A DNA stretch of 64,000 bases from contig NC_071348.1 in the NCBI RefSeq assembly GCF_027744825.2, positions 20,307,563 through 20,371,562 on the forward strand, read 5' to 3'. Of the stretch, positions 1 through 64,000 are shown piece after piece. Source of the stretch: Synchiropus splendidus. Taxonomy: Eukaryota > Chordata > Actinopteri > Syngnathiformes > Callionymidae. Each line of letters starts with the position of its first letter. Position 1 is the first letter of the stretch. The notes under the pieces were generated by a model, which was given only the letters and a program-made list of their open reading frames with translations, ran no database searches and had not been told where the DNA came from. A program made the translations under genes and the position numbers.

Positions 1-3000
1 ACACTTCAGATAGCTTCGATTTGATGTGCAACTACGAGAAAGACCCTTTCTGCTATAGTGGGAGGTGGAAATTTTATGTTCTGAAGCTTCCCTGCAAAGT
101 TATGGCACAATGCAGAAAACGCGTTTTCAGCCTGAGATAAAGTCGATTCCGGAACGCCAAACATAAAAATGTTGATAACTATGGAAAAACACGTCAGACA
201 GCTTAGATTCAATGTGCAACTACTCGAAAGACCCTTTCTGCTGTAATGGCAGGTGAAAATTTCATGTCCTGAAGCTTCCCTGAGAAGTTATGGCACAAAG
301 AAAGAAACACATTTTCAGCCTGAGATAAGGTGGGTTCTGGAATGCCAAACATAAAAATGTTGATAACTTTGGAAAAACACTTCAGACAGCTTAGATTTGA
401 TGTGCAACTACTAGAAAGTCCATTTGTCCTATAGTGGGAGGTTAAAATTTAATGTTCAGAAGCTTCTCTGCAAAGTTATGGCACAATGCAGAAAACACAT
501 TTTGAGCCTGAGAAAAGGTCGATTCCGGAACGCCAAACATAAATGTGTTGATAACTTTGGAAAAACACTTCAGACAGCTTAGATTTGATGTGCAACTACT
601 AGAAAGACCCTTTCAGCTATAGTGGGAGGTGAACGTTTAATGTTCTGAGGCTTTACTGCAAAGTTATGGCACAATGCAGAAAACGCGTTTTCAGCTTGAG
701 ATAAGGTGGGTTCCGGAACGCCAAACATAAAAATGTTGATAACTTTGGAAAAACACTTCAGACAGCTTAGTGTTGATGTGCAACTACTAGAAAAACCCTT
801 TCTGCTATAGTGGGAGGTGAAATTTTCATTTTCTGAAGCTTCCCTGCAAAGTTATGGCACAATGCGTAATAAGTGTTTTCAGCCTGAGATAATGTCGATT
901 CCGGAACGCCAAACATAAAAATGTTGATAACTTTCGAAAAACACTTCAGACAGCTTAGATTTGATGTGCAACTACTAGAAAGACCCTTTCTGCTATAGTG
1001 GGAGGTGTAAATTTCATTTCTGAAGCTTCCCTGCAAAGTTATGGCACAATGCGTAAAACACGTTTTCAGCCTGAGATAAGGTCGATTCCGAAACGTCAAA
1101 CATAAAAATGTTGATAACTCTGGAAAAAGACTTCAGACAGCTTAGATTTGATGTGCAACTACTAGAAAGACCCTTTCTGCTATAGTGGGAGGTTAAAATT
1201 TCATGTTCGGAAGCTTCCATGCAAATTTATGGCACAATGCAGACAACGCGTTGTCAACCTGAGATAAGGTCGATTCCGGAACGCCATACATAAAAATATT
1301 GATAACTTTGGAAAAACACTTCAGACAGCTTCGATTTGATGTGCAACTACTAGAAAGACCCTTTCTGCTATAGTGGGAGGTGAACATTTCATGTTCTGGA
1401 TCTTCCCTTAGAAGTTATGGCACAATGCAGAAAACGCGTTTTCAGCCTGAGATACGGTGGGTTCCGAAACGCAAAACGTAAAAATGTTGATCACTTTGGA
1501 AAAACACTTCAAACAGCTTAGATTTGATGTGCAACTACTAGAAAGACCCTTTCTGCTATAGTGGGAGGTGAAAATTTCATGTTCTGAAGATTCCCAGCAT
1601 AGTTATGGCATAAAGCAGAAAACGCGTTTTCAGCCAGAGATATGGTGGGTTCCAGAACGCCAAACATAAAAATGTTGATAACTTTGGAAAAACACTTCAG
1701 ACAGCTTAGATTTGATGTGCAACTACTAGAAAGACCCTTTCTGCTATAGTGGGAGGTGAAAATTTCATGTTCTAAAGGTTCCCTGCAAAGTTATGGCACA
1801 ATGCAGAAAACGCGTTTTCAGCCTGAGATAAGGTCGATTCCGGAACGCCATACATAACAATGTTGATAACTTTGGAAAAACACTTCAGACAGCTTAGATT
1901 TGATGTGCAACTACTAGAAAGACCCTTTCTGCTATAGTGGTAGGTTAAAATTTCATGTTCGGAAGCTTCCATGCAAAGTTATGGCACAATGCAGACAACG
2001 CGTTTTCAGCCTGAGATAAGGTGGGTTCCGGAACGCCAAGTGTAAAAATGTTGATAACTTTGGAACAACACTTCAGACAGCTTAGATTTGATGTGCAACT
2101 ACTAGAAAGACCCTTTCTGCTAAAGTGGGAGGTGAAAATTTCATTTCCTGAAGCTTCCCTGCAAAGTTATGGCACAATGCAGACAACGCGTTTTCAGCCT
2201 GAGATAAGGTCGATTCTGGAAAGCCAAACATAAAAATGTTGATAACTTTCGAAAAACACTTCAGACAGCTTAGATTTGATGTGCAACTACTAGAAGGACC
2301 CTTTCTGCTATAGTGGGAGGTGAAAATTTCATGCTCTCAAGCTTCCTTGCAAAGTTATGGCACAATGCAGAAAACGCGTTTTCAGCTTGAGATAAGGTGG
2401 GTTCCGGAACGCCAAACATAAAAATGTGGATAACTTTGGAAATACACTTCAGTCAGCTTAGATTTGATGTGCAACTACTAGAAAGACCCTTTCTGCTATA
2501 GTGGGAGGTGAATATTTCATGTTCTGAAGCTTCCCTGCAAAGTTATTGCACAATGCGTAAAACGCGTTTTCAGCTTGTGATAAGGTCGATTCCGAAACGC
2601 CAAACGTAAAAATGTTGATAACTTTGGAACAAACTTCAGACAGCTTAGATTTAATGTGCAACTACTCGAAAGACCCTTTCTGGTATAGTGGGAGGTGAAA
2701 ATTTCATGTTCTGAAGCTTCGCTGCAAAGTTATGGCACAATCCGTAAAACGCGTTTTCAGCCTGAGATAAGGTCGATTCCGGAACGCCAAAGATAAAAAT
2801 GTTGATAACTTTGGAAAAACACTTCAGACAGCTTAGATTTGATGTGCACCTACTAGAAAGACCCTTTCTGCTATAGTGGGAGGTGAACATTTCATGTTCT
2901 GAAGTTTCCCTGCAAAGTTCTGGCACTAAAAAAGAAACACGTTTTCAGCCTGAGACAAGGTGGGTTTCGGAACGCCAAACATAGAAATGTTGATAACTTT

Positions 3001-6000
3001 CGAAAAACACTTCAGACAGCTTAGATTTGATGTGCAACTACTAGAAAGACCCTTTTTGCTATAGTGGGAGGTCAAAATTTCATAATCTGTAGCTTCCCTG
3101 GAAAGTTATGGGACAATGCAGAAAACGATTTTTCATCGTGAGATAAGGTCGATTCCGGAACGCCAAACATAAAAATGTTGATAACTTTCGAAAAACACTT
3201 CAGACAGCTTAGATTTGATGTGCAACTACTAGAAAGACCCTTTCTGCTACAGTGGGACGTGAAAATTTCATGTTCTGAAGCTTCCCTGCAAAGTTATGGC
3301 ACAATGCAGAAAACGCGTTTTCAGCTTGAGATAAGGTATGTTCCAGAACGCCAATCGTAAAAATGTTGATTACTTTGGAACAACACTTCAGACAGCTTAG
3401 ATTTGATGTGCAACTACTAGAAAGACCCTTTCTGCTATAGTGGGAGGTCAAAATTTCATGTTCTGAAGCTTCCCTGGAAAGTTATGGGACAATGCAGAAA
3501 ACAAATTTTCATCGTGAGATAACGTCGATTCCGGAACGCCAAACATAAAAATGTTGATAACTTTGGAAAAACACTTCAGACAGCTTAGATTTGATGTGCA
3601 ACTACTAGAAAGACCCTTTCTGCTATAGTGGGAGGTCAAAATTTCATTTTCTGAAGCTTCCCTGGAAAGTTATGGGACAATGCAGAAAACGATTTTTCAT
3701 CCTGAGATAAGGTCGATTCCGGAACGCCAAACATAAAAATGTTGATAACTTTCGAAAAACACTTCAGACAGCTTAGATTTGATGTGCAACTACTAGAAAG
3801 ACTCTTTCGCCTATAGTGGGAGGTCAAAATTTCATATTCTGAAGCTTCCCTGGAAAGTTATGGGACAATGTAGAAAACGATTTTTCATCGTGACATAAGG
3901 TCGATTCCGGAACGCCAAACATAAAAATGTTGATAACTTTCGAAAAACACTTCAGACAGCTTTGATTTGATGTGCAACTACTAGAAAGACCCTTTCTGCT
4001 ACAGTGTATCGTGAAAATTTCATGTTCTGAAGCTTCCCTGCAAAGTTATGGCACAATGCAGAAAACGCGTTTTCAGCTTGAGATAAGGTATGTTCCAGAA
4101 CGCCAATGGTAAAAATGTTGATTACTTTGGAACAACACTTCTGACAGCTTAGATTTGATGTGCAACTACTAGAAAGAACCTTTCTGCTATAGTGGGAGGT
4201 GAAAATTTCATATTCTGCAGCTTTCCTGCCAAGTTATGGCACAATGCAGAAAAGGCGTTTTCAGCTTGAGAAAAGGTGGGTTCCGGAACGCCAAACATAA
4301 AAGTGTTGATAACTTTGGAAAAACACTTCAGACAGCTTAGATTTGATGTGCAACTACTAGAAAGACCCTTTCTGCTATAATTGGAGGTGAACATTTCATG
4401 TTCTGAAGCTTCCCTGAGAAGCTATGGCACAATGCGGAAAACGCGTTTTCAGCCTGAGATAAGGTCGATTCCGGAACGCCAAACATAAAAATGTTGATAA
4501 CTTTCGAAAAACACTTCAGACAGCTTAGATTTGATGTGCAACTACTAGAAAGACCCTTTCTGCTATAGTGGGATGTCAAAATGTCATGTTCTGAAGCTTC
4601 CCTGGAAAGTTGAGGGACAATGCAGAAAACGCATTTTCATCCTGAGATAAGGTCGATTCCGGAACGCCAAACATAAAAATGTTGATAACTTTGGAAAAAT
4701 ACTTCAGACAGCTTAGATTTGATGGGCAACTACTAGAAAAACCCTTTCTGCTATAGTGGGAGGTTAAAATTTCATGTTCTGCAGCTTTCCTGCCAAGTTA
4801 TGGCACAATGCAGAAAAGGCGTTTTCAGCTTGAGATAAGGTGGGTTCCGGAACGCCAAACATGAAAATGTTGATAACTTTGGAAAAACACTTCAGACAGC
4901 TTAGATTTGATGTGCAACTACTAGAAAGACCCTTTCTGCTATAGTGGGACGTGAACATTTCATGTTCTGAAGCTTCCCTGCAAAGTTATTGCACAATGTG
5001 TAAAACGCGTTTTTAGACTAAGATATGGTCGATTCCGGAACGCCAAACATAAAAATGTTGATAACTTTGGTAAAACACACCAGACAGCTTAGATTTGATG
5101 GGCAACTACTAGAAAGACCCTTTGTGCTATAGTGGGAGGAGAAAATTTCATGTTCGGAAGCTTCCCTGCTAAGTTATTGCACAATGTGTAAAACGCGTTT
5201 TTAGACTAAGATAAGGTCGATTCCGGAACGCCAAACATGAAAATGTTGATAACTTTGGAAAAACACTTCAGACAGCTTAGATTTGATGTGCAACTACTAG
5301 AAAGACCCTTTCTGCTATAGTGGGACGTGAACATTTCATGTTCTGAAGCTTCCGTGCAAAGTTATGGCACAATGCGTAAAACACGTTTTCAGCCTGAGAT
5401 AAGGTCGATTCCGGAACGCCAAACATGAAAATGTTGATAACTTTGGAAAAACACTTCAGACAGCTTAGATTTGATGTGCAACTACTAGAAAGACCCTTTC
5501 TGCTATAGTGGGACGTGAACATTTCATGTTCTGAAGCTTCCCTGCAAAGTTATTGCACAATGTGTAAAACGCGTTTTTAGACTAAGATAAGGTCGATTCC
5601 GGAACGCCAAACATAAAAATGTTGATAACTTTGGTAAAACACACCAGACAGCTTAGATTTGATGGGCAACTACTAGAAAGACCCTTTCTGCTATAGTGGG
5701 AGGAGAAAATTTCATGTTCGGAAGCTTCCATGCAAAGTTATGGCACAATGCAGACAATGCGTTTTCAGCCTGAGATAAGGTCGATTCCGGAACGCCAAAC
5801 ATAAAAATGTTGATAACTTTGGAAAAACACTTCAGACAGCTTAGATTTGATGTGAAACTACTAGAAAGACCCTTTCTGCTATAGTGGGAGGTGAAAATTT
5901 CATGTTCTGAAGCTTCCCTGCAAAGGTATGGCACAATGCAGAAAACGCGTTTTCAGCCTGAGATCAGATGTATTCCGGAACGCCAAACATAAAAATGTTG

Positions 6001-6349
6001 ATAAATTTGGAAAAACACTTCAGACAGCTTAGAGTTGATGTGCAACTACTAGAAAGACCCTTTCTACTATAGTGGGTGGTGAAAATTTCATGTTTTGTGG
6101 CATCCCTGCAAAGTTATGGCACAATGCAGAAAACGCGTTTACAGCCTGAGATCAGATGTATTCCAGAACGCCAAACATAAAAATGTTGATAACTTTGGAA
6201 AAACTCTTTAGACAGCTTAGATTTGATGTGCAACTACTAGAAAGACCCTTTCTGCTATAGTGGGAGTTGAAATTTTCATGTTCTGAAGCTTTCCTGCAAA
6301 GTTATGGCACAATGCGTGAAACGTGTTTTCAGCCTGAGATAAGGTTGAT

Positions 6350-7477
6350 TCCGGAACACCAAACATGAAAGTGTTGATAACTTTGGAAAAACAATTCAAA
6401 CAGCTTCGATTTTATGTGCAACTAGTAGAAAGACCCTTTCTGCTATAGTGGGAGGTTAAAATTTCATGTTCTGAAGCTTCCCTGCAAAGTTATGTCACAA
6501 TGCAGAAAACGCGTTTTCAGCCTCACATAAGGTGAATTCCGGAACGCCAAACATAAAAATGTTGATAACTTCGGAAAAACACTTCAGACAGCTTAGATTT
6601 GATGTACAAGTACGAGAAAGACCCTTTCTGCTAGAGTGGGAGGTGAAAATTTCATGTTCTGAAGCTTCCCTGCAAAGTTATGCCACAATGCAGGAAACGC
6701 GTTTTCAGCCTCACATAAGGTCTATTCCGGAACGCCAAACATAAAAATGTTAATAACTTCGGAAAAACACTTCAGACAGCTTAGATTTGATGTGCAACTA
6801 CTCGAGAGACCCTTTATGCTATAGTGGGAGGTGAAAATGTCATGTTCTGAAGCTTCCCTGCAAAGTTATGGCACAATGCGTAAAACGCGTTTTCAGCCTG
6901 AGATAAGGTTGATTCCGGAACACCAAACATGAAAGTGTTGATAACTTTGGAAAAACAATTCAAACAGCTTCGATTTGATGTGCAACTACTAGAAAGACCC
7001 TTTCTGCTATAGTGGGAGGTTAAAATTTCATGTTCTGAAGCTTCCCTGCAAAGTTATGTCACAATGCAGAAAACGCGTTTTCAGCCTCACATAAGGTGAA
7101 TTCCGGAACGCCAAACGTAAAAATGTTGATAACTTCGGAAAAACACTTCAGACAGCTTAGATTTGATGTACAAGTACGAGAAAGACCCTTTCTGCTAGAG
7201 TGGGAGGTGAAAATTTCATGTTCTGAAGCTTCCCTGCAAAGTTATGTCACAATGCAGAAAACGCGTTTTCAGCCTCACATAAGGTCAATTCCGGAACGCC
7301 AAACATAAAAATGTTAATAACTTCGGAAAAACACTTCAGACAGCTTAGATTTGATGTGCAACTACTCGAGAGACCCTTTATGCTATAGTGGGAGGTGAAA
7401 ATGTCATGTTCTGAAGCTTCCCTGCAAAGTTATGGCACAATGCAGAAAACGCGTTTTCAGCCTGAGATAAGGTTGAT
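6350..7477 (+). repeat. Higher-order repeat, 3 monomers (564 bp), two copies
   Basis: Diagnostic variants recur exactly 564 bp apart. The variant AACACCAAACATGAAAGTG followed by AACAATTCAAACAGCTTCG appears near 6355 and again near 6919. The AACTTCGGAAAAACAC and CAAGTACGAGAAAG variants recur at the same spacing. This points to a recent local duplication of three adjacent units. Confidence 0.85.
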
Positions 7478-10400
7478 TCCGGAACGCCAAACATAAAAAT
7501 GTTGATAACTTTGGAAAAACACTTCAGACAGCTTAGATTTGATGTGCAACTACTAGACAGAGCCTTTCTGCTATAGTGGGATGTTAACATTTCATGTTCT
7601 CAAGCTTCCCTGCAAAGTTATGGCAAAATATGTAAAACGCGTTTTCTGGCTGAGATAAGGTGGGTTCCAGAACGCCAAACATAAGAATGTTGATATCTTT
7701 GGAAAAAAACTTCAGACAGCTTAGATTTGATGTGCAACTACTAGAAAGACCCTTTCTGCTATAGTGGAAGGTGAAAATTTCATGTTCTGAAAATTCCCTG
7801 CAAAGTTATGGCACGATGCGTAAAACACGTTTTCAGCCTGAGATAAGGTCGATTTCAGAACGGCAAACATGAAAATGTTGCTAACTTTGGAAAAACACTT
7901 CAGACTGCTTAGATTTGATGTGCAACTACTCGAGAGACCCTTTATGCTATAGTGGGAGGTGAAAATGTCATGTTCTGAAGCTTCCCTGCAAAGTTATGGC
8001 ACAATGCAGAAAACGCGTTTTCAGCCTGAGATAAGGTTGATTCCGGAACGCCAAACATAAAAATGTTGATAACTTTTGAAAAACACTTCAGACAGCTTAG
8101 ATTTGATGTGCAACTACAAGAAAGACCCTTTCTGCTATAGTGGTTAGTGAAAATTCCATGTTCTGAAGCTTCCCTGCAAAGTTATGGCACAATGCGTAAA
8201 ACACGTTTTCAGCCTGAGATAAGGTCGATTTCAGAACGGCAAACATAAAAATGTTGCTAACTTTGGAAAAACACTTCAGACAGCTTAGATTTGATGTGCA
8301 ACTACTAGAAAGACCCTTTCTGCTATAGTAGGAGGTTAAAATTTCATGTTCTGAAGCTTCGCTGCAAAGTTATGGCACAATGCAGAAAACGCGTTTTCAG
8401 CCTGAGATAAGGTTGATTCCGGAACGCAAAACATAAAAATGTTGATAACTTTGGAAAAACACTTCAAATAGCTCAGATTTGATGTGCAACTACTAGAAAG
8501 ACCCTTTCTGCTATAGTGGGAGGTGAAAATTTCATATTCTGCAGCTTTCTTGCAAAGTTATGGCACAATGCATAAAACGCGTTTTCAGCCTGAGATAAGG
8601 CGGGTTCCAGAACGCCAAACATAAAAATTTTGAGAACTTTGGAAAAACACTTCAGACAGCTTAGATTTGATGTGCAACTACTTGAAAGACCCTTTCTGCT
8701 GTAGTGGGAGGTGAAAATTTCATGTTCTGAAGCTTCCCTGCAAAGTTATGGCACAATGCAGAAAACGCGTTTTCAGCTTGAGATAAGGTGGGTTCCGGAA
8801 CGCCAAACATAAAAATGTTGATAACTTTGGAACAACATTTCAGACAGCTTAGATTTGATGTGCAACTACTAGAAAGACCCTTTCTCCGATAGTGGGAGGT
8901 GAAAATTTCATGTTATGAAGCTTCCTTGCAAAGTTATGGCACAATGCAGAAAATTCGTTTTCAAACTGAGATAAGGTTGATTCCGGAACGCCAAACATAA
9001 AAATGTTGATAACTTTGGAAAAACACTTCAGACAGCTTAGATTTGATGTGCAACTACTAGAAAGACACTTTCTGCAATAGTGGGAGCTTAAAATTTCATG
9101 TTCTGAAACTTCCCTGCAAAGTTATGGCACAATGCAGAAAACGCGTTTTCAGCCTGAGATAAGGTGGGTTCCGGAACGTCAATCTTAAAATGTTGATAAC
9201 TTTGGAAAAACACTTCAGACGGCTTAGATTTGATGTGCAACTAGTAGAAAGACCCTTTCTGCTATAGTGGGAGCTTAAAATTTCATGTTCGGAAGCTTCC
9301 ATGCAAATTTATGGCACAATGCAGACAACGCGTTTTCAGCCTGAGATATGGTCGATTCTGGAACGCCAAACATAAAAATGTTGATTTCTTTCGAAAAACA
9401 CTTCAGACAGCATAGATTTGATGTGCAACTACGAGAAAGACCCTTTCAGCTGTAGTGGGAGGTGAGAATTTCATGTTCTGAAGCTTCCTTGCAAAGTTAT
9501 GGCACAATGCAGAAAATGCGTTTTCAGCCTGAGATAATGTTGATTCCGGAACGCCAAACATAAAAATGTAGATAACTTTGGAAAAACACTTCAGACAGCT
9601 TAGATTTGATGTGCAACTACTACAAAGAACCTTTCTGCTATAGTGGCAGGTCAAAATTTCATGTTCTGAAGCTTACCTGGAAAGTTATGGGACAATGCAG
9701 AAAACGCATTTTCATCCTGAGATAAGGTCGATTCTGGAACGCGAAACATAAAAATGTTGATAACTTTCGAAAAACACTTCAGACAGCTTAGATTTGATGT
9801 GCAACTACTAGAAAGACCCTTTCTGCTATAGTGGGAGGTGAACATTTCATGTTCTGAAGCTTCCCTGCAAAGTTATGGCACAATGCAGACAACCCGTTTT
9901 CAGCCTCAGATAAGGTCGATTCTGGAACGCCAAACATAAAAATGTTGATAACTTTCGAAAAACACTTCAGACAGCTTAGATTTGATGTGCAACTACTAGA
10001 AAGACCCTTTCTGCTATAGTGGGACGGGAAAATTTCATGTTCTGAAGCTTCCCTGCAAAGTTATGTCACAATGCAGAAAACGCGTTTTCAGCTTGAGATA
10101 AGGTCGATTCCGGAACGCCATACATAAAAATGTTTATAACTTTGGAAAAACACATCAGACAGCTTAGATTTGATGTGCAACTACTAGAAAGACCCTTTCT
10201 GCTATAGTGGGAGGTGAACATTTCATGTTCTGAAGCCTCCCTGCAAAGTTGTGGCACAATGCAGAAAACGCGTTTTCAGGTTGAGATAAGGTGGGTTCCG
10301 GAACGCCAAACATAAAAATGTTGATAACTTTCGAAAAACACTTCAGACAGCTTAGATTTGATGTGCAACTACTAGAAAGACCCTTTCTGCTATAGTGGGA

Positions 10401-13139
10401 GGTAAAAATTTCATGTTCTGAAAATTCCCTGCAAAGTTATGGCACAATGAAGAAAACGCGTATTCAGCCGGAGATAAGATCGATTCCGGAACGCCAAACA
10501 TAAAAATGTTTATAACTTTGGAAAAACACTTCAGACAGCTTAGACTTGATGTGCAACTACTAGAAACACCCTTTCTGCTATAGTGGGACGTGAAAATTTC
10601 ATGTTCTGAAGCTTCCCTGCAAAGTTATGGCACAATGCAGAAAACGCGTTTTCAGCCTGAGATAAGGTCGATTCTGGAACGGAAAACATAAAAATGTTGA
10701 TAACTTTCGAAAAACACTTCAGACAGATTAGATTTGATGTGCAAGTACTAGAAAGACCCTTTCTGTTATAGTGGGACGGGAAAATTTCATGTTCTGAAGC
10801 TTCCCTGCAAAGTTATGTCACAATGCAGAAAACCTGTTTTCAGCCTGATATAAGGTGGGTTCCGGAACGCCAAACATAAAAATGTTGATAACTTGTGAAA
10901 AACTCTTCAGACAGCTTAGATTTGAGGTGCTACTATTAGAAAGACCCTTTCTGCTATAGTGGGAGGTGAAAATTTCATGTTCTGAAGCTTCCTTGAAAAG
11001 TTATGGCACAATGCAGAAAACGCGTTTTCAGCCTGAGATAAGGTCGATTCTGGAACGCCAATCATAAAAATGTTGATAACTTCCGAAAAACACTTCAGAC
11101 ATCTTAGATTTGATGTGCAACTACTAGAAAGACCCTTTCTGCTATAGTGAGAGGTGAACATTTCATGTTCTGAAGCCTCCCTGCAAAGTTGTGGCACAAT
11201 GCAGAAAACGCGTTTTCAGCCGGAGATAAGATCGATTCCGGAACGCCAAACATAAAAATGTTTATAACTTTGGAAAAACACTTCAGACAGCTTAGATTTG
11301 ATGTGCAACTACTAGAAAGACCCTTTCTGCTATAGTGCGATGTTTAAATGTCGTGTTCTGAAGCTTCCCTGCAAAGTTATGGCACAATGCGTATAACGCG
11401 TTTTCAGCCTGAGATGAGGTGGGTTCCAGAACGCCAAACATAAAAATGTTGATAAGTTTGGAAAAACACTTCAGACAGCTTAGATTTGATGAGCCATTAC
11501 CAGAAAGACCCTTTCTGCTATAGTGGGTGGTGAAAATTCGATGTTCTGAAGCTTCCCTGCACAGTTATGGCACAATGTGTAAAATGCGTTTTCAGGCTGA
11601 GATAAGGTGGGTTTTGGAACGCCAAACATAAAAGTGTTGAAAACTTTGGTAAAACACTTCAGACAGCTTAGATTTGATGTGCAACTACTAGAAAGACCTT
11701 TTCTACTATAGCGGCAAGTGAATATTTCATGTTCTGTGGCATCCCTGCAAAGTTACGGCACAATGCAAAAAACACGTTTTCAGACTGAGATAAGGTGGGT
11801 TCCAGAACGCCAAACATAAAAATGTTGATGACTTTGCAAAAACACTTCAGACAGGTTAGATTTGATGTGCAACTACTAAAAAGGCCCTTTCTGCTACAGT
11901 GGGAGGTGAACATTTCATGTTCTGAAGCTTCCCTGCAAAGTTATGGAACAATGCAGAAAACGCGTTTTCAGCCTGAGATAAGGTCAATTCCGGAACACCA
12001 AACATAAAAATGTTGATAACTTTCGAAAAACACTTCAGACAGCTTAGATATCATGTGCAACTACTAGAAAGACCCTTTCTACTATACTGGGAGGTGAAAA
12101 TTTCATGTTCTGAAGCTTCCCTGCAAAGTTATGGCACAATGCGTAAAATGCGTTTTCAGCCTGAGATAAGGTCGATTCCGGAACGGCAAACATAAAAATG
12201 TTGATAACTTTGGAAAAACACTTCAGACAGCTTTGATTTGATCTGCAACTACTAGAAAGACCCTTTCTGCTGTAGTGGGAGGTGAAAATTTCATGTTCTG
12301 AAGATTCCCTGCAAAGTTATGGCACAATGCAGAAAACGCGTTTTCAGCCTGAGATAAGGTGGGTTCCAGAACGCCAAACATAAAAATGTTGATAACTTTG
12401 GAAAAACATTTCAGTCAGCTTAGATTTGATCTGCAACTGCTAGAAAGACCCTTTCTGCTATAGTGGGAGGTGAAAATTTCATGTGCTGAAGCTTTATGCA
12501 AAGTTATGGCACAATGCGTAAAACATGTTTTCAGCCTGAGATAAGGTGGGTTTCGGAACGCCAAACATAAAAATGTTGACAACTTTGGAAAAACACTTCA
12601 GACAGCATAGATTTGATGTGCAACTACTAAAAAGGCACTTTCTGCTATAGTGGGAGGTGAACATTTCATGTTCTGAAGCTTCCCGGCAAAGTTATGGAAC
12701 AATGCAGAAAACGTGTTTTCAGCCTGAGATAAGGTCGATTCCGGAACGCCAAACATAAAAATGTTGATAACTTTCGAAAAAAACACTTCAGAGAGCTTAG
12801 ATTTGAAGTGTAACTACTAGAAATACCTTTTCTGCTATAGTGGGAGGTGAAAATTTCATGTTCTGAAGCTTCCCTGCAAAATTATGGCACAATGCAGAAA
12901 ACGCAATTTCAGCCTGATATAAGGTGGGTTCAGGAACGAGAAACATAAAAATGTTGATAACTTTGGAAAAACACCAGACTGCTTAGATTTGAAGTGTAAC
13001 TACTAGAAATACCATTTCTGCTATAGTGGGATGTGAAATTTTTGTGTTCTGAAGCTTCCTTGCAAAGTTATGGCACAATGCGTAAAACGCGTTTTCAGCC
13101 TGACATAAGGTCGATTCCGGAACGGGAAACATAAAAAAG

Positions 13140-16100
13140 TTGATAACTTTGTAAAAACACTTCAGACAGCTTAGATTTGATGTGCAACTACTAGAAAGAC
13201 TCTTTCTACTATAGCGGCAGGTGAAAATTTCATGTTCTGAGGCTTCCCTGCAAAGTTATGGCACAATGCAGAAAACGCGTTTTCAGCTTGAGATGAGGTG
13301 GGTTCCGGAACGCCAAACATAAAAATGTTGATAACTTTGTAAAAACACTTCAGACAGCTTAGATTTGATGTGCAACTAGAAGACAGATCCTTTCTGCAAT
13401 AGTGGGAGGTTAAAATTTCATATTCTGAAGTTTCCTGCACAGTTATGCCACAATGCAGAAAACACGTTTTCAGCCTGAGATAAGGTGGGTTCCCGAACGC
13501 CAAACATAAAAATGTTGATAACTTTGAAAAAACACTTCAGACAGCTGAGATTTCAAGTGAAACTACTAGAAAGGCCCTTTCTGCTATAGTGGGAGGTGAA
13601 AATTTCATGTTCTGAACCTTCCCTTAGAATATATGGCACAATGCAAAAAATGCGTTCTCAGCCTGAGATAAGGTGGGTTTCGGAAAGCCAAACATAAAAA
13701 TGTTGACAACTTTGGAAAAACACTTCAGATAGCATAGATTTGATGTGCAGCTACTAGAAAGACCCTTTCTGCTATAGTGGGAGGTGAAAATTTCATGTTC
13801 TAAAGGTTCCCTGCAAAGTTAGGGCACAATGCGTTAACCGCGTTTTCAGCCTGAGATAAGGTAGATTCCGGAACACCATACATAACAATGTTGATAACTT
13901 TTGAAAAACACTTCAGACAGCTTAGATATCATGTGCAAATACTAGAAAGACCCTTTCTACTATACTGGGAAGTGAAAATTTCATGTTCTGAAGCTTCCCT
14001 GCAAAGTTATGGCACAATGCGTGAAATGCGTTTTCAGCCTGAGATAAGGTCGATTCCGGGACGCCAAACATAAAAATGTTGATAACTTTGGAAAAACACT
14101 TCAAACAGCTTAGATTTGATGTGCAACTACTAGAAAAACCCTTTCTGCGATAGGGGGGAGGTGAAAATTTCATTTTCTGAAGCTTCCCTGCAAAGTTATG
14201 GCACAAAGCGTAAAAAGCGTTTTCAGCCTGAGATAAGGTCGATTCCGGAACGCCAAACATAAAAATGTTGATAACTTTGGAAAAACACTTCAGACAGCTT
14301 AGATTTGATGTGCAACTACTAGAAGGACCCTTTCTGCTATAGTGGGAGGTTAAAATTTCATGTTCTGAAGCTTCCCTGCAAAGATATGGCACAATGCAGA
14401 AAACGCGTTTTCAGCCTGAGATAAGGTCGATTCCGGAACGCCAAACATAAAAATGTTGATAACTTTAGAAAAACACTTCAGACAGCTTAGATTTGATGTG
14501 CAACTACTAGAAAGACCCTTTCTGCTGTAGTGGGAGTTGAAAATTTCATGTTCTAAAGGTTCCCTGCAAAGTTAGGGCACAATGCGTTAAACGCGTTTTC
14601 AGCCTGAGATTAGGTCGACTCCGGAACACCATACATAACAATGTTGATAACTTTGGAAAAACACTTCAGACAGCTTAGATTTGATGTGCAACTACTAGAA
14701 AGACCCTTTCTGGTATAGTCGGGGGTTAAAATTTCATGTTCCGAAACTTCCATGCAAAGTTATGGCACAATGCCGACCACGCGTTTTCAGTCTGAGATAA
14801 GGTCGATTCTGGAACGCCAAACATAAAAATGTTGATAACTTTCGAAAAACAGTTCAGACAGCTTAGATTAGATGTGCAACTACTAGAAAGACCCTTTCTG
14901 CTATAGTGGGAGGTGAACATTTCATGTTCTGAAGCTCCCCTGAGAAGTTATGGCACAATGCGTAAAACGCGTTTTCAGGCAGAGATAAGGTCGATTCCGG
15001 AACGCCAAACATTAAAATGTTGATAACTTTGGAAAAACACTTCAGACAGCTTAGATTTGATGTGCAACTACTAGAAAGACCCTTTCTGCTATAGTTGGAC
15101 GTGAACATTTCATGTTCTGAAGTTTCCCTGCAAAGTTATGGGACAATGCAGAAAACGATTTTTCATCCTGAGATAAGGTCGATTCCGGAACGCCAAACAT
15201 AAAAATGTTGATAACTTTCAGAAAACATTTCAGACAGCTTAGATTTGATGTGCAACTACTAGAAAGACCCTTTCTGCTATAGTGGGAGGTGAAAATTTCA
15301 TGTTCTTATGCTTCCCTGCAAAGTTAAGGAACAATGCAGAAAACGCGTTTTCAGCCTGAGATAAGGTGGGTTCCGAAACGTCAAACATAAAAATGTTGAT
15401 AACTTTGGAAAAAACATTTCAGACAGCTTAGATTGGAAGTGCAACTACTAGAAAGACCCTTTCTGCTATAGTGGGAGGTGAAACTTTCATGTTCTGAAGC
15501 TTTCCTTCCAAGGTATGGCACAATGCAAAAAACGCGTTTTCAGCCAGAGACAAGGTGGGTTCCCGAACGCCAAACATAAAAATGTTGATAACTTTCGAAA
15601 AACACTTCAGACAGCTTAGATTTGATGTGCAACTACTACAAAGACCCTGTCTGTCATAGTGGGAGTTGAAAATTTCATGTTCTGAAGCTTCCCTGCAAAG
15701 TTATGGCACAATGCAGAAAACGCGTTTTCAGCCTGAGATAAGGTGGGTTCCGGAACGCCAAACATAAAAATGTTGATAACTTTGGAAAAAACATTTCAGA
15801 CAGCTTAGATTTGCTGTGCAACTACTAGAAAGACCCTTTCTGCTACAGTGGGAGGTTAAAATTTCATGTTCTGAATCTTCCCTGCAAAGTTATGGCACAA
15901 CGCAGAAAACACGTTTTCAGCCTGAGATAAGGTGGGATCCGGAACGCCAAACTTAAAAATGTTGATAACTTTGGAAAAACACTTCAGACAGCTTAGATTT
16001 GATGTGCAACTACTAGAAAGACCCATTCTGCTACAGTGGGAGGTTAAAATTTCATTTTCTGAAGCTTCCCTGCAAAGTTATGGCACAATGCGTAAAACAC

Positions 16101-18590
16101 GTTTTCAGCCTGAGATAAGGTCGTTTCCGGAACGCCAAACATAAAAATGTTGATAACTTTGGAAAATTACTTCAGACAGCTTATATTTGATATGCAACTA
16201 CTAGAAAGACCCTTTCTGCTATAGTGGGAGGTGAAAATTTCATTTTCTGAAGCTTCCCTGAGAAGTTATGGCACAATGCACAAAACGCGTTTTCAGCCTC
16301 AGATAAGGTGGGTTCCGGAACGCCAAACGTAAAAATGTTGATAACTTTGGAACAACACTTCAGACAGCTTAGATTTGATGTGCAACTACTAGAAAGACCC
16401 TTTCTGCTATAGTGGGAGGTGAACATTTCATGTTCTGAAGCTTCCCTGAGAAGTTATGGCACAATGCACAAAACGTGTTTTCAGCCTGAGATAAGGTGGG
16501 TTCCGGAACGCCAAACGTGAAAATGTTCATAACTTTGGAACAACACTTCAGAGAGCTTAGATTTGATGTGCAACTACTAGAAAGTACCTTTCTGCTATAG
16601 TGGGAGGTCGATATTTCATTTTCTGAAGCTTCCCTGCAAAGTTATGGCACAATGCGTAAAACACGTTTTCAGCCTGAGATAAGGTCGATTCCTGAACGCT
16701 AAACATAAAAATGTTGATAACTTTTGAAAAACACTTCAGACAGCTTAGATTTGATGTGCAACTACTAGAAAGACCCTTGATGCCATTGTGCGATGTGAAA
16801 ATTTCATTTTCAGAAGCTTCCTTGCAAAGTTATGGCACAATGCGTAAAACGCGTTTTCAGCCTGCCATAAGGTCGATTCCGGAACGGGAAACATAAAAAA
16901 GTTGATAACTTTGTAAAAACACTTCAGACAGCTTAGATTTGATGTGCAACTACTAGAAAGACCCTTTCTACTATAGCGGCAGGTGAAAATTTCATGTTCT
17001 GAGGCTTCCCTGCAAAGTTATGGCATAATGCAGAAAACGCGTTTTCAGCTTGAGATGAGGTGGGTTCCGGAACGCCAAACATAAAAATGTCGATAACTTT
17101 GTAAAAACACTTCAGACAGCTTAGATTTGATGTGCAACTAGAAGACAGATCCTTTCTGCAATAGTGGGAGGTTAAAATTTCATATTCTGAAGTTTCCTGC
17201 ACAGTTATGCCACAATGCAGAAAACACGTTTTCAGCCTGAGATAAGGTGGGTTCCCGAACGCCAAACATAAAAATGTTGATAACTTTGAAAAAACACTTC
17301 AGACAGCTGAGATTTCGCGTGAAACTACTAGAAAGGCCCTTTCTGCTATAGTGGGAGGTGAAAATTTCATGTTCTAAAGGTTCCCTGCAAAGTTAGGGCA
17401 CAATGCGTTAACCGCGTTTTCAGCCTGAGATAAGGTCGATTCCGGAACGCCAAACATAAAAATGTTGATAACTTTGGAAAAACACTTCAAACAGCTTAGA
17501 TTTGATGTGCAACTACTAGAAAAACCCTTTCTGTGAGAGGGGGGAGGTGAAAATTTCATTTTCTGAAGCTTCCCTGCAAAGTTATGGCACAAAGCGTAAA
17601 AAGCGTTTTCAGCCTGAAATAAGGTCGATTCCGGAACGCCAAACATAAAAATGTTGATAACTTTGGAAAAACACTTCAGACAGCTTAGATTTGATGTGCA
17701 ACTACTAGAAGGACCCTTTCTGCTATAGTGGGAGGTTAAAATTTCATGTTCTGAAGCTTCCCTGCAAAGATATGGCACAATGCAGAAAACGCGTTTTCAG
17801 CCTGAGATAAGGTCGATTCCGGAACGCCAAACATAAAAATGTTGATAACTTTAGAAAAACACTTCAGACAGCTTAGATTTGATGTGCAACTACTAGAAAG
17901 ACCCTTTCTGCTATAGTGGGAGGTGAAAATTTCATGTTCTGAAGCTTCCCTGCAAAGATATGGCACAATGCAGAAAACGCGTTTTCAGCCTGAGATAAGG
18001 TCGATTCCGGAACGCCAAACATAAAAATGTTGATAACTTTAGAAAAACACTTCAGACAGCTTAGATTTTATGTGCAACTACTAGAAAGACCCTTTCTGCT
18101 ATAGTGGGGGGTTAAAATTTCATGTTCCGAAGCTTCCATGCAAAGTTATGGCACAATGCAGACCACGCGTTTTCAGTCTGAGATAAGGTCGATTCTGGAA
18201 CGCCAAACATAAAAATGTTGATAACTTTCGAAAAACACTTCAGACAGCTTAGATTTGATGTGCAACTACTAGAAAGACCCTTTATGCTATAGTGGGAGGT
18301 GAACATTTCATGTTCTGAAGCTCCCCTGAGAAGTTATGGCACAATGCGTAAAACGCGTTTTCAGGCAGAGATAAGGTCGATTCCGGAACGCCAAACATTA
18401 AAATGTTGATAACTTTGGAAAAACACTTCAGACAGCTTAGATTTGATGTGCAACTACTAGAAAGACCCTTTCTGCTATAGTTGGACGTGAACATTTCATG
18501 TTCTGAAGTTTCCCTGCAAAGTTATGGGACAATGCAGAAAACGATTTTTCATCCTGAGATAAGGTCGATTCCGGAACGCCAAACATAAAA
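13140..18590 (+). repeat. Long satellite segmental duplication with a two-monomer deletion
   Basis: The stretch near 13140-15200 is repeated near 16900-18590. The offset is 3762 bp at the left part (about 20 units) and 3386 bp at the right part (about 18 units), so one copy has gained or lost two monomers (376 bp). Shared rare variants include GAAGACAGATCCTTTCTGC (13379 and 17141), the GAGGGGGGAGGTG type (about 14150 and 17540), the CATTAAAATG variant (15009 and 18395) and CCGACCACGCG or CAGACCACGCG (about 14773 and 18160). Confidence 0.8.
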
Positions 18591-21500
18591 ATGTTGAAAA
18601 CTTTCCGAAAACATTTCAGACAGCTTAGATTTGATGTGCAACTACTAGAAAGACCCTTTCTGCTATAGTGGGAGGTGAACATTTCATGTTCTGAAGCTTC
18701 CCTGAGAAGTTATGGCACAATGCGAAAAACGCGTTTTCAGGCAGAGATAAGGTCGATTCCGGAACGCCAAACATTAAAATGTTGATAACTTTGGAAAAAC
18801 ACTTCAGACATCTTAGATTTGATGTGCAACTACTAGAAAGAACCTTTCTGCTATAGTTGGACGTGAACATTTCATGTTCTGAAGTTTCCCTGCAAAGTTA
18901 TGGGACAATGCAGAAAACGATTTTTCATCCTGAGATAAGGTCGATTCCGGAACGCCAAAAAAAAAAAATGTTGATAACTTTCGGAAAACATTTCAGACAG
19001 CTTAGATTTGATGTGCAACTACTAGAAAGACCCTTTCTTCTATAGTGGGAGGTGAAAATTTCATGTTCTTATGCTTCCCTGCAAAGTTAAGGAACAATGC
19101 AGAAAACGCGTTTTCAGCCTGAGATAAGGTGGGTTCCGAAACGTCAAACATAAAAATGTTGATAACTTTGGAAAAAACATTTCAGACAGCTTAGATTGGA
19201 TGTGCAACTACTAGAAAGACCCTTTCTGCTATAGTGGGAGGTGAAAATTTCATGTTTTGAAGATTCCCATTAAAGTTTTGGCACAAAGCAGAAAACGCGT
19301 TTTCAGCCAGAGATAATGTGGGTTCCGGAACGCCAAACATAAAAATGTTGATAACTTTCGAAAAACACTTCAGACAGCTTAGATTTGATGTGCAACTACT
19401 ACACAGACCCTGTCTGTCATAGTGGTAGTTGAAAATTTCATGTTCTGAAGCTTCCCTGCAAAGTTATGGCACAATGCAGAAAACGCGTTTTCAGCCTGAG
19501 ATAAGGTGGGTTCCGGAACGCCAAACATAAAAATGTTGATAACTTTGGAAAAAACACTTCAGACAGCTTAGATTTGCTGTGCAACTACTAGAAAGACCCT
19601 TTCTGCTACAGTGGGAGGTTAAAATTTCATGTTCTGAAGCTTCCCTGCAAAGTTATGGCACAATGCGGAAAACGCGTTTTCTGCCTGAGATAAGGTCGTT
19701 TCCGGAACGCCAAACATAAAAATGTTGATAGCTTTCGAAAAAACACTTCAGACAACTTAGATTTTTATGTGCAACTACTAGATAGACCCTGTCTGTTATA
19801 GTGGGAGTTGAAACTTTCATGTTCTGAAGCTTCCCTGCAAAGTTATGGAACAATGCAGAAAACGCGTTTTTAGCCTATGATAATGTGGGTTCCAGAGCGC
19901 CAAACATAAAAATGTTGATAACTTTGGGAAAAACATTTCAGACAGCTTAGATTTGAAGTGCAACTTCTAAAAAGACCCTTTATGCTATAGTGGGATGTGA
20001 AAATTTCATGTTCTGAAGCTTCCTTGCAAAGTTATGGCACAATGCAAAAAACGCGTTTTTAGCCTATGATAATGTGGGTTCCGGAACGCCAAAAATAAAA
20101 ATGTTGATAACTTTGGAAAAACACTTCAGACGGCTCAGATTTTTTGTGCAACTACTAGAAAGTACCTTTCTGCTATAGTGGGAGGTCAAAATTTCATTTT
20201 CTGAAGCTTCCCTGCAAAGTTATGGCACAATGCATAAAACACGTTTTCAGCCTGAGATAAGGTCGATTCCAGAACGCCAAACATAAAATTGTTGATAACT
20301 TTGGAACAACACTTCAGACAGCTTAGATTTGATGTGCAACTACTAGAAAGACCCTTTCTGCTATAGTGGGAGGTGAACATTTCATGTTCTGAAGCTTCCC
20401 TGAGAAGTTATGGCACAATGCACAAAACGCGTTTTCAGCCTGAGATAAGGTGGGTTCCAGAACGCCAAACGTAAAAATGGTGTTAACTTTGGACAAACAC
20501 TTCAAACAGCTTAGATTTGATGTGCAACTACTAGAAAGACCCTATCTGCTATAGTGGGAGGCGAACATTTCATGTTCTGAAGCTTCCCTGAAAAGTTATG
20601 GCACAATGCAGAAAACCCGTTTTCAGCCTGAGATTAGGTGGGTTCCAGAACGCCAAACATAAAAATGTTGATAACTTTGGAAAAACACTTCAGACAGCTT
20701 AGATTTGATGTGCAACTACTAGAAAGACCCTTTCTGCTACAGTGGGAGGTGAAAATTTCATGTTCTGAAGCATCCCTGCAAAGTTATGCCACGATGCAGG
20801 AAACGCATTTTCAGCCTGAGATAAGGTCGATTCCGGAACGGCAAACATAAAAATATTGATAACTTTGGAAAAACACTTCAGACAGCTTAGATTTGATGTG
20901 CAACTACTAGAAAGACCCTTTCTGCTACAGTGGGAGGTGAAAATTTCATGTTCTGAAGCTTCCCTACAAAGTTATGCCACAATGCAGGAAACGCGTTTTC
21001 AGCCTGAGATAAGTTCGATTCCGGAACGCCAAACATAAAAATATTGATAACATTGGAAAAACACTTCAGACAGCTTAGATTTGATGTGCAACTACTAGAA
21101 AGACCCTTTCTGCTATAGTGGGATGTTAAAATTTCATGTTCTCAAGCTTCCCTGCAAAGTTATGGCAAAATATGTAAAACGCGTTTTCTGGCTGAGATAA
21201 GGTGGGTTCCGGAATGCCAAACATAAGAATGTTGATATCTTTGGAAAAACACTTCAGACAGCTTAGATTTGATGTGCAACTACTAGAAATACCCTTTCTG
21301 CTATAGTGGGAGGAGAAAATTTCATGTTCTGAAGTCTCCCTGCAATGTTATGGCACAATGCAGAAAACGCGTTTTCAGCCTGAGATAAGGTGGGTTCCAG
21401 TACGCCAAACATAAAAATGTTGATAACTTTGGAAAAACACTTCAGACAGCTTAGATTTGATGTGCAACTACTAGAAAGACCCTTTCTGCTATAGTGGGAG

Positions 21501-23649
21501 GTGAAAATTTCATGTTCTGAAGCTTCCCTGCAAAGTTATGGCACAATGCGTGAAAAGCATTTTCAGCCTGAGATAAGGTCGATTCCGGAACGCCAAACAT
21601 AAGAATGTTGATAACTTTGCAAAAACACTTCAGACAACTTAGATTTGATGTGCAACTACTTGAAATACCCTTTCTGCTATAGTGGGATATGAAAATTTCA
21701 TGTTCTGAAGCTTCCCTGCAAAGTTATGGCAGAATGCGTAAATCCTGTTTTCAGTCTGAGATAAGGTCGATTCCTGAACGGCAAACATAAAAGTGTTGAT
21801 AACTTTGGAAAAACACTTCAGACAGCTTCGATTTGATGTGCACCTACTAGAAAGACCCTTTCTGCTATAGTGGGAGGTGAAAATTTCATGTTCTGAAGCT
21901 TCCCTGCAAAGTTATGGCACATTGCAGAAAACGCGTTTTCAGCATGAGACAAGGTCAATTCCGGAACACCAAACATAAAAATATGATAACTTTGAAAAAA
22001 CACTTCAGACAGCTTAGATTTGATGTGCAACTACTAGAAAGACCCTTTCTGCTATAGTGGGAGGTGAAAATTTCATGTTCTGAAGATTCCCTGCAAAGTT
22101 ATGGCACAATGCAGAAAACGCGTTTTCAGCCTGAGATAAGGTCGATTCCGGAACGCCAAACATAAAAATGTTGATAACTTTGGAAAAACACTTCAAACAG
22201 CTTAGATTTGATGTGCAACTACTAGAAAGACCCTTTCTGCTATAGTGGGAGGTGAAAATGTCATGTTCTGAAGCTTCCCTGCAAAGTTATGGCACAATGC
22301 AGAAAAGGTGTTTTCAATAAGGTGCGATCCGGAACGCTAAACATAAAAATGTTGATAACTTTGGAACAACACATCAGACAGCTTAGATTTGATGTGCACC
22401 TACTAGAAAGACCCTTTCTGCTATAGTGGGAGGTGAAAATTTCATGTTCTGAAGCTTCCCAGCAAAATTATGGCACAATGCGTGATACGCGTTTTCAGCC
22501 TGAGATAAGGTCGATTCCGCAGCGCCAAACATAAAAATGTTGATAGCATTGGAAAAACACTTCAGACAGCTCAGATTTGATGTGCAACTACTAGAAAGAC
22601 CCTTTCTGTTGTAGTGGGAGGTGAAAATTTCATGTCCTGAAGCTTCCCTGCAAAGTTATGGCACAATGCGTAAAAAGCGTTTTCAGCCTGAGATAAGTTC
22701 GATTCCGCAACGGCAAACATAAAAAAGTTGATAACTTTGGAAAAAAACTTCAGACAACTTGGTTTTGATGTGCAACTACTGGAAGGACCATTTCTGCTAT
22801 AGTGGCTGGTGAAAATTTCATGTTCTGAAGCTTCCCCTCAAATTTATGGCATGCTCCGACAAACGCGTTTTCAGCCTGAGATAAGGTCGATTCCGGAACG
22901 CGAAACATAAAAATGTTGATAACTTTGGAAAAAGACTGTAGACAGCTTAGATTTGATGTGCAACTACTTGAAAGACCCTTTCTGCTATAGTGGGAGTTGA
23001 AAATTTCATGTTCTGAACCTTCCCTGCAACGTTATAGCACAATGCAGAAAACGCATTTTTAGCCTGAGATAAGATCGATTCCGGATCGCCAAACATAAAA
23101 ATGTTGATAACTTTTGAAAAACACTTCAGACAGTATAGATTTTATTTGCAACTACTAGAAAGACCCTTTCTGCTACAGTGGGATGTGAAAATTTCATGTT
23201 CTGAAGCTTCCCTGCAAAGTTTTGGCACAATGCAGAAAACAAGTTTTTAGCCTGAGATAAGGTCGATTCCGGCACGCCAAACATAAAAATGTTGATAACT
23301 TTTGAAAAACACTTCAGACAACTTAGATTTGATGTGCAACTACTAGAAAGACCCTTTCTGCTATAGTGGGAAGTGAAAATTTGATGTTCTGTAGCTTCCC
23401 TGCAAAGTTATGGCACAATGCAGAAAACTCGTTTTCAGGCTGAGATAAGGTCGATTCCGGAACGCCAAACATAAAAATGTTGATAACTTTAGAAAAACAC
23501 TTCAGACAGCTTAGATTTGATGTGCAACTACTAGAAAGACCCTTTCTGCTATAGTGGGAAGTGAAAAATTGATGTTCTGAAGCTTCCCTGCAAAGTTATG
23601 GTACAATGCAGAAAACTCGTTTTCAGGCTGAGATAAGGTCGATTCCGGA

Positions 23650-25320
23650 ACGCCAAACAAAAAAATGTTGATAACTTTAGAAAAACACTTCAGACAGCTT
23701 AGATTTGATGTGCAACTACTAGAAAGACCCTTTCTGCTACAGTGGGATGTGAAAATGTCATGTTCTGAAGCTTCCCTGCAAAGTTATGGCACAATGCGTA
23801 AAACGCGTTTTCAGCCTGAGATAAGGTCGATTCCGGAACGCCAAACATAAAAATGTTGATAACTTTGGAAAAACACTGCAGACAGCTTAGATTTGATGTG
23901 CAACTACGAGAAAGACCCTTTCTGCTATAGTGGGAAGTGAAAATTTCATGTTCTGAAGCTTCCCTGCAAATTTTGTGGCACAATGTAGAAAACGCGTTTT
24001 TAGCCCGAGAGAAGGTCGATTCTGGAACGCCAAACATAAAAATGTTGATAACTTTGGAAAAAAACTTCAGACAGCTTAGATTTGATGTGCAACTACTAGA
24101 AAGACCAGTTCTGCTATAGTGGCAAGTGAAAATTTCATGCTCTGAAGCTTCCTTTCAAATTTATGGCACAATGCGAAAAACGGGTTTTCAGCCTGAGATA
24201 AGGTCGATTCCGGAACGCCAACATAAAAAAAGTTGATAACCGTGGTAAAAACACTTCAGACAGCTTAGATTTGATGTGCAACTACTAGAACTACCCTTTC
24301 TGCTATAGTTGGAGGTGAAAATTTGATGTTCTGAAGCTTCCCTGCAAAGTTATGGTACAATGCTTAAAACGCACTTTCAGCTTGAGATCAGGTCGATTCC
24401 GCAACTCGAACATAAAAAAAGTTGATAACCGTGGAAAAACACTTCAGACAGCTTAGATTTGATGTGCAACTACTAGAAAGACCCTTTCTGCTACAGTGGG
24501 TAGTGAAAATTCCATGTTCTGAAGCTACCCTGCAAAGTTATGGCGCAATGCGTAAAACCCGTTTTCAGCCTGACATAAGGTCGATTCCGGTACGCCAAAC
24601 ATAAAAATGTTGATAACTTTGGAAAAACACTTCAGACACCTTAGATTTGATGTGCAACTACTAGAAAGACCCTTTCTGATACAGTGGGAGGTGAAAATTT
24701 CATGTTCTGAAGCTTCCCAGCAAAATTATGGCACAATGCAGAAAACGCGTTTTCAACATGAGATAAGGTGGGTTCCGGAACGCCAAACATATGAATGTTG
24801 ATAACTTTTGAAAAACACTTCAGACAGCTTAGATTTGATGTGCAACTCCTAGAAAGACCCTTTCTGCACCAGTGGGATGTGAAAATTTCATGTTCTGAAG
24901 CTTCCCTGCAAAGTTATGGCACAATGCGTAAAACGCGTTTTCAGCCTGAGATAAGGTCGATTCCGGAACGCCAAACATAAAAATGTTGATAACTTTGGAA
25001 AAACACTGCACACAGCTTAGATTTGATGTGCAACTACGAGAAAGACCCATTCTGCTATAGTGGGAAGTGAAAATTTCATGTTCTGAAGCTTCCCTGCAAA
25101 TTTTGTGGCACAATGTAGAAAACGCGTTTTTAGCCCGAGAGAAGGTCGATTCTGGAACGCCAAACATAAAAATGTTGATAACTTTGGAAAAACACTTCAG
25201 ACAGCTTAGATTTGATGTGCAACTACTAGAAAGACCAGTTCTGCTATAGTGGCAAGTGAAAATTTCATGCTCTGAAGCTTCCTTTCAAATTTATGGCACA
25301 ATGCGAAAAACGCGTTTTCA
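23650..25320 (+). repeat. Higher-order repeat, 6 monomers (1130 bp)
   Basis: Blocks starting near 23665 and 24795 share rare variants at a spacing of 1130 bp, which is six units plus 2 bp. Examples are GCAAATTTTGTGGCACAATG (23967 and 25097), TTTTTAGCCCGAGAGAAGG and GAAAGACCAGTTCTGCTAT. The copies are close to identical by eye, suggesting recent unequal exchange. Confidence 0.8.
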
Positions 25321-27974
25321 GCCTGACATAAGGTGGGTTTTAGAACGCCAAACATAAAAATGTTGATAACTTTCGAAATACACTTCAGACAGCTTATATT
25401 TAATGTTCAAATACTAGAAATACCCTTTCTGATATAGTGGGCAGTGAAAATTCCATGTTCTGAAGCTTCCCTGCAAAGTTATGGCATACTTCGAAAAAGG
25501 CGTTTTCAGCCTGAGATAAGGTCGATTCCGGACCTCGAAACATAAAAATGTTGATAACTTTGGAAAAAACGCTGCAGACAGCTTAGATTTGATGTGCAAA
25601 TACTAGAAAGACCCTTTCTGCTACTGTGGCACGTGAAAATTTCATGTTCTGAAGCTTCCCTGCAAATTTATGGCACAATGCAGAAAACGCATTTTCAGCC
25701 TGAGATAAGATCGATTCCAGATCGCCAAACATAAAAATGTTGATAACTTTTGAAAAACACTTCAGACAGCATAGATTTGATTTGCAACTACTAGAAAGAC
25801 CCTTTCCGCTACAGTGGGATGTGAAAATTTCATGTTCTGAAGCTTCCCTGCAAAGTTTTGGCACAATGCAGAAAACAAGTTTTTAGCCTGAGATAAGGTC
25901 GATTCCGGTACGCCAAACATAAAAATGTTGATAACTTTAGAAACACACTTCAGACAGCTTAGATTTGATGTGCAACTACTAGAAAGACCCTTTCTGCTAC
26001 AGTGGGATGTGAAAATTTCATGTTCTGAAGCTTCCCTGCAAAGTTATGGCACAATGCTTAAAACGCGTTTTCAGCCTGAGATAAGGTCGATTCCGGAACG
26101 CCAAACATAAAAATGTTGATAACTTTTGAAAAACACTTCAGACAGCATAGATTTGATGTGCAACTACTAGAATAACCCTTTCTGCTACAGTGGGATGTGA
26201 AAATTTCATGTTCTGAAGCTTCCCTGCAAAGTTATGGCACAATGCGTAAAACCCGTGTTCAGCCTGACATAAGGTCGATTCCGGTACGCCAAACATAAAA
26301 ATGTTGATAACTTTGGAAAAACACTTCTGACACCTTAGATTTGATGTGCAACTACTAGAAAGACCCTTTCTGATAAAGTGGGAGGTGAAAATTTCGTGTT
26401 CTGAAGCTTCCCAGCAAAATTATGGCATAATGCAGAAAATGCGTTTTCAGCATGAGATAAGGTGGGTTCCGGAACGCCAAACATAATAAAGTTGATAACT
26501 TCAGACAAACGCTTCAGACAGCTTAGATTTGATGTGCAACTACTAGAAAGACCCTTTCTGATATAGTGGGAGGTGAAAATTTCATGTTCTGAAGCTTCCC
26601 TGCAAAGTTATGGCACAATGCGTAAAACACGTTTTCAGCCTGAGATAAGGTCGATTCCGGAACGCCAAACATAAAAATGTTGATAACTTTGGAAAAACAC
26701 TGCAGACAGCTTAGATTTGATGTGCAACTACTAGAAAGACCAGTACTGTTATAGTGGCAAGTGAAAATTTCATGCTCTGAAGCTTCCTTTCAAATTTATG
26801 GCACAATGCGAAAAACGCGTTTTCAGCCTGAGATAAGGTCGATTCCGGAACGGCAACATAAAAAAAAGTTGATAACCGTGGTAAAAACACTTCAGACAGC
26901 TTAGATTTGATGTGCAACTACTAGAATTACCCTTTCTGCTATAGTTGGAGGTGAAAATTTCATGTTCTGAAGCTTCCCTGCAAATTTATGGCGCAATGCG
27001 AAAAACGCACTTTCAGCCTGAGATAAGGTCGATTCCGGAACGCGAACATAAAAAAAGTAGATAGCCGTGGAAAAACACTTCAGACAGCTTAGATTTGATG
27101 TGCAAATACTAGAAAGACCATTTCTGCTATAGTGGGTAGTGAAAATTGAATGTTCTGAAGTTTCCCTGCATAGTTATGGCAAAATTCGTAAAACGCGTTT
27201 TCAGCCTGAGATAAGGTCGATTCCGGACCTCGAAACATAAAAATGTTGATAACTTTGGAAAAAGACTGTAGACAGCTTAGATTTGATGTGCAACTACTAG
27301 AAAGACCCTTTCTGCTATAGTGGGAGGTGAAAATTCCATGTTCTGAACCTTCCCTGCAAAGTTATAGCACAATGCAGAAAACGCATTTTTAGCCTGAGAT
27401 AAGATCGATTCCGGAACGCCAAACATAAAAATGTTGATACCTTTGGAAAAAGACTTCAGACAGCTTAGATTTGATATGCAAATGTCAGAAAGACCCTTTC
27501 TGCTATAGTGGGTAGTGAAAATTCCATGTTCTGAAGCTTCCCTGCAAAGTTATGGCACAATGCGTAAAACCCGTTTTCAGCCTGAGAAAAGGTCCGTTCC
27601 GGAACGCCAAACATAAAAAAGTTGATAACTTCAGTAAAACACTTCAAACAGCTTAGATTTGATGTGCAACTACTAGAAAGACCCTTTCTGATATAGCGGG
27701 AGGTGAAAATGTCCTGTTCTGAAGCTTCCCTGCAAAGTTATGGCACAATGCGTGGAACGCGTTTTCAGCCTGAGAGAAGGTCGATTCCGGATCGCCAAAC
27801 ATAAAAATGTTGATAACTTTTGAAAAACACTTCAGACAGCTTAGATTTGATGTGCAACTACTAGAAAGACCCTTTCTGCTACAGTGGGATGTGAAAATTT
27901 CATGATCTGAAGCTTCCCTGCAAAGTTATGGCACAATGCAGAAAACGCGTTTTCAGCCTGAGATAAGGTCGATT

Positions 27975-29100
27975 CCGGAGCGCCAAACAAAAAAAATGTT
28001 GATAACATTGGAAAAACACTTCAGACAGCTTAGATTTGATGTGAGACTACTAGAAAGACACTTTCTGCTATAGTGGGATATGAAAATTTCATGTTCTGAA
28101 GCTTCCCTGCAAAGTTATGGCAGAATGCGTAAATCGTGTTTTCAGCCTGAGATAAGGTCGATTCCGGAACGCCAAACATAAAAGTGTTGATAACTTTGGA
28201 AATACACTTCAAACAGCTTTGATTTGATGTGCACCTACTCGAAAGACCCTTTCTGCTATAATGGGAGATGAAATTTTCATGTTCTGAAGCTTCCCTGCAA
28301 AGTTATGGCACAATGCAGAAAACGCGTTTTTGGCCTGAGATGAGGTTGATTTCAGAACGCCAAACATAAAAATGTAGATAACTCAGGAAAAACACTTTAG
28401 ACAGCTAAGATTTGATGTGCAACTACTAGAAAGACCCATTCTGCTATAGTGGGATGTTAAAATTTCATGTTCTGAAGCTTCCCTGCAAAGTTATGGCACA
28501 ATGCAGAAAACGCGTTTTCAGCCTGAGATATAGTCGATTCCGGAGCGCCAAACATAAAAATGTTGATAACTTTGGAAAAACACATCAGACAGCTTAGATT
28601 TGATGTGAGACTACTAGAAAGACCCTTTCTGCTATCGTGGGATATGAAAATTTCATGTTCTGAAGCTTCCATGCAAAGTTATGGCAGAATGCGTAAATCG
28701 TGTTTTCAGCCTGAGATAAGGTCGATTCCGGAACGCCAAACATAAAAGTGTTGATAACTTTGGAAATACACTTCAAACAGCTTTGATTTGATGTGCACCT
28801 ACTCGAAAGACCCTTTCTGCTATAGTGGGAGATGAAATTTTCATGTTCTGAAGCTTCCCTGCAAAGTTATGGCACAATGCAGAAAACGCGTTTTTGGCCT
28901 GAGATAAGGTCGATTCAGGAACACCAAACATTAAAATGTTGAAAACTTTCGAAAAACACTTCAGACAGCTTAGATTTGATGTGCAACTATGAGATAGACC
29001 CTTTCTGCTATAGTGGGAGGTGAAAATATCATGTTCTGAAGCTTCCCTGCAAAGTTATGGCACAATGCGTAAAACGCGTTTTCAGCCTGAAATGAGGTTG
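27975..29100 (+). repeat. Higher-order repeat, 3 monomers (564 bp), two copies
   Basis: The variants ATAAAAGTGTTGATAAC, AAATACACTTCAAACAGC and GTGCACCTACTCGAAAGACC occur at about 28180 and again 564 bp later at about 28744. GATGTGAGACTACTAGAAAG recurs at the same spacing. Confidence 0.8.
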
Positions 29101-29280
29101 ATTTCAGAACGCCAAACATAAAAATGTTGATAACTCAGGAAAAACTCTACAGTCAGCTTAGATTTGATGTGCAACTACTAGAAATACCCTTTCTGCTCCA
29201 GTGGGAGTTTAAAATTTCATGTTCTAAAGCTTCCCTGCAAAGTTATGGCACAATGCAGAAAACGCGTTTTCAGCCTGAGA

Positions 29281-31160
29281 TAAGGTGGGTACCAGAACGC
29301 CAAACATAAAAATGTTGATAACTTTGGAAATACACTTCAGACAGCTTAGAATTGATGTGCAACTACTAGAAATACCCTTTCTGCTATAGTGGGAGGAGAA
29401 AATTTCATGTTCTGAAGTCTCTCTGCAAAGTTATGGCACAATGCAGAAAACGCGTTTTCAGCCTGAGATAAGGTGGGTTCCAGAACGCCAAACATAAGAA
29501 TGTTGATATCTTTGGAAAAACACTTCAGACAGCTTAGATTTGATGTGCAACTACTAGAAAGACCCTTTCTGCTATAGTGGGAGGTGAAAATTTCATGTTC
29601 TGAAGCTTCCCTGCAAAGTTATGGCACAATGCGTAAAAAGCGTTTTCAGCCTGAGATAAGGTCGATTCCGGAACGCCAAACATAAGAATGTTGATAACTT
29701 TGCAAAAACACTTCAGACAACTTAGATTTGATGTGCAACTACTTGAAATACCCTTTCTGCTATAGTGGGAAGAGAAAATTTCATGTTCTGAAGTCTCCCT
29801 GGAAAGTTATGGCACTATCCAGAAAACGCGATTTCAGCCTGAGATGAGGTTGATTTCAGAACGCCAAACATAAAAATGTTGAGAACTTTGGAAAAACACT
29901 TCAGACAGCTTAGATTTGATGTGCAACTACTAGAAAGACCCTTTCTGCTATAGTGGGATATGAAAATTTCATGTTCTGAAGCTTCCCTGCAAAGTTATGG
30001 CAGAATGCAGAAAACGCGTTTTCAGCCTGAGATAAGGTGGGTACCAGAACGCCAAACATAAAAATGTTGATAACTTTGGAAATACACTTCAGACAGCTTA
30101 GAATTGATGTGCAACTACTAGAAATACCCTTTCTGCTATAGTGGGAGGTGAAAATTTCATGTTCTAAAGCTTCCCTGCAAAGTTATGGCACAATGCAGAA
30201 AACGCGTTTTCAGCCTGAGATAAGGTGGGTACCAGAACGCCAAACATAAAAATGTTGATAACTTTGGAAATACACTTCAGACAGCTTAGAATTGATGTGC
30301 AACTACTAGAAATACCCTTTCTGCTATAGTGGGAGGAGAAAATTTCATGTTCTGAAGTCTCTCTGCAAAGTTATGGCACAATGCAGAAAACGCGTTTTCA
30401 GCCTGAGATAAGGTGGGTCCCAGAACGCCAAACATAAGAATGTTGATATCTTTGGAAAAACACTTCAGACAGCTTAGATTTGATCTGCAACTACTAGAAA
30501 GACCCTTTCTGCTATAGTGGGAGGTGAAAATTTCATGTTCTGAAGCTTCCCTGCAAAGTTATGGCACAATGCGTAAAAAGCGTTTTCAGCCTGAGATAAG
30601 GTCGATTCCGGAACGCCAAACATAAGAATGTTGATAACTTTGCAAAAACACTTCAGACAACTTAGATTTGATGTGCAACTACTTGAAATACCCTTTCTGC
30701 TATAGTGGGAAGAGAAAATTTCATGTTCTGAAGTCTCCCTGCAAAGTTATGGCACTATCCAGAAAACGCGATTTCAGCCTGAGATGAGGTTGATTTCAGA
30801 ACGCCAAACATAAAAATGTTGAGAACTTTGGAAAAACACTTCAGACAGCTTAGATTTGATGTGCAACTACTAGAAAGACCCTTTCTGCTATAGTGGGATA
30901 TGAAAATTTCATGTTCTGAAGCTTCCCTGCAAAGTTATGGCAGAATGCGTAAATCCTGTTTTCAGTCTGAGATAAGGTCGATTCCGGAACGCCAAACATA
31001 AAAATGTTGATAACTTTCGAAAAACACTTCAAACAGCTTAGATTTGATGTGCAACTACTAGAAAGACCCTTTCTGCTATAGTGGGATGTTTAAATGTCAT
31101 GTTCTGAAGCTTCCCTGCAAAGTTATGGCACAATGCAGAAAACGCATTTTCAGCATGAGA
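29281..31160 (+). repeat. Higher-order repeat, 5 monomers (940 bp), two copies plus a partial third
   Basis: A 940-bp block (five units) is repeated at 29281 and 30221. Markers are GGTGGGTACCAGAACGCC, AGCTTAGAATTGATGTGC, CATAAGAATGTTGATATC and GGCACTATCCAGAAAACGCG. Some of the same markers reappear around 31560-31900 at 1128-bp spacing, indicating a partial third copy with one additional unit. Confidence 0.85.
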
Positions 31161-34100
31161 CAAGGTCAATTCCGGAACGCCAAACATAAAAATATGATAA
31201 CTTTGAAAAAACACTTCAGACAGCTTAGATTTGATGTGCAACTACTAGAAAGACCCTTTCAACTATAGTGGGAGGTGAAAATTTCATGTTCTGAAGTTTC
31301 CCTGCAAAGTTATGGCACAATGCAGGAAACGCGTTTTCAGCCTGAGATAAGTTCGATTCCGGAACGCCAAACATAAAAATATTGATAACTTTGGAAAAAC
31401 ACTTCAGACAGCTTAGATTTGATGTGCAACTACTAGAAAGAGCCTTTCTGCTATAGTGGGATGTTAAAATTTCATGTTCTCAAGCATCCCTGCAAAGTTA
31501 TGGCAAAAAATGTAAAACGCGTTTTCTGGCTGAGATAAGGTGGGTTCCAGAACGCCAAACATAAGAATGTTGATATCTTTGGAAAAACACTTCAGACAGC
31601 TTAGATTTGATGTGCAACTACTAGAAAGACCCTTTCTGCTATAGTGGGAGGTGAAAATTTCATGTTCTGAAGCTTCCCTGCAAAGTTATGGCACAATGCG
31701 TAAAAAGCGTTTTCAGCCTGAGATAAGGTCGATTCCGGAACGCCAAACATAAGAATGTTGATAACTTTGGAAAAACAATTCAGACAACTTAGATTTAATG
31801 TGCAACTACTTGAAATACCCTTTCTGCTATAGTGGGAAGAGAAAATTTCATGTTCTGAAGTCTCCCTGCAAAGTTATGGCACTATCCAGAAAACGCGATT
31901 TCAGCCTGAGATGAGGTCGATTCCGGAACGCCAAACATAAAAATGTTGATAACTTTCGAAAAACTCTTCAGACAGCTTAGATTTTATGTGCAACTACTAG
32001 AAAGACCCTTTCTGCTATAGTGGGATTGGAAAATTTCATGTTCTGAAGCTTCCCTGCAAAGTTATGTCGCAAAGCAGAAACCGCGTTTTCAGCCAGAGAT
32101 AAGGTGGGTTCCGGAACGCCAAACATAAAAATGTTGATAACTTCGTTAAAACACTTCAGACAGCTTAGATTTTACGTGCAACTACTAGAAAGACCCTTTC
32201 TGCTATAGTGGGAGGTGAAAATTTCATGTTCTAAAGGTTCCCTGCAAAGTTATGGCACAATGCGTAAAACGCGTTTTCAGCCTGAGATAAGGTCGATTCC
32301 GGAACGCCAAAGATAAAAATGTTTATAACTTTCGAAAATCACTTCAGACAGCTTAGATTTGATGTGCAACTACTAGAAAGACCCTTTCTGCTATAGTGGG
32401 AGGTTAAAATTTCATGTTCGGAAGATTCAATGCAAAGTTATGGCACAATGCAGACAACGCGTTTTTAGCCTGAGATAAGGTCGATTCTGTAACGCCAAAC
32501 ATAAAAATGTTGATAACTTTCGAAAAACACTTCAGAAAGCTTAGATTTGATGTGCAACTACTAGAAAGAACCTTTCTGCTATAGTGGGAGGTCGAAATTT
32601 CATGTTCTGAAGCCTCCCTGGAAAGTCATGGGACAATGCAGAAAACGCATTTTCATCCTGAGATATGGTCGATTCCGGAACGCCAAACATAAAAATTTTG
32701 ATAACTTTCGAAAAACACTTCAGACAGCTTAGATTTGATGTGCAACTACGAGAAAGGCCCTTTCTGCTATAGTGGGAGGTGAACATTTCTTCTTCTGAAG
32801 CTTCCCTTGGAAGTTATTGCACAATGCAGAAAACGCGTTTTCAGCCTGAGATAAGGTGGTTTCCGAAACGCCAAACGTAAAAATGTTGATAACTTTGGAA
32901 CAACACTTCGGACAGCTTAGATTTAATGAGCAACTACTAGAAAGACCCTTTCTGTTATAGTGGGAGGTGAAAATTTCATGCTCAAAAGGTTCCCTGCAAA
33001 GTTATGGCACAATGCGTAAAACGCGTTTTCTGCCTGAGACATGGTCGATTCCGGAACGCCAAACATAAAAATGGTCATAACTTTGGAAAAACACTTCAGA
33101 CAGCTTAGATTTTATGTGCAACTTCTAGAAAGACCCTTTCTGCTGTAGTAGGAGGGTAAAATTTCATGTTCGAAAGCTTCGATGCAAAGTTATGGCAAAA
33201 TGCAGAAAACGCGTTTTCAGCTTAAGATAAGATGGGTTCCGGAACGCCAAACATAAAAATGTTGATAACTTTGGAAAAACACTTTAGACAGCTTAGATTT
33301 GATGTGCAACTACTAGAAAGACCCTTTCTGCTATAGTGGGACGTGAAAATTTCATGTTCTGAAGCTTCCCTGCAAAGTTATGGGACAATGCATAAAACGA
33401 TTTTTCATCCTGAGATAAGGACGATTCCGGAACGCCAAACATAAAAATGTTCATAACTTTGGAAAAACACATCAGACAGCTTAGATTTGATGTGCAACTA
33501 CTAGAAAGACCGTTTCTGCTATAGTGGGACGTGAAAATTTCATGTTCTGAAGCTTCCCTGCAAAGTTATGGCACAATGCCGAAAACGCGTTTTCAGACTG
33601 AGATAAGGTCGATTCCGGAACGCCAAATATCAAAAAGTTGATAACTTTCGAAAAACACTTCAGACAGCTTCGATTTGAAGTGCAACTACTAGAAAGACCC
33701 TTTCTGCTATAGTCGGAGGTTAAAATTTCATGTTCGGAAGCTTCCCTGCAAAGTTATGGCACTATGCGTAAAACGCGTTTTCAGCCTGAGATGAGGTCGA
33801 TTCCGGAACGCCAAACATAAAAATGTTGATAACTTTCGAAAAACACTTCAGACAGCTTAGATTTAATGAGCAACTACTAGAAAGACCCTTTCTGCTATAG
33901 TGGGAGGTGAAAATTTCATGTACGGAAGCTTCCATGCAAAGTTATGGCACAATGCAGACAACGCGTTTTTAGCCTGAGATAAGGTCGATTCTGGAACGCC
34001 AGACATAAAAATGTTGATAACTTTCGAAAAACATTTCAGACAGCTTAGATTTGATGAGCAACTACTAGAAAGACCCTTTCTGCTGTAGTGGGAGGTGAAC

Positions 34101-34639
34101 AATTCATGTTCTGAAGCTTCCCTGGGAAGTTATTGCACAATGCAGAAAACGCGTTTTCAGCCTGAGATAAGGTGGTTTCCGAAACGCCAAACGTAAAAAT
34201 GTTGATAACTTTGAAAAAACACTTTAGACAGCTTAGATTTGATGTGCAACTACTAGAAAGACCCTTTCTGCAATAGTGGGAGGTGAAAATGTCATTTTCT
34301 GAAGCTTCCCTGCAAAGTTATTGCACAATGCGTAAAACGCGTTTTCTGCCTGAGATAAGGTCGATTCCGGAACGCCAAACATAAAAATGTCAATAACTTT
34401 CGAAAAACACTTCAGACAGCTTAGATTTGATGTGTAACTACTAGAAAGAACCTTTCTGCTGTAGTGGGAGATCAAAATTTCATGTTCTGAAGCCTCCCTG
34501 GAAAGTTATGGGGCAATGCAGAAAACGCATTTTCATCCTGAGATAAGGTCGATTCTGGAACGCCAAATATCAAAAAGTTGATATCTTTCGAAAAACACTT
34601 CAGACAGCTTCGATTTGATGTGCAACTACTAGAAAGACC

Positions 34640-37600
34640 CTTTCTGCTATAGTGGGAGGTTAAAATTTCATGTTCGGAAGCTTCCATGCAAAGTTATGGC
34701 ACAATGCAGACAACGCGTTTTCAGGCTGAGATAAGGTTGATTCTGGAACGCCAAACATAAAAATGTTGATAACTTTCGAAAAACAGTTCAGACAGCTTAG
34801 ATTTGATGTGCAACTACTAGAAAGAACCTTTCTTCTATAGTGGGAGGTCAAAATTTCATGTTCTGAAGCCTCCCTGGAAAGTCATGGGACAATGCAGCAA
34901 AAAGCATTTTCATCCTGAGATAAGGTCGATTCCGGAACGCCAAACATAAAAATTTTGATAACTTTCGAAAAACACTTCAGACAGCTTAGATTTGATGTGC
35001 AACTACTAGAAAGACCCTTTCTGCTACAGTGGGAGGTGAAAATTTCATGTACGGAAGCTTCCATGCAAAGTTATGGCACAATGCAGACAACGCATTATCA
35101 TCCTGAGATAAGGTCAATTCCGGAACGCCTAACATAAAAATGTTGATAACTTTCGAAAAACACTTCAGACAGCTTAGATTTGATGTGCAACTACTAGAAA
35201 GACCCTTTCTGCTATAGTGGGAGGTGAAAATTTCATTTTCTGAAGCTTCCCTGCAAAGTTATGGCACAATGCGTAAAACGCGTTTTCAGCCTGAGATAAG
35301 GTCGATTCCGGAACGCCAAACATAAAAATGTTGATAACTTTGGAAAAACACTTCAGACAGCTTATATTTAATGAGCAACTACTAGAAAGACATTTTCTGT
35401 TATTGTGGGAGGTGAAAATTTCATTTTCTGAAGCTTCCCTGCAAAGTTAATGCACAATGCGTAAAACGCGTTTTCAGCCTGAGATAAGGTCGATTCCGGA
35501 ACACCAAATATAAAAATGTCGATAACTTTCGAAAAACACTTCAGACAGCTTAGATTTGATGTGTAACTACTAGAAAGAACCTTTCTGCCGTAGTGGGAGA
35601 TCAAAATTTTATGTTCTGAAGCCTCCCTGGAAAGTCATGGGACAATGCAGAAAACGCATTTTCATCCTGAGATATGGTCGATTCCGGAACGCCAAACATA
35701 AAAATGTTGATAACTTTCGAAAAACAGTTCAGACAGCTTAGATTTGATGTGCAACTACAAGAAAGAACCTTTCTTCTATAGTGGGAGGTTAAAATTTCAT
35801 GTTCGGAAGCTTCCATGCAAAGTTATGGCACAATGCAGACAACGCGTTTTCAGCCTGAGATAAGGTCGATTCTGGAACGCCAAACATGAAAATGTTGATA
35901 ACTTTCGAAAGACACTTCAGACAGCTTAGATTTGATGTGCAACTACTAGAAAGAACCTTTCTGCTATAGTGGGAGGTCAAAATTTCATGTTCTGAAGCCT
36001 GCCTGGAAAGTCATGGGACAATGCAGAAAACGCATTTTCATCCTGAGATATGGTCGATTCCGGAAGGCCAAACATAAAAATGTTGATAACTTTCGAAAAA
36101 CACTTCAGACAGCTTAGATTTGATGTGTAACTACTAGAAAGACCCTTTCTGCTATAGTGGGAGGTGAAAATTTCATTTTCTGAAGCTTCCCTGCAAAGTT
36201 ATGGCACAATGCGTAAAACGCGTTTTCAGCCTGAGATAAGGTCGATTCCGGAACGCCAAACATAAAAATGTTGATAACTTTGGAAAAACACTTCAGACAG
36301 GTTAGATTTGATGTGCAACTACTAGAAAGACCCTTAGACCCTTTCTGCTATAGTGGGAGGTTAAAATTTCATGTTCGGAAGCTTCCATGCAAAGTTATGG
36401 CACAATGCAGACAACGCGTTTTCAGCCTGAGATAAGGTCGATTCTGGAACGCCAAACATAAAAATGTTGATAACTTTCGAAAAGCACTTCAGACAGCTTA
36501 GATTTGATGTGCAACTACTAGAAAGAACCTTTCTTCTATAGTGGGAGGTCAAAATTTCATGTTCTGAAGCCTCCCTGGAAAGTCATGGGACAATGCAGCA
36601 AAAAGCATTTTCATCCTGAGATAAGGTCGATTCCGGAACGCCAAACATAAAAATTTTGATAACTTTCGAAAAACACTTCAGACAGCTTAGATTTGATGTG
36701 CAACTACTAGAAAGACCCTTTCTGCTACAGTGGGAGGTGAAAATTTCATGTACGGAAGCTTCCATGCAAAGTTATGGCACAATGCAGACAACGCATTATC
36801 ATCCTGAGATAAGGTCAATTCCGGAACGCCTAACATAAAAATGTTGATAACTTTCGAAAAATACTTAAGACAGCTTAGATTTGATGTGCAACTACTAGAA
36901 AGACCCTTTCTGCTATAGTGGGAGGTGAAAATTTCATTTTCTGAAGCTTCCCTGCAAAGTTATGGCACAATGCGTAAAACGCGTTTTCAGCCTGAGATAA
37001 GGTCGATTCCGGAACGCCAAACATAAAAATGTTGATAACTTTGGAAAAACACTTCAGACAGCTTATATTTAATGAGCAACTACTAGAAAGACATTTTCTG
37101 TTATTGTGGGAGGTGAAAATTTCATTTTCTGAAGCTTCCCTGCAAAGTTAATGCACAATGCGTAAAACGCGTTTTCAGCCTGAGATAAGGTCGATTCCGG
37201 AACACCAAATATAAAAATGTCGATAACTTTCGAAAAACACTTCAGACAGCTTAGATTTGATGTGTAACTACTAGAAAGAACCTTTCTGCCGTAGTGGGAG
37301 ATCAAAATTTTATGTTCTGAAGCCTCCCTGGAAAGTCATGGGACAATGCAGAAAACGCATTTTCATCCTGAGATATGGTCGATTCCGGAACGCCAAACAT
37401 AAAAATGTTGATAACTTTCGAAAAACAGTTCAGACAGCTTAGATTTGATGTGCAACTACAAGAAAGAACCTTTCTTCTATAGTGGGAGGTTAAAATTTCA
37501 TGTTCGGAAGCTTCCATGCAAAGTTATGGCACAATGCAGACAACGCGTTTTCAGCCTGAGATAAGGTCGATTCTGGAACGCCAAACATGAAAATGTTGAT

Positions 37601-38215
37601 AACTTTCGAAAGACACTTCAGACAGCTTAGATTTGATGTGCAACTACTAGAAAGAACCTTTCTGCTATAGTGGGAGGTCAAAATTTCATGTTCTGAAGCC
37701 TGCCTGGAAAGTCATGGGACAATGCAGAAAACGCATTTTCATCCTGAGATATGGTCGATTCCGGAAGGCCAAACATAAAAATGTTGATAACTTTCGAAAA
37801 ACACTTCAGACAGCTTAGATTTGATGTGTAACTACTAGAAAGACCCTTTCTGCTATAGTGGGAGGTGAAAATTTCATTTTCTGAAGCTTCCCTGCAAAGT
37901 TATGGCACAATGCGTAAAACGCGTTTTCAGCCTGAGATAAGGTCGATTCCGGAACGCCAAACATAAAAATGTTGATAACTTTGGAAAAACACTTCAGACA
38001 GGTTAGATTTGATGTGCAACTACTAGAAAGACCCTTAGACCCTTTCTGCTATAGTGGGAGGTTAAAATTTCATGTTCTGAAGCTTCCCTGCAAAGTTATG
38101 GCACAATGCAGACAACGCGTTTTCAGCCTGAGATAAGGTCGATTCTGGAACGCCAAACATAAAAATGTTGATAACTTTCGAAAAGCACTTCAGACAGCTT
38201 AGATTTGATGTGCAA
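34640..38215 (+). repeat. Higher-order repeat, 9 monomers (1701 bp), two full copies plus a partial third
   Basis: The period is 1701 bp, nine 188-bp units plus 9 bp. The extra 9 bp comes from a short internal duplication giving AGACCCTTAGACCCTTTCTG near 36330 and again near 38031. From about 34805 the copies appear nearly identical for more than 1.4 kb. The indel is a clear marker that the whole nine-unit block, not single monomers, was copied. Confidence 0.9.
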
Positions 38216-38345
38216 CTACGAGAAAGACCCTTTCTGCGATAGTGGGACGTGAAAATTTCATGTTCTGAAGCTTCCCTCCAAAGTTATGGCACAATGCAGA
38301 AAACCCGTTTTCAGCCTGAGATAAGGTCGATTCCGGAACGCCAAA

Positions 38346-41300
38346 CATATAAATGTTGCTAGCTTTGGAAAAACACTTCAGACAGCTTAGATTTGATGTG
38401 TAACGACTCGAAAGACCCTTTCTGCTATAGTGGGAGGTGAAAATTTCATGTTCTGAAGCTTCCCTGCAAAGTGATGGCACAATTTGTAAAACGCGTTTTC
38501 AGCCTGAGATAAGATCGATTCCAGAACGCCAAACATAAAAATGTTGATAACTTTGGAAAAACACTCCAGACAGCTTATATTTGATATGCAACTACTAGAA
38601 AGACCCTTCCTGCTATAGTGGGAGGTGAAAATTTCATGTTCTGAAGCTTCCCTGCAAAGTTATGGCAAAATGCAGAAAATGCGTTTTCGGCTTGAGATAA
38701 AGTGGGTTCCGGAACGCCAAACATAAAAATTTTGATAACTTTGGAAAAACACTTCAGACAGCTTAGATTTGATGTGCAACTACTAGAAAGACCCTTTCTG
38801 CTATAGTGGGAGGTGAAAATTTCATGTTCTAAAGGTTCCCTGCAAAGTTATGGCACAATGCGTAAAACGCGTTTTCAGCCTGAGATAAGGTCGATTCCGG
38901 AACGCCAAAGATAAAAATGTTTATAACTTTCGAAAAACACTTCAGAAAGCTTAGATTTGATGTGCAACTACTAGAAAGATCCTTTCTTCTATAGTGGGAG
39001 GTCGAAATTTCATGTTCTGAAGCCTCCCTGGAAAGTCATGGGACAAGGCAGAAAACGCATTTTCATCCTGAGATATGGTCGATTCCGGAACGCCAAACAT
39101 AAAAATGTTGATAACTTTCGAAAAACACTTCAGACAGCTTAGATTTGATGTGCAACTACGAGAAAGACCCTTTCTGCTATAGTGGGACGTGAAAATTTCA
39201 TGTTCTGAAGCTTCCCTGCAAAGTTATGGCACAATGTAGAAAACCTGTTTTCAGCCTGAGATAAGGTGGGTTCCGGAACGCCAAACATAAAACTGTTGAT
39301 AACTTTGGAAAAAGACTTCAGACAGCTTTGATTTGACGTGAAACTACTAGAAAGACCCTTTCTGCTACTGTGGGAGGTTAAAATTTCATGTTCTGAAGCT
39401 TCCCTGCAAAGTTATGGCACAATGCAGAAAACGCGTTTTCAGCCTGAGATAAGCTGGTTTCCGGAACGCCAAACATAAAAATGTTGATAACTTTGGAAAA
39501 ACATTTCAGACAGCTTAGATTTGATGTGCAACTACTAGAAAGACCCTTTCTGCTATAGTGGGAGGTGAAAATTTCATGTTCTGAAGCTTCCCTGCAAAGT
39601 TATTGCACAATGCGTAAAACGCGTTTTCAGCCTAAGATAAGGTCGATTCCGGAACGCCAAATATAAAAATGTTGATAACTTTTGAAAAACACAACAGACA
39701 GCATAGATTTGTTGTGCAAATACTAGAAAGACCCTTTCTGCAATAGTGGGAGGTTAAAATTTCATGTTCGGAAGCTTCCATGCAAAGTTATGGCACAATG
39801 CAGACAACGCGTTTTCAGCCTGAGATAAGGTCGATTCTGGAACGCCAATCACAAAAATGTTGATAACTTTGGAAAAACACTTCAGACAGCTTAGATATGA
39901 TGTGCAACTACTAGAAAGACCCTTTCGGCTATTGTGGGAGGTGAAAATTTCGTGTTCTGAAGCTTCCCTGCAAAGTTATGGCACAATGCGTAAAACGCGT
40001 TTTCAGCCTGAGATAAGGTCGATTCCGGAACGCCAAACAAAAAAATGTTGATAAATTTGGAAAAACACTTCAGACAGCTTAGATTTGATGTGCAACTACT
40101 AGAAAGACCCTTTCTGCTGCAGTGGGAGGTTAAAATTTCATGTTCTGAAGATTCCCTGCAAAGTTATGGCACAATGCAGAAAACGCGTTTTCGGCCTGAG
40201 ATAAGGTCGATTCGGGAACATCAAACATAAAAATGTTGAAAACTTTCGAAAAACACTTCAGACAGCTTAGATTTGATGTGCAACTACGAGAAAGACCCTT
40301 TCTGCTATAGTGGGAAGTGAAAATATCATGTTCTGAAGCTTTCCTGCAAAGTTATGGCACAATGCGTAAAACGCGTTTTCAGCCTGAGATAAAGTTGATT
40401 CCGGAACGCCAAACATAAGAATGTTGATAACTTTGGAAAAACACTTCAGACAGCTTAGATTGGATGTGCAACTACTAGAAATACCCTTTCTGCAATAGTG
40501 GGATGTTAAAATTTCATGTTCTGAAGCTTCCATGCAAAGTTATGGCAAAATATGTAAAACGCGTTTTCAGGCTGAGATAAGGTGGGTTCCGGAACGCCAA
40601 ACATAAGAATGTTGATAACTTTGGAACAACACTTCAGACAACTTAGATTTGATGTGCAAGTACTAGAAATACCCTTTCTGCTATAGTGGGAGGATAAAAT
40701 TTCATGTTCTGAAGTCTCCCTGCAAAGTTATGGCACAATGCAGAAAACGCGTTTTCAGCCTGAGATAAGGTGGGTTCCAGAACGCCAAACATAAAAATGT
40801 TGATAACTTTGGAAAAACATTTCAGACAGCTTAGATTTGATGTGCAACTACTAGAAAGACCCTTTCTGCTATAGTGGGAGGTGAAAATTTCATGTTCTGA
40901 AGCTTCCCTGCAAAGTTATTGCACAATGCGTAAAACGCGTTTTCAGCCTAAGATAAGGTCGATTCCGGAACGCCAAATATAAAAATGTTGATAACTTTTG
41001 AAAAACACAACAGACAGCATAGATTTGTTGTGCAAATACTAGAAAGACCCTTTCTGCAATAGTGGGAGGTTAAAATTTCATGTTCGGAAGCTTCCATGCA
41101 AAGTTATGGCACAATGCAGACAACGCGTTTTCAGCCTGAGATAAGGTCGATTCTGGAACGCCAATCACAAAAATGTTGATAACTTTGGAAAAACACTTCA
41201 GACAGCTTAGATATGATGTGCAACTACTAGAAAGACCCTTTCGGCTATTGTGGGAGGTGAAAATTTCGTGTTCTGAAGCTTCCCTGCAAAGTTATGGCAC

Positions 41301-44300
41301 AATGCGTAAAACGCGTTTTCAGCCTGAGATAAGGTCGATTCCGGAACGCCAAACAAAAAAATGTTGATAAATTTGGAAAAACACTTCAGACAGCTTAGAT
41401 TTGATGTGCAACTACTAGAAAGACCCTTTCTGCTGCAGTGGGAGGTTAAAATTTCATGTTCTGAAGATTCCCTGCAAAGTTATGGCACAATGCAGAAAAC
41501 GCGTTTTCGGCCTGAGATAAGGTCGATTCGGGAACATCAAACATAAAAATGTTGAAAACTTTCGAAAAACACTTCAGACAGCTTAGATTTGATGTGCAAC
41601 TACGAGAAAGACCCTTTCTGCTATAGTGGGAAGTGAAAATATCATGTTCTGAAGCTTTCCTGCAAAGTTATGGCACAATGCGTAAAACGCGTTTTCAGCC
41701 TGAGATAAAGTTGATTCCGGAACGCCAAACATAAGAATGTTGATAACTTTGGAAAAACACTTCAGACAGCTTAGATTGGATGTGCAACTACTAGAAATAC
41801 CCTTTCTGCAATAGTGGGATGTTAAAATTTCATGTTCTGAAGCTTCCATGCAAAGTTATGGCAAAATATGTAAAACGCGTTTTCAGGCTGAGATAAGGTG
41901 GGTTCCGGAACGCCAAACATAAGAATGTTGATAACTTTGGAACAACACTTCAGACAACTTAGATTTGATGTGCAAGTACTAGAAATACCCTTTCTGCTAT
42001 AGTGGGAGGATAAAATTTCATGTTCTGAAGTCTCCCTGCAAAGTTATGGCACAATGCAGAAAACGCGTTTTCAGCCTGAGATAAGGTGGGTTCCAGAACG
42101 CCAAACATAAAAATGTTGATAACTTTGGAAAAACACTTCAGACAGCTTAGATTAGATGTGCAACTACCAGAAAGACCCTTTCTGCGATAGTGGGAGGCGA
42201 ACATTTCATGTTCTGAAGCTTCCCTGCAAAGTTATGCCACAATGCAGAAAACGTGTTTTCAGCCGGAGATAAGGTCGATTCCGAAACGCCAAACATAAAA
42301 ATGTTGATAACTTTGGAAACACACTTTCGACGGCTTAGATTTGATGTGCAACTACTAGAAAGACCCTTTCTGCTATAGTGGGAGTTGAAAATTTCACGTT
42401 CTCAAGCTTTCCTGCAAAGTTATGGCACAATCCAGAAAACGCGTTTTCAGCCTGAGATAAGGTGGGTTCCAGAACGCCAAGCATAAAAATGTTGATAACT
42501 TTGGAAAAACACTACAGACCGCTTAGATATAATGTGCAACTACTAGAAATACCCTTTCTGGTATATTGGGAGGTGAACATTTCATGTTCTGAAGCTTCCC
42601 TGCAATGTTATGGCACAATTCAGAAAACGCGTTTTCAGCCTGAGATAAGGGGGTTTCAGGAACGCCAAACATAAAAATGTTGATAACTTTGGAAAAACAT
42701 TTCAGACAGCTTAGATTTGATGTGCAACTACTAGAAAGACCTTTTCTGCTATTGTGGGAGGTGAAAATTTCATGTTCTGAAGCTTCCCTGCAAAGTTATG
42801 GCACAATGCGTAAAACGCGTTTTCAGCCTGAGATAAGGTCGATTCCGGAACGCCAAACAAAAAAATGTTGATAACTTTGGAAAAACACTTCAGACAGCTT
42901 AGATGTGATGTGCAACTACTAGAAAGACCCTTTCTGCTACAGTGGGAGGTTAAAATTTCATGTTCTGAAGCTTCCCTGCAAAGTTATGGCACAATGCAGA
43001 AAACGCGTTTTCAGCCTGAGATAAGGTCGATTCCGGAACGCCAAACAAAAAAATGTTGCTAGCTTTGGAAAAACACTTCAGACAGCTTAGATTTGATGTG
43101 TAACGACTCGAAAGACCCTTTCTGCTATAGTGGGAGGTGAAAATTTCATGTTCTGAAGCTTCCCTGCAAAGTTATGGCACAATTTGTAAAACGCGTTTTC
43201 AGCCTGAGATAAGATCGATTCCAGAACGCCAAACATAAAAATGTTGATAACTTTGGAAAAACACTCCAGACAGCTTATATTTGATATGCAACTACTAGAA
43301 AGACCCTTCCTGCTATAGTGGGAGGTGAAAATTTCATGTTCTGAAGCTTCCCTGCAAAGTTATGGCACAATGCAGAAAATGCGTTTTCGGCTTTAGATAA
43401 AGTGGGTTCCGGAACGCCAAACATAAAAATTTTGATAACTTTGGAAAAACACTTCAGACAGCTTAGATTTGATGTGCAACTACTAGAAAGACCCTTTCTG
43501 CTATAGTGGGAGGTGAAAATTTTATGTTCTAAAGGTTCCCTGCAAAGTTATGGCACAATGCGTAAAACGCGTTTTCAGCCTGAGATAAGGTCGATTCCGG
43601 AACGCCAAAGATAAAAATGTTTATAACTTTCGAAAAACACTTCAGAAAGCTTAGATTTGATGTGCAACTACTAGAAAGATCCTTTCTTCTATAGTGGGAG
43701 GTCGAAATTTCATGTTCTGAAGCCTCCCTGGAAAGTCATGGGACAAGGCAGAAAACGCATTTTCATCCTGAGATATGGTCGATTCCGGAACGCCAAACAT
43801 AAAAATGTTGATAACTTTCGAAAAACACTTCAGACAGCTTAGATTTGATGTGCAACTACGAGAAAGACCCTTTCTGCTATAGTGGGACGTGAAAATTTCA
43901 TGTTCTGAAGCTTCCCTGCAAAGTTATGGCACAATGTAGAAAACCTGTTTTCAGCCTGAGATAAGGTGGGTTCCGGAACGCCAAACATAAAACTGTTGAT
44001 AACTTTGGAAAAAGACTTCAGACAGCTTTGATTTGACGTGAAACTACTAGAAAGACCCTTTCTGCTACTGTGGGAGGTTAAAATTTCATGTTCTGAAGCT
44101 TCCCTGCAAAGTTATGGCACAATGCAGAAAACGCGTTTTCAGCCTGAGATAAGCTGGTTTCCGGAACGCCAAACATAAAAATGTTGATAACTTTGGAAAA
44201 ACATTTCAGACAGCTTAGATTTGATGTGCAACTACTAGAAAGACCCTTTCTGCTATAGTGGGAGGTGAAAATTTCATGTTCTGAAGCTTCCCTGCAAAGT

Positions 44301-46900
44301 TATTGCACAATGCATAAAACGCGTTTTCAGCCTAAGATAAGGTCGATTCCGGAACGCCAAATATAAAAATGTTGACAACTTTTGAAAAACACAACAGACA
44401 GCATAGATTTGTTGTGCAAATACTAGAAAGACCCTTTCTGCAATAGTGGGAGGTTAAAATTTCATGTTCGGAAGCTTCCATGCAAAGTTATGGCACAATG
44501 CAGACAACGCGTTTTCAGCCTGAGATAAGGTCGATTCTGGAACGCCAATCACAAAAATGTTGATAACTTTGGAAAAACACTTCAGACAGCTTAGATATGA
44601 TGTGCAACTACTAGAAAGACCCTTTCGGCTATTGTGGGAGGTGAAAATTTCGTGTTCTGAAGCTTCCCTGCAAAGTTATGGCACAATGCGTAAAACGCGT
44701 TTACAGCCTGAGATAAGGTCGATTCCGGAACGCCAAACAAAAAAATGTTGATAAATTTGGAAAAACACTTCAGACAGCTTAGATTTGATGTGCAACTACT
44801 AGAAAGACCCTTTCTGCTGCAGTGGGAGGTTAAAATTTCATGTTCTGAAGATTCCCTGCAAAGTTATGGCACAATGCAGAAAACGCGTTTTCGGCCTGAG
44901 ATAAGGTCGATTCGGGAACATCAAACATAAAAATGTTGAAAACTTTCGAAAAACACTTCAGACAGCTTAGATTTGATGTGCAACTACGAGAAAGACCCTT
45001 TCTGGTATAGTGGGAAGTGAAAATATCATGTTCTGAAGCTTTCCTGCAAAGTTATGGCACAATGCGTAAAACGCGTTTTCAGCCTGAGATAAAGTTGATT
45101 CCGGAACGCCAAACATAAGAATGTTGATAACTTTGGAAAAACACTTCAGACAGCTTAGATTGGATGTGCAACTACTAGAAATACCCTTTCTGCTATAGTG
45201 GGATGTTAAAATTTCATGTTCTGAAGCTTCCATGCAAAGTTATGGCAAAATATGTAAAACGCGTTTTCAGGCTGAGATAAGGTGGGTTCCGGAACGCCAA
45301 ACATAAGAATGTTGATAACTTTGGAACAACACTTCAGACAACTTAGATTTGATGTGCAAGTACTAGAAATACCCTTTCTGCTATAGTGGGAGGATAAAAT
45401 TTCATGTTCTGAAGTCTCCCTGCAAAGTTATGGCACAATGCAGAAAACGCGTTTTCAGCCTGAGATAAGGTGGGTTCCAGAACGCCAAACTTAAAAATGT
45501 TGATAACTTTGGAAAAACACTTCAGACAGCTTAGATTAGATGTGCAACTACCAGAAAGACCCTTTCTGCGATAGTGGGAGGCGAACATTTCATGTTCTGA
45601 AGCTTCCCTGCAAAGTTATGCCACAATGCAGAAAACGTGTTTTCAGCCGGAGATAAGGTCGATTCCGAAACGCCAAACATAAAAATGTTGATAACTTTGG
45701 AAACACACTTTCGACGGCTTAGATTTGATGTGCAACTACTAGAAAGACCCTTTCTGCTATAGTGGGAGTTGAAAATTTCACGTTCTCAAGCTTTCCTGCA
45801 AAGTTATGGCACAATCCAGAAAACGCGTTTTCAGCCTGAGATAAGGTGGGTTCCAGAACGCCAAGCATAAAAATGTTGATAACTTTGGAAAAACACTTCA
45901 GACCGCTTAGATATAATGTGCAACTACTAGAAATACCCTTTCTGCTATATTGGGAGGTGAACATTTCATGTTCTGAAGCTTCCCTGCAATGTTATGGCAC
46001 AATTCAGAAAACGCGTTTTCAGCCTGAGATAAGGGGGTTTCAGGAACGCCAAACATAAAAATGTTGATAACTTTGGAAAAACATTTCAGACAGCTTAGAT
46101 TTGATGTGCAACTACTAGAAAGACCTTTTCTGCTATAGTGGGAGGTGAAAATTTCATGTTCTGAAGCTTCCCTGCAAAGTTATTGCACAATGCAGAAAAA
46201 GCGTTTTCAGCCTAAGATAAGGTCGATTCCGGAACGCCAAACAAAAAAATGTTGATACCTTTGGAAAAACACATCAGACAGCTTAGATTTTTTGTGCAAC
46301 TACTAGAAAGACCCTTTCTGCTATAGTGGGAGGTTAAAATTTCATGTTCGGAAGCTTCCATGCAAAGTTATTGCACAATGCAGAAAACCTGTTTTCAGCC
46401 TGAGATAAGGTGGGTTCCGGAATGCCAAACATAAAAATGTTGATAACTTTGGAAAAACACTTCAGACAGCTTAGATATGATGTGCAACTACTAGAAAGAC
46501 CCTTTCGGCTATTGTGGGAGGTGAAAATTTCATGTTCTGAAGCTTCCCTGCAAAGTTATGGCACAATGCGTAAAACGCGTTTTCAGCCTGAGATAAGGTC
46601 GATTCCGGAACGCCAAACAAAAAAATGTTGATAACTTTGGAAAAACACTTCAGACAGCTTAGATGTGATGTGCAACTACTAGAAAGACCCTTTCTGCTAC
46701 AGTGGGAGGTTAAAATTTCATGTTCTGAAGCTTCCCTGCAAAGTTATGGCACAATGCAGAAAACGCGTTTTCAGCCTGAGATAAGGTCGATTCCGGAACG
46801 CCAAACAAAAAAATGTTGATAAATTTGGAAAAACACTTCAGACAGCCTAGATTTGATGTGCAACTACTAGAAAGACGCTTTCTGCTACAGTGGGAGGTTA
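38346..46900 (+). repeat. Nested higher-order repeats: 7-mer (1316 bp) inside a 25/18-unit block
   Basis: A seven-unit block beginning near 39590 is repeated at an offset of exactly 1316 bp (for example 39857 and 41173). The larger region beginning at the TTGCTAGCTTTGG variant near 38355 is repeated 4700 bp later (25 units, near 43055). Right-hand parts (for example 42462 and 45846) are related at 3384 bp (18 units), because the second large copy has only one seven-mer. The final part (42865 and 46625) is offset 3760 bp, showing two further units gained. The order is X-Y-Y-Z followed by X-Y-Z. Confidence 0.85.
42865..43052 (+). repeat. Representative satellite monomer with palindromic landmarks
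   Basis: A typical 188-bp unit, phased to start at ATGTTGATAAC. It contains three short perfect palindromes: GAAGCTTC at 42967-42974 (a HindIII site), GAAAACGCGTTTTC at 42999-43012 (14 bp, with the MluI site ACGCGT at its centre) and TTCCGGAA at 43031-43038. The same three recur in most units across both blocks, although individual units lose one by mutation. The two CpG-containing palindromes lie within about 40 bp of each other in an otherwise AT-rich unit. Confidence 0.9.
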
Positions 46901-46969
46901 AAATTACATGTTCTGAAGCTTCCCTGCAAAGTTATGGCACAATGCGTAACACGCGTTTTCAGCCTAAAG

Positions 46970-46991
46970 GTACGTACACACCGAACGCGAC
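46970..46991 (+). repeat. Left terminal inverted repeat of the Harbinger element
   Basis: A 22-bp sequence beginning GTACGTACACACC and ending AACGCGAC. It matches the reverse complement of 49665-49686 at 19 of 22 positions (differences at positions 10, 13 and 14). The outer GTACGTAC is itself palindromic. Confidence 0.88.
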
Positions 46992-47253
46992 ATTTCTGTC
47001 GCTGTAGCGCCAGTCGTCAGCAGCAGGTAGCTTGCTCCTGTCGTCATTAGTCGCCACCTGTCCGGATCGAAAGTAGGTCAGTCGCCGGGGGGCGTGGTCT
47101 CAAGTTGTTGTGGACGGTGGATTGAAGATGGCGGAGCCGGTGCTCGAACTATCGCTACTTATTAATTGAAAACATGGAAAAAGAGACGTCTCTCGTTTCG
47201 TAGCATTCGCCAGAGCCGCTCACACTGGTGAATTTAACTTCCTGCTCCAGCAT

Positions 47254-47862
47254 CGTCACCGGGATACGCCCGCTTCGTGCGGTACTTCAGGCGGAACCGC
47301 CGCGAGTTGGACGACCTGCTGGTCCGGATCAGTGGCCGAATACAGGACACCAAGTACCGCGGTCTGTCCTCTGGCGAACGTCTGTCTTCGGTAAGCAACT
47401 CCATGTGTAGTTATGTACGGCGACTTGTGTCCAAGTCTTTCTGAACTGTCATCAGTTCATGAAATCCGCGGTCGTATCTGCTGTATGCTTGAAGTAATTT
47501 TCGGAGATATATAATCTGTCATCGTCAATAATTTGTACACTAAAGTCTTTTCAGTGAGCGCCACTTTGTGGTAATCAATGAATGCAACAGTTAAATGCAT
47601 TGTGATGAAACAATTTATCCTAGATGCACTGTTGTATGGTTGATATGATTTTGGTATGATTGATTTTATACTTTGTTAAATGATCACCAACAGATATATG
47701 TTTACATATCCATGTATGGTTTATATTTTGCAGATCTTCAGTAACAGGAGACTCATCACCAACTGCTTCTGTGTTGGTGACCGTCCACTTCCAGGAGCTG
47801 ACCAGAGGACCGCAGCACCGACCACATATGTTTTTGTTGAAAATGAGGCTTCTCCTTTTTGG
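47254..47862 (+). pseudogene. Harbinger transposase remnant (two exon fragments)
   Basis: Fragment 1 (about 47254-47390) reads RYFRRNRRELDDLL and then IQDTKYRGLSSGERLS. This matches the N-terminal part of HARBI1-like transposases (YFRM.R..FDELL, then the QDT..R..I.P.ERL pattern). It ends at a good splice donor, TTCG|GTAAGC (GT at 47391), and two in-frame stops lie just upstream. Fragment 2 follows a splice acceptor, TTTTGCAG at 47733. It contains RPLPGADQ and then TYVFVENEASPF, resembling the PLPG...YVFVGDEAFPL segment of the DDE domain, with the conserved GDEAFP core changed. The middle of the catalytic domain is missing, so the gene is dead. Family assignment rests on recognised motifs only. 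Confidence 0.72.
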
Positions 47863-47959
47863 AAAAAAAACAGTTATCAGTGCAACACAATTGCTCATTC
47901 AAGAGTCAGCCACCTATTTTAACAAAGCATAGGTTCTTGCATATATATTTAATCTCTGC

Positions 47960-47965
47960 AATAAA
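47960..47965 (+). terminator. Poly(A) signal AATAAA, transposase side
   Basis: AATAAA in GCAATAAAACAAAG, downstream of the transposase exon fragments on the plus strand. Confidence 0.5.
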
Positions 47966-48072
47966 ACAAAGCTGTGTTCAACTCAATTTGTTGACATTTT
48001 GCAAAGTGCTTTTGATTTAATTTTTTTCTGTGAATCAATTTTTCACTAAAAGAAATGTTCATTGTCAAACAC

Positions 48073-48078
48073 TTTATT
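48073..48078 (-). terminator. Poly(A) signal AATAAA on the minus strand
   Basis: TTTATT on the plus strand, read as AATAAA on the minus strand. It lies about 210 bp beyond the end of the last minus-strand exon and faces the plus-strand signal at 47960. Confidence 0.45.
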
Positions 48079-48285
48079 TGCAAAAATAAAGTAACTAATT
48101 CATTTATACTCATTCAATACACACAGAATCACAGTCAAACTTGAAGTGAACTACGTAGGTGTGTTTTGAAGGATCTTCCTCAGAGGGACGAGGGTCAAGA
48201 GAGGCGGAGGAAGTGGGGCGGCATCCGGTTCTTTAATGAAACTGTGGCTACAAAGAAAATAAATGAAAGGTCCAAATGATTTCAG

Positions 48286-48965
48286 TCAGCTGTTGTTTTG
48301 CTTGGTAAAGTAACATGTACATTTTAAATTTATGTGGAACCTGGAAGGAACGAGGACCTTGAAAACTGTCCCTTCTTCTGAGCTGGGTGTGTGGAGGGAG
48401 TACATTAGTAGATGTTTGAGCTCAGCTTCAGCATCTGGTGACACCTTCCTCTGTTGGTCTCTTCCATCGGTGTCCTGCACATAATGAAAGTTACATGCCA
48501 TAGTGATGAGTACGAATAAATAAAATCTGTATAGGACAATAGTTAACCTAAAGCAAGTCATGTCACTATGACAGTGCTTGAATGATGTAGAACAATAACA
48601 TTTAATTAAAAAAATAGAATAATACTAGAAAATACTATTTCTACATACATCAGGAGCAGCAGTGGATGAGGAGGGGACAGTGGCAGGTGGAGGAGACGCA
48701 GCAGCACCAGGTGAGGCAGAGGAAGGTACATCCTCCTCCTCATCATCATCACCAACATCATGAGTGGATCCATCCTCCTCCTCACCTTAATGACAGCATA
48801 GCGTGATTACATCATTGTACAAGCTATACAGAAAAAAGCAATACAGAAAGCTACATACATTTTTATATTTATATATTAATCTAGTATTCAGAATGTCCCC
48901 ACTAAATGAACGTGCAAACCTACCTGCTACCTTGCTGCTGCAGCTGCTGCTGCCTCTCCACTCAT
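48286..48965 (-). pseudogene. Candidate second Harbinger gene (minus strand, spliced, acidic)
   Basis: Reading leftwards, a candidate start ATG at 48965 begins MSGEAAAAAAA and runs to a GT donor at 48930. An exon near 48649-48787 encodes an acidic, Ser/Pro-rich stretch (EEEDGSTHDVGDDDEEED) and ends at donor GAT|GTATGT. The acceptor TATGTGCAG opens a last exon at 48474, in the same phase, encoding DTDGRDQQRKVSPDAEAELK and continuing to about 48286. A minus-strand poly(A) signal lies at 48073-48078. Autonomous Harbingers carry a second gene for a Myb/SANT-like protein, and this lies where that gene would be. No Myb helices are visible, so the assignment is by position. The junction between the first two exons does not stay in frame with the sites I chose. 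Confidence 0.42.
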
Positions 48966-49664
48966 GTTGGCCGAGGTCTCTCTTGGAGATGAAGGGCTCC
49001 AGAAGAGAGAGGACGGTGAAGAACGCTCACTTCACGGCACTACAGTAGATGCCGCTGACCACTCCGCTGCTCTGTCACCGTCCTCCCCTCATATAAACTG
49101 ACCCTTCAGGACGTCTCATCTGAATTGAATTAAATCAGAAACAGTACGTATCCCGTCACCATACATACGTAGTTTCTACAGTCGCAGCGGTGCATTCGCC
49201 TCGTAAACTCGGTGGACATTGCGTTTAGGCGAACATAACTTTAGTAAACTTACGTAAATAAAGGTCTCAACTCACCAGGAACGCCACCGTTGTGGCGAAC
49301 TTTCCCTCAAAGATTCTTCCTATTTATGTTCCGGTGGAAATTAAAAAATGCACGATTTGAGCCACTCTCAGGACAGCGGAAAGTCTGCTTGTAAACAACC
49401 GCAGCGATTTGCTTCTCCTCCGCCGGGACACGTCACTCGCGGATCTGGTCTCTGATTGGTCAACGCTCCGCAGGTGGTGAACTTCTGCGACTGTCGCTGT
49501 ACCCCAGTTGTGTCGTCTTGAGTAGCCGGAGTCGCCGTATGTAGCTCAAATCTTGTAGCGTTGCACACCCCAGTCGTGTCGCTGCCATGTCGGTCGCCGC
49601 TGGTCGCCGTCAGTCGCCCAACCCCATTGACTTTCTATGCAAATCAGTCGTGTCGCTCGCGGAA

Positions 49665-49686
49665 GTCGCGTTTAGTCTGTACGTAC
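49665..49686 (-). repeat. Right terminal inverted repeat of the Harbinger element
   Basis: Inverted partner of 46970-46991. Read on the minus strand it begins GTACGTACAGACT and ends AACGCGAC. It is followed by CAG or AG and the TAA target duplicate at 49689-49691. Confidence 0.88.
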
Positions 49687-49725
49687 AGTAAGAAAAGGTC
49701 GATTCCGGAACGCCAAACATAAAAA

Positions 49726-50843
49726 TGTTGCTAACTTTTGAAAAACACATCAGACAGCTTAGATGTGCAACTACTAGAAAGACCCTTTCTGGTATAGTGG
49801 GAGGTGAAAATTTCATGTTCTGAAGCTTCCCTGCAAAGTTATGGCACAATGCAGACAACGCGTTTTCAGCCTGAGATGAGGTCGATTCTGGAACGCCAAA
49901 CATAAAAATGTTGATAACTTTCGAAAAACACTTCAGACAGCTTAGATTTGATGTGCAACTGCTAGAAAGACCCTTTCTGCTATATTGGGAGGTGAACATT
50001 TCATGTTCTGAAGCTTCCCTGCAATGTTATGGCACAATTCAGAAAACGCGTTTTCAGCTTGAGATAAGGTCGATTCCGGAACGCCAAACATAAAAATGTT
50101 GATAAATTTCGAAAAACACTTCAGACAGCTTAGATTTGATGTGCAACTACTAGAAAGACCCTTTCTGCTATAGTGGGAGTTGAAAATTTCATGTTCTGAA
50201 GCTTCCCTGCAAAGTTATGACACATTGCAGAAAAAGCGTTTTCAGCCTGAGATAAGGTCGATTCAGGAACGCCAAACATAAAAATGTTGAAAACTTTCGA
50301 AAAACACATCAGACAGCTTAGATGTGCAACTACTAGAAAGACCCTTTCTGGTATAGTGGGAGGTGAAAATTTCATGTTCTGAAGCTTCCCTGCAAAGTTA
50401 TGGCACAATGCAGACAACGCGTTTTCAGCCTGAGATGAGGTCGATTCTGGAACGCCAAACATAAAAATGTTGATAACTTTCGAAAAACACTTCAGACAGC
50501 TTAGATTTGATGTGCAACTGCTAGAAAGACCCTTTCTGCTATATTGGGAGGTGAACATTTCATGTTCTGAAGCTTCCCTGCAATGTTATGGCACAATTCA
50601 GAAAACGCGTTTTCAGCTTGAGATAAGGTCGATTCCGGAACGCCAAACATAAAAATGTTGATAAATTTCGAAAAACACTTCAGACAGCTTAGATTTGATG
50701 TGCAACTACTAGAAAGACCCTTTCTGCTATAGTGGGAGTTGAAAATTTCATGTTCTGAAGCTTCCCTGCAAAGTTATGACACATTGCAGAAAAAGCGTTT
50801 TCAGCCTGAGATAAGGTCGATTCAGGAACGCCAAACATAAAAA
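49726..50843 (+). repeat. Higher-order repeat, 3 monomers (559 bp), two copies
   Basis: Two near-identical 559-bp blocks, three units minus 5 bp. The missing 5 bp gives AGCTTAGATGTGCAACTAC instead of AGCTTAGATTTGATGTGC, near 49757 and 50317. The indel shows the trimer was copied as a block, next to the transposon insertion. Confidence 0.88.
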
Positions 50844-51218
50844 TGTTGAAAACTTTCGAAAAACACTACAGACAGCTTAGATTTGATGTGCAAGTACTAG
50901 AAAGACCTTTTCTGCGATAGTGGGATTTGAAAATTTCATGTTCTGAAGCTTCCCTGCAAAGTTATTGCACAATGCGTAAAACGCGTTTTCAGCCTAAGAT
51001 AAGGTCGATTCCGGAACGCCAAACATAAAAATGTTGATAACTTTGGAAAAACACTTCAGACAGCTTAGATTTGATGTGCAACTACTAGAAAGACCCTTTC
51101 TGCTATAGTGGGAGGTTAAAATTTCATGTTCTGAAACTTCCCTGCAAAGTTATGGCACAATGCAGAAAACGCGTTTTTAGCTTGGGATAAGGTCGATTCC
51201 AGAACGCCAAACATAAAA

Positions 51219-52906
51219 ATGTTGATAACTTTCGAAACACACTTCAGACAGCTTATATTTGATGTGCAACTACTAGAAAGACCCTTTCGGCTATTGTGGG
51301 AGGTGAAAATTTCATGTTCTGAAGCTTCCCTGCAAAGTTATGGCACAATGAGTAAAACGCGTTTTCAGCCTGAGATAAGGTCGATTCCGGAACGCCAAAC
51401 AAAAAAATGTTGATAACTTTGGAAAAACACTTCAGACAGCTTAGATGTGATGTGCAACTACTAGAAAGACCCTTTCTGCTACAGTGGGAGGTTAAAATTT
51501 CATGTTCTGAAGCTTCCCTGCAAAGTTATGGCACAATGCAGAAAACGCGTTTTCAGCCTGAGATAAGGGGGTTTCCGGAACGCCAAACATAAAAATGTTG
51601 ATAACTTTGGAAAAACATTTCAGACAGCTTAGATTTGATGTGCAACTACTAGAAAGACCCTTTCTGCTATAGTGGGAGGTTAAAATTTCATGTTCGGAAG
51701 CTTCCATGCAAAGTTATTGCACAATGCAGAAAACCTGTTTTCAGCCTGAAATAAGGTGGGTTCCGGAACGCCAAACATAAAAATGTTGATAACTTTGGAA
51801 AAACACTTCAGACAGCTTAGATATGATGTGCAACTACTAGAAAGAGCCTTTCGGCTATTGTGGGAGGTGAAATTTCATGTTCAGAAGCTTCCCTGCAAAG
51901 TTATGGCACAATGAGTAAAACGCGTTTTCAGCCTGAGATAAGGTCGATTCCGGAACGCCAAACAAAAAAATGTTGAGAACTTTGGAAAAACACTTCACCC
52001 AGCTTAGATGTGATGTGCAACTACTAGAAAGACGCTTTCTGCTACAGTGGGAGGTTAAAATTTCATGTTCTGAAGCTTCCCTGCAAAGTTATGGCACAAT
52101 GCAGAAAACGCATTTTCAGCCTGAGATAAGGTGGTTTCAGGAACGCCAAACATAAAAATGTTGATAACTTTGGAAAAACATTTCAGACAGCTTAGATTTG
52201 ATGTGCAACTACTAGAAAGACCCTTTCTGCTATAGTGGGAGGTGAAAATTTCACGTTCTGATGCTTCCCTGCAAAGTTATTGCACAATGCAGAAAACGCG
52301 TTTTCAGCTTAAGATAAGGTCGATTCCGGAACGCCAAACATAAAAATGTTGATAACTTTGGAAAAACACATCAGACAGCTTAGATTTGTTGTGCAACTAC
52401 TAGAAAGACCCTTTCTGCTATAGTGGGAGGTTAAAATTTCATGTTCGGAAGCTTCCATGCAAAGTTATTGCACAATGCAGAAAACCTGTTTTCAGCCTGA
52501 GATAAGGTGGGTTCCGGAACGCCAAACATAAAAATGTTGATAACTTTGGAAAAACACTTCAGACAGCTTAGATATGATGTGCAACTACTAGAAAGACCCT
52601 TTCGGCTATTGTGGGAGGTGAAAATTTCATGTTCTGAAGTTTCCCTGCAAAGTTATGGCACAATGTGTAAAACGCGTTTTCAGCCTGAGATAAGGTCGAT
52701 TCCTGAACGCCATACAAAAAATGTTGATAACTTTGGAAAAACACTTCAGACAGCTTAGATGTGATGTGCAACTACTAGAAAGACCCTTTCTGCTACAGTG
52801 GGAGGTTAAAATTTCATGTTCTGAAGCTTCCCTGCAAAGTTATGGCACAATGCAGAAAACGCGTTTTCAGCCTGAGATAAGGGGGTTTCCGGAATGCCAA
52901 ACATGA
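51219..52906 (+). repeat. Higher-order repeat of about 7 monomers (about 1314 bp)
   Basis: Units with AGCTTAGATGTGATGTGC and a GATAAGGGGGTTTC end occur at 51407 and again at 52721, an offset of 1314 bp (seven units minus 2 bp). Neighbouring TTCGGCTATTGTGGGAGG units precede each one. Confidence 0.7.
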
Positions 52907-55319
52907 AAATGTTGATAACTTTGGAAAAACACTTCAGACAGTTTAGATTTGATGTGCAACGACTAGAAAGACCTTTTCTGCTATAGTGGGAGTTAAAAAT
53001 TTCATGTTCTGGAGCTTGCCTGCTAAGCTATGGCACAATGCAGAAAACTCGTTTTCAGCCTCAGATAAGGTGGGTTCCGGAACGCCAAACATAAAATTGT
53101 TTATAACTTTGGAAAAACACTTCAGACAGCTTAGATTTGATGTGCAACTACTAGAAAGACCCTTTCTGCTATAGTGGGAGGTTAAAATTTCATGTTCTGA
53201 AACTTCCCTGCAAAGTTATGGCACAATGCAGAAAACGCGTTTTTAGCTTGGGATAAGGTCGATTCCAGAACGCCAAACATAAAAATGTTGATAACTTTCG
53301 AAACACACTTCAGACAGCTTATATTTGATGGGCAACTACGAGAAAGACCCTTTCTGCGATAGTGGGAGGTGAAAATTTCATGTTTTGAAGCTTCCCTGCA
53401 AAGTTCTGGCACAATGTAGAAAACGCGTTTTCAGCTTTAGATAAGGTGGGTTCCGGAACGCCAAACATAAAAATGTTGATAACATTGGAAAAACACTTCA
53501 GACAGCTTAGATTTGATGTGTAACTGCTAGAAAGACCCTTTCTGCTATAGTGGCAGGTGAAAATTTAATGTTCTGAAGCTTCCCTGCAAAGTTATGCCAC
53601 AAAGCAGAAAACGCATTTTCAGCCTGAAATTATTTGGGTTCCGGAACGGAAAACTTAAAAATGTTGATAACTTTGGAAAAACACTTCAGACAGCTTAGAT
53701 TTGATGTGCAACTACAAGAAAGACCCTTTCTGCTATAGTGGCAGGTGAAAATTTCATGTTCTGAAGCTTCCCTGCAAAGTTATACCACAAATCAGAAAAC
53801 GCGTTTTCAGCCTGAGATAAGGTGGGTTCCGAAACGCGAAACATAAAAATGTTGATAACTTTGGAAAAACACTTCAGACAGCTTAGATTTGATGTGCAAC
53901 TACTAGAAAGACCATTTCTGCTATAGTGGCAGGTGAAAATCTCATGTTCTGAAGCTTCCCTGCAAAGTTATGGCACAATGCGAAAAACGCATTTTCCGCC
54001 TAAGATAAGGTCGATTCCGGAACACCAAACATAAAAATGTTGATAACTTTGGAAAAACACTTCAGACAGCTTAGATTTGATGTGCAACGACTAGAAAGAC
54101 CTTTTCTGCTATAGTGGGAGTTAAAATTTTCATGTTCTGAAGCTTGCCTGCTACGTTATGGCACAATGCAGAAAACGCGTTTTCAGCCTGAGAGAAGGTG
54201 GGTTCCGGAACGCCAAACATAAAATTGTTTTTAACTTTGGAAAAACACTTCAGACAGCTTAGATTTGATGTGCAACTGCTAGAAAGACCCTTTCTGCTAT
54301 AGTGGGAGGTTAAAATTTCATGTTCTGAAGCTTCCCTGCAAAGTTATGGCACAATACAGAAAACGCCTTTTTAGCTTGGTATAAGGTCGATTCTGGAACG
54401 CCAAACATAAAAATGTTGATAACTTTCGAAACACACTTCAGACAGCTTAGATTTGATGTGCAACTACTAGAAAGACCCTTTCTATTATAGTGGGAGGTGA
54501 AAATTTCATGTTCTGAAACTTCCCAGCAAAGTTATGGCAGAATGGAGGAAACGCACCCGTTTTCAGGATGAGAAAAGGTGTGTTCCAGAACGCCCAACAT
54601 AAAAATGTTGATAACAATGGAAAAACACTTCAGACAGCTTAGATTTGATGTGTAACTGCTAGAAAGACCCTTTCTGCTATAGTGGGATGTGAAAATTTAA
54701 TGTTCTGAAGCTTACCTGCAAAGTTATGCCACAAAGCAGAAAACGCATTTTCAGCCTGAAATAAGGTGGGTTCCGGAAAGGAAAACATAAAAATGTTGAT
54801 AACTTTGGAAAAACACTTTCATGTGCAACTACTAGAAAGACCCGTCCTGCTATAGTGGGAGGTGGAATTTTCATGTTCTGAAGCTTCCTTGCAAAGTTAT
54901 GGCACAATGCGATAAATACGTTTTCAGCCTGAGATAAGGTCGATTCCGGAACGTAAAACATAAAAATGTTGATAACTTTGGAAAAACACTTCAGACAGCT
55001 TAGATTTGATGTGCAACTACTAGAAAGACCCTTTCTGTTATAGTGGGTGGTGAAAATGTCATGTTCTTAAGCTTCCCAGCAAAGTTATGGCACAATGCAG
55101 AAAACGCGTTTTCAGCCTGAGATAAGGTCGATTCCGGAATGGCAAACATAAAAATGTTGATAACTTTGGAAAAACACTTCAGACAGCTTAGATTTGATGT
55201 GCAACTGGTAGAAAGACCCTTTCTGCAACATTGGCAGGTGAAAATTTCATGTTATGAAGCTTCCCTGCAAAGTTTTGGCACAGTGCAGAAAACGCGTTTT
55301 CAGCTTGAGATAAGGTCGA

Positions 55320-56646
55320 TTCTGGAACGCCAAACATAAAAATGTTGATAACTTTGGAAACACGCTTCAAACAGCTTAGATTTGATGTGCAACTACTAGA
55401 AAGACCCGTTCTTATATAGTGGTTGGTGAAAATTTCATGTTGTTAAGTTTCCCTGCAAAGTGATGCCACATATCAGAAAACGCGTTTTCAGCATGAGATA
55501 AGGTGGGTTCCGGAACGCCAAACATAAAAATGTTGATAACTTTGGAAAAACACTTCAGACAGCTTAGATTTGATGTGCAACTGCTAGAAAGACCCTTTCT
55601 GCTATAGTGGGATGTGAAAATTTCATGTTCTGAAGCTTCCCTTCAAAGTTTTGGCACAGTGCAGAAAACGCGTTTTCAGCCTCAGATAAGGTGTGTTCCG
55701 GAACGTCAAACATAAAAAAGTTGATAACTTTGGAAAAACACTGCAGACAGCTTAGATTTGATGTGCAACTACTAGGAAGACCATTTCTGCTATAGTGGCA
55801 GGTGAAAATTTTATGTCCTGAAGCTTCCCTGCAAAGTCATGGCACAATGCAGAAAACACACTTTCAGCCTGAGATAAGGTGGGTTCCAGAATGCCAAACA
55901 TAAAAATGTTGATAACTTTGGAAAAACACTTCATACAGATTAGATTAGATGTGCAACTACTAGAAAGACCCTTTCTGCTATAGTGGGATGTGAAAATTTC
56001 ATGTTCTGAAGTTTCCCTGCAAAGTTATGGCACAATGCAGAAAACGCGTTTTCAGTCTGAAGAAAGGTCGAGTCCGGAACGCCAAACATAAAAATGTTGA
56101 TACCTTTGGAAAAACACTTCAGACAGCTTAGATTTGATGTGCAACTACTAGAAAGACCCTTTCTGCTATAGTGGGATGTCAAAATTTCATGTTCTGAAGC
56201 TTCCCTGCAAAGTTATGGCACAATGCAGAAAACGCGTTTTCAGCTTGAGAAAAGGTCGATTCTGGAACGCCAAACAAAAAAATGTTGATAACTTTGGAAA
56301 CACGCTTCAAACAGCTTAGATTTGATGTGCAACTACTAGAAAGACCCGTTCTTATATTGTGGTTGGTGAAAATTTCATGTTGTGAAGTTTCCCTGCAAAG
56401 TGATGCCACATAGCAGAAAACGCGTTTTCAGCCTGAGATAAGGTGGGTTCCTGAACGTCACACATAAAAATGTTGATAACTTTGGAAAAACACTTCAGAC
56501 AGCTTAGATTTGATGTGCAACTGCTAGAAAGACCCTTTCTGCTATAGTGGGATGTGAAAATTTCATGTTCTGAAGCTTCCCTGCAAAGTTATGGCACAAT
56601 GCAGAAAACCCGTTTTCAGCTTGAGATAAGGTCGATTCTGGAACGC
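55320..56646 (+). repeat. Higher-order repeat, 5 monomers (940 bp), cut by the ERV
   Basis: The variants GGAAACACGCTTCAAACAGC and GACCCGTTCTTATAT with GTGGTTGGTGAAAATTTC recur 940 bp apart (about 55350 and 56290). The second copy is interrupted at 56646 by the retroviral LTR, so the duplication most simply predates the insertion. Confidence 0.75.
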
Positions 56647-56951
56647 TGTTGTATATACTGGAAAATCGAAAATATTATAATCAAAACTTGCTCAGTGATA
56701 TTTGAAATTGTTTGTCATTTTTATCATTGATTTTGATGTTTGAACTTTAGTGAACTTACATGCCTTTGAACGTGAACTTTTGAAGTCATGAACAAGTGTG
56801 TGCTTTGAACTTAAATTGAACTTGTAAACAGGATGTGCTGACCGGATGTGGTGAACCGCTAGGCACTGCTGACGCAAATGAAACTGGATGTGATTAACCG
56901 CCGGAACACGCCATCCATTTATGGGCATGTCATCAAAACCAGCTGTGTTGC

Positions 56952-56959
56952 TATAAAAA
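56952..56959 (+). promoter_or_regulatory. LTR TATA box (TATAAAAA)
   Basis: TATAAAAA in GTTGCTATAAAAACGCTC. Transcription would start about 25-30 bp downstream, near GACACAGAGGTCCC. It is the only canonical TATA box correctly placed relative to the poly(A) signal and primer binding site. Confidence 0.65.
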
Positions 56960-57319
56960 CGCTCTAAAATGTGACACAGAGGTCCCTTTTTGCTTTTTGG
57001 CTTCATCCGTTTGCAGTAAGGTCTTGTATCTTAACTTATGACGATGCTCTTGCTATTGCTCTCAGACTATTTGATTTAATTAATTTTTATCGTTCTCTTA
57101 TTATTTTTTGATTTATTTCTTTTTATTGTATGAATTTTGATTATATGAATTTTGAAGTATATGTATTAATACCAGCGTCTCACGGTACTTTTGATATTGT
57201 TGGGTATCAGCGTCTGGCAATACCCTTGAGTTTATGGAGTTTATTGTTCATTATTGATTTTATTGTTTTTATTATTCTTTTATCAATTTTTTGAAGAAAT
57301 ACTTTTGTAACAAAAACAT

Positions 57320-57325
57320 AATAAA
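57320..57325 (+). terminator. LTR poly(A) signal AATAAA
   Basis: AATAAA in AACATAATAAAATTGAG, about 365 bp downstream of the TATA box and inside the LTR, where the R region should end. Confidence 0.55.
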
Positions 57326-57905
57326 ATTGAGTACGAATTATGTACTGAAAAGGCACAACGGCGTTGATACCTGACTGCTAAAAAATCAACTGGCTCCTGT
57401 ACTACCATCAATTGGGTTGTAGGTGAGTTACTGTTTGATTTCCTCCTGTTCCTCACATGTAGTGAATGTCTCAAAAGGTAGCATTATTCCATCCTGAATT
57501 ATTGTGTCAATGATAAGGTGGTAGTTTTAGACAGTTATGGGGAAATATGTAATTTAAAAGGAATTGATGTAGGATCCGATCATGAGTCCCTAAACGAAGT
57601 TAAGTAAAGAGACTACGGTAAGAGGTGTAGCATTGTAAGGTCAAGAACCTGTTTCTTAACAGGTCGGGCTAATTAAATAACCCGCTCAGTGAAGCGCCGA
57701 CACTACTCACTAATATAATGAGGTGAGGTTGATACCCTTATTATAGTGTTAGAACCGTGCCCGCAACAAGAGGCTGACTGAGTTGACCACCGAGGGGCCC
57801 TTTACCAGAGAGACAAAGGGAGGTAGTGTGCTCGGAACTAAGGACGGCTTATGTTATAGCCAATTGCCTTGTACACAAAACCTTGAAAACCTAAACCCGA
57901 CGACA

Positions 57906-57923
57906 TGCCGCCCGAACAGGGAC
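57906..57923 (+). other. Primer binding site, tRNA-Lys type
   Basis: TGCCGCCCGAACAGGGAC differs by one base (third position, C for G) from the 18-nt site complementary to the 3' end of tRNA-Lys(UUU), the primer used by lentiviruses and MMTV-like viruses. It lies directly after the CA end of the LTR, as required for minus-strand DNA synthesis. The mismatch is probably decay after insertion. Confidence 0.85.
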
Positions 57924-58355
57924 ATGATTGAAAAACGTACAATCTATTTGTGAGTAACTGGACCATAGATTAAAACTCTGATGGGAAAAGTTCGGTAGTA
58001 AATAGATGGATCCTACTATCTCTAAGTCTTGAATCAATGATATAGATTCAGGCTCTATCACTCGACATCGTACGATTTTGTTGATTCTACAACTTACCAA
58101 GGAACTGTCCTTTGGGACTGATCACCCTAAGCAGGATAGTCATTGTATTCAGGTAATTGTAGTACAACTATATAATATAGCTGGAATACAGAAGTACAGC
58201 AAAAAGTCCTGTGAGGCCTTATAACGGGCACCCCATAGTAAGGAGTCCGCTAAGGACAACTGGGGAACTGCAGCAGGAAGCAGCGGCATAGTTCGGGAAA
58301 CTGTTCATAGCCGGTAAAGTGAATTCCTTAAAAATAATTTAACTGAGATTGTAAA
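57924..58355 (+). other. Retroviral leader between primer binding site and gag
   Basis: 432 bp without a convincing frame. It would hold the packaging signal. A donor-like CAG|GTAATT occurs with GT at 58153-58154 and could serve subgenomic splicing. Nothing else is recognisable. Confidence 0.5.
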
Positions 58356-60050
58356 ATGGAAATGAGCAAAAAGGTTGTGCCTGAAAGTGGTGGAGCTCTT
58401 ACGAGAAGAGCTTCCATAGCCGAATCTGAGGTTGTGACTGCTCCCCCTGATATGTGGGTAATCGGGTCCTTTCTGATAATCGATACGCGATTAGAAAATC
58501 AGGAATTATGGGATATCCTGCCCTTCGGTTCGTATACACTTCTGAACCCACGAAGGTGTCCAAGACCTACCGATAGTGCGGGTGTAGCTCGATGGGTAAA
58601 AGAAGTTTTGAATAAAAAAGTAAAGGAGTTTGATCAAAAGCACCCTGAGGACTGGGCCCCAGGTGAGGCGCTTCCTTTGCACACAGGGGAGCTGAAATTA
58701 CAAACGATATCAATGGCCCATTACTTGCCCTACGATGTCAAGAACCCCGAGGGCTCCTTTAAGAGGCTTTCGAGCACTTATTATAACTCCCTGGCCCATG
58801 CTAAAACGTGGGCTGTCATAGTTCCCGTCTTTGGGACCGGAGTGTTTAATTTCCCTCTCGAAAAAGCAGTGGAAATTTGTCTCGATCATACTCAAGACTG
58901 GGTAAAACGTCACTCTGAACTTGACCGAATGGTGGTCCTCTTGGCCCCCGAGGCTGGGCTACGGCAGGAAATTATCCAACAACTGAGACAGCGAATTGAG
59001 GTGAATCCAGTGAAAATTCAGGAATATGCAGCGTCTCGCAGTTGTCCGCTTGACGCGACCTTGGTTGTTGGTCTAATGAGGAGGCCCGTAGTGAGCAAGT
59101 TATATAAGGAGTCTATCCATGACCATGCCACAGGGAATATTACTGAAAGTTTTGTGATTCAATACCAGCGCTACCCTAGCCCTGCTAAGCCGGGGGTTTA
59201 TCCCCGTGGTGAACTCCAAGAAGCTCAAACGATGTACCAAGCAACTGGTCCGTTACCCCTGACAAATAAGGGACCATTGGACACTGCGTTACAAGGGATA
59301 GCCAATCTTCCGACTGCGCCACCCGCCTATGAAGCCGGCACAGCCCTTAGGGACCATGGCTATGCTACGCCAGCGAGGGTCCGCTTTTCTGAGCTGTCAG
59401 AAAATGACCCCGATGAAGGAGAATCCCTGAGCCTGAGTGAAACCGACAAAGACGTCATTACAAGGAGTCTGGAGAAAATGGCAGAGCTACTTAGTGCGAT
59501 AACGCAACAAATAGAAAGTCAACAGGATCAGCTCAACAGGAGTTTGAGTCAGGGAGGATTAGAATGCATTTTAGGTTCCCAGGAAAATCGCCCGCAACCT
59601 ATACAACCATTCAATCCTTCTGATGGCTCAATAGGGGCCTCAGATCTCGACGCCTCAGAAAACCCTGATGTCAGAGACCTAGGGTCGAGTGAGCCAGCCT
59701 TGGGTGATGTCCCAGTCATTAGAATGGATAATGGATCCATGTTTGTTATCTTACGCACTTCAACGGCCAAATACAAGCCAACTGGGGACAATGTAGTGAT
59801 CCCCATAAGAAAGTGGAATGGACTGGATGAAGTCAGGGCATTCACTCCGTGGAAAAAGAAAATTGGTAAAAAGGATTTCGATCACCGTGTCTCACTTTTG
59901 AGTGAAGAGGTTCGTAACCGAAATTACCGAGCCCTAGAGCACGTCCATCAATTGGATTTCACTGAGTGCGAAGATTCCCCCGTAGCCACCGTCTGTTTGA
60001 CGCCACTGATCCCTGGGAACAGGGACTATCATCCCTGTTCCCAGGGATGA
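58356..60050 (+). pseudogene. gag: ERV gag, 5' portion: macro-like domain, late domain, truncated capsid region
   Basis: A 564-codon frame. The ATG has a good context (AAAATGG). Residues about 33-215 resemble a macro domain. After a degenerate nucleotide-binding loop (LNPRRCPRPTDSAGVARWV, 62-80), GEALPLHTGELK (103-114) aligns with the G.A..T.G.L strand, and PVFGTGVFNFPLEKAVEI (157-174) matches the second loop (P..STGVFGYP.E.AA.I). Residue 2 is Glu, so there is no myristoylation signal. PTAPPAY at 319-325 combines PTAP and PPxY late domains, which recruit TSG101 and NEDD4-type ligases for budding. Residues about 362-398 look like a coiled coil. The C-terminal part (450-550) may be the capsid start but is not recognised. 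Native gag ends between 60008 and 60026; the last residues come from the rearranged LINE junction. Gag identity is from position and late motifs; the macro call is from motif pattern. Confidence 0.8.
59310..59330 (+). other. Overlapping late-budding motifs PTAP/PPxY in gag
   Basis: Encodes PTAPPAY, in which the last proline of PTAP starts the PPAY motif. It lies between the macro-like domain and the coiled coil, the usual zone for retroviral late domains. Confidence 0.85.
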
Positions 60051-60097
60051 TAGTCATCCACTATCATCCCTGGGAACAGGGATGATAGTGGATGACT
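60025..60097. repeat. Stacked perfect hairpins at the LINE breakpoint
   Basis: Two overlapping inverted repeats. One has 30-bp perfect arms (60025-60054 and 60060-60089) with a 5-nt loop. The other has 20-bp perfect arms (60052-60071 and 60078-60097) around GGGAAC. TCCCTGGGAACAGGGA occurs at 60010-60025 and again at 60067-60082. The right part, from 60072, is ordinary LINE sequence encoding the start of reverse transcriptase. The rest looks like fold-back copies of it. Confidence 0.85.
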
Positions 60098-61769
60098 TAA
60101 AGCAGGCAGGAACATGACAGGACACCAAGGAAGCATTGAAGATGTCCGTGAACACTGGAGCCAGCTCAGCAGCACAATGATTCAGGATGGCAGGGGAAAC
60201 TCTGTCCGGACCTGCCGCCTTCCGAAGGTTCAGCTTCCTGAACTGAGTGCGCACGTCTTGCTCCATGATGTCAAGAGAAAGAGGGGGGAGGTGAGGGGGT
60301 GGCTCATCAAAAGTGACTGTGGTCTTTGCTGTCTCAGTGACATCATTGGTCTTAGTTGTGTCACTAAGAGACAGCACAGTCCTTTGTTTTAAAGTGGAAC
60401 ATGGGGCTGGAGAGACCACAGAGGTGTTGGTGCAAAATGGCTGCTCAAAGCGACAATAGAAGTTGTTGAGGTCCTGTGCAAGAGCGAGGTTGTTCAGACT
60501 GTGGGGGGCACGTGGCTTGTAGTCAGTGAGCACCTTGAGCCCTCTCCACACCGCAGCCGAGTCATTGGCTGAGAACTGCTGCGTGAGTTTGTCAGAGTAT
60601 GTGGCCTTAGCTTTCTTCAGCTCCCTCTGAAACCCATACTTCAGCTCTTTGTAGCAGCTCCTGTCCCCACTCTTGCGAGCTGCCTCCTTCTACCGTCTAA
60701 TCTGGCTGAGTTTAGCTGTGAACCAAGGTTTGTCATCTGCATAACTCACCTTGGTGCGCGTTGGAACAATGCACTCTTCACAGTAGCTGATCCATGAAGT
60801 CACAGTGTCTGTGTACTCATCCAGATTATTGGTCGCAGTCCTGAACACCTCCCAGTCTGTGGTCTCCATACAAGCCTGCAGCTCCTCTTTAGCTTCACTT
60901 GTCCAGATCCTCATGCTCCTCACAACAGGCTTTGCCAGCTTCTTCTTCTGCTTGTATGTAGGAACAAGATGAACCATCAAGTGGTCAGAGAGTCCCAGTG
61001 CAGCTCGAGGGAGGGCGGTATAGGAGTTGCGGAGCGATGAGTAACAGTGATCCAGCAAGCTCTGCTCTCTGGTGGGACATTTTACAACCTGCCTGTACCT
61101 GGGAAGCTCCTCACTCAGATTTGCCTTGTTGAAGTCACCAAGCACAATCACAGGAGAGTCCGGGAAAGTTCGCTCCACATGCAGGACCTGATCCGCGAGC
61201 GCACTCTGAGCCTCACGTACATCCGCGCTGGGCGGGATATATACGGCAGCCAGAATGAATGAAGCGAACTCACGTGGGGAGTAAAACGGCTTACAGTTGA
61301 CGATCAGACATTCCAGAGAGGGAGAGCAGTGCTGGAAGATCACCGTCACGTCCGTACACCAGCGATTGTTGATGTAGAAACACACTCCTCCGCCTTTGGT
61401 TTTGCCGGTGAGCTCTGGAACCCGGTCCGCGCGGTGAAGCTGGAAACCCTCCAGATGAAGCGCAGTGTCCGGGATGAGCTCGCTCAACCACGTCTCCGTG
61501 AAACACAAAACACAAGAGGAGGAGATGTCTCTGTTCCGTCTCAACATCAGCGCCAGTTCATCCATCTTATTGCTGAGTGAGCGGACGTTGGAGAGGATTA
61601 TCCCGGGAAGTGGAGTGCGCGATCCTCTTCGACGAAGGCGAACGAGCGCACCGGCACGTTTCCCTCTCCTCCTCAGTTTCTTCCGCCCCGCCAAAAGATG
61701 AACTAACTCCGCAACTGACACCAAAAATACTGGTAGTAAGTCAGACGGAGTCATAGCCCTGATGTTCAT
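60072..61769 (-). pseudogene. LINE endonuclease/reverse transcriptase ORF, truncated
   Basis: The frame opens at ATG 61769 or 61754. Endonuclease motifs appear in order: ILSNVRSLSNKMDEL, CFTETWLSE, GGGVCFYINNRW, VIVLGDFNKANL, LDHCYSS and [11 protein letters not shown] (catalytic Asp and His in SDH). A linker follows ([23 protein letters not shown]). A TAG stop at 60690-60692 interrupts the frame after LSQIRR. The same frame then continues with YKELKYGFQRELKKAK, the VWRGLK and DYKPRAPHSLNN motifs and the RT N-terminus (RKAAGPDRVSPAILNHCA, FTDIFNASLVSCHVPACFK, STIIPVP). It ends there, before the catalytic YADD box. Closest to the L2 clade of fish LINEs, by recall of conserved motifs. Confidence 0.9.
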
Positions 61770-61891
61770 CAACTGATCTCGTGTGTAGGAACACGCAGAT
61801 GTTCCATCAAAACAAAAAATAAACAAAATAACATGCACGGTAATTCCAGGCCAGCCTCCGTCGGCGCCATCTTGAATGATGTATATATATA
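60072..61891 (-). mobile_element. L2-type LINE, inserted in gag in antisense, 3' half missing
   Basis: Minus-strand non-LTR retrotransposon. It starts near 61880 with the GATGGCGCCGACGGAGG-type 5' end common in fish L2 elements. It then encodes an apurinic endonuclease and the first part of reverse transcriptase, and stops abruptly inside the RT domain. The rest of ORF2 and the 3' tail are absent. LINEs normally lose their 5' end, so a copy keeping the 5' end and losing the 3' end is atypical. Confidence 0.88.
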
Positions 61892-62050
61892 ATATAAGGA
61901 GTCTATCCATGACCATGCCATAGGGAATATTACTGAAAGTTTCATGAGTCAATACCAGCGCTACCCTAGCCCTGCTAAGCCGGGGGTTTATCCCCGTGGT
62001 GAACTCCAAGAAGCTCAAACGATGTACCAAGCAACTGGTCCGTTACCCCT
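61892..62050 (+). repeat. 159-bp second copy of gag sequence beyond the LINE
   Basis: Matches 59102-59260 at an offset of 2790 bp with 4 differences in 159 positions. It begins exactly at the LINE 5' end and ends where the sequence jumps to a different gag region. In the original gag frame it meets TGA at 62052-62054. The left flank of the LINE ends near 60026, so the right flank restarts about 925 bp upstream of where the left flank stopped. Confidence 0.92.
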
Positions 62051-63198
62051 CTGATTCCGACGATCAGAGTAGCGATGATTCTGGCAGTGATACTGACCCG
62101 CCACTGGGTCGGCAGCCAGACCCCCCAACTCCCTCAAGACAGGGTGGCAGGATGGCCTCCACAGGAGGGATAGGACGACAGCGTACCCAGCTGTCAGTCT
62201 CAATCCTTGCAGGGGGCCCCCCATCTGAGCCCAGACAAGACACTGATGTTAGAGTGTCAAATAAAATTACCGTAGCAGACCTGTGCAAGGCACTCGAGAA
62301 AAGGAAAGATAAGGAATCCAACTGTGAGTATGTTGGAAGATTGAATAAGGAATTGTCTCCATCTCAAATGGCTGACCCAGTTATTAATAAATATGTCTCC
62401 AAAGGGAACGGATTAGATTTAGTCCAAGGGCAGACATTGATGGATTTGCTAACCTCCGATATGGCTACTCTATTTACTAGCCAAGTAGAGGCAACCATTC
62501 GAGATCTGGTTGATAAAGTAAATAAAGGAGAGATGTCTCTTCTGCAAGCTTATTCCATACTGGCAGATGAGGGGGCTGATGAGTCGCAGGTCAAGAATTT
62601 TCTGATACAGATTAACTGCCCTGAACAAGCAAAATTGGTTCTGGAGTTCCTCCAAGCAAAGGGACTGGATGCAAAAACTGAGGTTATCTCCCGTCACAGC
62701 TCTCTTATGGCTGTGAGAAGAGCCCTCAGAAAAGAAAAAGAGAGACCGGATGTATCCGAGGCTCGACAGTGAAAAAACGAGGAGAGGGGGAAGTCTCTTC
62801 CCCCTTCTGGAAAAGTGACAGCAAACCCCCAACACGGCCCGGCTCGCACTCGATCTACCTTTCCACCGAAGAAGGATCGAAATCAGCAAGACATCTGACC
62901 CAATGGACAGGGTGGGGCCAAGCGCCCTCCATTCAACAAGAACGTGAATGGCTCAGGCACGAATGGCCCCAGACAGCCTCGTTGGAGGCAGGATCGTGCC
63001 GACAATCGACCCCAAGCAAAGGGGCAGGATCGTCCCCATCCGAAACCAGTGTCCGACGAAGACTGGAAAGCGATGACCCAGGAGCAGAAGGAAGCGGTAA
63101 TACTTGCAGCGGCTCGACGAAACCAGGATCTGGGAAGAGATTTGACCGCAGCCCAGAGGAACGTGTTGGAAAAACTCGAACCCAAAACCCAACAATGA
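62051..63198 (+). pseudogene. gag: ERV gag, 3' portion: acidic linker, capsid-like helices, basic nucleocapsid-like tail
   Basis: The frame enters with an acidic Ser/Asp stretch (SDSDDQSSDDSGSDTD) and a proline-rich linker. A helical, Leu-rich segment follows (about 62250-62700; ITVADLCKALEKRKDKE, LLQAYSILADEGADESQVKN, CPEQAKLVLEFLQAKGL) that could be the capsid C-terminal part. After TGA at 62770-62772 the same frame continues with a basic Gly/Arg/Asn/Pro-rich region, a second TGA at 62896-62898, and a C-terminal helix (EDWKAMTQEQKEAVILAAAR). It stops at TGA 63196-63198. No CCHC zinc knuckle is present and no Cys is seen in the basic tail. Its frame differs from that of the 5' portion across the 62050 junction. 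Function is inferred from position before pro. Confidence 0.75.
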
Positions 63199-63323
63199 GG
63201 CCCTATAAAGTGCAGATTTGGGCTAAAGATCATAATAGATATTGCTACTATGACACTGGATCGGACATATCCATATTACCAAAGGAATGGTTGATGAAGA
63301 ACTCGATCAGAAGATACTCGTAA
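63195..63323 (+). pseudogene. pro: ERV protease (pro), N-terminal part
   Basis: Reads MRPYKVQIWAK and then YCYYDTGSDISILPKEW. DTGSD at 63252-63266 contains the active-site Asp of a retroviral aspartic protease. It is one frame back (-1) from gag, and its ATG overlaps the gag stop (ATGA at 63195-63198). The frame runs to TAA at 63321-63323, but recognisable protease sequence moves to another frame before that, near 63280, implying a 1-base loss (or 2-base gain) there. Confidence 0.82.
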
Positions 63324-64000
63324 AATTGGCTAATGGAGACGTCGTTATGATGGCCCTAGGCAGATTTAATGGAAAAACTGTGGCGATAGGGCCTAACCCT
63401 TTATTATCTCCAAATGACTCAGAATGGATTATTGATGCCCCTTCTTCAAATTGGATGAGAGAAGTTAATAGGATTACGGCCATAGAAAAATTAGTATGTG
63501 CCTCTCACATAAACGACAAGGCATGCATAGAAAGGATCCTTTATCCGGCCGAAGTGGCCGGACTTAAAAATGATGTAGGATTAATGAAAACAGAACCATA
63601 CGTTATTAGGGGTGGCCTCCCAGGCAAACAGAAGCAGTACCCATTAGGGAAATACGAGGATCAATTGCTGGCAGTGTTTAAATAATTGGAACAATTAGGG
63701 GTCTTCGAAAAAATTAACGAACCACCCTGCTTAATGCCAATACAAGCAGTACCAAAAAAGGATGGTACCGTTAGGCCTGTCCATAACCTAAAAATGTTAA
63801 ATGACGTGACAGTGAAAGACACTACATAAATCAACAATCCCCGACAGACCATGTTAAAAATACGCCCGGGAGAATATAACTCCTGTATTGACCTAGCGAA
63901 TGGATTTTGGTCAGTCCCACTGGCCGAGGAGAGCAGGCCGAAAACCTGTTTTATGATAAAAGGACAAGGCTACATGTGGACCAGGCTGCCCCAAGGATTT
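63287..64000 (+). pseudogene. pol: ERV protease C-terminal part and reverse transcriptase start (pol), cut by window end
   Basis: Continues protease sequence (KLANGDVVMMALGRF) into the pol linker and then the RT fingers: GLPGKQKQYPLGKYEDQL, LGVFEKI, IQAVPKKDGTVRPVHNLK, the DLANGFWSVPL strand with the first catalytic-domain Asp, and WTRLPQGF at the window edge. In-frame stops are TAA at 63683-63685 and TAA at 63827-63829, each in a well-conserved surrounding, so both are likely point-mutation decay. The catalytic YxDD box, RNase H and integrase lie beyond the window. Confidence 0.9.

Follow-up and report, generated by a model that had tools for sequence, protein, structure and literature searches.

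The locus described here lies in a stretch of 64,000 nucleotides of Synchiropus splendidus DNA (hereafter the window) and raises the question of whether the Gag protein of an endogenous retrovirus begins with a macro domain at the position of matrix and, if so, what such a domain may do there. An earlier note on the sequence had proposed such a module at 58356-59005, with an altered loop 1, and had suggested that the lineage captured it.

The provirus and its gag reading frame

The provirus spans 19,299 bp, a LINE of ~2.0 kb included, carries LTRs of ~1.2 kb and is flanked on both sides by a 4-bp target duplication (ACGC). The following parts were distinguished:

56647-57905, forward strand: 5' LTR (TGTTGT...ACGACA), 1259 bp; its partner lies outside the window
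57906-57923, forward strand: primer binding site tgccgcccgaacagggac, read from the sequence
58356-60008, forward strand: 5' part of gag, residues 1-551, up to the LINE junction, from copy comparison
59310-59330, forward strand: overlapping PTAP and PPAY late-domain motifs (PTAPPAY), residues 319-325, a motif found in the sequence
60009-62045, reverse strand: antisense LINE insertion with an endonuclease (PF03372), substituting for about 0.77-0.85 kb of gag
62046-63198, forward strand: 3' part of gag, with stops within it in the window copy, ending in TGA at 63196-63198
63195-64000 and on past the window end, forward strand: start of pol with a protease-like DTGS; a frame change breaks pol
G000:C15:20382293-20383507, outside the window: 3' LTR, which pairs with the 5' LTR

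The K2P distance between the two LTRs is 0.056, and the pol frame of the window copy shifts soon after its start; the element is an old, broken retrovirus copy. We take its primer binding site to be of the tRNA-Lys type. A 188-bp satellite array surrounds the provirus (about 50092-56646 and L068:5508-6000), and the part of the sequence searched, which begins at position 50000, contains 34 repeat units.

The gag-position ORF (58356-60050, 564 aa) starts about 450 bases past the 5' LTR and primer binding site, and is the first long ORF behind the LTR, primer binding site and leader and before protease-pol. Homology to the window gag breaks off at 60008 in all 29 other copies compared, and the final 13 residues of the ORF are therefore non-gag; it restarts at 62046 in 28 of the 29 and at 62354 in the remaining copy (L021). 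The gag stretch lost to the LINE was probably part of the capsid region, and a putative capsid piece (62245-62769) gave a helical model of low confidence (pLDDT 53, pTM 0.35). In other copies the gag frame is open for up to 1218 aa, and for longer where gag and pol are read as one. Pol, which lies one frame away, overlaps gag in an ATGA at 63195-63198 (pol ATG at 63195-63197, gag stop TGA at 63196-63198), and the gag stop coincides with the pol start at four of the five junctions read in that subfamily, the exception (L077) continuing into pol.

PTAP and PPAY motifs act as late domains, and PTAPPAY supports the assignment to Gag at motif level. No CCHC knuckle was present in the Gag stretches scanned and, as read from the sequence, the Gly2 that myristoylation would need is absent from Gag. 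For L024, a copy of another subfamily, the second half of gag gave neither a Pfam match above cut-off nor a PDB match with E below 0.08. Neither in the window ORF nor in L024 gag did any Pfam matrix or Gag family appear, and a known retroviral matrix, which would have contradicted the earlier note, was set aside on these two Pfam results, although one may still be present.

The best matches of the partial RT, which lies beyond the window, were in a PDB sequence search Pr125Pol (7o0h; 3.7e-16), presumably of simian foamy virus, and 7ksf (2.1e-15), against 9.2e-10 for Ty3 (7q5b) and 1.6e-5 for an MLV-type Gag-Pol (8wus). Entry 7ksf is the prototype foamy virus PR-RT (PMC8402755). RT, RNase H and integrase were found in the sequence labelled L031; Pr125Pol also ranked first, weakly (9.3e-4), for the RNase H piece, while for integrase 3kkr ('Integrase'; 2.8e-7) and the PFV integrase (4.6e-7, over a longer match) received near-equal scores. 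This partial RT is of the foamy type and, judged by it, the provirus is foamy-like. The designation "retroviral Gag" in the earlier note was thus borne out by position and PTAPPAY; RT narrows the retrovirus to a foamy-like one, and it fits the giant FLERVs of fish. Between integrase and the env-like region, where fish FLERVs have acc3, lies a 541-aa ORF (L031:2128-3753) whose centre is Cys-rich and whose tail is basic; no Pfam match above cut-off was found in it, nor in the env-like and other 3' ORFs.

The macro domain at the head of Gag

Two features delimit the domain:

58452-59000, forward strand: macro domain, gag residues 33-215, from Pfam, PDB search, alignment and fold model, with approximate outer borders
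58605-58880, forward strand: match to Pfam Macro (PF01661), residues 84-175

The profile search suggested in the earlier note gave a match to PF01661, the sole Pfam family above cut-off in the window gag ORF (E 3.9e-6; 27.2 bits against a cut-off of 22; positions 25-118 of 118 in the profile). L024 scored 35.8 bits (residues 73-175, profile 10-118). The cut-off was exceeded by seven of the eight aligned gag copies (29.2-37.9 bits), the most diverged of the eight, L067, reaching 18.7 bits (E 0.0017). In the whole genome, 80 of the 106 Macro matches listed exceed the cut-off (counted by hand, host genes included), and those below it among the matches listed are mostly copies like L067. Weak NCBIfam families were found below cut-off, five of the six being named for ADP-ribose functions.

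Comparison with solved structures pointed to the same family. The best match of the window Gag in a PDB sequence search was MACROD1 (E 4.4e-5, confined to residues 138-196), and MACROD1/2 are the nearest solved sequences for the domain. The 8-copy profile found 19 chains at E<=1, of which 17 were named as macrodomain, ADP-ribose-deacetylase/hydrolase or PARP9/14; the remaining two were 1spv, also a macrodomain, and a bacterial surface protein. The domain can also be aligned over its full length to three macro domains of the host genome. In a Foldseek search with an alignment-free fold model of low confidence, the 13 best rows were all macrodomains, none significant alone, and the top rows of a VIA search were macrodomains likewise; Chikungunya macrodomain structures were among the matches of the model. 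The structure comparison proposed earlier thus agrees in the family that it returns, and remains limited by the low confidence of the model.

Since Pfam, the PDB sequence matches and the alignment-free model agree, similarity to the macro family by chance was rejected. The partial span of the window match (profile 25-118 only), the score of L067 under the cut-off and the low-confidence model could be read as chance or convergence in a protein that has no macro domain, an explanation that the concordance of these three lines, with Pfam recognizing seven of eight copies, makes exceedingly improbable. We are therefore nearly certain that this Gag contains a macro domain. The placement given in the earlier note, at the N-terminus of the Gag-position protein, is confirmed by the Pfam score, by the seven copies and by MACROD1/2 in PDB; the ORF from 58356 contains every macro motif that it quoted, in a single frame and in the order given, and its module end (59005) agrees with the end of the domain.

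Conservation, binding pocket and possible role

The searched genome (583 Mb) contains at least 77 gag copies (77 matches scored among 204 candidates), as the earlier note had anticipated in suggesting a search for further copies with the same gag. They form subfamilies of about 95-98, 78-83 and 70-72% identity to the window, each of the three with the macro domain, and across the domain the aligned copies are 73-97% identical to the window. With the L067 domain as query, at least 128 matches were obtained. By hand count, 90 of them cover 210 or more of the 214 residues, and 66 of the 90 are stop-free. The 8-copy alignment omits L022 (a stop), L004-L019 (TGA stops) and further near-identical copies, and the scan of L021 excluded the 3' half.

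Several of the copies show peculiarities of their own: (i) in the subfamily of L067, L078 and L079, gag continues directly into integrase (two junctions; integrase matches under the Pfam cut-off), protease and RT are apparently missing, and a frame of 1187-1189 aa is still open in many copies; (ii) at G000 C1:39.85-40.19 Mb, several copies of this subfamily lie on the same strand, with four intervals of 13,055-13,065 bp, and resemble a tandem provirus array; (iii) L062 and L063 (G000 C4 and C5) have LINE frames on the same strand, open for 1710 and 1465 aa, respectively, that continue without a frame shift into gag at its residue 138 (78% identity to gag across 415 residues), giving a chimeric LINE-gag ORF at two places; and (iv) L004-L019, with TGA stops, are scattered over many contigs, some of them lying a few Mb or less from the contig end, and the macro-domain TGA is identical in the eight read directly (L004-L007, L010-L012 and L014). 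Segmental duplication that followed the mutation probably spread the copies of the last group.

Selection was assessed by the Nei-Gojobori method with 11 copies aligned and 10 pairs among seven computed (one stop of L003 was set to X); window versus L003 has no synonymous changes in the domain and hence no ratio. For window versus L067 and L024 versus L067, dN/dS was 0.191 and 0.187 in the domain (residues 33-215), 0.570 and 0.574 in the linker (216-320), and 0.210 and 0.238 in residues 321-553, respectively. The other domain ratios were 0.235 (L020 versus L067), 0.290 (window versus L024), 0.346 (L020 versus L024), 0.356 (window versus L023), 0.369 (L021 versus L024), 0.466 (window versus L020) and 0.544 (window versus L021). 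Comparison of the subfamilies that lie furthest apart shows purifying selection on the domain; as the ratios are lowest for the L067 pairs, constraint is clearest across the longest distances. For window versus L024, dS was 0.53 in the domain and 0.17 in residues 216-320, and this roughly threefold variation along gag suggests a mosaic history of the subfamilies, with recombination.

The pocket was examined in an alignment of the eight gag copies with the three macro domains of the host genome:

58512-58514, forward strand: Asp53, opposite the Asp in GDIT of the host domains and unchanged in all eight copies
58545-58589, forward strand: loop 1, residues 64-78 (NPRRCPRPTDSAGVA), a degenerate NAAN...GGG
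58830-58856, forward strand: loop 2, residues 159-167 (FGTGVFNFP), retained

In known binders the GDIT Asp touches adenine. Loop 2 follows the consensus FG-T/P-GVFN-F/Y-P with both glycines invariant, the residue between them being Thr in seven copies and Pro in L021. Within loop 1, Asn64 (which opens NAAN), the last Gly of GGG and a Cys are invariant; the NAAN position reads N-P-R-R or N-P-R-S, with Pro and Arg in its middle, and the GGG position S/G-A/T-G, so that N-P-R-[RS] and [SG][AT]G-[VI]-A occur in all eight copies. The prediction of an altered NAAN and GGG in loop 1 beside a preserved loop 2 therefore holds in every copy and against the host domains.

In MacroD enzymes GGG is followed by a catalytic Asp. 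In the Gag domain this residue is Ala, and an intact NAAN with Asp after GGG, as in MacroD-type hydrolases, was found in none of the eight copies. Catalysis by a domain that has largely lost NAAN and GGG, with Ala for that Asp, is unlikely, while ADP-ribose binding is possible. Alphavirus and coronavirus macro domains strip PARP marks, and an active ADP-ribosyl hydrolase of that style would accord with MacroD hydrolases being the nearest solved sequences; with Arg or Ser in place of the last Asn of NAAN and no Asp after GGG in the host alignment, this reading is disfavoured and we consider it very unlikely. As Asp53, the first Asn and the loop-2 glycines are kept and the rest is degenerate, an ADP-ribose reader or a scaffold appears likelier than a hydrolase. 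The functional reading of the earlier note, with binding likelier than hydrolysis, is a reasonable hypothesis.

Our preferred, though tentative, interpretation of these residues is that the N-terminal ~215 residues of this foamy-like Gag contain a macro domain serving as a likely non-hydrolytic, ADP-ribose-binding head at the matrix position; a reader is predicted because the chemistry residues are altered and part of the binding pocket is kept. Asp53 and loop 2, holding adenine and phosphates, would still form a pocket, whereas the loss of most of the NAAN and GGG run would make catalysis unlikely. Through such a head Gag might be anchored, on entry or during assembly, to host proteins or RNA that carry ADP-ribose; alternatively, the head might shield ADP-ribose marks set by interferon-induced PARPs.

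The degeneration of loop 1 in all eight copies, the matrix position of the domain and the weak constraint in some pairs would also suit a fold retained purely as a structural scaffold, which would stand in for matrix as a globular module in Gag assembly or in contact with Env and would not bind ADP-ribose. This is a possible but rather doubtful explanation, as the loop-2 glycines and the adenine-site Asp are invariant even though the copies have diverged to 73% identity in the domain. Binding of RNA and of membrane phosphoinositides are the usual tasks of matrix domains, and an Arg-rich loop 1 (NPRRCPRP) could have retargeted the pocket to viral RNA or membrane phosphoinositides. The Pro and Arg that replace the middle of NAAN in every copy, the invariant loop Cys and the lack of Gly2 and, in the stretches scanned, of a CCHC knuckle fit such a change; loop 2, however, looks like that of the ADP-ribose-processing MACROD1/2, and we regard retargeting as improbable.

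Comparison with known systems

The Gag domain shares with MACROD1/MACROD2 and PARP9/PARP14 the domain family, the adenine-site Asp and loop 2, and differs from them in its degenerate NAAN and GGG and in having hardly any similarity to the host-side macro loci examined, 14 loci fetched from the same genome. Against these loci the 8-copy gag-domain profile did not score above 10 bits (E 0.011, for a set of this small size); recent capture is therefore not visible, and no close host donor was found among the 14. A recent capture of a host gene is weighed against by this result, for these 14 loci only. The captured macro domain of the earlier note is thus present, without a trace of recent capture among the host-side loci. 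Protein searches with the gag region and the domain, singly and as an alignment, yielded no relatives in a set without other fish genomes, nor did IMG/VR scans with gag and with RT.

Mammalian foamy virus Gag likewise has no CCHC knuckle, which is absent here from the stretches scanned, and both systems have a pol with its own start overlapping gag; foamy Pol has a start of its own, with which the overlap of gag stop and pol ATG accords. We know of no macro domain in mammalian foamy virus Gag. The giant FLERVs of ray-finned fish (AciFLERV and AliFLERV; proposed 'Gigantospumavirus') are described in PMC5512871 as elements of 17.4 kb with a tRNA-Lys primer binding site and extra genes, and their 17-kb size is repeated in PMC6431247. 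The window provirus resembles them in size (19.3 kb with the LINE; 19,299 bp including its ~2.0 kb), in the tRNA-Lys primer binding site (at 57906), in the foamy-like RT and in an extra ORF between pol and env, and by these features it fits the giant ray-finned-fish FLERV type. In the available part of PMC5512871, gag of these viruses is assigned by position and a macro domain is unmentioned, whereas the window gag has one. The domain may make the Gag of such giant foamy-like viruses of fish recognizable by sequence, where that part of the paper names it by position.

Macro domains in fish endogenous retroviruses would not be new as such. According to PMC4977317, citing Basta et al. (2009), fish ERVs occasionally bear CNPase or macro-domain ORFs, as additional ORFs of epsilon-like elements. 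What the window provirus has in common with them is that an endogenous retrovirus of a fish encodes a macro domain; there it is an additional ORF in an epsilon-like setting, here the head of a foamy-like Gag, and the two could overlap. The statement of the earlier note that no retroviral Gag with a macro domain was known is accordingly tempered by these reported ORFs; the literature searched, with few subscription papers covered, contained no description of such a domain in a foamy-like Gag.

ADP-ribose tags are marks that cells use in antiviral defence, and replicase-borne viral macro domains counter PARP defence. Fused to Gag, a macro domain would be stoichiometric in the particle, at the matrix position, and would make it possible to ask directly if ADP-ribosylation acted as a restriction on retroviruses. 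It is conceivable, though on balance unlikely, that the whole lineage of giant foamy-like fish retroviruses swapped the matrix head of Gag for an ADP-ribose reader, many copies per particle steering capsids by PARP signalling or hiding them from it. In that case a viral macro domain would for the first time serve as a structural part of the virion. The macro domains of alphaviruses, coronaviruses and hepeviruses, virus-encoded like the one described here, sit in non-structural replicase proteins, whereas that of the window lies in a structural protein.
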